Under the pieces are notes generated by a model. That model was given only the letters and a program-made list of their open reading frames with translations. It searched no databases and was not told the origin of the DNA. Position numbers and translations under genes: made by a program. This document shows, piece by piece, positions 1 through 64,000 of a stretch of DNA of 64,000 nt (within the stretch, counting starts at the first letter, position 1; every line of letters begins with the position of its first letter). This stretch comes from Pseudomonas sp. G.S.17 (GTDB lineage Bacteria; Pseudomonadota; Gammaproteobacteria; Pseudomonadales; Pseudomonadaceae). The stretch is taken from assembly GCF_038096165.1 (NCBI RefSeq), contig NZ_CP151076.1:4647501-4711500 (forward strand). The letters run 5' to 3'.

Positions 1-452
1 GCGAACTGGCCGAACGATCCGGCGGCGCTGGCGATCCCCATGCCCATGCTGCGTTTTTCCGCAGGCAGCGCGCGCCCGACCACACCGAGAATCACTGAAA
101 ACGAAGTGCCTGACAGACCAATGCCAATCAACAGGCCGGCGCTCAAAGACAAACTCAAGGGCGAGTCAGCCATGCTCATGGTCATCAAGCCAATGGCATA
201 GAGAACCCCGCCGACGAACACCACTTTGGCGGCGCCGAAACGGTCAGCCAGCGCACCTGCAAACGGCTGCGCCAGGCCCCACATCAGGTTTTGGAAGGCA
301 ATGGCAAAGGCAAACACCTCGCGGCCCCAGCCGAAATCGGCGCTCATGGGCGCCAGGAACAAACCGAAGCCATGCCTTGTCCCCAATGACAGCGCAAGAA
401 TCAGCGCGCTGCCCAACAGGATCCAACCACTAGTACGCCAAACCGATGTCAT
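1..452 (-). CDS. MFS transporter, N-terminal part (cut by window edge)
   Basis: This is the first ~150 residues of a major facilitator superfamily permease that runs off the left edge. The ATG complementary to 450-452 follows a GGAGAA ribosome site five bases upstream. Visible are a first membrane helix, a GTRHGFG stretch, a second helix, then a GALADRFGAAK loop that matches the MFS loop 2-3 signature, and further hydrophobic segments. The overall look is that of the oxalate/formate-antiporter-like MFS branch, and from memory a probable MFS transporter flanks the cob cluster in P. aeruginosa too. The substrate cannot be told from this piece. It lies downstream of cobS on the same strand, separated by a REP pair, so it may be read with the cob genes or independently. 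Confidence 0.85.
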   Translation of the reverse strand, partial: MTSVWRTSGWILLGSALILALSLGTRHGFGLFLAPMSADFGWGREVFAFAIAFQNLMWGLAQPFAGALADRFGAAKVVFVGGVLYAIGLMTMSMADSPLSLSLSAGLLIGIGLSGTSFSVILGVVGRALPAEKRSMGMGIASAAGSFGQF

Positions 453-570
453 GCTTATTCTCCAGGCAGAGCCGGCCAAGTTGGTACGCGGATATACCCG
501 TAACAGGATGTGTGCAAGGGATGATGGTGTCAATGTTGACGACCCGCGCCGTCGCCCAGCGTCACGCCGA

Positions 571-660
571 TGTCGTTGGAGGCTTGCCCGCGAATCAGGC
601 GCGGCGGCGGGCCAGATATACCGCGTTATCGTTCTTCGCGAGCAAGCTCGGCTCCCGCGG
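571..660. repeat. REP pair (REPIN-like)
   Basis: Two inverted REP arms, one of the form GAGGCTTGCCCGCGAA and one GCGAGCAAGCTCGGCTCCC, flank a spacer between the MFS gene and cobS. The spacer words (CGCGGTATATCTGGCCC on the other strand) recur near 34430-34450, so this is a repeated unit and not a chance palindrome. Confidence 0.8.
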
Positions 661-662
661 GC

Positions 663-1391
663 TTAAACCACCACCGCCAGCAACACCGCCACTTCCAGCA
701 ACTCCAGCATCGCACCCGCGGTATCGCCGGTGCTGCCGCCCAGTCGCTGCAGCATCAAATGCCGCAGCCAGAAGAAGCCGACTAAAACGCTAAGCAGCGC
801 CAGCAATCCGGAGACTCCCGCGATCAACACACACACCAATGCGCTGACCAGCAAGACCTGCTGACCGGCTTTGCGCGGCAAGTGATCGGCCAAGGCCTGG
901 CCCAGGCCACCGGCGCGCACATAAGGTGTGCCAAGGAACAAACCCAGCATCGCCGCGCGGCCAATCAACGGCGCGAGCAGCAAACCCAGCGGCTGATGAT
1001 TTTCGATCAACGCCATGAGCGCGCTGAACTTGAGCAGCAACACCAGCACCAGCGTCACCACCGCAATCGGTCCGCTGCGCGGGTCTTTCATGATGGTCAG
1101 CGTGCGCTCGCGATCACCAAAGCCGCCAAGCCAGGCGTCGGCGCTGTCGGCCAGACCGTCCAGATGCAGGCCACCGCTGAGCAACACCCAGGCGGTCAGC
1201 AGCAACGCCGCATGAAGCATCAGCGGTGCGCCGTCGAGCAGTGCATTCAACGCCAGCAACAGCACGCCGAACAGCCCACCGACCAGCGGATAGAACAGCA
1301 ACGAGCGGCCCAGTTCCTGCGGTTGCGGCATGCCGGGCAGGCGAATCGGCAGACTGCTGAGAAATTGCAGGGCTATCCAGAACGGCAACAT
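663..1391 (-). CDS. cobS: Adenosylcobinamide-GDP ribazoletransferase (cobalamin synthase)
   Basis: This is the membrane enzyme that joins adenosylcobinamide-GDP with alpha-ribazole(-phosphate), the last assembly step of cobalamin. The protein is 242 residues, normal for the family, and starts MLPFWIALQFLSSLP. Highly hydrophobic helices alternate with the GGLHLDGLADSADAW motif, whose acidic residues are the conserved CobS active-site signature, followed by MKDPRSGPIA. An in-frame extension of 21 residues upstream is rejected because it reads back into cobC and lacks family similarity. The start lies two bases after the cobC stop, so translation is probably coupled. It is the last gene of the cobU-cobT-cobC-cobS subcluster (cobV in the Pseudomonas denitrificans nomenclature). 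Confidence 0.95.
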   Translation of the reverse strand: MLPFWIALQFLSSLPIRLPGMPQPQELGRSLLFYPLVGGLFGVLLLALNALLDGAPLMLHAALLLTAWVLLSGGLHLDGLADSADAWLGGFGDRERTLTIMKDPRSGPIAVVTLVLVLLLKFSALMALIENHQPLGLLLAPLIGRAAMLGLFLGTPYVRAGGLGQALADHLPRKAGQQVLLVSALVCVLIAGVSGLLALLSVLVGFFWLRHLMLQRLGGSTGDTAGAMLELLEVAVLLAVVV

Positions 1392-1392
1392 C

Positions 1393-1965
1393 TCAACCCT
1401 CCGTGAGCAAACCGCCCGCCGCGACCGTAATCGCCAGCAGCGCGCCATGCCCAACCTGAACTTGCAGCAGTTGTTCCCGAGGCAAACCCCGCGCTTGAGC
1501 GAGCAACAAACGCATGACCCCGCCGTGACTGATCAGCAGCACGCGTTCGCCGCGATACTTCTCATGCAAGCGCTGCACTGCGGCCAAGACCCGCGTCGAG
1601 AACGCAAGCACCGGCTCGCCATTGGGCGGCGTAAAGCTGTAGGGATCAGCCCAGAACAATCCCAGCCCTTCGGCATCGGTTTCCATGAGCTGTGCGGCGC
1701 TGCGCCCTTCCCAATCGCCGAAATGCAGTTCCTGCAGCGCCGGTTCCCGGCTCAATGGCAGCGCCAGTTGTTCGGCCAGTTCTTCGGCGAAACGCGCGCA
1801 GCGTTGCAAAGGCGAGCTGACGATCCGGTCCCATGGACCGCCTTCGACCACCGCCGCGCGCATCTGCGTCCAGCCGATATCGGTCAAGGCATCATCAAGG
1901 CTGCCGCGCATGCCGCCGCCGAGTTCGGTTTCGCCGTGGCGCAGCAGGTCCAGGTGCAAGGTCAT
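1393..1965 (-). CDS. cobC: Alpha-ribazole phosphatase (histidine phosphatase family)
   Basis: The 190-residue protein begins with the [10 protein letters not shown] signature of the histidine phosphatase superfamily; the histidine at residue 10 is the expected phospho-acceptor. Further family marks are [15 protein letters not shown] (substrate pocket arginine), [12 protein letters not shown] and LISHGGVMR with the second catalytic histidine. Its assigned role is dephosphorylation of alpha-ribazole-5'-phosphate in nucleotide-loop assembly. That substrate is inferred from position between cobT and cobS, since other members of the family look alike. The start overlaps the cobT stop by four bases. 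Confidence 0.9.
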
Positions 1966-3014
1966 GCCGGGCGGTCTGCCACGGCGGCTTCAGCGAAAGT
2001 CGCCATGCCGTTGTGCAGTTGACAGGCCAAACGCACCAGTGGCACCGCCAGCGCCGCGCCGCTGCCTTCGCCCAGGCGCAGGCCCAGATCCAGCAGCGGT
2101 TCGGCTTGCAGGGTTTCCAGCAGGTGACGATGCCCCGGCTCAGCACCACGATGGCCGAACAGCAGCCATTCGCGGCACGAGGGGTTCAAGCGCACCGCCA
2201 CCAACGCGGCGACGCTACAGATAAAGCCATCGACCAGCACCGCGATGCCTTCCTGAGCGCAGGCCAGATACGCGCCGACCAGCGCGGCAATTTCAAAACC
2301 GCCCAGACTGAACAGGCTTTGCAGCGGATCGCCCGCATGCTCGGCATGCAGCACCAGCGCAGCTTCAATCACTTGGGTTTTATGGGCGATGCCTGCTGCG
2401 TTCAGACCGGTACCGGGACCAACCAACAGCTGTGCCGCACATTCCAGCAAAGAGCAAGCCACGGCACTGGCCGACGCCGTGTTGCCGATGCCCATTTCGC
2501 CGCCCACGAACAGTTCGCTGCCCACCGCCTTGGCACGCAACACGCTGTCACGTCCTGCCTGTAAAGCCAGTAAACCCTGTTCCTGAGTCATCGCCGGGCC
2601 CTTGGCGAAGTTGGCCGTGCCCGCACCGATCCGCAAATGGCGTACACCCGGCAAATCCAGCGGCGCGACGGTGCCCAGATCCACCACATCCAGTTGCGCG
2701 GCCAGTTGCTGTGCCAGCACGCTGATAGCGGCGCCGCCGGTGACGAAGTTGTGCAGCATCTGCCCGGTCACTTCCTGGGGATAAGCCGAAACACCTTCGG
2801 CCACCACACCGTGATCTCCGGCGAAAATCGCGATCCACAGCACGTCGGCCCTTGGTTTGACCTGCCCCTGCAAACCGGCGAGCTGTACCGCAACCCGCTC
2901 AAGCTGGCCGAGGGAGCCAGTGGGCTTGGTCAATTGCTGCTGACGCGCCAGAGCTTCTTCGCGGACCGCCACGTTGGCGGCCTGTGCGGGATTGAGCCAC
3001 CAGGAATTACTCAT
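1962..3014 (-). CDS. cobT: Nicotinate-nucleotide--dimethylbenzimidazole phosphoribosyltransferase
   Basis: This enzyme activates 5,6-dimethylbenzimidazole to alpha-ribazole-5'-phosphate using NaMN. The protein has 350 residues from [17 protein letters not shown], close to the family length. Recognisable segments are [10 protein letters not shown] near the N terminus, FAGDHGV, the glycine-rich GEMGIGNT and, near the C terminus, [14 protein letters not shown], which carries the conserved catalytic glutamate. The ATG overlaps the cobU stop by four bases (ATGA), which supports this start over an in-frame start 60 bases further upstream. The benzimidazole substrate is supplied by bluB in the same cluster (named cobU in P. 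denitrificans terminology). Confidence 0.96.
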
Positions 3015-3532
3015 AATGCGGATCCTTTCAACGTCAGTGGCAAGCCGGCAACGGTCAACACCACGCGCTGGCAACGTTCGGCCAAGGCTTGATGCAACAG
3101 GCCGGCTTCATCGACATAGCGGCGGGTCAACTCACCGAGGGGCACGACGCCCAACCCGGTTTCATTGCTGACAAAAATGATTTCGCCCGGCAGCAGCGCC
3201 AGGCAATCGAGCAGCGCCTCGCGCTCCAGCGTCAGGCGCTCGGGGTTTTCCAGCAGTAATAAATTGGTCAGCCACAACGTCAGGCAATCCACCAGCAGGC
3301 AACGGTTCGGCGCGGCGTTTTCCCGCAGCACCCGGTTCAGTTCAAGCGGCTCTTCGATCAGCCCCCAGTGTTCCGGACGGCGCTGGCGATGCAACGCGAC
3401 ACGCTGGTTGAGCTCGGCGTCCACCGGTTGGCTGGTGGCGATATAAATGACGTCCAGCCGCGACTCGCTGGCAAGTTTTTCCGCCAGACGACTCTTGCCG
3501 GAACGCGCCCCGCCGAGGATCAGTTGCAGCAT
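3011..3532 (-). CDS. cobU: Bifunctional adenosylcobinamide kinase / guanylyltransferase
   Basis: The 173-residue protein opens with [11 protein letters not shown], a P-loop at residues 7-14 typical of CobU/CobP. It then shows [12 protein letters not shown] and a [10 protein letters not shown] segment, both conserved in the family. It phosphorylates adenosylcobinamide and transfers GMP to give adenosylcobinamide-GDP, the substrate of CobS. It is the first gene after a 177-base gap that holds a REP pair. A separate promoter here is possible but I see no clear one. Its stop overlaps the cobT start (called cobP in P. aeruginosa). Confidence 0.95.
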
Positions 3533-3587
3533 TTGTGTGCGCCTCTTCTTAGAAAACTCGGAACTACTTGTCTAGCGCGATATGCCC

Positions 3588-3679
3588 TGTGGGAACGAGC
3601 TTGCTCGCGAAGAGGCCAGCCCATCCGGGGCCTTCGCGGAGCGTGAAATAACGCCTTCGCGAGCAAGCTCGCTTCCACA
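3588..3679. repeat. REP pair between cobQ and cobU
   Basis: Two inverted arms, GAGCTTGCTCGCGAAG on the left and CTTCGCGAGCAAGCTCGCTTCCAC on the right, are separated by about 40 bases. This is the commonest REP class in the window. It splits the cob cluster into two tightly packed blocks and could stabilise or attenuate the upstream message. Confidence 0.85.
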
Positions 3680-3709
3680 AGCCCTGGATTTCCTGCACCA
3701 CCCGCAATG

Positions 3710-5170
3710 TCAGGCACATCCCAAACCACATAACTCGCGCAACAACGCGCCATCCAGATGCTGCTCGACCAGATCCGCCAGCCGCTCGATGTCCCGCTCG
3801 CGCAGGGCGTGATAATCCACCTGCTGCACGTTTTCCAGTCCCGCCCAGCGCAACAGCGCACTGCAAGCCTCAGGTGTTTCAAACAGGCCGTGCAGATAAG
3901 TACCGAGGATTTGCCCGTCGGCGCTTTGTGCGCCGTCGCAACGATGGTCATCCAGTTGCACCGCTGGATTTTCCAGCGCCGCGCCGGTGGTCACACCCGC
4001 ATGAATTTCATAGCCGCTGACCTCGACATCTTCCAGCAACAGTCGGCCACGCACATTGCGCAGCTGTTTGTGTTCTTCAAGCACGGTGCTCATGGCCAGC
4101 AAACCCAAGCCGGGACTTGAACCGGCCGCGCCTTCCAGCCCCAGCGGGTCGTGGAGTTGCTCGCCGAGCATCTGCAAGCCGCCGCAAATGCCCAGCAGCT
4201 TGCCGCCGTAGCGCAAATGCCGGGCAATGGCGCTGTCCCAGCCATTGGCGCGCAGATAAGTCAGGTCGCTGCGCACGCTTTTCGAGCCGGGCAGGATGAT
4301 CAAGTCGGCTGGTGGAATGGCCTGACCGGGCCCGACGAACTGCAAATTGACTTGCGGATGCAGGCGCAGCGGGTCGAAATCGGTGTGATTGCTGATGCGC
4401 GGCAGGATCGGTACCACGACGTTCAGCACCTGTTCGACCTTGTCAGTCTGGCGCTGATCGAGGCCGTCTTCCGCCTCCAGATGCAGGTCCATGACATACG
4501 GCAGCACGCCGACCACCGGTTTGCCGGTGCGCGCTTCAAGCCAGTCCAGCCCCGGTTGCAGCAAGGCGATGTCACCGCGAAAACGGTTGATGATGAAGCC
4601 TTTGACCCGCGCCTGCTCGCTAGGCGACAACAGGTCCAGCGTGCCGACCAGATGCGCGAACACCCCGCCGCGATTGATATCGGCGATCAGCAGCACCGGG
4701 CAATCCACCGCTTCGGCGAAACCCATGTTGGCGATATCGTTGGCGCGCAGGTTGATCTCGGCTGGTGAACCGGCGCCTTCGACGACGATCACCGGATACT
4801 GCTCGCTCAGCCGTTGATGGGACTCCAGCACCGCTCGCATCGCGATTTCTTTATAGCCGTGATAGGCCACCGCATTCATGGTGGTAACGGCCCGGCCGTG
4901 AATAATCACTTGCGCGCCGGTGTCGCTGTTGGGCTTGAGCAGCACGGGATTCATGTCAGTGTGCGGTTGCAGGCCGCACGCCTGGGCCTGCACCGCCTGG
5001 GCGCGGCCGATCTCGCCGCCGTCCGCCGTGACCGCACTGTTGAGGGCCATGTTCTGCGGCTTGAACGGCACAACGCTGACGCCCTGACGCGTCAGCCAGC
5101 GGCACAATGCTGTCACCAGAGTGCTTTTGCCGGCGTCCGACGTGGTGCCTTGCACCATCAAGGTGGTCAT
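3710..5170 (-). CDS. cobQ: Cobyric acid synthase (glutamine-hydrolysing)
   Basis: This enzyme amidates adenosylcobyrinic a,c-diamide at four side chains to give adenosylcobyric acid. The protein is 486 residues from [17 protein letters not shown], where the modified P-loop sits at residues 7-17. The N-terminal half is a dethiobiotin-synthetase-like ATPase ([21 protein letters not shown]). The C-terminal half is a type I glutamine amidotransferase with nucleophile motif [12 protein letters not shown] and the later SGYEIHAG and GTYLHGLFE segments. An in-frame extension of 16 residues upstream is rejected because the ATG overlaps the cobD stop by four bases in the pattern used throughout the cluster. 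Confidence 0.96.
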
Positions 5171-6171
5171 GAATTTTCCTGATTGAATTCGCCAAGGGCG
5201 CTGTCGAGGCGCTGCCAATCCGCTTCATCGCTGGGCAGGCCGAAGCGCAGGCTGCTGTGATGCGGGCCTTCATCGAGAAACAGGCGCAGCAGGATGCCGC
5301 GCCGGGCGCAGAACTCATACAACGCTGACGCACGGGGCGTGACCAGCCATTGAAACAACGCGCAGCTGCCGTGTGGCGTTAGGTCGTGTCGCGTCAGCAA
5401 TTGCACCAGACGCTGACTGGCCTGATCGGTGCGCTGGCGTTGCTGGTAATGGCCTTCGGTGTCTCTCAAGCAAGCCGCGCCGATTTCCCGGGTCGGTCCG
5501 CTGACTGCCCAGGGTCCGATATCTTTGGCCAGTAATTTGAGCAGATGCGGTTCAGCCAGCACAAAACCCAACCGCGCCCCGGCCAGACCGAAAAACTTGC
5601 CAAACGAGCGCAAGACGATCAACCCGGTGCGCCAGGTTTCAGCGGCAAGGCTCAGGCCCGGTGTGTTGTCCATGAAAGCTTCATCCACCACCAGCCAGCC
5701 GCCCCGCTCCGCCAGCCGTGCATGCCACTTGAGCAATTGCTCAGGCGTCAGGTTCAGGCCGGTGGGATTGTTAGGGTTGACCACCACCAGCACCGTGAAG
5801 CTGTCGAGAAAATAATCAACTTCATGTTCCAGCACTTCCCGGACCAGGAAGCCGGCGCTGCGCCAGGCCTGGGCATGCTCGGCATAACAGGGCGACAACA
5901 CGCCGACCTTACCGGCACCGCGCAAACGCGGCAGGGCTTGAATCGCCGCCTGGGAACCCGGCACCGGCAACACTTGGGGAGCGCCGTAATAAGCGCAGGC
6001 GGCTTGTTCCAGGCCGTCGTCGGTTTCCGGCAGTCGCGCCCAGGCTTGCGGCGTAATCGGCGCTATCGGCCAGGCCCAGGGCGCAATGCCCGTGGAAAGA
6101 TCCAGCCACTCACTTTCGGCAATGCCGTAGTCGCGCGCAGCAGCACGCAGTCGCCCACCGTGTTCAAGCAT
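5167..6171 (-). CDS. cobD: Threonine-phosphate decarboxylase
   Basis: This PLP enzyme of the fold-type I aminotransferase family makes (R)-1-amino-2-propanol phosphate, the linker of the cobalamin nucleotide loop. The chosen start [17 protein letters not shown] gives 334 residues. Visible are NPNNPTG at 132-138, a DEAF aspartate at 163, and [15 protein letters not shown] with the presumed PLP lysine at 192. It sits between cbiB, which uses its product, and cobQ, with an 8-base and a 4-base overlap respectively. Start caveat: a second in-frame ATG six codons upstream is possible. It is named cobC in the P. denitrificans/P. aeruginosa scheme. Confidence 0.93.
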
Positions 6172-7072
6172 AGAATTCAGCTCCCACACATAAAATCAGC
6201 AGCCAAAGCCAGACGCCGCGCTGCACCAGTTGCCAGCCTCGGTCGATGGATTGCGCGTCGGCGGGCACACCTTCGCCCAACTGCGGACGCTGATGCAGCT
6301 CGCCGTGATAAATCGCCGCGCCGCCGAGTTCGACACCCAGCGCACCGGCGCCCGCCGCCATCACCGGACCGGCATTGGGGCTGTCCCAGGTCGGACCCTG
6401 GGTTCGCCAGCAGCGCAACGCGAGTCGGGTCTTGCCCAATAGCGCGTAGGTCAATGCCACCAGACGCGCAGGAATGTAGTTAAGCAAATCATCGATTTTG
6501 GCCGCTGCCCAACCGAAACGCTCGAAGCGCTCGTTGCGATAGCCCCACATTGCATCAAGCGTATTGCTCAATCGATACAACACGACGCCCGGCGCACCGG
6601 CGACAGCAAACCAGAACAGCGCGGCAAACACGGCGTCGCTGCCATTTTCCAGCACGGATTCGGTGGCCGCACGGGCCACTTCAGTCGCATCCAGTTCCGA
6701 AGTCTGGCGGCTGACCAGATAGCCGACCCGCCGCCGCGCCTCGTCAAGATCGTCGGCGCGCAACGCTTGGGCTACCGGCTCGACGTGCTCGCCAAGGCTG
6801 CGCAGGCCAAGTGCGCAATACAGCGCGAGAATTTCCACCAGCCAGCCTATGTATGGCAACCAGCTCAACGCCGTGGCCAGCAACGTCAACGGCACCACGG
6901 CCAGAAACCAGGCCGTGACGCCATGGCTGCGCCAGCCGCGTCCGCCGGAATTGAAGCGCCGCTCGATGCGATCGGCAAACCGCCCAAAGGCCACCAGCGG
7001 ATGCGACCGCTTCGGCTCGCCCAGCAACGCATCCAGCGCCACACCGGCGACGCTCAACAGCGCCACACTCAT
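6164..7072 (-). CDS. cbiB: Adenosylcobinamide-phosphate synthase
   Basis: This integral membrane protein joins cobyric acid to the aminopropanol linker. The start [20 protein letters not shown] gives 302 residues and overlaps the bluB stop by four bases; an in-frame extension of 38 residues is rejected. Family marks include the N-terminal [37 protein letters not shown] with ESVLENGSD, and [17 protein letters not shown], followed by several hydrophobic helices. It is the P. denitrificans CobD equivalent, so symbol clashes with the decarboxylase must be watched. It is part of the continuous overlapping series cobO-cobB-bluB-cbiB-cobD-cobQ. Confidence 0.95.
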
Positions 7073-7719
7073 TGCCTGACTCCCCATTGATTCTCGTAGA
7101 GCATTTCGTCGAGCGGACGTTCTTGCGTCCAGCCTTCCATGACCAGCATCGGTGCCGGGTAAAATTCGCTGACCGGCCCCAGGCACAGCACCGCCAGCGG
7201 CTTGGCACCGGCCGGCATGTTCAACAGATCAGCCAACGCCTGGGGTTCGAACAACGACACCCAGCCCATGCCCAGCCCTTCGGCCCGGGCCGCCAGCCAC
7301 AGGTTCTGAATGGCGCAAGACAACGAAGCCAGGTCCATTTCCGGTAACGTGCGGCGGCCAAAGATGTGTTTCTCACGATCATCCATCAGCGCCGCGACCA
7401 GCACTTCCGCGCAATCGTCGATGCCCTCGACCTTGAGCTTCATGAAATCGTCGGCACGCTCGCCCATCGCTTCGGCGGTGCGCATCCGTTCCTGCTCGAC
7501 CTGCGCCTTGATCTGCGAACGCAAGGCCCGGTCGGTAATGCGAATAAAACGCCACGGCTGCATCAAGCCGACACTGGGCGCCTGATGCGCCGCACCGAGC
7601 AGCCGCGCCAGCAGTTCCGGCGCGACCGTACCGCCGCTGAAGTGACGCATGTCCCGGCGTTCGGCAATGGCGCGATACACCGCAGCGCGCTCATCGGCGC
7701 TGAAGGCTTGGTCATTCAT
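7069..7719 (-). CDS. bluB: 5,6-dimethylbenzimidazole synthase
   Basis: BluB cleaves reduced FMN with oxygen to yield the lower ligand of cobalamin. The 216-residue protein has the nitroreductase-like fold: [10 protein letters not shown] (FMN phosphate contact), [14 protein letters not shown], then [20 protein letters not shown] near the C-terminal third. The [10 protein letters not shown] segment is diagnostic for BluB within the nitroreductase superfamily. Its presence shows that the organism makes its own aerobic lower ligand. The ATG overlaps the cobB stop by four bases and its stop overlaps cbiB by four. Confidence 0.95.
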
Positions 7720-9011
7720 GGCTTGAAAAGCGCCGCAACCGCTTGAGGATTGGATGGGAAATAAAAGTGCACGTAGGACGCCGTCATACGCCCGTCGCGA
7801 TAGACCGCTTCCGCGCCGCGCCCGCCGTTGGGGCTGATGCCGCGGGCGATGGGCTGCAATTCGGTGCTGGTCAGCGAATGGTGATAGGTATGGCCGCGCA
7901 GCTCGCCTTCCGGCAGCGCGACTGTTTGCAGCGCCAATGCGGCGAGACGCTTTTGCATGACCGCTTCACCGGCGAGCAAGCCCACCAGCTCGGCGCGCTG
8001 GCCGTCGACATCGGTCAAGGCGTCCAGCAGATACAACATGCCGCCACACTCGGCCAGCAACGGTTTGCCCGCCTGATGATGCTGGCGAATTGCGTTAAGC
8101 ATCGACGCGTTCTGGCTCAAGGCCAGGTGGTGCAGTTCCGGGTAACCACCGGGCAGATACAGGCTGTCGGCAGGCGGCAGCACTGAATCGCGGATCGGCG
8201 AGAAGAACACCAGCTGCGCACCCATGGCGCGCAGCAGATCCAGGCTGGCGCCGTAAGTGAACGCAAAGGCTTCGTCATGGGCGACGGCAATGGTCACGCC
8301 TTCCAGCAAAGGTTCGGCCGGGACAAGGTCCGGCGCGGCGAAGGTCACCGCAGGCGGCAGTTCAACTTCGCAAGTGCTGGCCAGCGCTGCGGCGGCGGCA
8401 TCCAGACGCAGATCCAGATCATTCAGCTCGCTGGCCTGCACCAGTCCCAGATGCCGGCTTGGCAGTTCGATCCCGGTTTCCCGAGACAACGCGCCGTACC
8501 AGCGCAGGCCTTCGGTGAGGCTGCCTTCGAGCAATTGCGCATGCCGTACGGTGCCGACCCGGTTGGCCAGAACGCCAGCGAACGGCAGGTCCGGCTGATA
8601 GCGCGCCAGACCCAACGCCAGCGCGCCGAAGGTCTGGGCCATGGCCGTGCCATCGATGACGCCCAGCACCGGTACGCCGAAATAACGCGCCAGATCTGCG
8701 CTGGAAGGCGTGCCGTCAAACAGGCCCATCACGCCTTCGATCAGGATCAGGTCGGCTTCACCCGCCGCCTGCCACAACAGGCGGCGGCTTTCATCGGCAC
8801 CGACCATCCACAAATCCAGCTGATAAACAGGCGCACCGCTGGCGCGCTCCAGAATCATCGGGTCGAGAAAATCCGGGCCGCACTTGAACACGCGAACCTT
8901 GCGGCCCTGATTGCGATGCAAACGGGCCAGCGCGGCGGTGACGGTGGTTTTGCCCTGGCCGGAAGCCGGTGCGGCGATCAGAACCGCCGGACAATGACGC
9001 GGTTCACTCAC
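7716..9011 (-). CDS. cobB: Cobyrinate a,c-diamide synthase
   Basis: CobB amidates cobyrinic acid at the a and c acetates with glutamine and ATP. It is 431 residues with a GTG start whose last two bases overlap the cobO TGA. The N-terminal ATPase has APASGQGKTT at about residues 14-23 and an EGVMGLFDG motif. The C-terminal amidotransferase-like domain carries LYLPGGYPELH and ECGGMLYL with the nucleophile cysteine. From memory the aerobic pathway makes hydrogenobyrinic acid upstream, but the genes for the corrin ring itself are not in this window. Confidence 0.95.
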   Translation of the reverse strand: MSEPRHCPAVLIAAPASGQGKTTVTAALARLHRNQGRKVRVFKCGPDFLDPMILERASGAPVYQLDLWMVGADESRRLLWQAAGEADLILIEGVMGLFDGTPSSADLARYFGVPVLGVIDGTAMAQTFGALALGLARYQPDLPFAGVLANRVGTVRHAQLLEGSLTEGLRWYGALSRETGIELPSRHLGLVQASELNDLDLRLDAAAAALASTCEVELPPAVTFAAPDLVPAEPLLEGVTIAVAHDEAFAFTYGASLDLLRAMGAQLVFFSPIRDSVLPPADSLYLPGGYPELHHLALSQNASMLNAIRQHHQAGKPLLAECGGMLYLLDALTDVDGQRAELVGLLAGEAVMQKRLAALALQTVALPEGELRGHTYHHSLTSTELQPIARGISPNGGRGAEAVYRDGRMTASYVHFYFPSNPQAVAALFKP

Positions 9012-9619
9012 AACTCGATGCCTTTTTGCGCGCGGATACCGGCCTGGAAGGCATGTTTGACCACGGTGATTTCAGACACGGTATCGGCCATGTCGATCAT
9101 TTCCGGTTTGGCGCCACGGCCGGTGACGATCACGTGCTGCATCGGCGGGCGGGCTTGCAGGTCGCCAAGCACCCGCTCGATGTCCAGATAACCGTGCTTG
9201 AGGGCGATATTCAGTTCGTCGAGGATCACCATACCAATGGCCGGATCACGCAGCATTTCCAGGGAAACTTCCCACGCGGCTTCGGCGGCGGCGATATCAC
9301 GCTGGCGGTCCTGGGTTTCCCAAGTGTAGCCCTCGCCCATCACGTGATAGCGAACCTGCTCGGGGAAACGCCGGAAGAAGAACTCCTCGCCGGTGCTGTT
9401 GCTGCCTTTGATGAACTGCACGACGCCGCACTGCATGCCGTGGCCCATTGCCCGGGCCAACATGCCGAATGCAGAACTGCTTTTGCCTTTGCCGTTACCG
9501 GTCAGAACCAGCAACAGCCCGCATTCATTGGGTGCGCTGGCGATACGCTCGTCCATCACGGCTTTTTTGCGCAGCATGCGCGCCAAATGGCGTTCGTCAC
9601 GTTCGGGGGATTCGTTCAT
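9008..9619 (-). CDS. cobO: Cob(I)yrinic acid a,c-diamide adenosyltransferase
   Basis: This is the BtuR/CobO-family corrinoid adenosyltransferase that adds the 5'-deoxyadenosyl group to cobalt. The protein has 203 residues. The P-loop [14 protein letters not shown] lies at about 39-52, followed by VVQFIKG, and [13 protein letters not shown] and [17 protein letters not shown], all conserved in CobO. It is the first gene after the cobalamin riboswitch and leads a run of six genes joined by overlaps of 4-8 bases. Confidence 0.96.
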
Positions 9620-9724
9620 CTCAGCTCTCCGCTTGAGGGCACGCGAAAGCAGACGGCTGGCAATAGAAAATGACTGGCAGCACGACTTTCGTCATGCCCA
9701 GAGCATCGCCCGCCGTGATGCTAT

Positions 9725-9905
9725 TGAATGGATCAGGCCGGTCTCCGGGCTCATGAGCGGGAAAATCCCGACTGTGCGCCTTCCCATGTCCTTGCGGACA
9801 CAGTGGCATGAAGCACAGCTTCACTCATCTACCGTTGCGGGGGCAGCACCGGGATTGGTCGCCATGGGCGTCCTTACCGGTTTCCCTGTTTCACTCAAGC
9901 AATCC
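9725..9905 (-). ncRNA. Cobalamin riboswitch
   Basis: Reading the minus strand, the region shows the cobalamin aptamer landmarks in order. They are GGGAAACCGGT, then GGTGCTGCCCCCGCAAC, GCCACTG, and the B12 box GAGCCCGGAGACCGGCC at about 9735-9752. It ends about 105 bases upstream of the cobO ATG. It should repress the cobO-to-cobQ block, and perhaps the distal cob genes, when adenosylcobalamin is plentiful. I did not identify the expression platform with certainty. Confidence 0.92.
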
Positions 9906-10046
9906 GGGGATTTTGAGCACCTGAAACAAAGGGCGCAGGTTAGAGCGTTGAGGTTTGAGCGTCAATCAACTCAGCATCGGGTTGAACCTCGAAAGCCCAG
10001 ACTTCTCTATCTATTACTGGACCACTGCCCGTTATGGAGATCGATC

Positions 10047-11372
10047 ATGTTTACGCTCAGACCACAGTTCGCGGTTTTGCTACTGGTTGCGGGAGGCCTG
10101 GCGGCCTGCGGCGAATCTTCGACCCTGCAAGTCACCGACGGCACCGGGCCGTCCCCCAAGTTGCCGGAACCGAACAAGACGCTGATCCCGACCGTCAACA
10201 TAGCGCCGGCGGTGGGCTGGGAAAAAGACGCCAAGCCTATCGCCGCCAAAGGCACGCAGGTCGCCGCTTTTGCCGAGCATCTGGACCACCCGCGCTGGCT
10301 GTACGTGCTGCCTAATGGCGACGTGCTGGTAGCGGAAACCAATTCGCCGCCCAAGCCTGACGATAATAAAGGCGTTCGCGGCTGGGTTATGGGCAAGGTC
10401 ATGGGCCGCGCCGGCGCCGGTGTTCCAAGCCCGAATCGCATCACCTTGCTGCGCGACAAGGACCACGACGGCGTTGCCGAAACCCGCACGGTATTCCTGG
10501 AAAACCTCAACTCGCCGTTCGGCATGACGCTGGTGGGCAACAAGCTGTATGTGGCCGACACCGACCGCCTCATCAGCTTCCCGTATCAGGAAGGCCAGAC
10601 CTCGATCAGCGCGCAGCCGACCAAAGTCGTCGATCTGCCCGGCGGCACGCTGAATCACCACTGGACCAAGAACGTTATCGCCAGCAAGGACGGCAGCAAG
10701 CTGTATGTGACGGTCGGCTCCAACAGCAACGTCGCCGAGAACGGCCTGGCCGCCGAAGAAGGTCGCGCGGCGATCTGGGAAGTGGACGCCGCGAGTGGCT
10801 CCCACCGCATCTTTGCGTCGGGCTTGCGCAACCCCAACGGCATGGATTGGGAACCCACCACCGGCAAACTCTGGACGGCGGTCAACGAGCGTGACGAAAT
10901 CGGCAGCGATCTGGTGCCGGATTACATCACCTCAGTGCAGGACGGGGCTTTCTACGGCTGGCCGTTCAGCTACTATGGCCAGCATGTGGACGTGCGCGTG
11001 ACGCCGCAGAATCCGGAATTGGTGGCCAAGGCCATCGCCCCGGACTACGCAGTCGGTCCGCATACCGCGTCACTTGGCCTGGTGTTCGCCGATGGCAAGA
11101 CGTTGCCGGCGCCGTTCAATGAAGGCGTGTTCATCGGCCAGCATGGCTCCTGGAACCGCAAACCGCACAGCGGCTACAAAGTCCTGTTCGTGCCATTCAG
11201 CGGCGGCAAGCCAAGCGGCGCGCCGATTGACCTGCTGACCGGCTTCCTGAATGCCGACGAAAAAGCCCAGGGTCGCCCGGTCGGCGTGGTCAATGATCAT
11301 CAGGGTGGTTTGCTGGTGGCGGATGACGTGGGGAACAAGATCTGGCGGGTGACTGCGGCGACGGCGCAATAA
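10047..11372 (+). CDS. Sorbosone dehydrogenase family protein (predicted lipoprotein)
   Basis: The start is ATG 10047; the frame is open much further upstream, through the riboswitch, and that part is rejected. The 441-residue protein has a lipoprotein signal with LAAC lipobox and the lipidated cysteine at 21. The rest matches the PQQ-dependent sugar dehydrogenase / L-sorbosone dehydrogenase beta-propeller family. Typical segments are [28 protein letters not shown], a [18 protein letters not shown] loop, and [13 protein letters not shown]. The family oxidises sugars or aldehydes in the periplasm with PQQ, but the substrate here is unknown. It is transcribed divergently from the cob cluster and seems monocistronic. 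Confidence 0.85.
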
Positions 11373-11390
11373 ATCAATACCTGTGCAGAC

Positions 11391-11488
11391 TGTGTGGGAG
11401 CAAGCTTGCTTGCGAAGGCGATGGAGCAGACGGCGGAACAGCGTCTGAACCGGCCGACCTCTTCGCGAGCAAGCTCGCTCCCACAGGA
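11391..11488. repeat. REP pair
   Basis: The arms GGGAGCAAGCTTGCTTGCGAA and TTCGCGAGCAAGCTCGCTCCC are inverted around about 55 bases. The pair lies between the convergent sorbosone dehydrogenase-like gene and the NlpC/P60 gene. The left arm has diverged (CTTGCTTGCG instead of CTTGCTCGCG). Confidence 0.85.
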
Positions 11489-11508
11489 CAGCCGATAGGC
11501 AATCTTTC

Positions 11509-12048
11509 TTACGGATTACGCGCCAGACTCGACGGCTGAATCACGCGCTTGGCGTTCAGGTAAGCGCGCTGCCAATACGGCTTGTCGAGGCTGTCCAGCT
11601 TGACCGTGCCGCCCGTGGCTGGCGCATGCACGAAACGCCCTTCCCCGACGTAAATCCCCGCATGGCTGACCTGCGAACCACCGCCAGTGGCGAAGAACAC
11701 CAGGTCGCCGGTCTGCAATTGTTCACGGCCCACGTTCGGCGCACGCATGCCGATCATGTCGCGGGTCGAACGAGGCAGCGCAATGCCTGCCGCGTCACGG
11801 TAGACGTAACCGATCAGACCGCTGCAATCAAAACCGGAATCAGGAGTGTTGCCGCCCCAGTGATAAGGCGTGCCGACCAGACCGAGAGCGCGAAACATCA
11901 CGTCTTCGATAGCCGGGGAGAAAACTTCGGGGGGCGCCGCAAGCACCGGGCGCTGAACGATCCGGGGCTGAGGAGGCGGAGGCGCGCTGGCGCACGCGCC
12001 GAGCAAGGCAGCAAGAGTAATGACCGCGAGGCGTATCGTAATCGACAT
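11509..12048 (-). CDS. NlpC/P60 (C40) family peptidase lipoprotein
   Basis: This is a 179-residue predicted lipoprotein with a signal ending LLGAC (lipid cysteine at 19) and a short proline-rich linker. The NlpC/P60 cysteine peptidase domain follows: catalytic cysteine in GFDCSG at 75, histidine in SHAGIY at 129 and a third polar residue in RFVHAP at 141. Such enzymes cut gamma-D-glutamyl-diaminopimelate bonds in peptidoglycan stem peptides at the outer-membrane inner face. It lies 94 bases downstream of a second paralogue of the same architecture, from which a hairpin separates it. Confidence 0.88.
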   Translation of the reverse strand: MSITIRLAVITLAALLGACASAPPPPQPRIVQRPVLAAPPEVFSPAIEDVMFRALGLVGTPYHWGGNTPDSGFDCSGLIGYVYRDAAGIALPRSTRDMIGMRAPNVGREQLQTGDLVFFATGGGSQVSHAGIYVGEGRFVHAPATGGTVKLDSLDKPYWQRAYLNAKRVIQPSSLARNP

Positions 12049-12099
12049 GGATACAACAACCTGAGCTGGATGCGGCTGCTTGCCGAGGGCGCTAAATGA

Positions 12100-12127
12100 G
12101 CAAAACAGGCTTATAGCCTGTTTTTGC
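12100..12127 (-). terminator. Rho-independent terminator (hairpin plus T-run)
   Basis: The inverted repeat AAAACAGGC / GCCTGTTTT around a TTATA loop lies 16 bases after the stop of the upstream NlpC/P60 gene. On the minus strand it ends in TTTTGCT, so it can act as that gene's terminator and keep the two paralogues apart. Confidence 0.65.
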
Positions 12128-12142
12128 GTAACACGGTAGCAA

Positions 12143-12823
12143 TTACTTGTGGCGCTTGAGCGTAGTCGTGGTCATTGCAGTTGTCTGCGGCGCGATATTT
12201 GGCGATTCCATCGCCAGGGCACGCTTGGCCTCGATGAACGTCTTGCTCCAGTACACATCGTCCAGGCTGTCGACGCGAACACCACCACTGCGACGGCTGC
12301 TGGAGTGAATGAACTGATTGTCGCCCAGGTAGATGGCTGCGTGGCTGACGCGACCGCGACCGGCAGTGCTGAAGAACAGCAGATCGCCCGGCTCAAGGTC
12401 GTCGCGTTTAACCAGTGGCGCATCGATATTGATCATGTCGCGAGAGGAACGCGGCAGGCTCATGCCGGCTTTCTCCCGGAAGAGGTAACCGATGAAACCG
12501 CTGCAATCGAAACCGGTGCTGGTTGAGGTGCCGCCGAAACGGTAGCGGGTACCGATCAGGGATTTGCCACGCTCAAGGATGCTGTCAGCCAGGACTGGCA
12601 GCTGATAAGGCTTGTTGTCGGCAAACTGAGCCAGTTCGGCTTCAGTGGCCAGTTCTTCCTGCAACACCGAGCGATCGGAGCGGCTTACGGAGGACTGCGC
12701 AGTGATCTGCGTCTTGTACTGCTGTTGCTGCGTATCTTGTTGAGATACCGGCATGTTGGCCGAGCAACCGAACAGTAGTGATACGAGTGCGAGAGGCACG
12801 AGGGGTGCGAAGCGAGCTAGCAT
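12143..12823 (-). CDS. NlpC/P60 (C40) family peptidase lipoprotein (second paralogue)
   Basis: The 226-residue lipoprotein starts MLARFAPLVPLALVSLLFGC, with the lipid cysteine at 20; a GTG two codons upstream (12829) is an alternative start. A glutamine-rich linker (residues 28-40) and a region up to about 85 precede the C40 domain, which carries GFDCSG (C107), SHAAIY (H161) and FIHSS (H173). All three catalytic positions are kept, so it should be an active peptidoglycan endopeptidase. The linker is about 35 residues longer than in the downstream paralogue, which may place it deeper in the periplasm. Confidence 0.88.
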   Translation of the reverse strand: MLARFAPLVPLALVSLLFGCSANMPVSQQDTQQQQYKTQITAQSSVSRSDRSVLQEELATEAELAQFADNKPYQLPVLADSILERGKSLIGTRYRFGGTSTSTGFDCSGFIGYLFREKAGMSLPRSSRDMINIDAPLVKRDDLEPGDLLFFSTAGRGRVSHAAIYLGDNQFIHSSSRRSGGVRVDSLDDVYWSKTFIEAKRALAMESPNIAPQTTAMTTTTLKRHK

Positions 12824-12897
12824 GGGCACAACCGTGGCTGACTGTTAAGGTGGCGAGACTATGCCAACTATGATCCTCATTTGCAAATTCAATCGAA

Positions 12898-13662
12898 CTA
12901 TATGTGACTTACCAGTTCGCTCATGACATGTACCGCCCGGCACTGCAAAAAAGCGTCCATCTGCGGACTCTGGTCGGTAGGCGTCAAATTAATCTCCGCC
13001 GTAAAACCGCCGCAAACCCTTGTCCTGAACAGGGGTTCATGGATGTAGGGGAAGCTTGCAGTGGTGCCTATGCTCAACACCGCATCAAAGCCTTTTGCCA
13101 TCTCTTGATGCAGGGTTTCCAGCGCCAGCTCCGGCAGCATTTCCTCGAATAAAACGACGGACGGTCGCAGAATGCCACCACAGCGACTGCACAGCGGCGG
13201 CAACGGCCGGTCCAAGTTGGCAGTCCATTGTGGGTCTTGCGCAGCGCATGATTGGCAATAAACAGGTGCCAGCTGACCATGAATCTCGATCAGACGCTCC
13301 GGCGGGCTGCCCGCAGCGCGATGATAACCATCGACATTTTGCGTCAGCACCCAGCACTCGGGCTTCTTGCGTTGCAGCTCGGCGATGGCGTAATGCGCTT
13401 CATTGGGCTGCGCCCCGAGGCAGGCCTTGGCCAGTTGCGCGATGTATTTCCAGCACAGGGCAGGATCACGACGCAGCATCGGCCCGGACAGGGCCATTTC
13501 TATCGGCAGACCGTCGGCAGTCTTGTCGTTGTACAGGCCGCCAACACCACGATAAGTCGGCAAACCGGAATCGGCAGACAGCCCGGCGCCGGTGATGATC
13601 AGAATTCGCCGGGCATGTCGCAACGCTGCTGCAACCTGCGACACCAACGCCTGATCTACCAC
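12898..13662 (-). CDS. SIR2-family NAD-dependent protein deacylase
   Basis: The 254-residue sirtuin has the NAD-binding GAGLSADSG at 25-33, QNVDGYH at 109-114, the catalytic histidine in EIHG at 128 and a zinc ribbon with cysteines 136, 139, 158 and 161. The SIGTTASFPY segment is also typical of the family. It would remove acetyl or other acyl groups from lysines in the cytoplasm. The GTG start lies inside the last codons of hda (7-base overlap), so the two are probably translated together. I do not recall a functional link between Hda and sirtuins. Confidence 0.9.
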   Translation of the reverse strand: MVDQALVSQVAAALRHARRILIITGAGLSADSGLPTYRGVGGLYNDKTADGLPIEMALSGPMLRRDPALCWKYIAQLAKACLGAQPNEAHYAIAELQRKKPECWVLTQNVDGYHRAAGSPPERLIEIHGQLAPVYCQSCAAQDPQWTANLDRPLPPLCSRCGGILRPSVVLFEEMLPELALETLHQEMAKGFDAVLSIGTTASFPYIHEPLFRTRVCGGFTAEINLTPTDQSPQMDAFLQCRAVHVMSELVSHI

Positions 13663-14360
13663 CCCAGCGTCTCTTTGAGAAACGGAATGGTCAGCTTGCG
13701 TTGCGCCTGCAAGGAAGCCTGATCGAGGCGCTCAAGCAGCTCGAACAACGCGCTCATGCTGCGTGTGCCGCGCGTCAGGATGAAATGCCCGACCTCATCG
13801 GTCAGGTGCAGCCCGCGTCGCGAGGCACGCAGTTGCAGGGCGCGCAGTTTGTCTTCGTCCGACAGGCCACGCATCTGGAACACCAGAGCCATGGTCAGGC
13901 GCGATTTTAGATCGGGGAGTTTGACCGGCAGTTCGCGAGGCGATTGCGACGCCGCGATCAACAGACGACGTCCGCTGTCACGCAGCCGGTTGAACAAGTG
14001 AAACAAGGCTTCTTCCCACTCGGGCTTGCCGACCACCGCTTGCAGGTCGTCCAGGCACACCAGTTCGTATTGCGCGAGGTTGTCGAGGAGCTCGACCCCT
14101 TCATCAATGACTTCCGCCAGCGGCAGATAAACCGCCGGCTCGCCCATCTGTTCGAAGCGCAGGCACGCGGCCTGCAACAGATGCGTGCGTCCTACGCCGT
14201 CCTTGCCCCAGAGATAAATCAGGCTTTCGGTCCAGCCTGCGTCGGCTTCGCACAGCCGCTCCACGTAGCCGAGTGCGGCGGCGTTGGCGCCTGGATAGTA
14301 ATTGATGAAGGTGGCGTCATCACGCAGACGCACACCGAGGGGCAGCTGAATCGGTTTCAT
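13656..14360 (-). CDS. hda: DnaA regulatory inactivator Hda
   Basis: Hda binds the sliding clamp and promotes hydrolysis of ATP-DnaA after initiation. The 234-residue protein starts MKPIQLPLGVRLRD. The QLPL at residues 5-8 matches the clamp-binding motif expected near the N terminus. It then shows the AAA+ P-loop GKDGVGRTH (52-60), LVCLDDLQAV as Walker B, and the sensor segment LLIAASQSPREL. In PAO1, hda lies next to purMN with a DUF2066 gene between them, as here. The frame is open 26 residues further upstream, but the clamp motif fixes the start. Confidence 0.93.
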   Translation of the reverse strand: MKPIQLPLGVRLRDDATFINYYPGANAAALGYVERLCEADAGWTESLIYLWGKDGVGRTHLLQAACLRFEQMGEPAVYLPLAEVIDEGVELLDNLAQYELVCLDDLQAVVGKPEWEEALFHLFNRLRDSGRRLLIAASQSPRELPVKLPDLKSRLTMALVFQMRGLSDEDKLRALQLRASRRGLHLTDEVGHFILTRGTRSMSALFELLERLDQASLQAQRKLTIPFLKETLGW

Positions 14361-14523
14361 GCTGGCTGAACAGCTCATGTGAGCCGTTAGGGGCCTCTGT
14401 GTAAAGTGTGCAAAGTTTATACCCGTGACGCTGGGCACACAATGCGCGAGACCATAAGGAAAATCAAAGGTTTGCGTGCTTTGCGAGGTCGCCGAACAAT
14501 TGCCGGGACAAATCCTGCAATAA

Positions 14524-14564
14524 AAAAGGACGTGGGCACTCGTCGTGCGCCACGTCCTTCGCGA
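14524..14564 (-). terminator. Rho-independent terminator of the AI-2E-type permease gene
   Basis: On the minus strand a strong stem GAAGGACGTGG / CCACGTCCTTT with a loop of about 14 bases is followed by a run of Ts. It lies 15 bases downstream of the permease stop at 14579. The 217-base gap upstream of hda that contains it also holds the presumed hda promoter, which I could not pinpoint. Confidence 0.85.
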
Positions 14565-14578
14565 TGCAGCAATTTGCC

Positions 14579-15652
14579 CTACAACTCAGGGTCGCCCATG
14601 CCGCCGTAGATGTCCGAGTCCTTATAGAGGTCATGAACATGGCGCACCAGAACCATGATCACCGCCGCCACCGGCAGCGCGAGGAGGATGCCGGTAAAAC
14701 CGAACAGCTCGCCGCCCGCGAGGATCGCGAAAATCACTGCCACCGGATGCAGGCCGATGCGATCACCCACCAACAGCGGCGTGAGCACCATGCCTTCCAG
14801 CGCCTGACCGACCATGAACACCGCAACGATGCCCATCATTGGATACAGGTCGCCGCCGAACTGGAACAGCCCGGCAATCAATGCCGCGCCGATCCCGATC
14901 ACGAAGCCCATATAAGGCACGATGGCCGCCAGTCCGGCGATCACGCCGATCAACAGGCCCAGTTCCAGGCCAACCAGCATCAGCCCCGCCGCGTAGATCA
15001 CGCCCAGCGCCACCATCACCAGCAACTGGCCACGGATGAATGCGCCCAGCACTTCATGACATTCGCCCGCCAGCTTGACGATCTGGCCTTCGCGGTGACG
15101 CGGCAGCAGGCTGCGCAGCTTGCCCATCATCACGTCCCAGTCGCGCAGCAGGTAAAAGCAAACCACCGGGATCAGCACCAGATTGGTGATCAGGCCAATC
15201 AGCGCCAGACTCGACGCGGTCGCCTTGGACAGGACGATACCGACGATGTCGCCGGTCTGGCCCATGTGCTCGGAGATCGCCGCCTTGACCTTGTCGAACT
15301 TCCAGAAACCATCGGCAAGGCCGAACTTGGCCTGCGCCCACGGCAATGCCGTGTGCTGCAGCCAGTCGAGCATTTGCGGCGCCAGCTCATACAGACGAAA
15401 CAACTGCTTGGCCAGCATCGGCACCAGGATCAGCAGCAACGCCAGCATAATCAAGGTGAACAGGGTAAACACCGCAACCACACTCAAGGTCCGCGACAAT
15501 CCGGCCTTTTCCAGGCGATCCGCCAGCGGGTCGCCCATATACGCCAGCAGCAGCGCTACCAGAAACGGCGTCAGGATCGCGTGCAACAGGTAAACAAACA
15601 GCAACAGCAGGACAATCCCGCCGAGCCAAAACCAGCGCCGTGTATCAGTCAT
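14579..15652 (-). CDS. AI-2E family transporter (PerM-like membrane protein)
   Basis: The 357-residue polytopic membrane protein has the family pattern: two N-terminal helices (IVLLLLFVYLLHAILTPF), an amphipathic soluble stretch with GDPLADRLEK, and a hydrophobic C-terminal half with GVIAGLAAIVPYMGF and VGDRIGLHPVAVI, which are diagnostic of the PerM/YdiK/TqsA family. Members export autoinducer-2 or ions in a few species; here the substrate is not known. The ATG at 15652 has GAGGAAC upstream; a TTG just before it is less likely. It is probably co-transcribed with the DUF2066 gene 51 bases upstream. Confidence 0.9.
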   Translation of the reverse strand: MTDTRRWFWLGGIVLLLLFVYLLHAILTPFLVALLLAYMGDPLADRLEKAGLSRTLSVVAVFTLFTLIMLALLLILVPMLAKQLFRLYELAPQMLDWLQHTALPWAQAKFGLADGFWKFDKVKAAISEHMGQTGDIVGIVLSKATASSLALIGLITNLVLIPVVCFYLLRDWDVMMGKLRSLLPRHREGQIVKLAGECHEVLGAFIRGQLLVMVALGVIYAAGLMLVGLELGLLIGVIAGLAAIVPYMGFVIGIGAALIAGLFQFGGDLYPMMGIVAVFMVGQALEGMVLTPLLVGDRIGLHPVAVIFAILAGGELFGFTGILLALPVAAVIMVLVRHVHDLYKDSDIYGGMGDPEL

Positions 15653-15703
15653 CAAAGTTCCTCAACTTCATAAAATGCAGCAGTGTTTGAAACAGACCGC
15701 CAC

Positions 15704-16771
15704 TTACCAGCGGAAGTGCAATTGTGGTCCTGTCGCCGGAACGATCATCGGCGCGGCGCCCGGTGCAGCGGTCATACCGTCGACTGGCGCGGCAGCTACC
15801 GGTGCTGGTGCAACCTCTGCGGCCGGCACTTCCTGCAACTTGGCCAGGGACAACTGCGAACGCAGTTGATCGGCGTTGGCGCTGACGTCATAGGTGATCC
15901 GATCACCATCGACCGATTTGAGACGCGCGCCAAAAGGCTCAAGCAGACGCATCAACTGTGCGTAACGCTCCAGGTTCATGCCCTGCACCTCCAGCGACAA
16001 ACCGCTGGCAGCGCCGGGCTTGACCACGAAGCGCGGCGCCAGACGCTGGCTAACCGCCAACAGCACGGCATCAGCCAATGCGTCGGAGGTCGCGCCCGTG
16101 GCGGTGCCTTGTTCGCGTTGCTCGCCCAGCCACAAACGCCATTTGCCCTGCCACTGGCCACCTTCTTCCTTGGCGTGCACCGCCAGCAACGCGTCGGCGC
16201 CATAACGTTCGGACGCCTCCTTGAGCGGCGTCGCATCGCTGCCTTCAAGATTTTTTGCGGTGCCGACGCCTTGCTCGCCAAGATCGGCCAGCGGCAGGCG
16301 CAACGGCAAGCCACGATGCTGGGCCGCACGCCGCAGCGGCTCGGCAGCGCTCTGACCGTCGCCGACCAGATTCGAGCCATCGATTGCATCATTCAGCCAC
16401 CAGCCAAGAATGGTCGGCCGATTGCTGCCCCAGATCGGCAGACCGGCCTGGCGCAGCGAACGGTCAGTGCTGGCGGGATCGAAATCCACCAGCAGCGATT
16501 CCGGCGGACCGGCCTCGTAGCCGAACTGGCTGATGATTTGTTGCGGATTCTTGCGCAGCTCGGCCAGCGCCGGGCCTTGCACTGACTTGGTGTCGCCGGT
16601 GAGGCGCAACACCAGCGTATCCAGCGCCGCCTGGGTAGCGCGGGTGCGCTCATCCGGCGTCTGGCCGCTGACGGGCTCGCGCACCTGATAAAGATTGTTG
16701 ACGGTTTCGGCGAAGCTCGGCAGGCAGATGAACGACAGGCAGCCGGCGAAGAATATTTTTGAGAGACCCAT
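15704..16771 (-). CDS. DUF2066 domain-containing exported protein
   Basis: The 355-residue protein has a signal peptide ending SFAET and the DUF2066 pattern: NLYQVREPVSGQTPDERTRA, then ALDTLVLRLTGD, and a low-complexity Ala/Pro-rich C terminus of about 50 residues (repeats of APVAAAPVDG type). No enzyme motif is visible. It is conserved next to purM and hda in Pseudomonas. It diverges from purM across a 346-base intergenic region. The function is unknown. Confidence 0.85.
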   Translation of the reverse strand: MGLSKIFFAGCLSFICLPSFAETVNNLYQVREPVSGQTPDERTRATQAALDTLVLRLTGDTKSVQGPALAELRKNPQQIISQFGYEAGPPESLLVDFDPASTDRSLRQAGLPIWGSNRPTILGWWLNDAIDGSNLVGDGQSAAEPLRRAAQHRGLPLRLPLADLGEQGVGTAKNLEGSDATPLKEASERYGADALLAVHAKEEGGQWQGKWRLWLGEQREQGTATGATSDALADAVLLAVSQRLAPRFVVKPGAASGLSLEVQGMNLERYAQLMRLLEPFGARLKSVDGDRITYDVSANADQLRSQLSLAKLQEVPAAEVAPAPVAAAPVDGMTAAPGAAPMIVPATGPQLHFRW

Positions 16772-17031
16772 GGACAGTTCCCGAACAGAAAAGCGGCAGA
16801 AAAATAACCGTAACTAGATGGCTGGCTTGCCTGAGACCGCAGAGCAAGGCCATTCATTCAAATTCAAGATGCAGGCTACACCTTATAGAGGCCTCGCCAA
16901 ACGAGCCAGAGCGCTCCGGACCCGGTTTATTTTGTATCGATCAAGCCTGCCCGTCGGCCTAAGGATGGCCGCTGCCGCCCAAGCCTGATAAAATCGCGCG
17001 CCTTCGCAGACTGGCGATGGTGGCGGCCCGA

Positions 17032-17061
17032 AAAACTGCATTGCACGCAGGTGCAGTTTTC
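17032..17061 (+). promoter_or_regulatory. Hairpin in the purM leader (function unknown)
   Basis: Within the 346-base gap between the DUF2066 gene and purM, the arms AAAACTGCA and TGCAGTTTT enclose TTGCACGCAGG. It lies 57 bases before the purM ATG with no T-run after it, so it is more likely a leader hairpin or operator than a terminator. I saw nothing else definite in 16772-17117. Confidence 0.4.
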
Positions 17062-17117
17062 CAGTGGCCCCGCCGTTTCCGTCGATCCCACCCGAATCCC
17101 CCCTAAAGGCCTGGATT

Positions 17118-18176
17118 ATGAGCAAGCAACCCTCCCTGAGCTACAAAGACGCCGGTGTAGACATCGACGCCGGCGAAGCATTGGTCGAACGCATCAAGAG
17201 CGTTGCCAAGCGCACCAAGCGCCCGGAAGTCATGGGCGGTCTGGGTGGCTTCGGCGCCCTCTGCGAAATCCCGGCTGGCTACAAGCAGCCTGTGCTGGTT
17301 TCCGGCACCGATGGCGTCGGCACCAAGCTGCGCCTGGCCTTGAACCTGAACAAGCACGACACCATCGGCATCGATCTGGTCGCCATGTGCGTCAACGACC
17401 TGGTGGTGTGCGGCGCCGAGCCATTGTTCTTCCTTGATTACTACGCGACCGGCAAGCTCAACGTCGAAACCGCTACCCAGGTAGTGACCGGCATCGGCGC
17501 TGGCTGTGAACTGGCGGGCTGCTCGCTGGTAGGCGGCGAAACCGCTGAAATGCCTGGCATGTACGAAGGCGAAGACTACGATCTGGCCGGTTTCTGTGTT
17601 GGCGTCGTAGAAAAAGCCGACATCATCGACGGTTCCAAGGTCGCTGCCGGTGATGCCCTGCTCGCCCTGCCGTCTTCCGGTCCGCACTCCAACGGTTACT
17701 CGCTGATCCGCAAGATCATCGAAGTGGCCGGCGCCGACATCGAAAACATCCAGCTCGACGGCAAGCCGCTGACCGAACTGTTGATGGCCCCAACGCGCAT
17801 CTACGTCAAATCCCTGCTGAAACTGATCAAGGACACTGGCGCGGTAAAAGCCATGGCCCACATCACCGGCGGCGGTCTGCTGGACAACATCCCGCGCGTG
17901 CTGCCAAAAGGCGCACAAGCTATCGTTGACGTCGCCAGCTGGCAGCGTCCAGCGGTGTTCGACTGGTTGCAGCAGCAAGGCAACGTGGCCGAAAACGAAA
18001 TGCACCGCGTGCTGAACTGCGGCGTGGGCATGGTCATCTGCGTCGCTCAAGAGCACGTTGAAACCGCGTTGAACGTACTGCGCGAAGCCGGCGAGCAGCC
18101 TTGGGTGATCGGTCAGATCGCAACCGCTGCCGAAGGCGCTGCACAAGTCGAGCTGAAAAACCTCAAGGCGCACTGA
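17118..18176 (+). CDS. purM: Phosphoribosylformylglycinamidine cyclo-ligase (AIR synthetase)
   Basis: PurM closes the imidazole ring in purine biosynthesis, turning FGAM into AIR with ATP. The 352-residue protein begins [19 protein letters not shown], the conserved N terminus with the ATP-binding YKDAGVDI motif. It continues with [41 protein letters not shown] and [11 protein letters not shown], all hallmarks of PurM. An in-frame start 54 bases upstream lacks similarity. Its TGA overlaps the purN ATG by one base (TGATG), so the two purine genes are translationally coupled. Confidence 0.97.
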
Positions 18177-18826
18177 TGCCTGCGACCTGTGATGTGGTGG
18201 TGCTGCTCTCCGGCACCGGCGGCAACCTGCAAGCCATGATCGACAGCTTCAAGGACGGGAATCATCCCGTCCGCATCCGCGCGGTGATCTCCAACCGCGC
18301 CGATGCGTTCGGCCTGCAACGCGCCCGCGATACAGGCATCGAAGCCTGCGTTCTCGACCACAAGGCTTATGACGGTCGCGAGGCCTTCGACGCCGCACTG
18401 ATCGAACTGATCGATACCTTCCAGCCGCAACTCGTGGTGCTGGCCGGTTTCATGCGCATCCTCAGTGCCGGATTCGTCCGGCATTATCAAGGTCGCCTGC
18501 TGAACATCCACCCTTCCCTGCTTCCTCTCTATAAAGGCTTGCACACCCATCAACGGGTGCTGGAGGCTGGCGATGCCGAGCACGGCTGCAGCGTGCACTT
18601 CGTCACTGAGGAACTCGATGGAGGACCGCTGGTCGTACAGGCAGTAATTCCGGTAGAGTCCGACGACTCTGCGGCAAGTCTGGCTCAACGCGTTCATGCC
18701 CAGGAACATCAGATTTATCCGCTGGCCGTCCGCTGGTTTGCCGAAGGCCGCTTGAGCCTTGGCGAAGAAGGTGCATTATTGGACGGTCAGTTACTCGCGG
18801 CTCATGGCCACTTGATACGAACCTAG
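18176..18826 (+). CDS. purN: Phosphoribosylglycinamide formyltransferase
   Basis: The 216-residue GAR transformylase uses 10-formyl-tetrahydrofolate to make formylglycinamide ribonucleotide. The N-terminal VLLSGTGGNLQAMID binds the ribonucleotide phosphate. The catalytic trio N110, H112 and D148 is present in LLNIHPSLLP and EELDGG. The step precedes that of PurL and PurM. It is coupled to purM and lies 8 bases before the DUF3108 gene, so the three probably share a transcript. Confidence 0.97.
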   Translation: MPATCDVVVLLSGTGGNLQAMIDSFKDGNHPVRIRAVISNRADAFGLQRARDTGIEACVLDHKAYDGREAFDAALIELIDTFQPQLVVLAGFMRILSAGFVRHYQGRLLNIHPSLLPLYKGLHTHQRVLEAGDAEHGCSVHFVTEELDGGPLVVQAVIPVESDDSAASLAQRVHAQEHQIYPLAVRWFAEGRLSLGEEGALLDGQLLAAHGHLIRT

Positions 18827-18834
18827 GAGATATT

Positions 18835-19548
18835 ATGCGTCGCGCTTTGCTGTTCGCTTTCGCTTTGCTCGCACTGCCTGCCGCTCACGCCGCAGACCTG
18901 CAACCGTTCTCCGCCAGCTATACCGCCGACTGGAAGCAATTGCCCATGAGCGGCACTGCCGAGCGCAGCCTGGCGGCAGGCCCGAACGGAACCTGGACCT
19001 TGAATTTCAAGGCTTCCATGATGATTGCCAGCCTGACCGAAGTCAGCACGCTGAAGGTCGACAAAGACGTACTGCTGCCACAAACCTACAATTTTGAACG
19101 TGGCGGCCTGGGCAAATCCAAGAAGGTCGACCTGGTGTTCGACTGGTCCACCAAGTTCGTGACCGGCACCGATCGCGGTGATGCGATCAAGCTGCCACTC
19201 AATCGCGGCATTCTCGACAAATCGACTTACCAGCTGGCCCTGCAACATGATGTGGCCGCAGGCAAGAAGAGCATGAGCTATCAGGTCGTTGACGGCGATG
19301 AAGTCGACACTTACGACTTCCGCGTGCTGGGCTCGGAAAAGGTCGCCACCAAAGCGGGCCAGGTCGATGCCATCAAGGTCGAGCGCGTACGCGACCCGAC
19401 ACAAAGCAAGCGCATCACCGTCCTCTGGTTCGCCAAGGATTGGGATTACCTGCTGGTTCGCCTGCAACAGGTCGAAACCGACGGCAAGGAATACAACATC
19501 ATGCTGCAAGACGGCACGGTGAATGGCAAAGCGGTCAAAGGCAGCTGA
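18835..19548 (+). CDS. DUF3108 domain-containing exported protein
   Basis: The 237-residue protein has a signal peptide (LLALPAAHA, cleavage before ADL) and the DUF3108 pattern: LQPFSASYTADWKQLP, a series of beta strands, DFRVLGSEKVATKAGQVDAIKV, and WFAKDWDYLLVRLQQ. It is probably a periplasmic beta-rich protein of unknown function. It has a good ribosome site (TAGGAG) and follows purN by 8 bases, ending at a strong terminator. Confidence 0.87.
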   Translation: MRRALLFAFALLALPAAHAADLQPFSASYTADWKQLPMSGTAERSLAAGPNGTWTLNFKASMMIASLTEVSTLKVDKDVLLPQTYNFERGGLGKSKKVDLVFDWSTKFVTGTDRGDAIKLPLNRGILDKSTYQLALQHDVAAGKKSMSYQVVDGDEVDTYDFRVLGSEKVATKAGQVDAIKVERVRDPTQSKRITVLWFAKDWDYLLVRLQQVETDGKEYNIMLQDGTVNGKAVKGS

Positions 19549-19575
19549 TTCGTCAGCCCTTCAACGCTGCACCAA

Positions 19576-19604
19576 GCCCCGCTTTTTTAGCGGGGTTTTT
19601 TATG
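19576..19604 (+). terminator. Rho-independent terminator after purM-purN-DUF3108
   Basis: The stem AGCCCCGCT / AGCGGGGTT is followed by TTTTTT, 27 bases after the DUF3108 stop. It is a classic intrinsic terminator in the plus direction. Confidence 0.92.
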
Positions 19605-19610
19605 GGCGCC

Positions 19611-19699
19611 GTTGGCGAGGCTTGCCCGCGAAGGCGTCATCTCCGGCGATAAAAGTGTCGAATGAAATACCGATTCGCGGGCAAGCCTCGCTCCAACGG
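19611..19699. repeat. REP pair
   Basis: Inverted arms GGCGAGGCTTGCCCGCGAAG and CGCGGGCAAGCCTCGCTCCA surround about 45 bases. This is the GCTTGCCCGCG variant of the common class, just after the terminator. Confidence 0.85.
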
Positions 19700-19707
19700 A
19701 ATTGATC

Positions 19708-19875
19708 CGGCTTTTGATTTTCGCTTTTCCTGCCGCTATCTGGCAGACACCGCCAAACGCGCGTCGGGAGGCTGAGCGCAGATGGTTTCGTCCTTTTGCC
19801 GAAACAAAAGGACTCGACCGTCAGGGCGAAACCTCAATACGCCGCACCGCGAATGCTGTTGGTGCCACCCATTTA
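19708..19875 (+). repeat. Structured dispersed repeat, short copy (about 165 bp)
   Basis: This sequence recurs in inverted orientation at 26941-27239 with an extra internal block. Shared words in order are GGCTTTTGAT, CACCGCCAAACGCGCGTCGG, GGTTTC, an inner hairpin, TCGACCGTCAGGGC, GAAACC, and GCCGCACCGC...ATGCTGTT. The core is an outer 6-bp stem GGTTTC (19784-19789) / GAAACC (19828-19833). It encloses a 9-bp stem GTCCTTTTG / CAAAAGGAC with loop CCGAAA. The other copy keeps the same geometry with three compensated pairs, which suggests selection on structure. Like the other copy it lies downstream of a gene, here DUF3108. The rest of the gap up to 20105 shows nothing else definite. Confidence 0.75.
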
Positions 19876-20105
19876 GAAGCGCGGCGCCGGTGATAAATGG
19901 TGGTTTCCAGGAGCGCAACGACCACATGAAAAAACCTTCATTTACCCGAAAATCCCCCACAACCCAGACAATTCAAGGCCTGCGGCATTCCCTCCATTTG
20001 CGCAACAAACTCTTGCCCGTCCTGGCTATTTACTCAGGAACCTAACAAATCCTATAACAGAGACCTGCGACACATCGCCGCAGCCTCAAGTCAGGAGCCT
20101 GAACC

Positions 20106-20285
20106 ATGACCGTACGAGTTACTGAACGCGACGACGCCCATATCTCTCACGAGACCATCGCTGATGGCATTCAGATCTGGGATGTACACCAGCAAGATCA
20201 GTTGGTAGGGATGTTTCATGTCGAGTCCGACGCCCAGCGTTACAAGGCTGAGCTCGAAGAACTGGAAAGCAGACGCAACCAGTAA
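20106..20285 (+). CDS. Small conserved hypothetical protein (59 aa)
   Basis: A 60-codon frame starts MTVRVTERDDAHISHETIAD at ATG 20106, with a purine-rich AGGAG a few bases upstream (GTCAGGAGCCTGAACC). It ends in a charged helix-like tail (AELEELESRRNQ). A strong bidirectional terminator begins 26 bases after its stop, which supports a real transcript. I seem to recall similar 55-60 residue proteins in other pseudomonads at this place, but no function. The even acidic/polar make-up suggests a cytosolic protein. There is no signal peptide and no membrane segment. Confidence 0.7.
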   Translation: MTVRVTERDDAHISHETIADGIQIWDVHQQDQLVGMFHVESDAQRYKAELEELESRRNQ

Positions 20286-20310
20286 GACGCACTTTCAGAA
20301 TCGCTGCAAA

Positions 20311-20340
20311 ACAAAACCCGCACTTGGCGGGTTTTGTTTG
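20311..20340. terminator. Bidirectional rho-independent terminator
   Basis: The inverted repeat ACAAAACCCGC / GCGGGTTTTGT, with a short ACTTG loop, has T-rich tails on both strands. It serves the 59-residue gene from the left and the DUF2058 gene from the right. Confidence 0.9.
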
Positions 20341-20348
20341 TTTGGCAT

Positions 20349-20888
20349 TTACCACATCAGATCATCAGGGATCTTGTAGGCCGCGTACGGATCATCGCCA
20401 TCGACTTCTTCAGTCGGCTCACTGAGCAAGACGATGCGTCGTGGATCGCGTTCCTGGATCTTCAGCGCCGCTTCCCGGGGAATGACTTCGTAGCCGCCGG
20501 CGTGATGCACGATGGCCAGCGAACCGCTGCTCAGCTTGCTGCGCATCAGGCTGTTGACCGAAAGGCGTTTGACCTTCTTGTCATCGACGAAATTGTAATA
20601 ATCCTCGGTGGTCAGCTTCGGCAGGCGCGACACTTCGATCAGTTGCTTGATCTGCGCGGCGCGGGCCTTCTGCTCGACCTTCTCCTGCTGCTGGCGATTG
20701 AGTTCCTGATCGCGCTTGGCCTTTTCGGCCATGGCTTCCTGGGCGGCACGCTTTTGCGAGTCGTCGATCTCGATATGGCCTTTGTGGGCCAGACGCTGTT
20801 CTTTCTGCTTGTCTTTGCCGACCTGTTTGGCCTGCTTTTGGTTAACCAGACCTGCCTTGAGCAACTGGTCGCGTAGGGAAAGGCTCAT
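20349..20888 (-). CDS. DUF2058 (YaiL-type) protein
   Basis: The 179-residue protein is very rich in Lys, Gln and Glu and probably forms a long coiled coil at residues 15-85 (KQAKQVGKDKQKEQRLAHK and following). A compact C-terminal domain has DYYNFVDDKKVKRLSVN and LAIVHHAGGYEVIPREAA. This fits DUF2058/YaiL, described as a nucleoprotein or polynucleotide-associated factor; the biochemical role is not settled. It lies 30 bases downstream of mazG on the same strand, so they may be co-transcribed. Confidence 0.87.
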   Translation of the reverse strand: MSLSLRDQLLKAGLVNQKQAKQVGKDKQKEQRLAHKGHIEIDDSQKRAAQEAMAEKAKRDQELNRQQQEKVEQKARAAQIKQLIEVSRLPKLTTEDYYNFVDDKKVKRLSVNSLMRSKLSSGSLAIVHHAGGYEVIPREAALKIQERDPRRIVLLSEPTEEVDGDDPYAAYKIPDDLMW

Positions 20889-20918
20889 TGTCTACTCACT
20901 TATGCAGATACACCGGGC

Positions 20919-21752
20919 TCAGCCACAGCTGGGCGCGTTCTTTTCCTGACGTTTGGCTTCGCCCCAGAGAGCGTCCATTTCTTCGAGGGTGCAATCTTCG
21001 ATGGGACGATGGGTCTGGCGCAATGCCTGTTCGATAAATCGGAAGCGACGCTCGAATTTTGTGTTAGCCGAACGCAAGGCGCTTTCTGGATCAACCTTCA
21101 AATGCCGGGCAAGATTGACGGCGGCAAACAGCAGATCACCGACTTCTTCGGCAATCGCCTCGGCATCGTTGCTGGCCATGGCTTCAAGGACTTCATCCAG
21201 CTCTTCGCGAACGTTGTCCACCACCGGCAGCGCGGCAGGCCAGTCAAAACCCACCCGCGCGGCGCGCTTTTGCAACTTGGCGGCACGGGACAAGGCTGGC
21301 AATACCGCCGGCACATCATCGAGCAAGGACAGCTGTTCAGGCACAGCGGCCTTATCGGCGCGCTCCTCGGCCTTGATCTCTTCCCAGCGCTGCTTGACCT
21401 GCTCTTCACTCAAGCGCGGGGTTTCCAGCGGCGCGTACAAATCGCCGGTTGGGAACACGTGGGGATGGCGGCGGATCAGTTTGCGGGTGATCCCGTCGAT
21501 CACACCGTCGAACTCGAAGCGCCCTTCTTCCCTGGCCAGCTGGCTGTAATACACCACCTGAAACAGCAAATCGCCAAGCTCGCCCTTTAGATCATCAAAG
21601 TCGCCGCGCTCGATGGCGTCGGCCACTTCGTAGGCTTCCTCAAGGGTGTGCGGCACGATGCTGGCGTAATTCTGCTGCACATCCCATGGGCAACCGAACT
21701 GCGGATCGCGCAGCCGGGCCATGAGGTGGAGCAGGTCGTCGAGAGTGTGCAT
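20919..21752 (-). CDS. mazG: Nucleoside triphosphate pyrophosphohydrolase MazG
   Basis: MazG hydrolyses (d)NTPs to monophosphates and in E. coli tempers ppGpp-linked stress. The 277-residue protein starts MHTLDDLLHLMARLRDP, the conserved N terminus with the GCPWD motif. It carries two MazG repeats, each with the metal-binding EExxE...ExxD pattern (EEAYEVADAI...GELGDLLFQ and ELDEVLEAM...EEVGDLLFA). The frame stays open 63 residues upstream, but that part is translated from a MITE-like repeat and a REP arm and is not genuine. It lies downstream of relA on the same strand, separated by those repeats. Confidence 0.95.
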   Translation of the reverse strand: MHTLDDLLHLMARLRDPQFGCPWDVQQNYASIVPHTLEEAYEVADAIERGDFDDLKGELGDLLFQVVYYSQLAREEGRFEFDGVIDGITRKLIRRHPHVFPTGDLYAPLETPRLSEEQVKQRWEEIKAEERADKAAVPEQLSLLDDVPAVLPALSRAAKLQKRAARVGFDWPAALPVVDNVREELDEVLEAMASNDAEAIAEEVGDLLFAAVNLARHLKVDPESALRSANTKFERRFRFIEQALRQTHRPIEDCTLEEMDALWGEAKRQEKNAPSCG

Positions 21753-21782
21753 TGGGGTTTCCAATTCTTTATTTACGGAACG

Positions 21783-21809
21783 TCCTTCGCGAGCAAGCTC
21801 GCTCCCACA
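21783..21809. repeat. REP arm left of MITE copy 1
   Basis: The sequence TCCTTCGCGAGCAAGCTCGC and its tail run straight into the MITE terminus. The last four bases (CACA) are the target duplication. The matching inverted arm is at 21971-21996 on the far side, so the element appears to split or abut a REP pair. Confidence 0.75.
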
Positions 21810-21949
21810 CAGACTGTGTGAAAACGTCACGAGCGATGACAAGACAAGGCAAAAACAGGCGAAAAAGCGGAGTCTAGGTGTTCTAAATGAGCATTTTTCG
21901 CCTGTTTTTAACGCAGTATTGTCGAGCGCAGTAGTTTTCACACAGTCTG
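21810..21949. mobile_element. MITE-like element, copy 1 (140 bp)
   Basis: The ends are perfect 16-bp inverted repeats, CAGACTGTGTGAAAAC and its complement. Direct repeats CACA (21806-21809 and 21950-21953) flank it as a 4-bp target duplication. It contains an internal inverted repeat AAAACAGGCGAAAAA / TTTTTCGCCTGTTTT. No transposase is encoded, so it would be non-autonomous. Close copies lie at 43512-43651 and 56318-56480. It sits between relA and mazG. Confidence 0.88.
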
Positions 21950-21970
21950 CACAGGTGCCAGGTGGTTTCT

Positions 21971-21996
21971 GTGGGAGCGAGCTTGCTCGCGAATGG
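21971..21996. repeat. REP arm right of MITE copy 1
   Basis: TGGGAGCGAGCTTGCTCGCGAA in inverted orientation to the arm at 21783-21809. The two arms flank MITE copy 1 just downstream of relA. Confidence 0.75.
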
Positions 21997-22010
21997 GCCG
22001 CCCATACGGC

Positions 22011-24254
22011 TCAAGGCGTCCGGTTACGCCGCGTCTCGATAATATTTGGCAACTGGGAAATCCGCCCCAGCAAACGCCCCAATGCATCCAGACCCGGGAT
22101 CTCGATGGTCAGCGACATCAATGCGGTGTTGTCTTCCTTGTTCGAGCGGGTATTGACCGCCAGAACGTTGATCCGCTCGTTGAGCAGGACCTGGGAAACG
22201 TCACGCAGCAAACCGGAGCGATCGTAGGCACGGATGATGATATCCACCGGATAGGTGAGCACCGGGATCGGTCCCCAGCTGACCTGGATAATCCGTTCCG
22301 GCTCGCGACCGCCCAGCTGCAGCACCGATGCGCAATCCTGGCGGTGAATGCTCACGCCACGGCCCTGGGTGATGTAACCGACGATGGCATCTCCCGGCAG
22401 CGGCTGGCAGCAACCGGCCATTTGCGTCATCAGGTTGCCCACGCCCTGAATCTGGATGTCGCCGCGCTTGCCAGGCTTGTAGCCAGTAGCCTTGCGCGGC
22501 ACCAGTTCGATCTGCTCGTTGCCGCGTTCCGGCTCGACCAGTTGCTGCGCCAGGTTGACCAGTTGCGTCAGGCGCAGATCGCCCGCCCCCAGGGCCGCGT
22601 ACATGTCTTCAGCGGTCTTGAGATTGGCTTTTTCCGCCAGCCTGTCGTAGTCCACCGCAGGAAAGGCCAGACGCGCCAGCTCCCGCTCAAGCAAGGTTTT
22701 ACCCGCCGCGACGTTCTGATCCCGGGCCTGCAATTTGAACCAGTGAACAATCTTGGCCCGCGCCCGCGAGGTGGTGATGTAGCCCAGGTTCGAGTTCAGC
22801 CAGTCGCGGCTCGGCGTGCCGTGTTTGCTGGTGATGATCTCGACCTGTTCACCGGTCTGCAGACTGTAGTTGAGCGGCACGATGCGGCCGTTGATCTTCG
22901 CGCCACGGCAGTTATGGCCGATCTCGGTATGCACCCGATAGGCGAAGTCCAGCGGCGTCGCGCCCTTGGGCAGGTCGATGGCGTGGCCGTCCGGGGTAAA
23001 GACGTAGACCCGATCCGGTTCGATATCGACGCGCAGCTGTTCAGCCAGACCGCCGATATCACCCAGTTCTTCGTGCCATTCCAGCACCTGACGCAGCCAG
23101 GAGATTTTCTCCTCGTAATGATTGGAGCCGGATTTGACGTCGGTGCCTTTATAGCGCCAGTGGGCACAAACCCCGAGTTCGGCTTCTTCATGCATCGCGT
23201 GGGTGCGAATCTGCACCTCCAACACCTTGCCTTCCGGCCCGATGACGGCGGTGTGCAGCGAGCGATAGCCGTTTTCCTTGGGGTTGGCGATGTAGTCGTC
23301 GAACTCTTTCGGAATGTGTCGCCACAAGGTATGCACGATACCCAGCGCGGTATAGCAGTCGCGCATTTCCGGGACCAGCACACGCACGGCGCGCACGTCG
23401 TAGATCTGGCTGAATTCCAGACCCTTGCGCTGCATTTTGCGCCAGATCGAATAGATGTGCTTCGCCCGGCCACTGATGTCGGCGGTAACGCCGGTCGCCA
23501 GCAGCTCGTTTTCCAGCTGGGACATCACGTCGCTGATGAAGCGCTCGCGATCAAGGCGGCGCTCATGCAGCAGCTTGGCGATCTGTTTGTATTGTTCGGG
23601 CTCAAGGTAGCGGAAGGACAAATCCTCCAGCTCCCATTTGATGTGGCCGATACCCAGGCGGTGCGCCAATGGCGCATAGATGTCGAAGACTTCCCGGGCA
23701 ACGCGGTTGCGTTTTTCCTCGTCGGTATTCTTCACCGCGCGGATGGCGCAGGTCCGTTCGGCCAGTTTGATCAAGGCCACGCGGACGTCGTCGACCATGG
23801 CCACGAGCATCTTGCGCAGGTTTTCCACCTGCGCCTGACTGCCCAGCACCAAAGACTGGCGCGGGCTGAGGCTGGCACTGATGGCGGCCATGCGCAGCAC
23901 GCCGTCGATCAGTTTGGCCACGGTCGCGCCGAAGCGCTGCTCGACATCGGGCAGCGGAATCTTGCCTTCGCGCACGGCACGGTAAAGCACCGCCGCAACC
24001 AGCGAGTCCTGATCGAGCTTGAGGTCGGCCAGGATCTCGGCAATCTCCAGACCAGTCTGGAAACTCGAGGTACCTTCGGCCCAGCGATTCTTTGAAGCGT
24101 TGTCCTGTTGCTCGGCGTTGCGGGCAAACTCACAGGCCTCTTTCAAGGCTTGTCGATCCAAAATCAGGTCGACGCTGACCACATGATCCAGCCATGCGTC
24201 GAGGTTGATACTGCCGTCTGTGTTTATCGGCTGGTGTGCTCTCACCTGTACCAT
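22011..24254 (-). CDS. relA: GTP pyrophosphokinase RelA, (p)ppGpp synthetase I
   Basis: The 747-residue ribosome-associated stringent-response enzyme starts MVQVRAHQPINTDGS. The N-terminal hydrolase domain is degenerate: where SpoT/Rel have the HDxxED metal site, this protein has YRAVREG at 91-97, so it should only synthesise. The synthetase domain has the EFDD motif at 317-320, followed by YIANPKENGYRSLHT, as in monofunctional RelA. A TGS domain (VFTPDGHAIDLPKGATPLDFA), a zinc-finger/CC region with CCQPLPGD, and a C-terminal ACT domain follow. A 31-residue upstream extension is rejected. It stands between rlmD and mazG as in PAO1. Confidence 0.97.
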   Translation of the reverse strand: MVQVRAHQPINTDGSINLDAWLDHVVSVDLILDRQALKEACEFARNAEQQDNASKNRWAEGTSSFQTGLEIAEILADLKLDQDSLVAAVLYRAVREGKIPLPDVEQRFGATVAKLIDGVLRMAAISASLSPRQSLVLGSQAQVENLRKMLVAMVDDVRVALIKLAERTCAIRAVKNTDEEKRNRVAREVFDIYAPLAHRLGIGHIKWELEDLSFRYLEPEQYKQIAKLLHERRLDRERFISDVMSQLENELLATGVTADISGRAKHIYSIWRKMQRKGLEFSQIYDVRAVRVLVPEMRDCYTALGIVHTLWRHIPKEFDDYIANPKENGYRSLHTAVIGPEGKVLEVQIRTHAMHEEAELGVCAHWRYKGTDVKSGSNHYEEKISWLRQVLEWHEELGDIGGLAEQLRVDIEPDRVYVFTPDGHAIDLPKGATPLDFAYRVHTEIGHNCRGAKINGRIVPLNYSLQTGEQVEIITSKHGTPSRDWLNSNLGYITTSRARAKIVHWFKLQARDQNVAAGKTLLERELARLAFPAVDYDRLAEKANLKTAEDMYAALGAGDLRLTQLVNLAQQLVEPERGNEQIELVPRKATGYKPGKRGDIQIQGVGNLMTQMAGCCQPLPGDAIVGYITQGRGVSIHRQDCASVLQLGGREPERIIQVSWGPIPVLTYPVDIIIRAYDRSGLLRDVSQVLLNERINVLAVNTRSNKEDNTALMSLTIEIPGLDALGRLLGRISQLPNIIETRRNRTP

Positions 24255-24412
24255 GTCGCTTACCTTCCCTACGGCGCGATGAATAGCGCCTAAAGTCGCT
24301 GGCCTTCTTGAGCGAACACTCCTTGCCGGGCAAGCAAGGACTGGCATTCGCGGGCCAGTCGGATTAAACGAGACTCCATGTGAACCGCTGACTCAATTCC
24401 CTAAGCCGCTGC

Positions 24413-25768
24413 TCACTTACTCGCTTCAAATAAAGCCATCGCCTCGACATGAGCTGTCTGTGGAAACATATCGAGGATTCCGGCACGTTTTAATCGGTAG
24501 CCCTGTTTGACCAATTCGACAGTATCGCGCGCCAAAGTTGCCGGGTTACATGACACATAGAGCAACCGTTCGGCACCTAATGCCTTGAGCTTGCGTACCG
24601 CCTCGAAAGCACCGTCACGCGGCGGGTCCAAGAGTACCGCAGAAAAGCCCTCTGCGGCCCAGTTCGCTTGTGCCAGCGGCTGGGACAAATCCGCCTGAAA
24701 AAAGGCTACGTTGTGCAGATCATTACTTATTGCATTGGCCGACGCACGCTCGACCATGGTCGCGACACCTTCGACTGCAACCACTTCCCGGGCCAGTCGG
24801 GCCAGGGGTAACGCAAAATTGCCCAGACCACAAAACAGGTCCAGAACGCGCTCGTCGGACTTGGGTGCGAGCCAGTCCAGAGCCTGCTCGATCATCGCGG
24901 TATTGATCGCCGCGTTGACCTGAATGAAGTCTCCCGGCCGGTAAGCCAGGTCCAGATTCCAGGGTTCCAGACGATAGCCCAAAGCCTGTGCAGCGTCCGT
25001 CGGTTGCGGATCGCCTTCGCCATGCAGCCAGAGTTGCGCGTCATGGTCTTTGCAGAACGTTTGCAGGGTTGCCAGATCGGCATCGGCCAGCGGCGCGGTG
25101 TGGCGCAGCAATACAGCCGTGGAAGAACCACTGAACAGCTCGACATGACCCAGCACCTGCGGTTTGCGGAAGCTTCTCAGCATCGCCGGCAATTGCATCA
25201 TGATCGGTTGCAAGGCCTGTACCAGCACCGGGCATTCTTCGATGGAAACGATGTCCTGACTGGCAGCGGCCCGAAAGCCGACATCCAGGCGTTTGGCCTT
25301 GGCATCCCAGCGCACCGCGACCCGGGCGCGTCGCCGGTAGGCGAATTCGGCACCGGTCAAAGGCGCCGCCCACTCTTGCGGCTCGACACCGGCCACTCGC
25401 TGCAATTGCTCGGCAAGCATGCGCTGTTTCAGGGCGAGCTGTTCGCTGTGGGGCAGATGCTGCACGCTACAGCCACCGCAGCGGCCGAAATGCACGCAAG
25501 GTGCCGGACGGCGCATGGCGCTCGGCTGGAATACCCGCTCAGTGCGCGCTTCGACGACCTTGCCGTGGGCGTTGAGCACCCGCGCTTCAACTTCTTCACC
25601 GGCCAGACTGCCGGCGACGAACCAGGTTCGCCCGTCGAGAAACGCAATACCGCGCCCGTCGTTGGACAGACGCTCGATGGTCAGCCGCTGTTTTTTTCCG
25701 GTGGGGATCTGCGTCGCCCGAACACCGCCTGCTGGTTGGAAGCGCAGGCCTCTTTCATGTTTGGCCAT
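24413..25768 (-). CDS. rlmD: 23S rRNA (uracil(1939)-C(5))-methyltransferase RlmD
   Basis: The 451-residue enzyme combines an N-terminal TRAM domain (residues 26-80), a [4Fe-4S] site with cysteines 91, 97, 100 and 179, and a C-terminal Rossmann methyltransferase. SAM motif DLFCGLGNF lies at 310-318, DPPR at 381-384, and the nucleophile C407 in [12 protein letters not shown]. It methylates U1939 of 23S rRNA. Its ATG overlaps the TGA of cysM by one base, so it is translated with cysM. The gene between cysM and relA in PAO1 is the same. Confidence 0.96.
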
Positions 25769-26670
25769 CAGTTGGGCGCGTCGTAGACGCCGGTCGACAA
25801 GTAACGGTCGCCACGGTCACAGATGATCGCGACCATGACCGCATTTTCGACTTCACGAGACAGACGCAACATGCCCGCGACCGCACCGCCGGAGGAAACG
25901 CCGCAGAAGATGCCTTCTTCGCGCGCCAGACGACGCATGGTGTCTTCGGCTTCGGCCTGGGCCATATCGAGAATGCGATCAACCCGGTCAGCCTGATAGA
26001 TGCGCGGCAGGTATTCTTCCGGCCAGCGACGAATACCCGGAATCGCGGCGCCTTCCATGGGTTGCAGACCGACGATCTGCACCTGTGGATTTTGCTCTTT
26101 CAGGTAACGGGAAACGCCCATGATGGTGCCGGTGGTGCCCATGGAACTGACGAAATGGGTAATGGTGCCGCCGGTCTGCCGCCAGATTTCCGGGCCGGTG
26201 CTGGTGTAGTGCGCCTCGGGATTATCGCCGTTGGCGAACTGATCGAGCACCTTGCCGCGACCTTCGTTCTGCATGCGTTCAGCCAGGTCGCGGGCGCCTT
26301 CCATGCCCTCTTCCTTGCTGACCAGAATCAACTCGGCGCCATAGGCGGTCATCGCCGCCTTGCGCTCGGCGCTGGAATTGTCGGGCATGATCAGAATCAT
26401 CCGGTAACCCTTGATCGCCGCAGCCATGCCCAGGGCGATGCCGGTATTGCCGGAAGTCGCTTCAATCAAGGTGTCGCCGGGGTGAATCTGCCCGCGCAAT
26501 TCAGCGCGGGTAATCATCGACAGCGCCGGACGGTCTTTCACGGACCCAGCCGGGTTATTACCCTCCAGCTTGAGCAGAAGAATATTACTGGTATCGCCCG
26601 CCATACGTTGCAGACGCACAAGCGGGGTGTTGCCGACGCAATCGGCAATGGTTGGGTACTGCAGGGTCAT
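25768..26670 (-). CDS. cysM: Cysteine synthase B (O-acetylserine sulfhydrylase)
   Basis: The 300-residue PLP enzyme starts [21 protein letters not shown]45 in [11 protein letters not shown] is the PLP lysine, and TSGNTG at 72-77 binds the substrate carboxylate. [18 protein letters not shown] and the C-terminal [11 protein letters not shown] point to CysM rather than CysK, which implies use of sulfide and possibly thiosulfate. A 58-residue upstream extension is rejected as non-homologous. It overlaps rlmD by one base. Confidence 0.95.
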
Positions 26671-26940
26671 GGCGTATTCGCAATCCAGACTGCGGGGGCG
26701 CCTATCATAACGGCAAACGCCAAAACCCCATATCACGCAAAGTGCGGGGGTTATCGCTAAAAGGAATAAGGCGCTATGCCGCGCCGCTATTCGTTGCAAG
26801 GCTTGTCTGCGAACTTGGATATCCAACGGGTGCGATACTTGCAAATCATCGTGGGACCGGATTTATCCGGGAAGGGGCCGGCTCAGACAACCTAGCTGAT
26901 GGGTTTTCGCGGCTGGCTAAGGTTCTATTGCTTTTTGAAT

Positions 26941-27239
26941 TGGGTAGCAACAACAGCATTTGCGGTGCGGCTTATAGAGGTTTCGCCCTGACGGTCGACC
27001 CCCTTTGTTTCGGCAAAGGGGGGAAACCATTCTGCGCTGACGTCCGGCCCCTGCTTCGCAGCGGTTCCTTCGCTCCGGTGTCGTGGTGGGGCGACGCGCC
27101 GACGCGCCATCCCTGGCGCAACGGCGCTCGCTCGGCATCCATGCCGAGCGCACCCCACCACGACACCTCCACTCAGCCTCCCGACGCGCGTTTGGCGGTG
27201 TTTGCAACATCTTCGTACGGAAAAGCGAGATCAAAAGCC
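26941..27239 (-). repeat. Structured dispersed repeat, long copy with palindromic insert
   Basis: This is the second copy of the repeat at 19708-19875, inverted and longer by about 125 bases. The conserved core has GGTTTC (26979-26984), a 14-base spacer, the stem CCCCCTTTG (26999-27007), loop, CAAAGGGGG (27014-27022), and GAAACC (27023-27028). The extra block has perfect 15-bp arms at 27077-27091 and 27153-27167 (GGTGTCGTGGTGGGG and complement), with a 10-bp hairpin CGCTCGGCAT / ATGCCGAGCG inside. It begins right at the pirS-like stop. Small frames across it are probably spurious. The rest of the 569-base gap upstream of cysM holds a half REP (26857-26882) and no gene. Confidence 0.75.
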
Positions 27240-28604
27240 TCAGTTCTTCGCCAACAACCGCATCTTCAATCGCAACCCGCCTTCGATGTTCTCCGCCCAC
27301 AACATCCCGCCCTGCAGGGCCAGGGAGTTGCGGGCGATGCTCAGGCCGAGGCCGAAGCCTCCATTGCCGGGGCGGGAGCCGTCCAGGCGAGTGAAGGGCG
27401 CAAATATTCGCTCCAGTTCGCCCTCGTCCACCCCGCCGCCCTGATCGTCGAGCCAGAGTTGCCAGAATTCCCCGTCATGCTTGCCACTGAGGCGCACGAT
27501 GCCTTGCGGCGGTGAATGACGAATGGCGTTGCGCAGAATATTTTCCAGCGCCTGAGCCAGGGTATTGAGGTGGCCACAGACCCAGCAATCGGCGTCGAGA
27601 TCGCACTGCAGCTGGGCGGCGGGCCAGCCGCTTTCGAAACAGGCGTTCTCGGCGAGCATTTCCCAGAGCGCCAGTACCTGAATGTCTTCCTTGGGCAGTT
27701 GCTGACGCTCGGTGTCGAGCCAGGCCAGTTGCAAGGTGTCATCCACCAGACGCTGCATGCCGTCCACCTCACGGCCGAGGCGCCCCCGCAAATCGACGAG
27801 GCTTTGCTCACTCTCGCAGGCCACCCGCAAGCGGCTCAAAGGGGTCCGCAATTCATGGGACATGTCGCGCAACAGTTGCTGCTGGACAGTCACGGTGCTG
27901 TACAGCCGTTCGGCCATTTGATCGAAGGCGCGGCTCAATTCACCGAGTTCGTCCTGACGATTGGTCATCTGGCTGGACAAGCGTTGCGCCAATTGGTCGG
28001 CATGCCAGGCGTTGGCCTGGGCGCGCAGGTGATTGAGCGGCTGGATCAGCAAGCGATACAACCCCACGCACAGCAGCAGGGTAAAGACCCCAGGAATCAC
28101 CCCATTGGTCAGCACCCGCCAGAGCATCACGTAATGGCCCGGCACGAAGCGTTTGGGCAACTCAATGACCAGGCTGCCCGCCGTGGGGTCCATGGGAAAC
28201 GGGATTTTCAGCCAGGGCGTGGTCCGCGAGCGACTGCTGGTGGGCCAGTCCAGGCCGCGCAAAAAAGTCATGTGCTGGCTGTCGACTTCGCTCAGCGGAT
28301 AGCTGCTCAACGATTGCAGATCAGCGCCGATCACCCCGACCCAGCCGCTTTCGCTGCGACCGACCTGCTGCAGCCAGGCGTCGACGCCGGCCTGCTGCCC
28401 GGTGACCCAGGCGCGTTCGGCCTCGGCGGCGTAATCGGTCAGGGTGGAGCGAGCTTCGTCGGACAGATACGCGTTGCGCTTTTCGGCGTAGCGACCCCAG
28501 GTCAGGCTCAGCCAGATCATCAACAGGCAAAAACCAACCAGCAGGAACGCCAGCTTCCAGAACAGCGAATGTTTGCCCGGTAGACGGGAAAAGGACTCAA
28601 TCAT
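27240..28604 (-). CDS. Sensor histidine kinase, PirS/PfeS-like
   Basis: The 454-residue membrane kinase has two transmembrane helices (about 17-37 and 163-187) around a periplasmic sensor of about 125 residues. A HAMP-like linker follows, then the HisKA box DMSHELRTPLSRLR with H250, and an HATPase domain (N box LENILRNAIRHSPP, G boxes DDQGGGVDEGE and GFGLGLSIARN). In PAO1 the pair at this locus, PirR-PirS, controls the enterobactin receptor PirA. Position and size fit PirS, but pirA is absent here, so the name is not assigned. It overlaps the response regulator gene by 8 bases. Confidence 0.85.
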   Translation of the reverse strand: MIESFSRLPGKHSLFWKLAFLLVGFCLLMIWLSLTWGRYAEKRNAYLSDEARSTLTDYAAEAERAWVTGQQAGVDAWLQQVGRSESGWVGVIGADLQSLSSYPLSEVDSQHMTFLRGLDWPTSSRSRTTPWLKIPFPMDPTAGSLVIELPKRFVPGHYVMLWRVLTNGVIPGVFTLLLCVGLYRLLIQPLNHLRAQANAWHADQLAQRLSSQMTNRQDELGELSRAFDQMAERLYSTVTVQQQLLRDMSHELRTPLSRLRVACESEQSLVDLRGRLGREVDGMQRLVDDTLQLAWLDTERQQLPKEDIQVLALWEMLAENACFESGWPAAQLQCDLDADCWVCGHLNTLAQALENILRNAIRHSPPQGIVRLSGKHDGEFWQLWLDDQGGGVDEGELERIFAPFTRLDGSRPGNGGFGLGLSIARNSLALQGGMLWAENIEGGLRLKMRLLAKN

Positions 28605-29328
28605 CGGCTTGTGCAGCAGTCAGCACATAACCTTTGCCCCATACCGTCTGCACCTGTCGTTCCAGATAGCCGATGCCCTTGAGCTTGCGGCGGATCTGGC
28701 TGATGTGCATGTCCAGGCTGCGATCATGCTGGGCATAACCGCGCTGCAACACATGCTGATAAAGGAAGGGTTTGCTCAGCACGTCTTCGGGATTACGCCA
28801 CAGGGTTTCCAGCAAGCGATATTCACTGCGGGTCAGATCGCCGCGACGTTGCTCAAAGCTGACATCGTACAGCGCCTCGTCGAACACCAGCTCGCGACTG
28901 CCCTGCCCCGGCAATTTCACCGGCGCCGGCGCATGGCGGCGTTCCAGGGCGACCCGGCGCAGGATCGCTTCGATACGCACGCGCAACTCGGCCATGCTGA
29001 ACGGTTTGGGCAGGTAATCGTCGGCGCCGTTGCGAAAGCCGGTAATGCGGTCGGTTTCCGCGCCCAATGCCGACATCAGGATCACCGGCAAGCTATGACT
29101 GCGGCGCAGATGAGTCAGGATCTCCAGCCCGCTCATGCCCGGCAGCAGGATATCCATCAGCACCACGTCAAATGGCTGGCTTTGCGCCTGGACAAGTCCC
29201 TGGCTGCCGTTCTGCTGCCAGGTCACCTGAAAACCGCACCGGCCCAACTGCTCATGCACATAAGCGCCGAGCACCGGGTCGTCTTCTATAACCAGGATGT
29301 TGGGGAGGTGAATGGTTTCGGGATTCAT
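28597..29328 (-). CDS. OmpR-family response regulator, PirR/PfeR-like
   Basis: The 243-residue regulator has a receiver domain with acidic pocket EDD at 15-17, the phospho-acceptor D59 in VVLMDILLPGMSG, and K in LPKPFSM. A winged-helix DNA-binding domain follows (LTRSEYRLLETLWRNP, RSLDMHISQIRRKL). It is the first gene of the two-gene unit and diverges from gacS across 216 bases. It probably controls iron or siderophore genes by homology of locus. The target once next to it in PAO1 is missing, so current targets must be elsewhere if it is active. Confidence 0.85.
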   Translation of the reverse strand: MNPETIHLPNILVIEDDPVLGAYVHEQLGRCGFQVTWQQNGSQGLVQAQSQPFDVVLMDILLPGMSGLEILTHLRRSHSLPVILMSALGAETDRITGFRNGADDYLPKPFSMAELRVRIEAILRRVALERRHAPAPVKLPGQGSRELVFDEALYDVSFEQRRGDLTRSEYRLLETLWRNPEDVLSKPFLYQHVLQRGYAQHDRSLDMHISQIRRKLKGIGYLERQVQTVWGKGYVLTAAQADD

Positions 29329-29544
29329 TATCTTTCGCGACTAATTCTCAATCGCCGATTATTCAAGATTGACGGGGGATGAGCAAGCAGGCTGAAGGCT
29401 GTTGACGTATGGCAGGTCCATGCCTGACGTGTGGCGCTGTAAGATGCCGAGATTGCAGGCGCTCAAAATCGCTACACTGCGTGAGTATTGGCCTGCGCCG
29501 ATGCTGAACCGAGTCTGGACATCCTGGCCTGCTGGAGAAAGAGC

Positions 29545-32298
29545 GTGCTGAACAAGCTGGGCATCAAAGGCCGCGTACTGCTGCTGACCATCCTGCCCGC
29601 CAGCCTCATGGCTGCGGTACTGGGCGGCTATTTCACCTGGATGCAGCTCTATGACCTGCAAAACCAGTTGCTGCAGCGCGGGGAAATGATTTCCGAAGAA
29701 CTGGCGCCGCTGGCAGCACCCGCGCTGGGTCGCAGCGACAAGGTTTTGCTGGAGCGCATTGCCGTTCAGACCCTGGAACAGACCGATGTGCGTTCGGTGT
29801 CGTTCCTCAGCCCGGAACGCGAGATCCTCGCCCATGCCGGGCCGAGCATGATCAACGAAGCACCCATCGGCAGCGCCACGCACCTGCTGCAACGCTCGGG
29901 CAACGATGCGACGCGCTATCTGTTGCCAGTGTTTGGCCGCCAACGGCATTTGACCGGCGCCATGGTGCCCGAAGAAGCGGATCGCCTGCTGGGTTGGGTA
30001 GAGCTGGAACTGTCCCACACCGGCACCTTGTTGCGCGGGTATCGCAGCATGTTTGCCAGCCTGTTGCTGATCGCTGCCGGCCTGGCACTGACCGCCATGC
30101 TCGCGTTGCGTATGAGCCGCACGATCAACGTGCCGATCACCCGCATCAAGCAGGCCGTGGCCCAACTCAAGGACGGCAATCTGGAAACCCGCCTGCCGCC
30201 GCTGGGCAGTCTGGAACTGGACGAACTGGCCTCGGGCATCAACCGTATGGCCGCCACGTTGCAGAACGCTCAGGAAGAACTGCAACACAGCATCGATCAG
30301 GCCACCGAAGACGTCCGGCAGAATCTGGAAACCATCGAAATCCAGAACATCGAGCTGGACCTCGCCCGCAAAGAAGCCCTTGAGGCCAGCCGCATCAAGT
30401 CCGAATTCCTCGCCAACATGAGCCATGAAATCCGCACGCCGCTCAATGGCATTCTCGGTTTCACCCACCTGCTGCAGAAAAGCGAGCTGACCCCGCGCCA
30501 GTTTGATTACCTGGGCACCATCGAAAAATCCGCCGACAGCCTGTTGAGCATCATCAACGAGATTCTCGACTTCTCGAAGATCGAAGCCGGCAAGCTGGTG
30601 CTCGACAATGTGCCCTTCAATCTGCGTGACCTGCTGCAGGACACCTTGACCATTCTCGCCCCGGCCGCCCATGCCAAGCAGCTTGAGCTGGTGAGTCTGG
30701 TGTATCGCGATACGCCGCTGTCGTTGCTGGGTGACCCGTTACGGCTCAAGCAGATCATGACCAATCTGGTCAGCAACGCCATCAAGTTCACCCGCGAGGG
30801 CACCATCGTCGCCCGGGCCATGGTCGAAGACGAAACCGAAGACAGCGCGCAGTTACGCATCAGCGTGCAGGACACCGGCATCGGCCTTTCCAGCCAGGAT
30901 GTGCGCGCGCTGTTCCAGGCCTTCAGCCAGGCGGACAATTCGCTGTCGCGGCAGCCGGGCGGCACCGGGCTGGGACTGGTGATTTCCAAACGCCTGATCG
31001 AGCAGATGGGCGGCGAGATCGGCGTGGACAGCACCCCCGGCGAAGGCTCGGAATTCTGGATCAGCCTCAATCTGCCCAAGGCACGGGACGATATCGAAGA
31101 CCTGCCAGCGCTGCCATTGCTCGGTTTGCGCGTCGCGGTCCTGGAACACCACGACCTGGCGCGCCAGGCACTGGAGCATCAACTCGAAGACTGCGGCCTG
31201 GACACGCTGGTGTTCAATAATCTGGAAAACCTGCTCAACGGCGTGACCGCTGCGCACCAGACTCCGGCAGCCATCAGCCTCGCGGTGCTGGGCATCACGG
31301 CCCACGAACTGCCGCCGGAACGCCTGCGCCAGCACATCTGGGATCTGGAAAACCTCGGCTGCAAAGTTCTGGTGCTGTGCCCGACCACCGAACAGGCGCT
31401 GTTTCAGCTGTCGGTGCCGGATATCTATACCCAACTGCAGGCCAAACCGGTCTGCACCCGCAAGCTTCGCCGCACCTTGTCTGAACTGATCATGCCCAAG
31501 GTCATTCGCAGCGATGCCGTCGAACCGCTGTCCAGCCGACCTCCGCGCTTGCTGTGCGTGGACGATAACCCGGCGAACCTGTTGCTGGTCCAGACGCTGC
31601 TGGAAGACATGGGCGCAGAAGTGGTCGCCGTCGACAGTGGTTATGCTGCGTTGCAAGCGGTGCAGGCCGACACCTTTGATCTGGTGCTGATGGACGTGCA
31701 GATGCCGGGCATGGACGGTCGCCAGGCCACCGAAGCCATTCGCGCATGGGAAGTCGAGCGCCAGAGCTCATCGCTGCCCATCGTCGCCCTCACGGCTCAC
31801 GCCATGGCCAACGAGAAGCGCGCCCTGCTGCAAAGCGGCATGGACGATTACCTGACCAAGCCCATCAGCGAACGGCAACTGGCCCAGGTGGTGCTCAAAT
31901 GGACGGGGCTGGCCCTGCGCAATCAGATGCCGGAGCCGCGCGCCGAGAAAGCCCGAGGCAGCGCCGATCTGGACGTCCTCGATAATGAAGAAGGCCTGCG
32001 CCTGGCCGCCGGCAAGCCTGATCTGGCGGCCGACATGCTGGCCATGCTGCTGGCCTCCCTGGAAAGCGACCGCGAAGCGATCCGCACGGCACGGGAAACG
32101 GATGACCATGCCGGTCTGATCGAACGGGTCCACCGCCTGCATGGCGCGACTCGATACTGCGGAGTTCCACAGTTACGTGCCGCATGTCAACGCAGCGAAA
32201 CCCTGCTCAAGCAAAATGCCCCGGAAGTCCATGAGGCTCTGGACAACCTGGAAAAAGCCATCAACCGCCTGACCATCGAGGCGCGGGTGAGTGTTTGA
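29545..32298 (+). CDS. gacS: Hybrid sensor histidine kinase GacS
   Basis: GacS is the global sensor that phosphorylates GacA and so drives small RNAs of the Rsm system, which control secondary metabolism and biofilm. With the GTG start at 29545 (GGAGAAAG upstream) the protein is 917 residues. It has an N-terminal helix, a periplasmic part and a second helix near 165-190, then HAMP, and HisKA with H294 in [10 protein letters not shown]. The HATPase, a pseudo-receiver-like region, the receiver with D717 in [10 protein letters not shown], and a C-terminal HPt with H863 in [12 protein letters not shown] follow. All three phosphorelay residues are intact, so the gene looks functional despite frequent gac loss in culture. 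Confidence 0.97.
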
Positions 32299-32318
32299 GG
32301 CGCGCTGCCGGAATCAAT

Positions 32319-32408
32319 GTGTGGGAGCGAGCTTGCTCGCGAATAGAGCAGTCGATTCAAAACTTCCGAGCCTGAAACGGGGTCTTCGCGAGCAAGCTCG
32401 CGCCCACA
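32319..32408. repeat. REP pair between gacS and ldhA
   Basis: Inverted arms TGGGAGCGAGCTTGCTCGCG and TCGCGAGCAAGCTCGCGCCC are about 45 bases apart. They end 22 bases before the ldhA start, so they lie in its leader if transcription comes from gacS. Confidence 0.87.
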
Positions 32409-32430
32409 AACCAAGGAACCCTCTACCTTC

Positions 32431-33420
32431 ATGCACACCCTTATTTTCAGCAGCCAGACCTACGACCGCGACAGCTTTCTCGCCGCGAAACTGCCCGCCG
32501 AACTGAAACTGCACTTTCAACCGGCGCGCCTGACTGTGGAAACCGCGGCGCTGGCAGACAAGCATCCGGTGGTATGTGCGTTCATCAACGATGACTTGAG
32601 CGCGCCAGTGCTGGAACGCCTGGCTGCGGGCGGCACAAAACTGATTGCCTTGCGCTCGGCGGGCTATAACCACGTCGATCTGCCTACCGCGCAGAAGCTG
32701 GGGATCAGTGTGGTTCGCGTCCCGGCCTACTCGCCCCACGCCGTAGCCGAACATGCCGTTGCCTTGATTCTCGCGCTGAATCGTCATCTGCACCGCGCCT
32801 ACAACCGCACCCGCGAAGGGGATTTCAGTCTGCACGGGCTGACCGGATTCGATCTGGTCGGCAAGACCGTGGGCGTCGTCGGCACCGGGCAGATCGGCGC
32901 GACGTTCGCGAAAATCATGGCGGGTTTCGGCTGCAAGCTGCTGGCCTACGATCCGTACCCCAATCCGCAAGTGCAGGCACTGGGTGCCGAATACGTGAGC
33001 CTGCCGCAACTGCTGGCCCAGGCGCAGATCATCAGCCTGCACTGCCCGCTAACCGAGCAAACCCGACACCTTATAAATGAAGCGTCGCTGGCCACCCTGC
33101 AAACCGGGGCGATGCTGATCAATACCGGACGCGGCGCGCTGGTCGATACCCCGGCACTGATCGAGTCGCTGAAAAGCGGGCAACTGGGCTACCTGGGGCT
33201 GGATGTCTATGAAGAAGAAGCGCTGTTGTTCTTCGAAGACCGCTCCGACCTGCCGTTGCAGGACGATGTCCTGGCCCGTTTGCTGACCTTTCCCAACGTG
33301 ATCATTACCGCTCATCAGGCGTTTCTGACTCAGGAAGCACTGGGCGCCATCGCGCAGACCACGCTGGACAACATCGCCGCCTGGGCCAATGGCGCTGCGC
33401 AGAATCTGGTGGTCGGTTAA
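32431..33420 (+). CDS. ldhA: D-lactate dehydrogenase (fermentative)
   Basis: The 329-residue NAD-dependent D-2-hydroxyacid dehydrogenase reduces pyruvate to D-lactate. It shows the substrate-binding ALRSAGYNHVDL, the Rossmann motif VVGTGQIGATFAKIM, the NTGRGALVDT segment with the active-site arginine, and ITAHQAFLTQEA with the catalytic histidine. It lies next to gacS as in PAO1. ATG 32431 follows AAGGAACC. I did not see an ANR box in the short upstream gap. Confidence 0.94.
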   Translation: MHTLIFSSQTYDRDSFLAAKLPAELKLHFQPARLTVETAALADKHPVVCAFINDDLSAPVLERLAAGGTKLIALRSAGYNHVDLPTAQKLGISVVRVPAYSPHAVAEHAVALILALNRHLHRAYNRTREGDFSLHGLTGFDLVGKTVGVVGTGQIGATFAKIMAGFGCKLLAYDPYPNPQVQALGAEYVSLPQLLAQAQIISLHCPLTEQTRHLINEASLATLQTGAMLINTGRGALVDTPALIESLKSGQLGYLGLDVYEEEALLFFEDRSDLPLQDDVLARLLTFPNVIITAHQAFLTQEALGAIAQTTLDNIAAWANGAAQNLVVG

Positions 33421-33474
33421 CAGGGACAGCGCGCGTCGAACGCATGTTAGGATGCGCGCAATTTGGAGGACCCC

Positions 33475-33912
33475 ATGGCCGAACACGATTTTCGCTACAG
33501 CATGCTCAACCCGCAACACACCCTGACCGAGTGCCGCACCCTGGCGCCCGGTCGCTATCAAGTCACCGGTAATGGCGGCTCGATTCACGACAACGATCAG
33601 TTGCTGGTGACCATCAAGGGCAGCAAAACCCTGCACATGCGCCTGACCGTCGCCAAGGTGCGGCACTTGATCAACCCGCCCGGCCAATGGATTGCCGTGG
33701 CCAGCGGTCCGGTGTTCGACGAGCTGGCGATCCATCAGTGGAAGGTCAACTGCGACAGTTGCGCCACCGTGCTGGATTTCGAGTTCATGGTTGACGCCAA
33801 ACAAGGGGTCTCGGCGCAAAAACCGGCTGCCGCTGCACGCATTGCCGAGTTGGGCTGGAAAACCGTCGGCGAGAAACACTTGTGCAAGAAGTGCCAGGAG
33901 AAAGCCGCATGA
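33475..33912 (+). CDS. Conserved hypothetical protein (145 aa)
   Basis: ATG 33475 follows a strong GGAGGA ribosome site. The protein has no signal peptide. Its centre carries CDSC (about residues 91-94) and the tail has CKKC, a spacing that suggests a small zinc-binding or redox-metal site. The rest is beta-rich (GRYQVTGNGGSIHDNDQLLVTIKGSK). I do not recognise a named domain. The stop overlaps the next lipoprotein gene by four bases, so both are co-translated. Confidence 0.8.
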   Translation: MAEHDFRYSMLNPQHTLTECRTLAPGRYQVTGNGGSIHDNDQLLVTIKGSKTLHMRLTVAKVRHLINPPGQWIAVASGPVFDELAIHQWKVNCDSCATVLDFEFMVDAKQGVSAQKPAAAARIAELGWKTVGEKHLCKKCQEKAA

Positions 33913-34313
33913 AACAGCTGGCTTTCCTGGGGCTGATTGGCGGCGCGTTGCTGGTCGGTTGTGCGGCTCAGCCGCTGCCCATCAAACAGGATCAAAGCTA
34001 TGTGCTGGAGTGGATCGGTGAGCGGCCGTTGATCGACAGCAGCCATTTGACCATGACCCTCGGCGCGGACGGTCGCGCCTACGGCACGGGCGGCTGTAAC
34101 CATTGGTTCGCGTCGTACACCCTGGACGAAAAAAGCATCAACTTCGGCCCCGTGGGCAGCACCCGCAAACTCTGCCCGCCGGCCTTGATGGAACAGGAAC
34201 AGCGTTTCCTGCAGGCATTGGACAAAGTCCAGCGCTGGGACATCTCACCCATCGATCAACTGCGCCTGTGGCCCGCCGAAGGCAAGCCGCTGCGGTTTTG
34301 GGAAGAGAGCTGA
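33909..34313 (+). CDS. META domain lipoprotein (HslJ-like)
   Basis: The 134-residue protein has a lipoprotein signal with LLVGC (lipid cysteine 18). A META domain follows with GGCNHWFASYTLDEKSINFGPVGSTRKLCPPALMEQE; the GGCN...STRxxC pattern is the HslJ/META signature. These are envelope proteins of uncertain function, linked in E. coli HslJ to heat shock and novobiocin tolerance. The start overlaps the upstream gene (ATGA). Confidence 0.87.
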   Translation: MKQLAFLGLIGGALLVGCAAQPLPIKQDQSYVLEWIGERPLIDSSHLTMTLGADGRAYGTGGCNHWFASYTLDEKSINFGPVGSTRKLCPPALMEQEQRFLQALDKVQRWDISPIDQLRLWPAEGKPLRFWEES

Positions 34314-34323
34314 TTGAGATACG

Positions 34324-34412
34324 CAGGACCAGCTTTAGCCGGGAGGGCGCAAGGTCTGACGACGCGACTGTTGTGAATGTACCTGACTCCTCCCGGCTGA
34401 AGCCGGTCCTGC
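34324..34412. repeat. REP pair of the CCGGCTTTAGCCGGGAGG class, copy 1
   Basis: Inverted arms AGGACCAGCTTTAGCCGGGA and TCCCGGCTGAAGCCGGTCCT flank a conserved interior (GGTCTGACGACGC, GAATGTACC). The same unit recurs at 41577-41665 and 56229-56317. A half of the commoner class follows at 34450-34486. Confidence 0.88.
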
Positions 34413-34494
34413 GGGATATGAACAATCACGCGGTATATCTGGCCCACCGAGGCGCCTGATTCGCGGGCAAGCCTCGCTCCCGCAGGCGTTGGAG

Positions 34495-34962
34495 CTACCC
34501 CTCCCCACGCAACGCCTTCAACCGCTGCGCAACACCGGCCGAGGTTTGTTCGCCCAGCAGTTGCTCACGCAGCTTGCCCTTGTCGTCGATGATGTACGTC
34601 ACCGGCAAGGCTTCGCTGGGCGGCAGTTCGTAGCGTTCGGCGGGGTCCTGAGCCAGGACAGTGAACTTGATACCCAACGCGTTGCTTGCCGTTTTCAGGT
34701 CTTCGCCTTGCAGGTTGTCGAAGTTGACGCCGAGTACGCTGACCTGTTGATCCTTGAGCTGCTCGGACAAGGCGTTGAGTTCCGGAATTTCCGTACGGCA
34801 CGGGCCACACCATTCGGCCCAGTAGTTAATGACCAGCCAATGCTTGTCGATGCGATTGCTCGCCACTTTCTGGCCATTCTGGTCCACGCCCAGATCCGCG
34901 CCGCAGCCGCCCAGTAACAGGCTGCCGACAATCATCACTATTGCTGCCAATCGCCTTGCCAT
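34495..34962 (-). CDS. TlpA-family thiol-disulfide reductase lipoprotein
   Basis: The 155-residue protein starts MARRLAAIVMIVGSLLLGGC, with a lipobox cysteine at 20. A thioredoxin-like fold follows with WAEWCGPC (C52, C55) and a cis-proline region EALPVTYIID. It is probably a membrane-anchored periplasmic reductase that keeps cysteines reduced, for example in cytochrome c or stress pathways. A GGGGGAAAAC ribosome site precedes the ATG. It diverges from arsC across 118 bases. A 25-residue upstream extension is rejected because the lipobox would be lost. Confidence 0.9.
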   Translation of the reverse strand: MARRLAAIVMIVGSLLLGGCGADLGVDQNGQKVASNRIDKHWLVINYWAEWCGPCRTEIPELNALSEQLKDQQVSVLGVNFDNLQGEDLKTASNALGIKFTVLAQDPAERYELPPSEALPVTYIIDDKGKLREQLLGEQTSAGVAQRLKALRGEG

Positions 34963-35080
34963 GTTTTCCCCCACTGCCTTCGAATCAGAGCCAAACCTGC
35001 GACCGATCACCACCCCATGTTCAGCCGGTGCCATCACACGGTTAGAATAGCCGCCACCTTACGCAAGATGCGACCCGCAA

Positions 35081-36445
<1,365 letters not shown>

Positions 36446-36476
36446 GCTTTACCCAGACCCGTGCGTTGGAGCATGA

Positions 36477-37148
36477 ATGCAAGACTACAAATGGCTGAAT
36501 GAATATTGCCTGAACCGTTTCGGCTCAGCGAAAGCCCTGGAAGCACATCTGCCGACGCCCAAGACCGCCAAACAACTGCAAGCCATCAGCGCCGACCGTT
36601 ATCTGTCGACCATGGCCTTGCGGGTGTTTCGTGCCGGTTTGAAGCACAGCCTCGTGGACGCGAAATGGCCGGCGTTCGAAGAGGTGTTCTACGGCTTCGA
36701 CCCGGAAAAAGTCGTGCTGATGGGCGCCGATCATCTGGAGCGCCTGATGCAGGACGCGCGGATCATTCGCCACCTGGGCAAGCTCAAGAGCGTGCCGCGC
36801 AACGCGCAGCTGATTCTCGACATCGAGCAGGAACACGGCAGCTTCGGGCAATTTATCGCGCAATGGCCGGTGGATGACATCACCGGGCTGTGGCAGTACA
36901 TCGCCAAACATGGCAACCAGATGGGCGGACTGTCCACACCGCGCTTCCTGCGCATGGTCGGCAAAGACACTTTCATCCCGACCTGGGACGTGGTGGCCGC
37001 CTTGAACGCGCAAAAAATCGTCGACAAAGTGCCGACCAGCAAGCGCGATCAGGCCATCGTCCAGCAAGTGTTCAATCAGTGGCACAGCGAAAGCGGGCGA
37101 CCGTTGTGCCAGCTGTCGGCGATGCTGGCGTTTACCGTCAACCACTGA
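36477..37148 (+). CDS. DNA-3-methyladenine glycosylase I-like protein
   Basis: The 223-residue protein resembles the Tag family of base-excision glycosylases, with MALRVFRAGLKHSLVDAKWPAFEEVFYGFDP near the N terminus, RIIRHLGKLKSVPRNAQ and GGLSTPRFLRMVGKDTFIPTWDVV. It lacks the cysteine/histidine zinc-snap pattern of E. coli Tag in the parts I checked, so the substrate range is uncertain. It follows the DUF2069 gene by 31 bases and may end that operon. Confidence 0.8.
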   Translation: MQDYKWLNEYCLNRFGSAKALEAHLPTPKTAKQLQAISADRYLSTMALRVFRAGLKHSLVDAKWPAFEEVFYGFDPEKVVLMGADHLERLMQDARIIRHLGKLKSVPRNAQLILDIEQEHGSFGQFIAQWPVDDITGLWQYIAKHGNQMGGLSTPRFLRMVGKDTFIPTWDVVAALNAQKIVDKVPTSKRDQAIVQQVFNQWHSESGRPLCQLSAMLAFTVNH

Positions 37149-37191
37149 TTTTTTTCAGACGCACCGTGACAGAAGCGCTCGCCAGCGCGCG

Positions 37192-37206
37192 CTTCGTATA
37201 CCATAT
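37192..37206. promoter_or_regulatory. Putative GntR/FCD operator (GTATAC palindrome), site 1
   Basis: TCGTATACCA at 37194-37203 lies 34 bases before the GTG of the GntR-family gene. Two similar sites, with the shared word CGTATACGAAAT, precede the transporter gene (42616-42625) and lhpC (48837-48844). FCD-type GntR proteins often bind T-x-GTATAC-x-A palindromes, so autoregulation is likely. This is an inference from pattern. Confidence 0.6.
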
Positions 37207-37236
37207 CCGCCAGTCAATCCAACATGAGTCATCTGC

Positions 37237-37920
37237 GTGCCCCTTCTTCTGCCTGACGCTCCCAACCTCGGTGTCGCCCCTTCGGCGTCCGAAGTGATTG
37301 CTAAACACCTGCGCGAAGCCATCATTTCCGGGCATTTCGCTGAGGACGAGCCTATTCGTCAGGACGATATCGCCAAAGTCTTCAACGTCAGCAAGATCCC
37401 GGTGCGCGAGGCCCTGAAACGCCTGGAAGCCGAAGGGCTGGTGCAATTCCAGCGCAACAAGGGCGCGGTGGTCACGCGGATTTCCGAGCCGGAGCTGGCG
37501 CAGATTTTTGAAGTGCGGGTGCTGCTGGAGGTGCAGGCGATTCGCCTCGCTGTGCCAAAGATGACCGAGGACCACATCAAACGGGCATTGGCCATCTGCG
37601 ATGAGTTCATGACCGACGATAACGTAGGACGTTGGGCAGAACTCAACTGGGCATTTCACACCTGCCTGTATGAAGCGGCCGAACGGCCGTTTCTGCTCAA
37701 CCTGATTCGCTCGATCCACGACAAGGTCGAACGCTACCTGCGCCTGCAAATGAGTTTCGCCGAAGGCAAGTTGCGCGCCGATCAGGAACACCGGGAGATT
37801 CTCCAGGCCTGTGCTGATCGCAACGTGGACAAAGCCGCCGAACTGATCGATCACCACATCATCGGCGTGTGCCGCGAGCTGTACGCGCACCTGCCCAACG
37901 AGTCGATACACGAAGTCTGA
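37237..37920 (+). CDS. GntR-family transcriptional regulator, FCD subfamily
   Basis: The 227-residue protein has an N-terminal winged helix (residues 16-82; KVFNVSKIPVREALKRLEAEGLV) and a C-terminal all-helical FCD ligand domain. The domain has histidines 141, 185 and 207 placed as metal ligands (AFH, QEHRE, DHH). The start is GTG; the ATG at 37224 is out of frame. It stands directly upstream of the hydroxyproline genes in the same direction, so hydroxyproline or a pathway intermediate is the likely effector. GTATAC palindromes at three promoters of the region fit a single repressor. Confidence 0.88.
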   Translation: MPLLLPDAPNLGVAPSASEVIAKHLREAIISGHFAEDEPIRQDDIAKVFNVSKIPVREALKRLEAEGLVQFQRNKGAVVTRISEPELAQIFEVRVLLEVQAIRLAVPKMTEDHIKRALAICDEFMTDDNVGRWAELNWAFHTCLYEAAERPFLLNLIRSIHDKVERYLRLQMSFAEGKLRADQEHREILQACADRNVDKAAELIDHHIIGVCRELYAHLPNESIHEV

Positions 37921-38018
37921 CGCTGTGCCGATTTCGTCATCGGCGTCGGTGAAATCCTTCAAGACCGTCGGCAATGTCAGCGTCACCCTGTAGTCGTCTC
38001 TCAACGGCAGGTGACCTG

Positions 38019-38951
38019 ATGAAACGCATCCGCATCCTCGACTCCCACACCGGCGGCGAACCGACGCGCCTGGTGCTGGAAGGCTTCCCTGAGCTGGGCA
38101 CCGGCAGCATGGCCGAACGCCGACAGATCCTTGCTGAACAGCACGATGACTGGCGCGCCGCAACCGTACTGGAACCGCGCGGCAGCGACGTGCTGGTCGG
38201 CGCGCTGCTCTGCGAACCGGTTGACCCCGACGCCTGTGCGGGGGTGATTTTCTTCAATAACAGTGGCTATCTCGGCATGTGCGGCCACGGCACCATCGGG
38301 CTGGTGGTTTCCCTGGCGCATCTGGGTCGCATCAGCGCGGGCGTGCATCGCATCGAAACTCCGGTGGGCACGGTCGAAGCCACGCTCCATGAAGACGGTT
38401 CGGTCAGCGTGCAGAACGTGCCGTCCTATCGCTATCGCAAGGCGGTGAGCGTTGAAGTGCCCGGCATTGGCAGCGTCACCGGCGACATTGCCTGGGGCGG
38501 CAACTGGTTTTTCCTGATTGCCGAACACGGCCTGAGCATCAGCAGCGACAATCTCGACGCGCTCACCGCCTACACCTGGGCGGTGCGTCAGGCCCTGGAA
38601 TCCCAGCGCATCCTTGGCGAAGACGGCGGCGAAATCGATCACATCGAGCTGTTCGCCGACGACGATCACGCCGACAGCCGCAACTTCGTGCTGTGCCCCG
38701 GCAAAGCTTATGACCGCTCGCCTTGCGGCACCGGCACCAGCGCCAAACTGGCGTGTCTGGCCGCCGACGGTAAACTCGCGCCGGGGCAGATCTGGCGCCA
38801 GGCCAGCGTGATTGGCAGCCAGTTCGAAGGCTTCTATGAATGGCAGGGCGAACGCGTGGTGCCGACCATTCGCGGCCGCGCCCACATCAGCGCCGAGGCG
38901 ACGTTGCTGATAGACAACGACGATCCGTTCGCCTGGGGCATTCGCCCGTGA
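38019..38951 (+). CDS. lhpA: 4-hydroxyproline 2-epimerase
   Basis: The enzyme converts trans-4-hydroxy-L-proline to cis-4-hydroxy-D-proline, the first step of hydroxyproline use. The 310-residue protein belongs to the proline racemase family with both catalytic cysteines: C88 in GMCGHGT and C236 in [19 protein letters not shown] at the N terminus is also typical. Start ATG 38019 follows AGGTGACCT. Its TGA overlaps the next GTG by four bases. The length and Cys/Cys pair separate it from the Ser-type paralogue at 47624-48661. Confidence 0.93.
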
Positions 38952-40069
38952 CGGCGGAACGGGCAGCCGATGTGATCATCATTGGCGCCGGGATTATCGG
39001 CGCGGCCTGCGCTGATGAACTCGCCAGCCAGGGCCTTGACGTGCTGGTGCTCGATTGCAATCGACCCGCCGCGACCGCCGCAGGCATGGGCCATCTGGTG
39101 GTGCTGGACGACAATCGCGACGAACTGGCCCTCAGCGAATATTCGGTGCGTGCCTGGCGCGAACTCGCCCCGCACTTGCCGGAAGATTGCGCCATGCGCA
39201 CCAATGGCACGCTGTGGCTGGCCTGCAATGCTGAAGAAATGGACGCTGCCCGAACGAAACAACAGACCTTGCAGGATTACGGCCTGAGCTGCGAACTGCT
39301 CGGCGCACAAGCTGTTGCCGACGCGGAACCTGCCTTGCGCAGCGGTCTGCATGGCGCGTTGAAAGTCAGTGGCGACGGGATTCTCTACGCGCCGAATGCC
39401 GCGCGCTGGCTCTTGCAACGGCATGGGCCGCGTATCCGCCAACGCACGGCGCAGGTCACTGAGGTGCAAGGCAATCGACTGCGCGTGGCTGACGGCCAGT
39501 GGCTGAGTGCGACGGCAGTGGTTCTCGCCAACGGCATTTACGCCAGCGAGTTATGTCCGGAACTGCCGCTGCATGGCAAGAAAGGTCACTTGTTGATCAC
39601 TGATCGTTATCCGGTCCAGATCCGCCATACGTTGGTCGAACTGGGCTACGTCACCAGCGCCCATAACGCGACCGGCCCTTCCGTGGCATTCAACGTACAA
39701 CAGCGGCCCACCGGCCAGCTGTTTGTCGGTTCCTCCCGGCAATTCGATAATCAGGATGCCGAGGTCGAAGGCTGGATGCTCGGCCGAATGCTGCGTCGGG
39801 CCAGTGAATTCCTGCCGGATCTCAGCCAGATGACGGCGATTCGCAGCTGGACCGGCTTTCGCGCCGCGACGCCGGACGGTCTGCCGCTGATCGGCGAACA
39901 TCCCCGACAACCCGGCCTGTGGCTGGCGGTCGGCCATGAAGGCCTGGGGGTCACAACCGCGCCCGGCACTGCGCGCTTGCTTGCCGCACAACTATTGCGC
40001 AAGCCTTCACCGCTGTCGGTTGACGCTTATCTGCCGCAACGTTTCATCGGAGCCACCGCCCATGCCTGA
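38948..40069 (+). CDS. D-hydroxyproline dehydrogenase, FAD subunit (beta)
   Basis: The 373-residue DadA-like FAD oxidoreductase has [17 protein letters not shown] near the N terminus and a C-terminal FAD-binding [20 protein letters not shown]. It is one of three subunits that oxidise cis-4-hydroxy-D-proline to 1-pyrroline-4-hydroxy-2-carboxylate. The GTG start is coupled to lhpA by a 4-base overlap; a longer frame from 38840 inside lhpA is rejected. It overlaps the iron-sulfur subunit gene by 8 bases. The set corresponds to the lhpB/F/E genes of P. aeruginosa, but I cannot assign letters to subunits safely. Confidence 0.9.
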
Positions 40070-40298
40070 ATTGAGTATTGATGGCCGCCTGCTTGAGGTT
40101 ATTCCCGGCACAAGCGTGGCCGCCGCTTTGGCGCTGATCGGCGACGGTTGCAGCCGCACCTCGGTGAGCGGTCAGCGACGTGCGCCGTTGTGCGGCATGG
40201 GGATTTGTCAGGAATGCAGGGTCAGCATTGACGGCAAACGCCGTTTGGCCTGTCAGACGTTATGCCAGGACGGTATGAATGTGGAGACGCAGCCATGA
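40062..40298 (+). CDS. D-hydroxyproline dehydrogenase, [2Fe-2S] subunit (gamma)
   Basis: The 78-residue ferredoxin-like protein carries the plant-type cluster pattern CGMGICQECRVSIDGKRRLAC near its C terminus: C..C..C plus a distal C. It resembles the small subunit of hydrogen-cyanide-synthase-like dehydrogenases, and shuttles electrons between the two flavin subunits. It lies between them with overlaps of 8 and 4 bases. Longer in-frame extension upstream runs inside the previous gene and is rejected. Confidence 0.9.
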   Translation: MPELSIDGRLLEVIPGTSVAAALALIGDGCSRTSVSGQRRAPLCGMGICQECRVSIDGKRRLACQTLCQDGMNVETQP

Positions 40299-41536
40299 TC
40301 GAAACAGTCGATCTACTGATCATCGGCGCAGGTCCGGCAGGATTGGCAGCGGCACTGGCGGCGGCTCCCGGCGGCGCGCGCATCGCATTGATCGATGACA
40401 ACCCGCTGCCCGGCGGACAAATCTGGCGCGATGGTCCGCAGGCGGATATTCCCGCGCAGGCCCGATCCATGCGTGATGAGTTGCAGGCCTTTGCCAACAT
40501 CCGTCTGCACAGTGCCTGCAAAGTCATCGCCCGTGGCGGCCCTTGGCAATTACTGGTGGAAAACGCCGAGCGCGGTTGGCTGATCAACTACGAAACACTG
40601 ATCCTGTGCACCGGCGCCCGTGAATTGCTGCTGCCCTTCCCCGGCTGGACCTTGCCGGGCGTCACCGGGGCCGGTGGGCTGCAAGCCTTGATCAAGGGCG
40701 GCCTTGCGGTGAAGGACCAACGCGTGGTGATCGCGGGCAGCGGGCCGTTGTTGCTGGCCAGTGCGGCGACCGCCAATGCCAAGGGCGCGCAGGTAGTACG
40801 CATTGCCGAGCAGGCCTCGATGATTGCGCTGGCCGGTTTCGCGGCGAGTCTCTGGCGATGGCCGAACAAGGCCTGGCAGGCGTTCGGGCTGTTTGATGGG
40901 CATTATCGCGCGGGCAGCCACGTGATCGCCGCGCTGGGCACCCATCAACTGGAAGCCGTGTGCATCCAGAGCGGCAAACGTATCGAAGAAATCCCCTGTG
41001 AACGGCTGGCCTGCGGCTTCGGTTTGGTGCCCAACGTCGAATTGGGTCAGGCCTTGGGCTGTCAGGTGGCTGAACGCGCCATCGTTGTGGATCAATGGCA
41101 GGCGACTAGCCTGGCGCATCATTACGCAGCCGGGGAATGCACCGGTTTTGGTGGCAGCGAACTGGCACTGGTTGAGGGTCGCATCGCCGGTTTGGCGGCC
41201 ATGGGCTGGCAGCAACAGGCGCAAGCGCTGTGGCCGCAACGTCAGCGCTGGCAGCGTTTTGCCGATGCGTTGCGGCGCAGTTTCGCCCTTGCTCCCGCGA
41301 TCAAAAACCTCGCCGAGCCGGATACCCTGGTGTGCCGTTGCGAGGACGTTTCCTACGCCGCGCTGGCGGGGCATTGCGACTGGAAACACGCCAAACTCGC
41401 CACCCGCTGCGGCATGGGCGCTTGCCAGGGGCGCATCTGCTCAACCGCCACGCAAACCCTGTTCGGCTGGGAACCACCCGCAGCACGCCCGCCCTTCAGC
41501 CCGGCGCGGGTGGAGACGTTGATGGAACTTGATTGA
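40295..41536 (+). CDS. D-hydroxyproline dehydrogenase, NAD(P)/FAD subunit (alpha)
   Basis: The 413-residue subunit has an N-terminal dinucleotide-binding motif LLIIGAGPAGLAAALA, a second at VVIAGSGPLLLASA, and a C-terminal BFD-like [2Fe-2S] domain with CRCEDVSYAAL and CGMGACQGRICS. The architecture matches HcnB/OoxA-type subunits. Together with the two upstream genes it forms the heteromeric D-hydroxyproline dehydrogenase. It is the last gene of the lhpA operon; a REP pair follows. Confidence 0.9.
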   Translation: MIETVDLLIIGAGPAGLAAALAAAPGGARIALIDDNPLPGGQIWRDGPQADIPAQARSMRDELQAFANIRLHSACKVIARGGPWQLLVENAERGWLINYETLILCTGARELLLPFPGWTLPGVTGAGGLQALIKGGLAVKDQRVVIAGSGPLLLASAATANAKGAQVVRIAEQASMIALAGFAASLWRWPNKAWQAFGLFDGHYRAGSHVIAALGTHQLEAVCIQSGKRIEEIPCERLACGFGLVPNVELGQALGCQVAERAIVVDQWQATSLAHHYAAGECTGFGGSELALVEGRIAGLAAMGWQQQAQALWPQRQRWQRFADALRRSFALAPAIKNLAEPDTLVCRCEDVSYAALAGHCDWKHAKLATRCGMGACQGRICSTATQTLFGWEPPAARPPFSPARVETLMELD

Positions 41537-41576
41537 AATACGGGGCACTGTAGGAGCCAAATCCGACGGATCCGTA

Positions 41577-41665
41577 GGACCGGCTTCAGCCGGGATGGCA
41601 CAAGGTCTGACGACGCAACTGCTGCGAATGTACCGGCCTCCTCCCGGCTAAAGCCGGTCCCACGG
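41577..41665. repeat. REP pair of the CCGGCTTTAGCCGGGAGG class, copy 2
   Basis: AGGACCGGCTTCAGCCGGGA and TCCCGGCTAAAGCCGGTCCC are inverted, with interior GGTCTGACGACGCAACTGC and GAATGTACCGGCC shared with the copies at 34324 and 56229. Confidence 0.9.
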
Positions 41666-41710
41666 GCTGTGTGATGAGGATCAAGACGGTATCGACATGG
41701 GACACCCGCA

Positions 41711-42490
41711 ATGCTCGACCTGACCCAAACCCCCGCGCCGCGCAATCTTGAACAATTGCTCGCCAGTCTTGAACTGGTGGCGCCGTTGCTGGATGCGATT
41801 CCGGGGGTGGTGTTTTTCATCAAGGACACCCAGGCGCGCTATGCGCTGGTCAACCACACGCTGGCGTTTCGTCTGGGTTTCAAGCACAAGAGTGATCTGG
41901 TCGGGCGCACTGCCGAAGAGGTGTTCCCGGCGCGCTTCGGCCCGCAATACACCGAACAGGATCGGCGCGTACTGGCCGATGGCAGGCAGCTTACCGATCA
42001 GCTGGAATTGCACCTTTATTATGGCAACCAGCCGGTCTGGTGCCTGACCCACAAACTGGCGTTGAGAAATCAATCCGGGGACATCATCGGCCTGGCAGGC
42101 ACCTCCCGTGACTTGCAACTGCCGCAATCGACGCATCCGGCCTACCCCAAGCTGGTGGCGGTCGACGCCTATATTCGCGAGCATTTCGCCCGGCCCATCA
42201 CCCTTGCCGAGCTGACAAGCATCGCGGGCCTGTCCATCGCGCAACTGGAACGGCAATGCAAACGCATCTTCCAGCTCACGCCCCGACAGATGATTCACAA
42301 AGCGCGTCTGGGTGAGGCTTCGCGACTGTTGCTGCAGGACATGTCCATCACCGAAATCGCCCTGCGCTGCGGTTACACCGACCACAGCGCGTTCAGCCGT
42401 CAGTTTCGCGCCCTGACCGGATTTTCCCCGAGCCAATACCGCGAGTCGCATTTGGGAAAGGAAGACGCCCGGTCACCTGTGCACCAATGA
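41711..42490 (+). CDS. PAS-containing AraC-family regulator (LhpR-like)
   Basis: The 259-residue protein has a PAS/PAC sensor at about 22-140 (LLDAIPGVVFFIKD, GRTAEEVFPARF, GLAGTSRDL) and an AraC DNA-binding domain at about 155-245. The latter has two helix-turn-helix units (ITLAELTSIAGLSIAQLERQ and MSITEIALRCGYTDHSAFSRQF). P. aeruginosa has an AraC-type activator of hydroxyproline genes (LhpR); position between catabolic and transport genes suggests the same role. The PAS sensor is an inference from sequence pattern. Confidence 0.85.
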   Translation: MLDLTQTPAPRNLEQLLASLELVAPLLDAIPGVVFFIKDTQARYALVNHTLAFRLGFKHKSDLVGRTAEEVFPARFGPQYTEQDRRVLADGRQLTDQLELHLYYGNQPVWCLTHKLALRNQSGDIIGLAGTSRDLQLPQSTHPAYPKLVAVDAYIREHFARPITLAELTSIAGLSIAQLERQCKRIFQLTPRQMIHKARLGEASRLLLQDMSITEIALRCGYTDHSAFSRQFRALTGFSPSQYRESHLGKEDARSPVHQ

Positions 42491-42613
42491 AGCACCCCGC
42501 CCACTATTTGCTCCCTTATGTAACAGCCAAGTCTTGCCGAATTTCCCAGTAAACCGCTGAGGCCGCTGCTTATAGTCATTCCGACAAAACAGGCACAACC
42601 TGTGCATATCAAA

Positions 42614-42628
42614 TATCGTATACGAAAT
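42614..42628. promoter_or_regulatory. Putative GntR/FCD operator, site 2
   Basis: The perfect palindrome TCGTATACGA at 42616-42625 lies 43 bases before the substrate-binding protein start. With the site before lhpC it shares CGTATACGAAAT. The 177-base gap upstream of the transporter gene holds no gene. Confidence 0.65.
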
Positions 42629-42667
42629 TACTTATCCTGATTTCTTCACTCACATCATGAGGCGTTT

Positions 42668-43480
42668 ATGAAAAATCCAGCTGTCGCTGCAACCCTCCTT
42701 GCCGCAATGAGTGTTTCTCTGATCAGTACCGCCCAGGCCGACAAACTCGATGACATCATCGATTCCGGCAAGCTGCGCTGTGCGGTGACGCTGGACTTCC
42801 CGCCCATGGGCATGCGCGATGAGAAGAATGTCCCGGTCGGCTTTGATGTCGATTACTGCAACGACCTGGCGAAAGTACTGGGCGTGACCGCCGAGATTGT
42901 CGAGACGCCATTCCCTGATCGAATTCCGGCGCTGGTCTCGGGCCGAGCCGACATTATCGTGGCCTCGACGTCCGACACCCTGGAGCGGGCCAAGACCGTG
43001 GCGATGAGCATTCCCTATTTCGCGTTCTCCATGGTGGTGCTGACTCGGGAAGACACCAAGATTGAAAAATACGAAGACCTCAAGGGCAAACCCGTCGGTA
43101 ATACCAGCGGCACCTTTGAAGCCATTGCCCTGGAAAAAGACCAGAAGAAATGGGGCAGCGGCAGCTTCCGCGCCTATCAAACGCAGAACGACACGATCCT
43201 CGCCGTTGCCCAGGGCCATATCGATGCGTCGGTGGTGACTAATACGGTGGCCGCCGCGACCATCAAGTCCGGCAAATACAAAGGCCTGAAAACCGCGGGC
43301 ACCGCGCCGTATGTCATCGACTACGTAGCCCTGGCCGCCAAGCGCAATGAATACGGCCTGATCAACTATCTGAACCTGTTCGTCAACCAACAAGTACGCA
43401 CCGGACGCTACGCTGAACTGTATGAAAAGTGGGTCGGCGGCAAGCCGGTTGATTTGACCGTGCCGGGGGTTTATCGCTGA
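42668..43480 (+). CDS. Amino acid ABC transporter substrate-binding protein
   Basis: The 270-residue periplasmic binding protein has a signal peptide ending STAQA before DKLDD. A family 3 solute-binding domain follows (LRCAVTLDFPPMGMRD, GFDVDYCNDLAKVLGV, GRADIIVASTSDTLERAKTV, YLNLFVNQQVRTGRYAELYEKWVGG). It should bind hydroxyproline or a related imino acid for the permease genes downstream. A MITE separates it from them. The signal peptide, start and GTATAC operator are all visible. Confidence 0.9.
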   Translation: MKNPAVAATLLAAMSVSLISTAQADKLDDIIDSGKLRCAVTLDFPPMGMRDEKNVPVGFDVDYCNDLAKVLGVTAEIVETPFPDRIPALVSGRADIIVASTSDTLERAKTVAMSIPYFAFSMVVLTREDTKIEKYEDLKGKPVGNTSGTFEAIALEKDQKKWGSGSFRAYQTQNDTILAVAQGHIDASVVTNTVAAATIKSGKYKGLKTAGTAPYVIDYVALAAKRNEYGLINYLNLFVNQQVRTGRYAELYEKWVGGKPVDLTVPGVYR

Positions 43481-43511
43481 TTGCTGGCGCCGTAACGCTG
43501 TGGGCCCCGTG

Positions 43512-43651
43512 CAGGCTGTGTGAAAACGTCACGAGCGATGACAAGACAAGGCAAAAACAGGCGAAAAAGCGGAGTCTAGGTGTTCTAAATGAGCATTTTT
43601 CGCCTGTTTTTAACGCAGTATTGTCGAGCGCAGTAGTTTTCACACAGTCTG
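43512..43651. mobile_element. MITE-like element, copy 2 (140 bp)
   Basis: The left end CAGGCTGTGTGAAAAC has one mismatch to the right end complement. CGTG duplicates flank it at 43508-43511 and 43652-43655. The body appears identical to copy 1. It interrupts the presumed transporter transcript 31 bases after the binding-protein stop, and its internal hairpin ends in a T-run, so it could attenuate transcription. The right duplicate lies within a REP arm (CGTGGGAGCGAGC). Confidence 0.9.
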
Positions 43652-43757
43652 CGTGGGAGCGAGCTTGCTCGCGAATACACTGTTACAGGCCATGAAAATG
43701 GGTTGTATAAAACGGACCTTTCGCGAGCAAGCTCGCTCCCACCAAGCTCGCTCCCAC
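43652..43757. repeat. REP pair with partly duplicated arm, next to MITE copy 2
   Basis: CGTGGGAGCGAGCTTGCTCG directly follows the MITE. The inverted arm TCGCGAGCAAGCTCGCTCCC appears at about 43722-43741, and its outer half (CCAAGCTCGCTCCCAC) is repeated at 43742-43757, a small tandem duplication of the arm's end. No gene lies in the 319-base gap to the next start. Confidence 0.82.
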
Positions 43758-43799
43758 AAAGTTACAAAAGTTTTTGCTTACCCATTCAGGAGCCAACCC

Positions 43800-45572
43800 A
43801 TGCCGGATGTTTCACTCAACGCCCGCTGTCTGGTCAGCGGCTCAGCCCAGGGCGAGTTGCTTTGGGCCGAGGTTGGCTTGAGTTTCTGGGGCGGTGTCGA
43901 TCCGTTCAGCGGTGAGGTCATCGACCGCCATCACCCGCTCAGCGGGCAGATCATCAGCGGCCGCATTCTGGCGATCCCCAGCGGCCGCGGTTCCTGCACC
44001 GGCAGCAGCGTGTTACTGGAGCTGATCCTTAACGGCCATGCGCCGGCTGCCCTGGTGTTCGAGCAGGTCGACGACATCCTGACCCTGGGCGTGGTGATTG
44101 CCGAGCAGATGTTCGAACGCTCAATCCCGGTCATCAGCGTGGGCCGCGAAGGCTTCGCGGCACTGCGTGAACTGGCCTGGGTGCAGGTCGAAGCGGACCG
44201 GCTTAGCGGCTTTACCGAACAGCCAGCCGTTGCGCTTGAATCAACCCAACCACCCGCCGAAATACAGTGGCAGCCGAGCCTGAAACTAAGCGAAACCGAT
44301 CAGCATTTTCTCGATGGCAGGCATGGCAAGGCGGCGCAGGTGGCGATGGGCATCATCTTGCGCATGGCCGAACTGCAAGGCGCCCGCGAATTGCTGAACA
44401 TCACCCAGGCGCACATCGACGGCTGCATTTATACCGGCCCGGCGAGCCTGCGTTTTGCGCAACAACTGGTGCAATGGGGCGCCAGCGTGCGCGTACCGAC
44501 CACCCTGAATTCCATTTCCGTCGACAAGCGCCGCTGGCGGGAGCTGGGCATTGACAGCGCACTTGGCGAGCCGGCCAGTCAGCTGGGCGATGCCTACCTG
44601 AACATGGGCGCCACCCTGAGCTTTACCTGCGCGCCGTACCTGCTCGACAGCGCGCCCAAGGCTGGCGAACAAATCGTCTGGGCCGAATCCAACGCGGTGG
44701 TCTACGCCAACAGCGTGATCGGCGCCTACACCCTGAAATACCCGGATTATCTCGACATCTGCATTGCCCTCACCGGCCGCGCGCCGTTGACCGGTTGCCA
44801 TCTGGCCGAGCAACGCCACGCTCGAGTACGCATCGAGTTGCCGCCGCTGGCCGATCTGGACGACAGCTTCTACCCGCTGCTGGGCTATCACGTCGGGCTG
44901 TTGTGCCGCAGCGAAATCCCGCTGGTGTGCGGTCTGGAACAGGCGCGGCCGAGTCTGGATGACCTGAAAGCTTTCGGTGCCGCGTTCGCCACCACCTCCG
45001 CAGCGCCCATGTTCCACATCGCGGGCGTGACGCCAGAAGCCAACACTGCCGAACTGGCCATGGGCGGGCATGCGCCGACACGCACGGAACACGTCACCCA
45101 CGCACAACTGTTGAGCAGCTGGCGGGAACTGGACAGCGCGCCGGACCCGCAAGTCGATTTGATTTCCCTGGGCAATCCGCATTTTTCAGTCAGCGAATTC
45201 GCCACGCTGGCCAAGCTTTGCCAGGGCAAACAGCGCCATCCGGACGTGCCGATGGTGATTACCTGCGGCCGCGATGTGCTGGAACAAGCCCGGCGCGCGG
45301 GCGATATCGCCGTGCTCGAAGCCTTCGGCGCGCAGCTTGTCACCGATACGTGCTGGTGCATGCTCGGCGAACCGGTGGTCCCGGTCGCGGCGCGGACCTT
45401 GATGACCAACTCCGGCAAATACGCGCATTACGCGCCGGGTCTGGTAGGCCGCAGGGTGCATTTCGCCAGCCTCGCCGAATGTGTCGCGACGGCGTGCAGC
45501 GGCGTGGCCAGCGGCCGACTTCCGGCCTGGCTCAGCCAACCGGAAGCGCCAGCGGAGCTTGCTTATGTTTGA
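43800..45572 (+). CDS. Aconitase X, fused form (probable cis-3-hydroxy-L-proline dehydratase)
   Basis: The 590-residue protein joins the small AcnX (DUF126) domain at the N terminus (CLVSGSAQGELLWAEVGLSF, SGRILAIPSGRGSCTGSS) to the large (DUF521) domain. The large domain begins near residue 165 and shows DGCIYTGPASLRFAQQ, VPTTLNSISVDKRRW, ESNAVVYANSVIGA and PMVITCGRDVLEQA. This fused type I form was characterised in other bacteria as cis-3-hydroxy-L-proline dehydratase, which gives 1-pyrroline-2-carboxylate. That matches the local hydroxyproline context. Start ATG 43800 has AGGAG upstream; the frame continues into REP/MITE sequence before it, and that part is rejected. Overlaps the permease gene by 8 bases. 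Confidence 0.87.
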   Translation: MPDVSLNARCLVSGSAQGELLWAEVGLSFWGGVDPFSGEVIDRHHPLSGQIISGRILAIPSGRGSCTGSSVLLELILNGHAPAALVFEQVDDILTLGVVIAEQMFERSIPVISVGREGFAALRELAWVQVEADRLSGFTEQPAVALESTQPPAEIQWQPSLKLSETDQHFLDGRHGKAAQVAMGIILRMAELQGARELLNITQAHIDGCIYTGPASLRFAQQLVQWGASVRVPTTLNSISVDKRRWRELGIDSALGEPASQLGDAYLNMGATLSFTCAPYLLDSAPKAGEQIVWAESNAVVYANSVIGAYTLKYPDYLDICIALTGRAPLTGCHLAEQRHARVRIELPPLADLDDSFYPLLGYHVGLLCRSEIPLVCGLEQARPSLDDLKAFGAAFATTSAAPMFHIAGVTPEANTAELAMGGHAPTRTEHVTHAQLLSSWRELDSAPDPQVDLISLGNPHFSVSEFATLAKLCQGKQRHPDVPMVITCGRDVLEQARRAGDIAVLEAFGAQLVTDTCWCMLGEPVVPVAARTLMTNSGKYAHYAPGLVGRRVHFASLAECVATACSGVASGRLPAWLSQPEAPAELAYV

Positions 45573-46230
45573 TTACAACTTCCATTGGCGCGCCGCTTTC
45601 AAGGCTTTGCCGGACATGCTCGGCGGCGCGTGGGTCACGTTCGAAACCGCTGCCCTGTCGATGATCCTCGGCGTATTGATCGCCTTGTGCCTGACCTTCA
45701 TGCGCCAGGGCAAGAACCCACTGCTGCGTGGCTTTTCCGCCACCTGGATTTCCATCGCGCGCAACACGCCGTCGCTGTTTCAGGTGTACATCCTGTATTT
45801 CGGTTTGGGTTCGTTCGGCCTGCATATCAGTTCGTGGGCGGCGTTGCTGGCGGGGATCACCATCAACAACGCCGGTTATCTGGCCGAGAATTTTCGCGGC
45901 GGGCTCAAGGCGGTGCCTGACACCCAACTGCGTGCTGCCCGCTCTCTCGGCATGAGCGCGCCGCAAGCCTATCGCTTGATCGTCATCCCGCAATTGCTGC
46001 GCATTGTGTTTTATCCGCTGACCAACCAAATGGTCTGGGCGGTACTGATGACCTCCATGGGCGTGATCGTCGGGCTCAACGACGACCTGACCGGTGTCAC
46101 CCAGAACTACAACGTGATGACGTTCCGCACCTTCGAATTCTTCGCCATCGCGGCGGTGCTCTATTACCTGATCGCCAAGGCCATCGTGTTCCTCGCACGG
46201 CTGCTGTCCTGGCGGCTGTTCCGGTATTAA
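45565..46230 (+). CDS. Amino acid ABC transporter permease (first)
   Basis: The 221-residue His/Glu-type permease has several membrane helices and the EAA-like loop NFRGGLKAVPDTQLRAARSLGMS, which docks with the ATPase, plus WISIARNTPSLFQVYI near the N-terminal half. Its start lies inside the end of the AcnX gene. It forms a pair with the next permease. Confidence 0.9.
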   Translation: MFDYNFHWRAAFKALPDMLGGAWVTFETAALSMILGVLIALCLTFMRQGKNPLLRGFSATWISIARNTPSLFQVYILYFGLGSFGLHISSWAALLAGITINNAGYLAENFRGGLKAVPDTQLRAARSLGMSAPQAYRLIVIPQLLRIVFYPLTNQMVWAVLMTSMGVIVGLNDDLTGVTQNYNVMTFRTFEFFAIAAVLYYLIAKAIVFLARLLSWRLFRY

Positions 46231-46242
46231 GGGGAGATCGAC

Positions 46243-46893
46243 ATGTTCACTAGCAGCTTTACCTGGAACGACATGCTGTTCCTGCTGGACGGCGCGAAAG
46301 TGACGATCCTGCTGACCCTGGCTTCGATGGCCATCGGCACTATCGCTGGGGTGATCTGCGGTTTCCTGCGCGCCCTGCTGCCTCGTTCGACGATCCCGCT
46401 GGCATGGCTGCTGGACGTATTCCGCAGCGTGCCGTTGCTGATTCAATTCGTGTTGTTCAATGCATTGAAAAGCATCGTCGGCCTGAACTGGTCGGCCTTT
46501 GCCGTGGCCTGCGTGGTGCTCGGCCTGTATGTCACCGCGTATTGCACCGAGGTCGTGCGCAGCGGCGTGTTGTCGGTGCCGTTGAGTGTGCGCCGCGCCA
46601 GCCGCTCGCTGGGTTTGACCTACTGGCAGGACTTGCGCCAGATCGTTTTGCCCATGGCGACGCGCGTGGCGTTTCCCGGCTGGGTCAACCTGCTGCTGGG
46701 CGTCATGAAGGATACGTCGCTGGTGATGTGGATCGGCATTGTCGAGCTGCTGCGCGCCTCGCAAACCATCGTTACCCGGATTCAGGAACCGCTGCTGGTG
46801 TTGTGCATCGCCGGCGCGATTTATTACGTGATGAGCCTGGTGGTTGCCCGCCTCGGCGCCCGACTGGAAGCAAGGTGGCAGGAAAATGATTGA
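46243..46893 (+). CDS. Amino acid ABC transporter permease (second)
   Basis: The 216-residue permease shows hydrophobic helices, an FRSVPLLIQFVLF segment and the EAA-like loop VRSGVLSVPLSVRRASRSLGLT. It starts 12 bases after the first permease and overlaps the ATPase gene by 8 bases. Both permeases together form the channel of the imino acid importer. Confidence 0.9.
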   Translation: MFTSSFTWNDMLFLLDGAKVTILLTLASMAIGTIAGVICGFLRALLPRSTIPLAWLLDVFRSVPLLIQFVLFNALKSIVGLNWSAFAVACVVLGLYVTAYCTEVVRSGVLSVPLSVRRASRSLGLTYWQDLRQIVLPMATRVAFPGWVNLLLGVMKDTSLVMWIGIVELLRASQTIVTRIQEPLLVLCIAGAIYYVMSLVVARLGARLEARWQEND

Positions 46894-47608
46894 GATCGAC
46901 AACGTACACAAATCGTTCGGCGAACTTGAAGTGATCAAGGGCGTGAGCCTGACCGTCAGCAAAGGCGAAGTGGTGTCGATCATCGGCGGCTCGGGCTCGG
47001 GCAAATCCACCCTGCTGATGTGCATCAACGGCCTGGAGTCGATCAAAAGCGGCAGCATTCGCGTGGATGGCACCGAGGTTCACGCCAAAGGCACCGACAT
47101 CAACAAGTTGCGGCAGAAGATCGGCATCGTCTTCCAGCAGTGGAACGCCTTCCCGCACCTCACCGTGCTGGAAAACGTGATGCTGGCGCCGCGTACCGTG
47201 CTGGGCAAAAGCAAGGCCGAAGCCGAGGAACTGGCGGTCCGGCAACTGACCCACGTAGGGCTGGCGGACAAGCTCAAGGTATTCCCCGGCAAGCTGTCCG
47301 GTGGTCAGCAACAGCGCATGGCGATTGCCCGGGCGCTGGCCATGTCGCCGGATTACATGCTGTTCGACGAAGCGACTTCGGCCCTCGACCCACAACTGGT
47401 GGGCGAAGTGCTGGACACCATGCGCATGCTCGCCGAAGACGGCATGACCATGATTCTGGTGACCCACGAAATCCGCTTTGCCCGGGACGTGTCGGACCGC
47501 GTGGCGTTTTTCCGCAACGGCCTGGTGCATGAAATCGGTACGCCGGATCAGGTCATCGGCAACCCGCAGCGGCCGGAAACCGCTGATTTCCTCAAGTCCA
47601 TCAACTAG
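46886..47608 (+). CDS. Amino acid ABC transporter ATP-binding protein
   Basis: The 240-residue ATPase has Walker A GGSGSGKST at 34-42, signature KLSGGQQQRMAIARAL, Walker B MLFDEATSALDP and a switch VTHEIRFARDVSDRVAF. It belongs to the polar amino acid (GlnQ/HisP) class and would energise uptake of hydroxyproline or similar compounds. The ATG lies inside the second permease. Confidence 0.95.
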   Translation: MIEIDNVHKSFGELEVIKGVSLTVSKGEVVSIIGGSGSGKSTLLMCINGLESIKSGSIRVDGTEVHAKGTDINKLRQKIGIVFQQWNAFPHLTVLENVMLAPRTVLGKSKAEAEELAVRQLTHVGLADKLKVFPGKLSGGQQQRMAIARALAMSPDYMLFDEATSALDPQLVGEVLDTMRMLAEDGMTMILVTHEIRFARDVSDRVAFFRNGLVHEIGTPDQVIGNPQRPETADFLKSIN

Positions 47609-47623
47609 CAGGAGGCCCGCCTG

Positions 47624-48661
47624 ATGCGTTCATCGAAAGTCATTCATGTGGTCAGCTGTCACGCCGAAGGTGAAGTCGGCGATGTGATCGTCGGCGGCGT
47701 CGCGCCCCCCCCAGGCGAAACGATCTGGGAGCAGTCACGCTGGATCGAGCGCGACAATGTGCTGCGCAACTTCATGCTCAACGAACCGCGCGGCGGCGTA
47801 TTCCGCCATGTGAATCTGCTGGTCCCGCCGAAACATCCCAAGGCGCAGATGGGCTGGATCATCATGGAGCCCGCCGACGTGCCGCCGATGTCCGGCTCCA
47901 ATTCGCTGTGCGTCGCCACGGTGCTGCTGGACACGGGGATTCTGCCGATGACCGAGCCGGAAACCCGGCTGGTGCTGGAAGCGCCAGGCGGTTTGATCGA
48001 AGCCGTGGCGCAGTGCAAGGACGGCAAAGTGCAAAGCGTCGAAGTGCGCAACCTGCCGTCGTTCGCTGACAAGCTCGGCGCCTGGATCGAAGTGCCGGGT
48101 ATCGGTTCGGTCCAGGTCGATACAGCCTACGGCGGCGACAGCTTCGCGATTGTCGATTCGACCAGGCTGGGTTTTGCCCTGACCGCTGACGAGGCGAAGG
48201 ATCTGGTGGAAACCGGCCTGAAAATCACCCTCGCCGCCAACGAACAACTGGGCTTCGAGCACCCGCTGAATCCGGACTGGAAACACATTTCCTTCTGCCA
48301 GATCGCCGCACCGCTGCACTACGAACAAGGCGTCGCCACTGCCGCCAACGCCGTGGTGATTCGCCCCGGCAAGATCGATCGTTCGCCGTGCGGCACCGGC
48401 TGTTCAGCGCGCATGGCGGTGTTGCATGCCAAAGGCGAGCTGGCGGTGGGCGAACGGTTTGTCGGGCGGTCGATCATCGGTTCGCAATTCAACTGCCGCA
48501 TCGACAGCCTCACCGATGTTGCCGGGCGCACAGCCATCGTCCCGGCGCTGTCCGGCCGGGCGTGGATTACCGGCACCCATCAACATTTGCTGGATCCGAG
48601 CGACCCTTGGCCCGAGGGCTATCAGTTGTCGGACACCTGGCCGGTGGGGTTGCAGCTTTGA
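47624..48661 (+). CDS. Proline racemase family enzyme, Ser/Cys active site
   Basis: The 345-residue protein shares the proline racemase fold with lhpA but is longer. The first active-site cysteine is replaced by S90 ([10 protein letters not shown]), while the second is kept at C256 (DRSPCGTGC). From the literature as I remember it, Cys/Cys and Ser/Cys members include 4-hydroxyproline epimerases, and Thr/Cys members are trans-3-hydroxyproline dehydratases, so the exact reaction is open. It is 15 bases downstream of the ATPase gene and belongs to the AcnX-transporter operon, so a 3-hydroxyproline or hydroxyproline-isomer substrate is plausible. Confidence 0.85.
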
Positions 48662-48670
48662 ATTGATCAC

Positions 48671-48742
48671 CGTAGGAGCGACCGTAGGAGCGACCGTAGG
48701 AGCGACCGTAGGAGCGACCGTAGGAGCGACCGTAGGAGCGAC
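48671..48742. repeat. Tandem array of six 12-bp units
   Basis: CGTAGGAGCGAC is repeated six times without error, and the last copy runs into TTTAGTCGCGAG, a REP-like palindrome (GCGACTTTAGTCGC). The unit equals the outer part of that REP arm, so the array probably grew from it by slippage. It lies 10 bases after the proline-racemase-family gene. A REP half CTCCCGGCTAAAGCCGGTCC follows at 48778-48797. Confidence 0.92.
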
Positions 48743-48833
48743 TTTAGTCGCGAGAGACGCGAGAGCGTCAATTGCCCTCCCGGCTAAAGCCGGTCCCACA
48801 ACAACCCTCCAACGGCAAAATTTGCTTAACCCT

Positions 48834-48849
48834 AAACGTATACGAAATA
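48834..48849. promoter_or_regulatory. Putative GntR/FCD operator, site 3
   Basis: CGTATACG at 48837-48844 within AAACGTATACGAAATA lies 31 bases before the lhpC start and matches site 2 over 12 bases. Confidence 0.62.
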
Positions 48850-48874
48850 CCATTCATCCAAAACGGAGTCACTC

Positions 48875-49792
48875 ATGAGCCAACACGTATCCTGGAGCGG
48901 CGTTTTCCCTGCCGTCACCACGCAATTCAACGCCGACTTTTCCGTCAATCTGGAAGCGACTCATACGGTCATTGCCAATCTGGTCCGCGATGGCGTCTCG
49001 GGGCTGGTCATTTGCGGCACCGTCGGTGAAAACACCTCGCTGAGCGTTGCCGAAAAAATCAGTCTGGTGGAAGTCGCCAAGGATGCATCGGCCGGGCGTG
49101 TGCCAGTAATTTCCGGAATTGCCGAGTTCACCAGCTACAACGCCTGCGAAGTCGCCAAACAGGTGGCCAAGGCCGGCGCCGACGGAATCATGTTGATGCC
49201 AGCGCTGGTGTACTCGTCCAAGCCGTTCGAAACCGCCGCGCATTTTCGCACCGTAGCTGCCGCCACCGACGTGCCGATGATGGTCTACAACAATCCGCCC
49301 ATTTATAAGAACGACGTCACGCCGGACATCCTGATTTCCCTGGCCGACTGCGACAACATCGTCTGTTTCAAGGACTCGTCGGGCAACACCAATCGTTTTA
49401 TCGACGTGCGCAATGAAGTCGGTGATCGCTTCATATTGTTTGCAGGCCTGGACGATGTGCTGGTGGAAAGCGTCGCAGTGGGCGCGGTGGGCTGGGTTTC
49501 GGGCATGTCCAACGCCTTCCCGAAAGAAGGCGAAACCCTGTTCCGTCTGGCCAAAGCCGGGCGCTTCGCCGAAGCCATGGCACTGTATGAGTGGTTCATG
49601 CCGCTGCTGCACCTGGACGCCCGCCCGGATCTGGTCCAGTGCATCAAGCTCTGCGAAGCCATCATGGAACGCGGCAGCGCCCTGACCCGCCCACCCCGCC
49701 TGGCCCTGCCGGATGCGGATCGCCAATACGTCGAGGGCTTGATGGCTACGGCCATGGCGAATATGCCGGTGCTGCCTGAGGTGGGGTTGTAA
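48875..49792 (+). CDS. lhpC: 1-pyrroline-4-hydroxy-2-carboxylate deaminase (DapA family)
   Basis: The 305-residue TIM-barrel protein of the dihydrodipicolinate synthase family has the Schiff-base lysine K166 in CFKDSSGNT, the tyrosine 138 in MVYNNPP and GTVGEN at 48-53 where DapA usually has GTTGE. It should turn 1-pyrroline-4-hydroxy-2-carboxylate into 2-oxoglutarate semialdehyde plus ammonia. Context (hydroxyproline cluster, shared operator) favours this over DapA or other lyases. The semialdehyde dehydrogenase that would follow is not in the window. Confidence 0.88.
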   Translation: MSQHVSWSGVFPAVTTQFNADFSVNLEATHTVIANLVRDGVSGLVICGTVGENTSLSVAEKISLVEVAKDASAGRVPVISGIAEFTSYNACEVAKQVAKAGADGIMLMPALVYSSKPFETAAHFRTVAAATDVPMMVYNNPPIYKNDVTPDILISLADCDNIVCFKDSSGNTNRFIDVRNEVGDRFILFAGLDDVLVESVAVGAVGWVSGMSNAFPKEGETLFRLAKAGRFAEAMALYEWFMPLLHLDARPDLVQCIKLCEAIMERGSALTRPPRLALPDADRQYVEGLMATAMANMPVLPEVGL

Positions 49793-49825
49793 AGGCGACT
49801 CGGGTTGCCTTGGGAACGATGACTG

Positions 49826-49858
49826 TAGGAGCGGATTTACTCCCTCCTACAGGACGAG
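49826..49858. repeat. Single short REP-like palindrome
   Basis: TGTAGGAGCGGATTTACTCC, then CTCCTACAG: arms TGTAGGAG / CTCCTACA enclose a short spacer. It lies between convergent lhpC and parE and might also serve as a terminator, but no T-run follows. Confidence 0.6.
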
Positions 49859-49866
49859 CTATCAGT

Positions 49867-50223
49867 TTACTGTTCTTCGGGAAAATGCAGCTGAACGTCC
49901 ATTGCATCATGAAGCAACCTGACCACGTCGATCACATCGTCATCCACCCGATAGAAAACGATGTGCCGTGGTTTTTTGACATAAGAACGGGACTGCCTGG
50001 CGTTCTGACGCGAGTGGGTAAGGTGGTAACTGCGCAGGCCTGGTGCAATATCGTCACGACCGGCGGTTCCGATTCGTTGCGGCAATGCAGCGATTTCTTG
50101 CAAAGCGGTCAGGATCAATATCTGGTATCGATGCCGGGCGGCATCGCCGAACTGGGCCTGCGAGGCCCTAAGAATATCGACAATGTCAGTGCGAGCAGCA
50201 TTTGAAATTCGGTACTGCGACAT
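49867..50223 (-). CDS. parE: ParE/RelE-family toxin
   Basis: The 118-residue protein has the ParE-like pattern: N-terminal ISNAARTDIVDILRASQAQFG, RYQILILTALQEIAALPQRIG, and C-terminal HIVFYRVDDDVIDVVRLLHDAMD. ParE toxins usually act on DNA gyrase and RelE relatives on mRNA, so the target cannot be told here. It begins two bases after the antitoxin stop. It is somewhat longer than typical ParE (95-105 residues) because of a central insert (GLRSYHLTHSRQNARQSRSYVKK region). Confidence 0.85.
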   Translation of the reverse strand: MSQYRISNAARTDIVDILRASQAQFGDAARHRYQILILTALQEIAALPQRIGTAGRDDIAPGLRSYHLTHSRQNARQSRSYVKKPRHIVFYRVDDDVIDVVRLLHDAMDVQLHFPEEQ

Positions 50224-50225
50224 GG

Positions 50226-50516
50226 TCAGTGCTTGGTCCCCACCACCGAGGCGGCTTCGACACTCAACGCTTCAAGGAATTGCTCAAGCTCGCCGCTTTC
50301 TACCGCCGAGAAGTGGCCCTCTTCAAGATCCATGAGACCAAGAGACGTGGCGTGCCTTAACGCCTCGACCTTTGCGGTGTCCTGCGCGACACGCTGCTCC
50401 AACAGACGCAGACCTTCGCGCATTACTTCGCTGGCGTTCTGATAGCGGCCGGAACTCACCAGATCATTGATGATCTTTTCTTGATGCGCAGTGAGGACAA
50501 CATTTCGAGTCGCCAT
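50226..50516 (-). CDS. parD: ParD-like antitoxin (CopG/ribbon-helix-helix)
   Basis: The 96-residue protein has an N-terminal ribbon-helix-helix (NVVLTAHQEKIINDLVSSGRY, then QNASEVMREGLRLLEQR), the ParD/CopG pattern, and an acidic C-terminal tail that would bind the toxin. It is the first gene of the toxin-antitoxin pair and probably represses its own promoter in the 100-base gap from ttcA, which lies upstream on the same strand. Confidence 0.9.
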   Translation of the reverse strand: MATRNVVLTAHQEKIINDLVSSGRYQNASEVMREGLRLLEQRVAQDTAKVEALRHATSLGLMDLEEGHFSAVESGELEQFLEALSVEAASVVGTKH

Positions 50517-50616
50517 GATTTACTCCTGGGAAGCGATTGCGGGCAGGAAAATTGGCATATTATGCCAATCCCGCAGTTTTTTCACCCACAGGCTCTGTCG
50601 CGATCAACCCGGCTGC

Positions 50617-51441
50617 CTAGACATTCACCACATTCACAAACCGCGAAGCCGCCGTCTCATCGATGCGCAGGCTGCTGAAATCGAACAGATTACGGTCGGC
50701 CAGCTGTGAGGGTTGGACGTTCTGCAAGCTGCGGAAGATGCTGTCGACGCGGCCGGGGGTCTTGCGTTCCCAGTCCTGAAGCATGTCCTTGACCACCTGG
50801 CGCTGGAGGTTTTCCTGGGAGCCGCAGAGGTTGCACGGGATGATCGGAAAGTTCTTGAAGTCGGAATAGGCCTGGATGTCTTTCTCATGGCAGTACGCCA
50901 GCGGACGGATCACCACGTTGCGGCCATCGTCGGCACGCAGTTTGGGCGGCATGGCCTTCAGCGTGCCGTTGAAGAACATATTGAGGAAGAAGGTTTCGAC
51001 GATGTCATCACGGTGATGACCGAGGGCCATCTTGGTCGCACCGATTTCGTCAGCGAAGGTGTACAGCGTGCCGCGACGCAGGCGTGAGCACAGTGAACAG
51101 GTGGTCTTGCCTTCCGGGATCAGTTCCTTGACCAGCGAGTAAGTGTCTTTTTCCACGATGTGGTACTCGACACCCAGGGTTTTCAGGTAAGCCGGCAGTA
51201 CATGCTCGGGAAATCCGGGCTGCTTCTGGTCCATGTTCACGGCGACGATATCGAAGCGCACGGGGGCGACTTTCTGAAAATGCATCAGTACATCAAGCAA
51301 GGTGTAGCTGTCCTTGCCGCCGGACAGGCAGACCATCACTTTGTCGCCCTCTTCAATCATCTTGTAGTCGGCCACGGCTTCACCGGCCTGGCGGCGCAGG
51401 CGTTTCTGCAGTTTGTTCTGATTGACTGAAAGGGTGCCCAT
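50617..51441 (-). CDS. ttcA: tRNA 2-thiocytidine(32) synthetase TtcA
   Basis: The 274-residue enzyme thiolates C32 of certain tRNAs with an iron-sulfur cluster. It has the PP-loop SGGKDS at 40-45 and two CxxC pairs, C115/C118 (TTCSLCSR) and C203/C206 (IPCNLCGS), that define Ttc[18 protein letters not shown] is also typical. The start is at 51441 with the Yip1-like gene divergent across 336 bases. Confidence 0.95.
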
Positions 51442-51777
51442 GGCGCTGATATCCGGTTGCTGTGACGAGGGGAAGCTGCAAAGGCGGCTATTTTACGCAT
51501 AAAGATTTCAGGCATAAAGAATGCTCGCCGTTGACGACTAATGGCAGGCAAACGGCAATTCGGCACCCATCGGCTATTAACAGCGGGCCTGACATTGCCA
51601 ATAACTCTAAGCAACCCGGTTTTCCGCGTTCACAGCTTCCTATACTGCCTGAAGAGGTCGCATCCGTTGATCCATTCAGGCTGTGGCCTTTTACCTGCGG
51701 GGTTGTACCTGTAGGGCTTTGCCCTGCGCAGGCGCCCTTGTTGGGCACGGCATACACGAGCGGAAGGAGTGACACGC
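51442..51777. other. Divergent intergenic region ttcA / Yip1-like gene
   Basis: The 336 bases hold promoters for both directions that I cannot place. I see a short direct repeat GCATAAAGA (about 51497 and 51512), a GTAGGGCTTTGCCCTGC hairpin at about 51710-51726 and another GCGCCCTTGTTGGGCAC palindrome just after it. Both lie close to the Yip1-like start and could be leader hairpins. No gene is visible. Confidence 0.5.
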
Positions 51778-52380
51778 ATGATCCATCACGTCTGGGGACT
51801 GTTCACGCATCCCGATCAAGAATGGCAACAGATACGTGGCGAAGAGGAAGAAAGTATCGGCCACATGTACCTCACCCACACCCTGATCCTTGCGGCGATC
51901 CCCGCGGTTTCGGCGTATATCGGCACCACCCAGATCGGCTGGGTGATCGGTGATCGAGCACCGGTGATGCTCACCCATGAAAGCGCGCTGTGGATGACGA
52001 TCATGTCGTACATCGCCATGCTCGCCGGAGTCGCCGTCATGGGTGGTTTCATTCACTGGATGGCCCGCACCTACGACGCCACGCCGAGCCTGGCGCGCTG
52101 CATCGCGTTTGCGACCTACACCGCAACGCCACTGTTCATCGGCGGGCTGGCGGCGCTTTATCCGCACATGTGGCTGGGCATGCTGGTCGGCACGGCGGCC
52201 ATTTGCTACACCGTTTACCTGCTGTACGTCGGGCTGCCGACTTTCATGGGCATACCGGCTGACGAAGGCTTCATGTTCTCAAGCTCGGTACTGGCCGTGG
52301 GATTGGTGGTGCTGGTGGCGATCATGGCCTTTACCGTCGTGCTGTGGGGGATCGGCGTAGGGCCGGAATACACCAATTGA
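51778..52380 (+). CDS. Yip1-family membrane protein
   Basis: The 200-residue protein starts MIHHVWGLFTHPDQEWQQIR, the usual beginning of bacterial Yip1-domain proteins. It has five or six hydrophobic segments (LILAAIPAVSAYIG, TIMSYIAMLAGVAVMGGF, YTATPLFIGGLAALYP, MLVGTAAICYTVYLLYVG, VLAVGLVVLVAIMAFTVVLW). An AAGGAG site 8 bases before ATG 51778 favours it over a GTG three codons earlier. Function unknown. Confidence 0.87.
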   Translation: MIHHVWGLFTHPDQEWQQIRGEEEESIGHMYLTHTLILAAIPAVSAYIGTTQIGWVIGDRAPVMLTHESALWMTIMSYIAMLAGVAVMGGFIHWMARTYDATPSLARCIAFATYTATPLFIGGLAALYPHMWLGMLVGTAAICYTVYLLYVGLPTFMGIPADEGFMFSSSVLAVGLVVLVAIMAFTVVLWGIGVGPEYTN

Positions 52381-52394
52381 TACAGGAAAAGATC

Positions 52395-52486
52395 GTGGAA
52401 CCGGATTTATCCGGGAAGGGGACGGTGCAGGCGCAGCAATTATGCTGGCCGGACCGACGCCTTCCCGGACAAGTCCGGTCCTACAA
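52395..52486. repeat. REP pair of the ACCGGATTTATCCGGGAAGG class
   Basis: TGGAACCGGATTTATCCGGG and CCCGGACAAGTCCGGTCCTA are inverted across about 50 bases. This third class also appears as halves at 26857-26882 and 63536-63562. Confidence 0.85.
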
Positions 52487-52598
52487 GGTATTTGCCCACA
52501 TTCACAATATCCACCCGTTCTATAACCATTCAGCAGCTCGGGTTTTCGGCTAGGCCCGGCTTTGCGGCATACTTGGCTTCTCTGGAGATCGAGAAAGC

Positions 52599-53093
52599 AT
52601 GGCCGAGCAAATCAATACCCGTGTCGAAGTCTGTTATCAACAAGCCGAAGCTTTTTTCAAACGCCCCTTCAAACGCCCGGTGGTCAGCCTCAAGCTGCGC
52701 GGCCAGAAGGCGGGCGTCGCTCATTTGCACGAAAACCTGCTGCGTTTCAATCCGCAGTTGTACCGCGAGAACAGCGAAGATTTCCTGCGCCAGACCGTGC
52801 CTCACGAAGTCGCGCATTTGATTGCCCATCAACTGTTTGGCGATCGTATTCAGCCCCATGGCGAAGAATGGCAGCTGATCATGCGCGGCGTGTACGAACT
52901 GCCGCCTAATCGCTGCCATACCTACGCCATCAAGCGCCGCAGCGTAACCCGCTACATCTACCGCTGCCCCTGCGCCGGCAGCGACTTCCCGTTTTCCGCC
53001 CAGCGCCACCAACTGGTCAGGAAAGGTCGGCGCTATCTATGTCGGAGTTGTCGGGAGACGCTGGTATTCAGCGGCGAGACGCGGGTGGAGTAG
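52599..53093 (+). CDS. sprT: SprT-family zinc metalloprotease-like protein
   Basis: The 164-residue protein has the HEVAHLIAH active-site motif at 69-77 and a C-terminal zinc ribbon with CPC and CRSC cysteines. The C-terminal part (YRCPCAGSDFPFSAQRHQLV) is typical of SprT. Members are related to the SPRTN DNA-protein crosslink protease, but the bacterial role is not well set. Confidence 0.93.
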   Translation: MAEQINTRVEVCYQQAEAFFKRPFKRPVVSLKLRGQKAGVAHLHENLLRFNPQLYRENSEDFLRQTVPHEVAHLIAHQLFGDRIQPHGEEWQLIMRGVYELPPNRCHTYAIKRRSVTRYIYRCPCAGSDFPFSAQRHQLVRKGRRYLCRSCRETLVFSGETRVE

Positions 53094-53109
53094 CACAGCT
53101 TACGCTTTG

Positions 53110-53199
53110 TTGGAGCGAGGCTTGCCCGCGAAGAGGCCAGTACACCCAATGCGTGTATTGGCTTGAAAAAAGCCTTCGCGAGCAAGCTCGCTCCCACCA
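53110..53199. repeat. REP pair (mixed arms)
   Basis: A GCGAGGCTTGCCCGCGAAG arm faces a CTTCGCGAGCAAGCTCGCTC arm. The two sub-types of the common class are thus combined in one pair, between convergent sprT and the CoA-transferase gene. Confidence 0.83.
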
Positions 53200-53207
53200 G
53201 TCACACG

Positions 53208-54389
53208 TTACAAAACAGTGCCCGCATCACGCATCGCGGCGACCTCATCAGCGGAAAACCCCAACTCCAGCAGCACCTCTTCGCTGTGCGCGCCCAGCTG
53301 CGCACCGATATGGCGGGGTCCCGCCAGTCCGTCCGAGAACTTCAAGGGACAGGCGATTTGCGCCTGGGTAGTGCCATCCTCTTTCGACACCTGAGTAACC
53401 AGCTCCCGCGCCTGTAATTGCGGATGCAGCACGGCTTCGGACAGGCTCAGCACCGGTTCGACACAGGCATCGATCTGTGCAAAGTCTGCCTCTAACTGCG
53501 CGAAACTACGCTTTTCGAACTCCATTCTCAGCTCGTTTTTCAGCGCGGCCTGGACCTCTGGCGAAGCAGACAAGCCTTGCGTCGCCAGCTCCGGCCTATC
53601 CAGCGCCGCGCACAAAGCCTGCATGAACGCCGGTTCCAGACTACCCACGGCAAACCAGCGCCCGTCGCGACTGCGGTAGTAGTCATAAAAGCTGCCGCCG
53701 TTGAGCAGCTGATTCTCCCGTTCAGGTTCAACCCCACAGGCCAGATAACCAGCGCCAGCCATTGCGTTAAGGCTGAAAGCGCAGTCGGTCATGCTCACAT
53801 CAACGTATTGCCCCAGCCCGGTTTGCGCGCGCGCGACCACGGCGGCCAGCAGACCGATCACGCCATGCAGCGAACCGCCCGCCACGTCTGCCGCCTGAAT
53901 ACCCAGCGGCAGCGGCCCGCTTTCACGTCGCCCGGTGTAGCTGGCAACGCCGGCCAGCGCCAGGTAATTGATGTCATGCCCTGCTCTGTCGCGATACGGC
54001 CCGGTCTGGCCATAACCGGTAATCGCGACGTAGATCAGGCGTGGGTTGAGCGCCTTGAGAGCTTCGTAACCGATCCCCAGCCGATCCATCACGCCGGGGC
54101 GGAATTGTTCCAGGACGATGTCGTAATCCAGCACCAGACGCCTGATCACCTCCCGCGCGGCGGGCTGTTTCAGGTCCAGCGCCAGACTGCGTTTGTTGCG
54201 GTTCAGCCAAGCGTGGCTGGCGGCCGTGCCTTGATCATGCGGCGGCAGGAGGCGCAGCAGATCGGGGCGGGTCGGCGATTCGATGCGCAGCACCTCGGCA
54301 CCCATGTCCGCCAGCAACAGCGAAGCGAACGGCCCTGGCAGCAGGGTTGAAAAATCCAGCACTTTGAGTGACGACAGCGGACCTTGCAT
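53208..54389 (-). CDS. CaiB/BaiF family CoA transferase
   Basis: The 393-residue class III CoA transferase starts MQGPLSSLKVLDFSTLLPGP. It has ADMGAEVLRIESP, LNRNKRSLALDL, the YGQTGPYRDRAGHD segment and YVDVSMTDCAFSL with the presumed catalytic aspartate. The family moves CoA between carboxylic acids or racemises 2-methylacyl-CoAs; I cannot choose the substrate. GGAGCG lies before the ATG, and a 21-residue upstream extension is rejected. The upstream neighbour dctA is on the same strand behind a strong terminator. Confidence 0.88.
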   Translation of the reverse strand: MQGPLSSLKVLDFSTLLPGPFASLLLADMGAEVLRIESPTRPDLLRLLPPHDQGTAASHAWLNRNKRSLALDLKQPAAREVIRRLVLDYDIVLEQFRPGVMDRLGIGYEALKALNPRLIYVAITGYGQTGPYRDRAGHDINYLALAGVASYTGRRESGPLPLGIQAADVAGGSLHGVIGLLAAVVARAQTGLGQYVDVSMTDCAFSLNAMAGAGYLACGVEPERENQLLNGGSFYDYYRSRDGRWFAVGSLEPAFMQALCAALDRPELATQGLSASPEVQAALKNELRMEFEKRSFAQLEADFAQIDACVEPVLSLSEAVLHPQLQARELVTQVSKEDGTTQAQIACPLKFSDGLAGPRHIGAQLGAHSEEVLLELGFSADEVAAMRDAGTVL

Positions 54390-54462
54390 GAACGCTCCTT
54401 GGCAAGACTGAGGTGCGTTCAGCGTAGCCCCGTTGAAGATCCAGCCGGGCAATCGCAGGAAT

Positions 54463-54493
54463 AAAAAAACCCATCCGAAGATGGGTTTTTGGT
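54463..54493 (-). terminator. Rho-independent terminator of dctA
   Basis: On the minus strand AAAAACCCATC TTCG GATGGGTTTTTTTA forms a tight hairpin with a UUCG tetraloop and a long T-run, 14 bases after the dctA stop. Confidence 0.95.
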
Positions 54494-54506
54494 GCGACGC
54501 GATCCC

Positions 54507-55865
54507 TTAGACAGGTGTACGGGTCGGGATAGGGCGAGTCAGCGGCTCAGGAGCCAATTCTGCTACGCCCAGATCGTCTACCGGACCGGTGTTGTCGATG
54601 CTACGGCCGCCAGAGATCAGCTCCGATTGCAGCTTGTCGTTGTCGAGTTCGCCGACCCACTTGGCAACCACCAGCGTAGCAACAGCGTTGCCGACCAGGT
54701 TGGTCAGCGCCCGCGCTTCAGACATGAAGCGGTCGATACCCAGGATCAGCGCCAGACCGGCAACCGGCAGGTGACCAACAGCCGACAGGGTTGCAGCCAG
54801 TACGATAAAGCCGCTACCAGTCACGCCAGCAGCACCTTTGGACGACAGCAGCAACACCAACAGCAGGGTGATCTGGTGCGTGATGTCCATGTGGGTGTTG
54901 GTCGCTTGCGCGATGAAGACGGCCGCCATGGTCAGGTAGATCGAAGTACCGTCCAGGTTGAACGAGTAGCCGGTCGGGATTACCAGACCTACTACCGACT
55001 TCTTCGCACCCAGGCGTTCCATCTTGATCAGCATGCGTGGCAGTGCCGATTCCGAAGAGGAAGTACCCAGCACGATCAGCAGCTCTTCACGGATATAGCG
55101 GATCAGCTTGATGATGTTGAAACCGTGAGCGCGAGCGATACCGCCCAGCACAACCAGTACAAACAACACGCAGGTGATGTAGAAGCAGATCATCAATTGA
55201 CCCAGCTGCACCAGCGAGCTCACACCGTAGGCGCCGATAGTGAACGCCATGGCGCCGAAAGCACCCAGTGGCGCCAGCTTCATGATCATGTTGATGATGT
55301 TGAACATCACGTGAGCGAAGCGATCGATGAAGTCCAGGACCGGCTTGCCGTAGGCACCCAGGCGATGCAGCGCGAAGCCGAAGATCACCGAGAACATCAA
55401 TACTTGCAGGATGTCGCCGTTGGCGAAGGCACCGACAATGGTGTTCGGAATCACGTTAAGGATGAAGCCAACGATGCTCTGGTCTTTACCGGCTGTTACA
55501 TAAGCGGCGATTTTCGAGGCATCAAGCGTGCTGACATCGATGTTCATGCCGGCGCCCGGCTGAATAACGTTGACCACGACCAGACCGATCAGCAAGGCAA
55601 TAGTAGAAACGACTTCGAAATAAAGCAGCGCGTAACCGCCAGTCTTGCCGACCGACTTCATGTTCTGCATACCAGCGATACCGCTGACCACGGTGCAGAA
55701 GATGATTGGGGCAATGACCATCTTGATCAGTTTGATGAAACCGTCGCCCAGCGGCTTGAGGGCCTTGCCGGTTTCCGGATAGAAGTGGCCGATCAGAACG
55801 CCGATCACGATTGCTACGATCACCTGGAAGTACAGGGATTTATACAGGGGCTGACGAGTCGTCAT
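54507..55865 (-). CDS. dctA: C4-dicarboxylate transport protein DctA
   Basis: The 452-residue sodium/proton symporter imports succinate, fumarate and malate. It belongs to the glutamate/dicarboxylate (SLC1-like) family with the serine-rich reentrant loop [12 protein letters not shown], the second motif [17 protein letters not shown], and [18 protein letters not shown], all diagnostic for DctA. The start [15 protein letters not shown] fits; a 15-residue extension upstream is rejected. Promoter must lie in 55866-56228, where I cannot recognise it; a sigma-54 type -24/-12 was not clearly seen. Confidence 0.96.
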
Positions 55866-56228
55866 GTTGAAGTCCTCAAGAGTGTCGTCGGCATCATCCA
55901 ACTGACGCACGCGGCACCTAACGAGCTAACCCTCCTGCAACTGGAGGGATTTGTTTTGGCGAGCTGCACGGGGCAGACCTCTACCGCACATATCGCAAGG
56001 TGCGTGCCAGTTCCGCAAAAGCGGCGCAGAAGCAGTGGATGCGGGGGGTTGCTGCGCAATGGACTTTCCGAGCCGCGATTAGCGTGGCGGTTTTCCGCCT
56101 ATAAGCCGGAAATTATCGGCAGCGGTGGCGGGTATCCGCCTCATGGGGATTTTTTCGTAGGAGCCAACTTGTTGGCGAAGCGATGAGCAGGTGCACAAAA
56201 CCCGACGTGAGACCAACAGAGGATCCGG
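55866..56228. other. Gap upstream of dctA, no gene found
   Basis: About 360 bases upstream of dctA contain no credible frame. A short palindrome ACCCTCCTGCAACTGGAGGG lies at about 55927-55946. It could be an operator or leader structure for dctA. Other signals were not seen. Confidence 0.4.
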
Positions 56229-56317
56229 AGGACCGGCTTTAGCCGGGAGGGCGCAAGGTCTGACGACGCAACCGCTGCGAATGTACCGGCCTCCTCCCGG
56301 CTAAAGCCGGTCCTACG
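56229..56317. repeat. REP pair of the CCGGCTTTAGCCGGGAGG class, copy 3
   Basis: AGGACCGGCTTTAGCCGGGA and TCCCGGCTAAAGCCGGTCCT are inverted, with the same interior as copies at 34324 and 41577. Its right arm tail (TACG) is the target duplicated by MITE copy 3. Confidence 0.9.
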
Positions 56318-56480
56318 CAGACTGTGTGAAAACGTCACGAGCGAAGGCAAGACAAGGCAAAAACAGGCGGAAAAGCGGAGTCTAGGTGTTCTAAATGAGC
56401 ATTTTCCGCCTGTTTTTAACGCAGTATTGTGTGCGTAGCGCCGAAGGTCGCCCAGCCTGCAGTAGTTTTCACACAGTCTG
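56318..56480. mobile_element. MITE-like element, copy 3 (163 bp)
   Basis: The ends are perfect 16-bp inverted repeats as in copy 1, and TACG duplicates flank it at 56314-56317 and 56481-56484. It differs from copies 1 and 2 by an insertion of about 23 bases near the right end (after GTATTGT) and by a compensated change in the internal stem (AGGCGGAAAA / TTTTCCGCCT). It lies 38 bases downstream of the phoQ stop and next to a REP pair. Confidence 0.88.
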
Positions 56481-56518
56481 TACGGGATCGATGAGAATCA
56501 AGACAGTGCCTGGGAAAT

Positions 56519-57856
56519 TCAGAAGTGAATCCTGAACGCCGCGCCGCCCAACGGCGAATCCTCCAGGGTCAGACGCGCGCTATAGCTTTCGATGATGTCC
56601 TTGACTACCGCCAGACCGATGCCCTGCCCAGGGTTCTGTCGATCCAGACGCTCGCCCCGTTGCAGAATGCGCTCGCGTTGGCTTGTGGGTACGCCCGGGC
56701 CGTCGTCTTCGACACACAACTCCTCGCCATTTTCACCGGAACGCAGACTGACCCGCACTTCACTCAGGCACAGGCGATAGGCGTTTTCCAGCAGATTGCC
56801 GAGCATTTCCAGCAAGGCGCCCTGCTCCATGGGCACCACACACTCTTCAGGCAGATCCAGCGTGACTTTGACCTGCTTGTCGCGATAGACCTTTTCCAGC
56901 GTGTTGCACAGGCTTTCAACCACCGGCCGCAAGGCTACGTGATGACGCACCAGCCCGCTCTTGCGCAGGCTGGCGCGTTGCAATTGATAACCGATCTGCT
57001 GGCTCATACGCTCGATCTGCGATTGCAGAACGCGCGCCTGCTCCAGATCTTCCGGGCGTTTGGCCATGGTTTCGCTGACACCCTGCAATACCGCCAACGG
57101 GGTTTTCAGGCTATGGGCCAGATCGCCGAGGGAATCGCGATAACGGATGCGCTGCTCGCGCTCGCTGAGCAGCAGACGGTTCAACGAGCCGGTAAGCCGC
57201 AACAGTTCGCTGGGATGATTTTCACTCAGGCTGTCCCGCGCGCCGGACTCCACCTGATCGAGTTCCTGACTCAAGCCGCGCAACGCGCGCAAGCCCCAGG
57301 TCAAGCCGATCCAGAGCAGCGCCAACAAGACCAACAAGGCAGCGCCGAAGCCCAGATAAAGTTTTTCCCGCAGCGCCGCCACGGTTTCCTGATATTCGCG
57401 CACCGGTTGCAAGGCGACGATGCTGAACGCGGCATTCCGACCGCCGAGCAACTTGATTTCGACGTCATATACGAAGAATTCTTCGCCGTTGGGCTCTTTG
57501 ATCTTGGCGAACTCGCTGCCATTGCCGTCATAACGCGGCTGGTAATCGATGAATTCGTCTTCAGTGGCCAGCGAACGCCAGACCAGTTGGCCCTGGCGGT
57601 TATAGATGTAACCCAACAGACGGCTGGACGGCAGATTGAACTGCTCGCCCGGCAGCACCGATGGCATCAACAGGCGCCCGTCTTCGACCCGCGCGGCGGA
57701 AATCAGCGTTGTGACATCCGACGCCAGGCGCTGCTCGATAGAGCCGCGCAATGCCAGGCTGAAAGCGCCTTGCAGGGCAGGCAGCATCAACAGCATGAAA
57801 ATCACCGCCAGGGTCGCGGCACCGATCAGCAGCCGCAGGTGCAGCGAACGAATCAT
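56519..57856 (-). CDS. phoQ: Sensor histidine kinase PhoQ
   Basis: The 445-residue kinase senses low magnesium, cationic peptides or acid and controls LPS modification via PhoP. It has helices at about 9-30 and 168-190 around a periplasmic PAS-like sensor of about 135 residues. HAMP follows, then a dimerisation helix with GDLAHSLKTPLAVLQ (H248), and an ATPase domain with LLENAYRLC and VEDDGPGVPTSQRE. The HSLKTPL version of the H box is the PhoQ type. Starts inside the end of phoP (4-base overlap). Confidence 0.94.
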   Translation of the reverse strand: MIRSLHLRLLIGAATLAVIFMLLMLPALQGAFSLALRGSIEQRLASDVTTLISAARVEDGRLLMPSVLPGEQFNLPSSRLLGYIYNRQGQLVWRSLATEDEFIDYQPRYDGNGSEFAKIKEPNGEEFFVYDVEIKLLGGRNAAFSIVALQPVREYQETVAALREKLYLGFGAALLVLLALLWIGLTWGLRALRGLSQELDQVESGARDSLSENHPSELLRLTGSLNRLLLSEREQRIRYRDSLGDLAHSLKTPLAVLQGVSETMAKRPEDLEQARVLQSQIERMSQQIGYQLQRASLRKSGLVRHHVALRPVVESLCNTLEKVYRDKQVKVTLDLPEECVVPMEQGALLEMLGNLLENAYRLCLSEVRVSLRSGENGEELCVEDDGPGVPTSQRERILQRGERLDRQNPGQGIGLAVVKDIIESYSARLTLEDSPLGGAAFRIHF

Positions 57857-58530
57857 TTACAGCGCTCGGAAAACAGGTAACCCAGCCCGCGCACGGTTTC
57901 GATAGGCTTGAAAGCATTGGCCCCTTCGATTTTGCGGCGCAGGCGGCCGACCAGTACCTCGATCACATTGGGATCGCGCTCTTCATCATCGGGGTACAGC
58001 TGCTCCATCAAGCGCTCTTTGGGCACCACTTGTTGATGATGGCGCATCAGGTATTCGAGAATCCGGTATTCATAGGCGGTCAGCGCCAGCGGCTGCTCGT
58101 CCATGCACGCCTGTTTGCGGTTGAGATCTAGCAATAACGGCCCGGCGACAATCGTCGCTTGAATGAAACCGCTGGAGCGCCGCAGCAGCGCATTGAGACG
58201 TGCTTCCAGCTCTTCGAACTGGAACGGCTTGACCACGTAGTCGTCCGCGCCCGCCGCCAGGCCTTCAACCTTGTCCTGCCAGTTGCCCCTCGCGGTCAGG
58301 ATCAGGATCGGAAACGCCTTGCCCTGGGCGCGCAACTGGCGAATCAGGTCCAGACCGCCCATTCCGGGCAGGCCAAGGTCGATCACTGCGAGGTCGTGAT
58401 TGAACTGTCCGGCCTGATAAAGCGCCTCTTCAGCATTGGCCACCGCCTCGACCACGTGACCGGACTCGGTCAGCCGGGTCAGCAAGTGATGCCGCAACAA
58501 GGCCTCATCCTCAACCACCAACAACTTCAT
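57853..58530 (-). CDS. phoP: Response regulator PhoP
   Basis: The 225-residue OmpR-type regulator has EDEA at 7-10, D51 in LAVIDLGLPGMGG, a lysine in VKPFQFEELEA and a winged helix ending VGRLRRKIEGANAFKPIETVRGLGYLF. Start MKLLVVEDEALLRHH; a 9-residue in-frame extension is rejected. It is the first gene of phoPQ. In P. aeruginosa oprH precedes phoP; here a different small exported protein gene does. Confidence 0.94.
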   Translation of the reverse strand: MKLLVVEDEALLRHHLLTRLTESGHVVEAVANAEEALYQAGQFNHDLAVIDLGLPGMGGLDLIRQLRAQGKAFPILILTARGNWQDKVEGLAAGADDYVVKPFQFEELEARLNALLRRSSGFIQATIVAGPLLLDLNRKQACMDEQPLALTAYEYRILEYLMRHHQQVVPKERLMEQLYPDDEERDPNVIEVLVGRLRRKIEGANAFKPIETVRGLGYLFSERCK

Positions 58531-58612
58531 GACGCTCTCCTGGGCATGCCAGCTCAATTTGATGAAATTTCAATTCGGGAGGGTCGGATCTCCCGCAGGC
58601 CTGATCTGTGCC

Positions 58613-59047
58613 TCACAACCGGTACTGGGTCGGCAGCCAGTCTTGCGGGCTGCCGGTCAAACTCGTCGATGCCTGAACCGAATCACTTGGGCCGATTGTG
58701 CCAGCCCTGAACAGATTAGTACTGCCAACCTGCGCCAAGCTGAGGTCGTAATGCCCCGACAGGTTTTCCTGCGCGACCGGCAGGCCATTATGCGTGCCGG
58801 AAAGATTTTGATTAGCGACCGAATAATACGGCTGGCTTGCATGCGGATGATCGGCATTCTGCTGGCTCAAGCCCTGGCTCCACCCATTGCTCGTCCCGTG
58901 ACGCAGCTCGCTCTCGGTTCGATCCAAGCGCTCGCTGGTCTTGCCCGGCGGCGGCGGTGTCAGTTCCAGCGCGCCATCGGCGGCTTGCGCAGCCGCACTT
59001 CCACCGAGAAAAGCCAGGGCCAGGAAAAACTTGTTGAATGTCAGCAT
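58613..59047 (-). CDS. Exported hypothetical protein upstream of phoP (144 aa)
   Basis: The protein starts at ATG 59047 behind GGAGGTGACT and has a clean signal peptide (FFLALAFLGGSAAAQA, cut before ADG). The mature part is polar and rich in Ser, Gln, Asn and Gly with no membrane strand pattern, so it does not look like the outer-membrane porin OprH that occupies this place in P. aeruginosa. Transcribed in the same direction as phoP (82-base gap), it may be part of a PhoP-regulated unit. No known domain recognised. Confidence 0.78.
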   Translation of the reverse strand: MLTFNKFFLALAFLGGSAAAQAADGALELTPPPPGKTSERLDRTESELRHGTSNGWSQGLSQQNADHPHASQPYYSVANQNLSGTHNGLPVAQENLSGHYDLSLAQVGSTNLFRAGTIGPSDSVQASTSLTGSPQDWLPTQYRL

Positions 59048-59252
59048 AGTCACCTCCGCTCGCGCATCGCGCTGTCTGAGTACGGGTTCAGACTAATCCC
59101 GGCGCCCTGAACCGACCCTGAACACCCTCGCATAGGTTCTGAACGGCCGCTGAATAAATATCTACCGCATCGACTGCCACACCGACGGGCACAATCGACT
59201 AGGCTTGCCCATCATCCCGCGCCACCGCGCTTATCAAGAGAAGGAGCTGATC

Positions 59253-60047
59253 ATGCGTTTCTGGATTGCATTACTGATGATGGGCCTGGCAAGCCTGGCC
59301 CAGGCGGAAATCAAGACCCGGCAGGTCGACTATCAAAGCGCCGACGGCACGAAGCTGGTGGGTTATTACGCATACGACGACGCCATCAAAGGCCAGCGCC
59401 CCGGCATCATTGTCGTCCACGAATGGTGGGGGCTGAACGACTACGCCAAGCATCGCGCCCGTCAACTGGCCGCGCTGGGTTACAGCGCCATGGCCATCGA
59501 TATGTATGGCGAAGGCAAGAATACCGAGCACCCCAAGGACGCCATGGCCTTCATGCAGGCAGCGCTCAAGGACAGCAAGGCCGCCGCCCAGCGCTTCGAT
59601 GCCGGGCTTGAACAACTGAAAAAACAGCCGCAGACCAACCCGGACAAGGTCGCCGCCATCGGCTACTGCTTCGGCGGCAAGATCGTCCTCGACGCCGCCC
59701 GTCGCGGTGAAGCGCTGGCTGGCGTGGTCAGCTTCCACGGCGCGCTGGTCACCGACACGCCCGCCACACCCGGCAGCGTGAAAGTGCCAATGCTGGTAGA
59801 GCACGGCGCCAAGGACAGCATGGTCACCCCGGAAAACGTCGCGGCATTCAAGAACGAAATGGACAAGGCCGGCGCCGACTACAAGTTCGTCAGCATAGAA
59901 GGCGCCAAACACGGCTTCACCAACCCCGATGCCGACCGCCTCAGCCACGGTGACCACGGCGGGCCGGACATCGGCTACAACAAGGCGGCCGATCAGAGTT
60001 CGTGGACGGATATGCAAGTGTTTTTGAAACGGGTGTTTGGGGTTTAA
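59253..60047 (+). CDS. Dienelactone hydrolase family protein (exported)
   Basis: The 264-residue alpha/beta hydrolase has a signal peptide (LLMMGLASLAQA) and the family's catalytic triad: C139 in GYCFGG, D188 in HGAKDSM and H220 in GAKHGF. An EWWGLNDYAK segment is also typical. Secretion is unusual for a lactone-degrading enzyme and suggests another ester or lactone as substrate. AAGGAG before ATG 59253 fixes the start; a 16-residue extension is rejected. Confidence 0.9.
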   Translation: MRFWIALLMMGLASLAQAEIKTRQVDYQSADGTKLVGYYAYDDAIKGQRPGIIVVHEWWGLNDYAKHRARQLAALGYSAMAIDMYGEGKNTEHPKDAMAFMQAALKDSKAAAQRFDAGLEQLKKQPQTNPDKVAAIGYCFGGKIVLDAARRGEALAGVVSFHGALVTDTPATPGSVKVPMLVEHGAKDSMVTPENVAAFKNEMDKAGADYKFVSIEGAKHGFTNPDADRLSHGDHGGPDIGYNKAADQSSWTDMQVFLKRVFGV

Positions 60048-60072
60048 AGTCCATAACAAAATGGGAGCGATA

Positions 60073-60163
60073 TTTGTGGGAGCGAGCTTGCTCGCGAAGA
60101 CCATTTCCAGGGGCAAGGTCAGGATTCCCAGGCCTCTTCGCGGGCAAGCCACGCTCCAACGGA
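60073..60163. repeat. REP pair
   Basis: TGTGGGAGCGAGCTTGCTCG and CTTCGCGGGCAAGCCACGCT are inverted. The right arm differs (CAAGCCACGC) from the usual form. It lies between two genes on the same strand. Confidence 0.82.
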
Positions 60164-60241
60164 AATTAGCTTCTCTTCCAAAAACCTGGCCGAAGGCGAC
60201 CACCCTTCCCCATTTCCCATTCCCCCGGCAAAATGCCGCCC

Positions 60242-60967
60242 ATGACTCAAACCACGACACTGCCCGCTTGCTGCCCCGCGCTGACTCATCATTGGCCATT
60301 GCCTGAAATCCTGGATGGCGCGGTGTTGGTGAGCGGTCGTTTCAATCCTGCGCAACTGGTGGAAGGCGATTTCCAGCGCTGCCTGATCTCCCAACCCGCC
60401 AGCATTCAGCGCTCGGTCGCCAAGCGGCAGACCGAGTTTCTCGCTGGACGGTTATGCGCCATGGAAGCCATGCGGCGACTGGACGGGCGGCAATTGGCGC
60501 CCGACATCGGTGAAGACCGCGCGCCTATCTGGCCGAATGATATCTGCGGGTCGATCACCCACAGCACCGGCTGGGCAGCGGCCATCGTGGCCCACAAGCA
60601 GCAATGGCGCGGACTGGGGCTGGATACGGAAAACATGCTCAGCCCGGAGCGCGCCACGCGACTGGCCGGGGAAATCCTCACGCCTGAGGAATTGGCGCAA
60701 ATGGTCGCTGGCCCCGCCGAGCGGATTGCGTTACGAGTCACCCTGACGTTTTCCATCAAGGAAGCGCTGTTCAAGGCGCTGTATCCCATCGTGCAGAAGC
60801 GTTTCTATTTCGAACACGCGCAACTGCTGGAATGGTCCGACGACGGCCACGCCCGCCTGCGCCTGCTGACTGACCTGTCCAGCGAATGGCACAACGGCAA
60901 GGAGCTGGAGGGGCAATTCAGCGTGCAGGACGCGCATGTGTTGAGTCTGGTGAGTATTGCGGCCTGA
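60242..60967 (+). CDS. 4'-phosphopantetheinyl transferase (EntD/PcpS-like)
   Basis: The 241-residue enzyme transfers phosphopantetheine from CoA to carrier proteins of fatty acid, polyketide or siderophore synthesis. It has WPNDICGSITHSTGWA, the magnesium-binding GLGLDTE (D128, E130) and TFSIKEALFKALYP, which match the EntD/PcpS class. In P. aeruginosa PcpS is the single PPTase and serves both primary and secondary carriers; locus position near phoPQ agrees. An ATG three codons upstream (60233) is an alternative start. Confidence 0.9.
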   Translation: MTQTTTLPACCPALTHHWPLPEILDGAVLVSGRFNPAQLVEGDFQRCLISQPASIQRSVAKRQTEFLAGRLCAMEAMRRLDGRQLAPDIGEDRAPIWPNDICGSITHSTGWAAAIVAHKQQWRGLGLDTENMLSPERATRLAGEILTPEELAQMVAGPAERIALRVTLTFSIKEALFKALYPIVQKRFYFEHAQLLEWSDDGHARLRLLTDLSSEWHNGKELEGQFSVQDAHVLSLVSIAA

Positions 60968-61022
60968 TAAGGATTTCACCGATCCCTGACACCGCGTTGT
61001 CGCGCAGCAGACAATGAACAGG

Positions 61023-61111
61023 TAGGAGGGGACTTGTCCCCGAAGGCGTCGTCAAATCCCCGACAATCTCGTTGCCTGACCCATTGCAATCGGAGACAAG
61101 TCCCCTCTGCC
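61023..61111. repeat. REP-like pair of the AGGGGACTTGTCCCC class
   Basis: GGAGGGGACTTGTCCCCGAA and GGAGACAAGTCCCCTCT are inverted across about 50 bases. This fourth class is seen only here in the window. It lies between convergent PPTase and FhuF-like genes. Confidence 0.75.
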
Positions 61112-61120
61112 GGTCTTGAT

Positions 61121-61804
61121 CTACTTACTGCTCGCCAAAAGCGGGCAATGCTCACACCGCCCCACCCACTCCACCTGATAACTCAGGCAACAGCTGCGAC
61201 GCTGCCGGCGTGGCGGATTGCCAACATCACTCACGGCCTTGAACAACGGGTTAGGTCGTCCATCCGGTCGCTGTTTGAGATCGAGCAGCGCATAGCCGTC
61301 ATCCAGTGATTTGTCGGCCAATGGGCGCAACTGGTGAAGGCAAGTTTCCAGATAATCCCCGGCGTTGCCCCACAGAACGCGGCTCGCCACGCCGCCGTAC
61401 GCCGCTAATGCCGCAATGAACGGCTGCAAATTATCATCAAGCAATTCGGCAAAAGGCTCAGGATTTTCAAGTTGGCAAGCCCGGCCCGCACCGAGCCAGA
61501 TACCTGCGGGCAAGCCGCGCTCATCCAGCGCCAGGCTCACCTGTTCAAGGGCCAGCGGCCATTGCCAGTCGCCCAGCAAGCGAGCGGCCACAACCGGCGG
61601 GATCAGTTGCATGAAGTAATACTTGGACCACTGGGACACCAGCACCGGCAAATGGCTGGCCATCAATTCCGCGCCGTAGACCTTCAAGAGCAGCGCATCC
61701 AGCACCTCGGGCCTGAGCAGTTCCGGCATGCCATGCAACGGCTGTGCAGTGTCGGCGGCCAGCAGCGTGCGTCCGAAGGGTTGCAGCACACCTGTAAACT
61801 TCAT
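61121..61804 (-). CDS. FhuF-like siderophore-iron reductase
   Basis: The 227-residue protein shows the FhuF C-terminal cluster motif CC-x10-C-x2-C (SCCLSYQVEWVGRCEHC) for a [2Fe-2S] centre, and an N-terminal ferric-siderophore reductase domain (VLVSQWSKYYFMQLIPP, ISLALDERGLP-like segments). It would release iron from imported siderophores in the cytosol. The ATG overlaps the stop of the sensor kinase by four bases, an unusual coupling. An extension of 30 residues upstream is rejected. Confidence 0.88.
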   Translation of the reverse strand: MKFTGVLQPFGRTLLAADTAQPLHGMPELLRPEVLDALLLKVYGAELMASHLPVLVSQWSKYYFMQLIPPVVAARLLGDWQWPLALEQVSLALDERGLPAGIWLGAGRACQLENPEPFAELLDDNLQPFIAALAAYGGVASRVLWGNAGDYLETCLHQLRPLADKSLDDGYALLDLKQRPDGRPNPLFKAVSDVGNPPRRQRRSCCLSYQVEWVGRCEHCPLLASSK

Positions 61805-63411
61805 TGCGGCTCCTGCGTGCGCGGCCAGGCCAGACTGAAACATGCGCCGCCCAGGCTGGAACTGCGGCCGATCGACGCCCGGCCGCCATGCCAATGGATG
61901 ATGCGCCGCACGATCGACAGCCCCAAACCATGGCCGCCGGAGGCGCGGGTGCGGCTGTCGTCGAGGCGCATGAAGGGCGTGAAAATACGGCCCCAGGCGC
62001 TTTCAGGAATGCCAGGCCCGTCGTCTTCGATATCGATGCGGCAACGATCCGGCGACAGTTCGAAGCTGATTCGCACCTCGGACTCGGCATGACGCATCGC
62101 GTTGCTCACCAGATTCTGCAGCGCGCGATGCAGGTAGCGCGGCTCAGCCTCAACCCAGGCGGTCTCACCCTCGGCAAGCCCGGCACAGACGCCGCGCGAC
62201 ACGCGCACATCGGCGCGCAGTGGCGCCAGCTCGGCGATCACCTGATCAAGCAAACGCTGCAAATCAATGCTCTGGAAATTCAGGGTCGGCGCGCCCTGTT
62301 CCAGTCGCGCATAAGTCAGCATTTCATCCACCAGCTTGTCGAGGTCCTGGATATCGCTGTCCATGCCGACCATGTATTTATGCCGGGTTTCAGGAGTCGT
62401 GGCGTCGCTGATCATTTCCAGCCCGAAGCGCAGGCGCGCCACCGGCGTGCGCAGTTCATGGGACACCGCGCGCACCAGTTCGCGCTGAATAGTCAGCGAG
62501 CGTTGCAAGTGCTCGGCCATGCCATTGAACGCCACGGCCAGTCGGCCGACCGAATCCGCACCGGAGTCCGGCACTCGGGTTTCCAGGCTGCCCTGGGCGA
62601 TCAACGTCGCGGCGGCTTCCAGTTCCAACAGACGCCGCTCAAGGCGACGCACCAGCAAATACACCACCAGACCGATCAGACACAGCCCAAGAAAAGCGAT
62701 CACCACCAACAACTCGGGCGGATACGGGCTCATCTGATACAGCGGACCGATTTCCAGCACCCAAGGCGTGTCGACGATACCGGCAAACACCCGGATCGAA
62801 TCGCCGCCCTTGCCCAGCGCCATGACTGTATCGCCCTCGTAAACCCGGCGACGCTGATCATCATCCACATCAGCTTTGTCCAGCGGGATCAGTTGCAGAT
62901 CAAAACCAAAGCCCTTACTCAGGCGCAGGGCTTCAAGGCGGGCCGGCTGCTCGGCGACCGGGAAACGCACCAGTTCATCGATCAATAAGAAAATCGTCGC
63001 CCGCGCCAGCTGCTCGGTGATCTGCTGCACTTCGCCGGTCAGCAGCAACGGTTCGCTGTTGCTGATCTGCCGGTAAACCTTGGCGGCGTGCGGGCCAGTC
63101 TGTTCCACCTCCACTTGCCCGCGTTGCAGGCGATTGCGCGTGCCGCCGCTCAGCTGCGCCTGCTCAGGGGTTTGCAGGCTCAGCGGAATACCCAGCAACC
63201 GCTCCCACACCGCGAGGGCACGATGGCGTTCGATAGCATCCATCCGTTGCAGATTGTCGGCCATCAACGCAAACGTGCCGTGGGCCAGTTGATCCCGGTA
63301 TTGCTCGGTGCGGACCTGATTGAGCAGGTGCAGGCTCAACACGCCCAGCAGCGCGACCAGAACCAGCACGCCAAGCATGCCGCCGTAGATGCGCAGGAAG
63401 ATTGAGTTCAT
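61801..63411 (-). CDS. Sensor histidine kinase, RstB-like
   Basis: The 536-residue kinase has an N-terminal helix (10-30), a large periplasmic domain of about 200 residues, a second helix (235-254), HAMP, the H box AVSHELRTPVARLR with H318, and an ATPase domain with LVSNAMRHAES, EDDGPGIPESAW and GHGLGLSIVRRI. The whole resembles RstB-type sensors of enterobacteria and Pseudomonas. It follows a response regulator gene by 227 bases (with REP sequences between) and is translationally coupled to the FhuF-like gene, which suggests iron or envelope stress as the stimulus. Confidence 0.88.
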   Translation of the reverse strand: MNSIFLRIYGGMLGVLVLVALLGVLSLHLLNQVRTEQYRDQLAHGTFALMADNLQRMDAIERHRALAVWERLLGIPLSLQTPEQAQLSGGTRNRLQRGQVEVEQTGPHAAKVYRQISNSEPLLLTGEVQQITEQLARATIFLLIDELVRFPVAEQPARLEALRLSKGFGFDLQLIPLDKADVDDDQRRRVYEGDTVMALGKGGDSIRVFAGIVDTPWVLEIGPLYQMSPYPPELLVVIAFLGLCLIGLVVYLLVRRLERRLLELEAAATLIAQGSLETRVPDSGADSVGRLAVAFNGMAEHLQRSLTIQRELVRAVSHELRTPVARLRFGLEMISDATTPETRHKYMVGMDSDIQDLDKLVDEMLTYARLEQGAPTLNFQSIDLQRLLDQVIAELAPLRADVRVSRGVCAGLAEGETAWVEAEPRYLHRALQNLVSNAMRHAESEVRISFELSPDRCRIDIEDDGPGIPESAWGRIFTPFMRLDDSRTRASGGHGLGLSIVRRIIHWHGGRASIGRSSSLGGACFSLAWPRTQEPQ

Positions 63412-63428
63412 AGGCGTTTGATTTTCTG

Positions 63429-63562
63429 TGAGAGCGAACGTGTTCGCGAAAGCGGTGTGTCAGGCGACGATGCATTCACTGGTCGGGCCTCCTCGCGAAT
63501 GAATTCGCTCCTACGATTTCGATATCGGCGCGATCCTGTAGGACCGGATTCATCCGGGAGGA
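63429..63562. repeat. Diverged REP sequences between regulator and kinase
   Basis: TGTGAGAGCGAACGTGTTCGCGA and CCTCGCGAATGAATTCGCTCC form a diverged inverted pair (63429-63512). It is followed by a half of the ACCGGATTCATCCGGGAGG class (63540-63560). Two classes are thus placed side by side within a likely operon. Confidence 0.7.
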
Positions 63563-63638
63563 CGTCGGGGCAGTCGGCGAGAGCGTTGGAGCCTGTCCCG
63601 ACCTCTTCACGGGCAAGCCTCCAACGACGCATTGCCCA

Positions 63639-64000
63639 TCATGAAAGCGGCATCGCCTGCGCCGCTTCCGGCACGAATAGATAGCCTTTACTGCGCACGG
63701 TCTTGATCAGGCGTGGATGGTCTGGATCGTCGCCGATTCTGGGGCGAATGCGCGAGATGCGTACGTCTATCGAGCGGTCCTGGCCGTCGTAACCAAAACC
63801 ACGCAGCGCGGTGAAGATTTCTTCCCGGGACAGAATCCGCCCGGCATTGGCCACCAACAACCAAAGCAGATCGAACTCGGCGCTGGTCAGGTCGATGCTG
63901 TTGCCCTGCAACCAGGCTTCGCGCAACGCGTTGTCGACCACCAGCGGACCAAACACCAACCGCCGCAACTCGCCCGCCGGAGGCTGCGGCGGTTCGCTGC
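63639..64000 (-). CDS. OmpR-family response regulator, C-terminal part (RstA-like; cut by window edge)
   Basis: Only the C-terminal winged-helix output domain is visible (LVFGPLVVDNALREAWL, LTSAEFDLLWLLVANAGRILSREEIF, RSIDVRISRIRPRIGDDP, IKTVRSKGYLFVPE). The frame stays open to the right edge, so the receiver lies outside. It is the partner of the sensor kinase downstream. The sequence looks like RstA, and the RstAB-like pair near pcpS fits memory of PAO1 order. Confidence 0.88.
   Translation of the reverse strand, partial: SEPPQPPAGELRRLVFGPLVVDNALREAWLQGNSIDLTSAEFDLLWLLVANAGRILSREEIFTALRGFGYDGQDRSIDVRISRIRPRIGDDPDHPRLIKTVRSKGYLFVPEAAQAMPLS

Follow-up and report, generated by a model that had tools for sequence, protein, structure and literature searches.

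REPs are short palindromes of some 20-40 nt, single or arranged as inverted doublets, whose subfamilies probably match different RAYTs. Intergenic repeats were reported by Silby et al. 2009 (PMC2718517) in the Pseudomonas genomes SBW25, Pf0-1 and Pf-5: R178 (101 bp, with internal 11-bp inverted repeats) has 18, 28 and 9 copies in these genomes, and R200 (320 bp) has 47, 0 and 8. Families of stem-loop sequences have also been described in P. putida and P. aeruginosa (PMC2267715, without sequences in its accessible text).

At the RNA level, one of the closest described systems is TwoAYGGAY. Weinberg et al. 2010 list it in a table (PMC2864571), and with Rfam 15 its covarying pairs increased by two (PMC11701678). 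Binding by CsrA, a protein with a preference for short hairpins that expose ANGGA (PMC7366521), has been proposed for this motif on the grounds of its loop consensus (PMC4333381). The ingredients of the element described below are partly known, namely TwoAYGGAY, MITEs and, probably, R178/R200, and are linked here; no open-licence title or abstract opening joining TwoAYGGAY, Rsm/CsrA and repeat or mobile elements was found.

Two hairpins from a dispersed repeat

The window analysed here is a stretch of 64,000 nt from the chromosome of Pseudomonas sp. G.S.17 (G000, hereafter the own genome). A first-pass annotation had reported in it two copies of a hairpin, which reading the sequence again confirmed letter for letter (Table 1), together with three differences between their stems (positions 1, 2 and 5), at each of which pairing is kept. 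The 3′ 20-mer common to both copies, TCGACCGTCAGGGCGAAACC, occurs at exactly two places in the window when up to 3 mismatches are allowed, against a mean of 0.03 matches, a maximum of 1 and never two in 100 shuffled windows. The similarity between the copies reaches ~75 nt further 5′ and ~50 nt further 3′ than had been described, and copy 2 has an extra module of ~130 nt, matched by the Rfam family TwoAYGGAY, which copy 1 lacks.

Table 1. Features of the two window copies, in window positions.
Feature	Position	Strand	Basis or remark
Inverted REP-like palindrome pair directly upstream of copy 1	19612..19695	.	named by eye
Copy 1, short form without TwoAYGGAY module	19709..19899	+	comparison with 13 other own-genome copies; ends approximate
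Conserved 5′ block CACCGCCAAACGCGCGTCGGGAGGCTGAG...	19748..19779	+	own-genome blastn and copy comparisons
Copy 1, GGTTTC	19784-19789	+	
Copy 1, 5′ stem arm GTCCTTTTG	19790-19798	+	
Copy 1, loop CCGAAA	19799-19804	+	
Copy 1, 3′ stem arm CAAAAGGAC	19805-19813	+	
Copy 1, TCGACCGTCAGGGC	19814-19827	+	
Copy 1, GAAACC	19828-19833	+	
HP1 copy 1, variable covarying stem, loop CCGAAA	19790..19813	+	sequence, covariation, arm-swap, RNAalifold
HP2 copy 1, TCG-A-CC/GTCA/GG-G-CGA (earlier 'spacer')	19814..19829	+	terminal-pair count, RNAalifold
HP3-like segment	19842..19867	+	stem suggested by eye from sequence comparison only
Copy 2, long form	26930..27239	-	ends approximate; starts right after sensor kinase stop codon (gene 27240-28604)
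TwoAYGGAY module copy 2 (RF01731)	27070..27174	-	47.7 bits, gathering 43
TwoAYGGAY loops copy 2, C-ATGGAT-G and C-AGGGAT-G	27142-27137; 27114-27109	-	sequence
Copy 2 hairpin, order as copy 1, stem arms CCCCCTTTG/CAAAGGGGG	27028 to 26979	-	
HP1 copy 2	26999..27022	-	sequence, covariation, arm-swap
HP2 copy 2	26983..26998	-	covariation, terminal-pair count

Elsewhere in the window there are a Cobalamin riboswitch (9719-9939, minus strand; RF00174, 94.7 bits) and a hybrid sensor kinase (29488-32298, plus strand), whose best NCBIfam match is BarA (823 bits, below the cut-off of 890). The latter is probably GacS, the head of the Gac/Rsm cascade, and its proximity to copy 2 (~2.3 kb) is probably a coincidence.

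When the own genome was queried with 125 bases of copy 1, 29 blastn rows resolved into about 14 related copies, some of which carry the extra module of ~130 nt between the conserved 5′ block and the hairpin. The covariance-model search across genomes that had been proposed earlier was carried out with R1, a model of the hairpin domain, which matches 21 places in the own genome and is found in 33 of 57 genomes, among them 32 of the 36 that belong to the genus and a single one that does not (the own genome is counted in the 33 and in the 32), with 15-45 matches per genome in five chosen ones. Searched as a plain string with up to one mismatch, the 20-mer occurs in 6 of 95 genomes, the own included; the narrow reach of the 20-mer against the wide one of R1 indicates a widespread family in which stems and loops change. 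Carriage by plasmids or phages was discarded, since copy 2 as query gave no match among plasmids (72,556 records) or phages (50,697 records).

A scan of named genomes with CCGTCAGGRCGRAACC returned at least 120 stretches, and the 80 loci listed include many chance matches in unrelated genomes; R1 at E 0.1 matches 25 of the 26 loci picked by eye from those 80. One R1 match (34.9 bits) lies in a gammaproteobacterial MAG (L118:539-602), so that the hairpin domain may also occur outside Pseudomonas. In a spirochaete MAG (L065:7160-7235), the sequence GGGTTTCGCCC...GGGGCCATGGATGGCCCCGTCAGGGCGAAACCC resembles parts of the module and has no R1 match.

Predicted ORFs flank each of the 14 copies examined, and 10 of the 14 are downstream of a co-directional one, as judged from heuristic ORFs, among which the right-hand ORF of copy 1 is doubtful. 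The repeat is a dispersed, intergenic, multi-copy element of ~0.3 kb in its long form. An ORF (19782-20045) does overlap copy 1, and a coding constraint, or plain coincidence, could in principle account for the resemblance between copies; however, the stretch that runs from GGTT to the 3′ terminus measures 48, 49, 50, 51, 53 or 54 nt in copies with a short loop (two are longer), which breaks any frame, and both the placement between predicted ORFs and the structure tests given below speak against this reading, whose probability we consider negligible.

Regarding previous descriptions, the first-pass annotation had not recognised the hairpin as a known family. This holds for the hairpin itself, since no Rfam family matches the copy 1 region (19690-19920) even at E 1, but not for the element that carries it, which in copy 2 includes TwoAYGGAY and which probably belongs to the R178/R200 repeats of Silby et al. 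2009, with which it was compared by description only. The genus fits, as do the intergenic position, the range of sizes, the copy numbers and the internal 11-bp inverted repeat, whereas the accessible text of that paper (PMC2718517) mentions neither a structure nor a link to TwoAYGGAY nor sites of insertion. As with REPs, REPINs and their RAYTs, we deal with dispersed extragenic palindromes, and REP-like palindromes adjoin not only copy 1 but several other copies in the own-genome comparison; the repeat, however, is longer (about 0.2-0.3 kb), has several structured domains and is not a REP doublet, and so falls outside the REP/REPIN class.

Structure of the hairpin domain

The first-pass annotation had seen an element with a 9-bp inner stem, a 14-base invariant spacer and an invariant outer stem GGTTTC/GAAACC, and regarded it as structured. 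The inner stem, hereafter HP1, is indeed structurally constrained, as shown by double changes and by the stability of its own arms, but neither the outer stem nor the unstructured spacer survived the comparison of copies. The segment TCGACCGTCAGGGCGA forms by itself the hairpin TCG-A-CC/GTCA/GG-G-CGA, so that most of the supposed spacer and the GA of the supposed outer stem belong to a second stem, HP2. The outer stem was rejected as a family feature: it is confined to part of the family, GGTT is missing from the first 14 nt in 51 of 79 sequences, and RNAalifold, on a MAFFT alignment of 18 sequences, recovered the two hairpins without it; only 2 of the 10 pairs in that alignment showed double changes. 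Three of the 79 sequences end in AAGG instead of AACC. Isolated 51-mers fold discordantly, with a minimum-energy fold that gives the earlier stem in copy 1 and pairs GGTT with GACC in copy 2. At the level of the whole long form, the minimum-energy fold of copy 2 (291 nt) has a z of -5.29, and 0 of 200 shuffles were as good.

Covariation was examined in 71 distinct sequences aligned with R1. Paired cells amount to 85.5%, versus 75.6% in shuffles, and 116 cells show a double-sided change that keeps the pair, versus a shuffle mean of 41, whereas further pair types (16 versus 16.5) give no excess on this one of five measures. Sliding the stem partners lowers all five. For the three outermost pairs of the stem, the alignment shows pairing in just 54.8% of cells; they are poorly aligned because the stem varies in length. 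Kinship among the copies inflates the shuffle tests, for which shuffles and slides served as controls, and the alignment itself was fitted to the structure. Two tests are independent of that fit. HP1 folds at -13.6 kcal/mol with its own arms and at -7.3 kcal/mol with the arm of another copy, and of 3548 combinations with swapped arms, 224 do as well (from 62 distinct sequences, as 9 of the 71 rows were unparsed and left out). HP2 was examined at its terminal position, where pairing is kept in 63 of the 64 rows parsed (T-A in 34, C-G in 29, A-G in the remaining one), against a shuffle mean of 47.5 and a maximum of 55, with 7 of the 71 rows unparsed and left out. HP1 and HP2 are kept by compensatory change, and this tail of the repeat is a real, evolving structure with no description in Rfam.

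The upstream TwoAYGGAY module

In the copy 2 region, TwoAYGGAY is the sole Rfam family to reach its gathering cut-off, and the module contains two hairpins with AYGGAY-like loops (ATGGAT and AGGGAT) inside a closing stem; its match ends 34 nt before that of R1. The association is strong in one direction: R1 follows 56 of the 57 TwoAYGGAY matches listed in three genomes, on the same strand and at gaps of 23-59 nt (28 of 29 in G017, 15 of 15 in G010, and 13 of 13 in the own genome, for the 13 listed of its 17 matches). The reverse linkage is weaker, with 28 of 35, 15 of 15 and 13 of 21 R1 matches, respectively, following a listed TwoAYGGAY. These counts indicate that, in the three genomes, TwoAYGGAY is, where present, the upstream domain of the element, and that the hairpin domain also occurs without it. 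More widely, TwoAYGGAY is found at E 0.01 in 22 of the 57 genomes (19 above the cut-off); of the 33 R1-positive genomes, 20 have it and 13 have no match at E 0.01, while two genomes (G063 and G077) have TwoAYGGAY without R1. Its dispersal as a mobile repeat is absent from the accessible text of Weinberg et al. 2010 (PMC2864571).

ANGGAN hairpins with 4 or more stem pairs number 79 in 72 segments upstream of the hairpin domain, which are related copies rather than independent samples; 50 shuffles gave 1.7 on average and 5 at most. Two such hairpins occur in 32 segments, one in 15 and none in 25, that of copy 1 included. The loops, mainly ATGGAT and AGGGAT, mostly follow the form C-ANGGAN-G with changing stems. 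They fit the CsrA/Rsm consensus ANGGAN, which makes a role of the repeat as a decoy RNA plausible from its sequence. Like the Rsm/Csr decoy sRNAs (RsmX/Y/Z, CsrB/C), the repeat would expose ANGGA in hairpin loops, often paired; in contrast to them, it is multi-copy and polymorphic, has the extra HP1/HP2 domain, shows neither promoter nor terminator in the window copies by consensus scans, and its binding is putative.

A role of this sort could be taken further, with the repeat as a sponge useful to the host, whose multi-copy transcripts would titrate RsmA/RsmE in bulk in the manner of RsmX/Y/Z. The C-ANGGAN-G loops on changing stems, the CsrA binding proposed for TwoAYGGAY (PMC4333381) and the preference of CsrA for short ANGGA hairpins (PMC7366521) all agree with this possibility. 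However, TwoAYGGAY matches are missing from many copies and from 13 of the 33 R1-positive genomes, and at the two window loci no copy is present in the other orthologous loci fetched, except for that of the sister genome at copy 2 (see below), so that we regard a bulk sponge as rather unlikely. The same 13 genomes slightly lower the decoy reading and that of copy-number tuning discussed at the end, and slightly raise one in which the hairpins act as DNA.

Presence, absence and mobility

Copy 1 sits between a DUF3108 gene and the genes for DUF2058 and MazG. In the sister genome G022, where the DUF3108 gene is 98% identical, this site is empty, and no R1 match (E 0.1) was seen there or at the 28 other orthologous loci fetched, the gene having a match in 118 genomes. 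At the copy 2 locus, the copy present in G022 is inverted and has a different HP1 stem, and no copy was present in the other 28 loci fetched, where the downstream gene is not always the same. Another 12 copies served as queries against G022, and the sites of ten were compared (L004 found no counterpart, and the hit of L011 was left out): five sites have no R1 match (L002, L003, L006, L010 and L013), four are filled (L005, L008, L009 and L012), and at the L022 locus there are two copies in another arrangement.

Some junctions lie at REP sequences. For the pair L003/L260, the filled site reads CCGTAG/ATACTC...ACATACA/AGGAGCGG (slashes mark the limits of the insert) and the empty one CCGTAGGAGCGG, which is REP-like. 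At L010 and L013, a REP sequence is repeated on both sides, and there recombination between REPs may fit as well as insertion. The right end CTGRCRACATACAAGGA has 18 matches in the own genome and G022 with up to 2 mismatches, 10 of which carry the repeat, including all 7 of those with at most 1 mismatch.

A second type of evidence comes from the arrangement of copies in relatives. In five chosen genomes, R1 neighbours within 1.5 kb comprise 31 divergent, 3 convergent and 1 same-strand pairs, while no paired copies were found in the own genome. In one relative, G015, 12 of 14 divergent pairs lie 503-516 nt apart from start to start, and the paired modules can be aligned across ten loci. Inverted ends of 19 bp, GGTTSTTCRCGRAATYCCG (up to 2 mismatches), delimit nine units there, 529-1118 bp in size; these ends may be of ISL3 type. 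Eight of the nine units are flanked by duplications of 7-8 bp at A/T runs, and one is not. The duplications are TTTTTTAT, ATAAAAAA, TTTTTTGA, AAAAAAAA, three AAAAAAA and one TTTTTTT; five of the eight are homopolymers, weak singly, and the three of mixed letters are stronger. These units may be MITE-like; the window copies show no such ends or duplications, and the cargo is here a pair of conserved structured modules. End pairs of this type were absent from G000, G022 and G017, that is, they occur in one of the four genomes searched. The duplications in G015 make it unlikely that all empty sites are secondary deletions and, as judged from these genome comparisons, the repeat is mobile, coming and going between close relatives.

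The placement of the copies also bears on another possible function, in which insertion downstream of genes would provide a 3′-end hairpin acting as terminator, attenuator or stabiliser. The position of the 14 copies relative to predicted ORFs would agree with it, as would the A/T runs in which the G015 units lie and a terminator-like stem found directly before the unit of L354. The scan of the window copies, however, found no terminator. In two paired G015 units, it is the opposite strand on which HP2 reads as a weak terminator, which fits this function in part only; we find it improbable.

As to what could move the repeat in the own genome, one RAYT-type (PF01797) and 12 IS110-type (PF01548) matches were found, and REPs are described as targets of IS110-family elements (PMC1525189; PMC11187229). 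One IS110 group of seven copies sits in REPs, as GT/AATTGG...CATACAT/AGGACC, and the right end of the repeat, ACATACA/AGGAGC, resembles its right junction, although no inverted ends shared with the repeat were seen. These IS110 elements are a lead as candidate mobilisers. The seven IS110/IS1111-like copies (L280-L286; 376 aa), joined on their right side to REP-like sequence at GT/AGGACC, have subterminal inverted repeats TGGATGGACTCGCCC or its complement.

Another reading is that HP1 and HP2 act as DNA, as single-strand or cruciform sites near both ends of a paired unit for a transposase or recombinase, with HP1 subfamilies matching different enzymes. The RAYT-type and IS110-type matches would be compatible with it, and so would the outward-pointing placement near both ends of similar-sized units, the discrete self-complementary versions of the stem within one genome, and the hairpin domain of genomes without TwoAYGGAY matches. 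The orthologous copies L012/L248 also carry different HP1 stems, each self-complementary (CCCCCCTTTG versus CCCCCATTTTG), a difference due either to compensation in place or to conversion by another copy. On the other hand, the 19-bp inverted repeats of G015 lie outside the hairpins, which are therefore not the termini there, and in the TwoAYGGAY loops the N positions of ANGGAN change but GGA is kept, a pattern that argues for RNA in this module. We consider a DNA role for the hairpins doubtful.

A proposed explanation

Our preferred explanation, which we hold as reasonably likely when taken as a whole, is that the hairpins form the 3′ structural part of a non-autonomous mobile Pseudomonas repeat, made of HP1 and HP2 followed by a third hairpin-like segment. 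The repeat would be moved by a transposase supplied in trans, possibly of ISL3 type in one lineage and of IS110 type, or linked to REPs, in the source lineage. Selection would act on the folded RNA strand, where the C-ANGGAN-G loops of TwoAYGGAY could bind Rsm/CsrA dimers, and the HP1-HP2 domain could cap or protect the transcript. The two window copies would be solo half-elements of what elsewhere is often an outward-pointing pair.

Several observations sit uneasily with this explanation. Consensus scans gave no promoter or terminator inside either window copy, and no promoter in two paired G015 units. The inverted ends are known from a single genome, and the own genome has no paired copies. 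TwoAYGGAY is not universal, and the 25 upstream segments without an ANGGAN hairpin have to be reckoned with, as well as the junctions at L010 and L013, which are as REP-recombination-like as insertion-like. Neither is the orientation of the copies with respect to the upstream gene consistent, with 10 of 14 co-directional.

A bolder version, which appears unlikely to us, would see the outward-pointing pair of RNA modules as the cargo of the element, which would spread Rsm/CsrA-binding RNAs into terminators and REP clusters and tune Gac/Rsm by copy number. With tens of copies per chromosome, a module of TwoAYGGAY plus its HP1-HP2 cap would then operate in a large part of the genus.

For TwoAYGGAY, known since 2010 and with a proposed link to CsrA, these results provide a larger context, a genomic behaviour, and a set of natural copies and empty sites, so that the questions about its function (binding, transcription and the effects of copy number) become directly testable. 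They also suggest that repeat families and RNA motifs listed in separate catalogues may belong to a single element.
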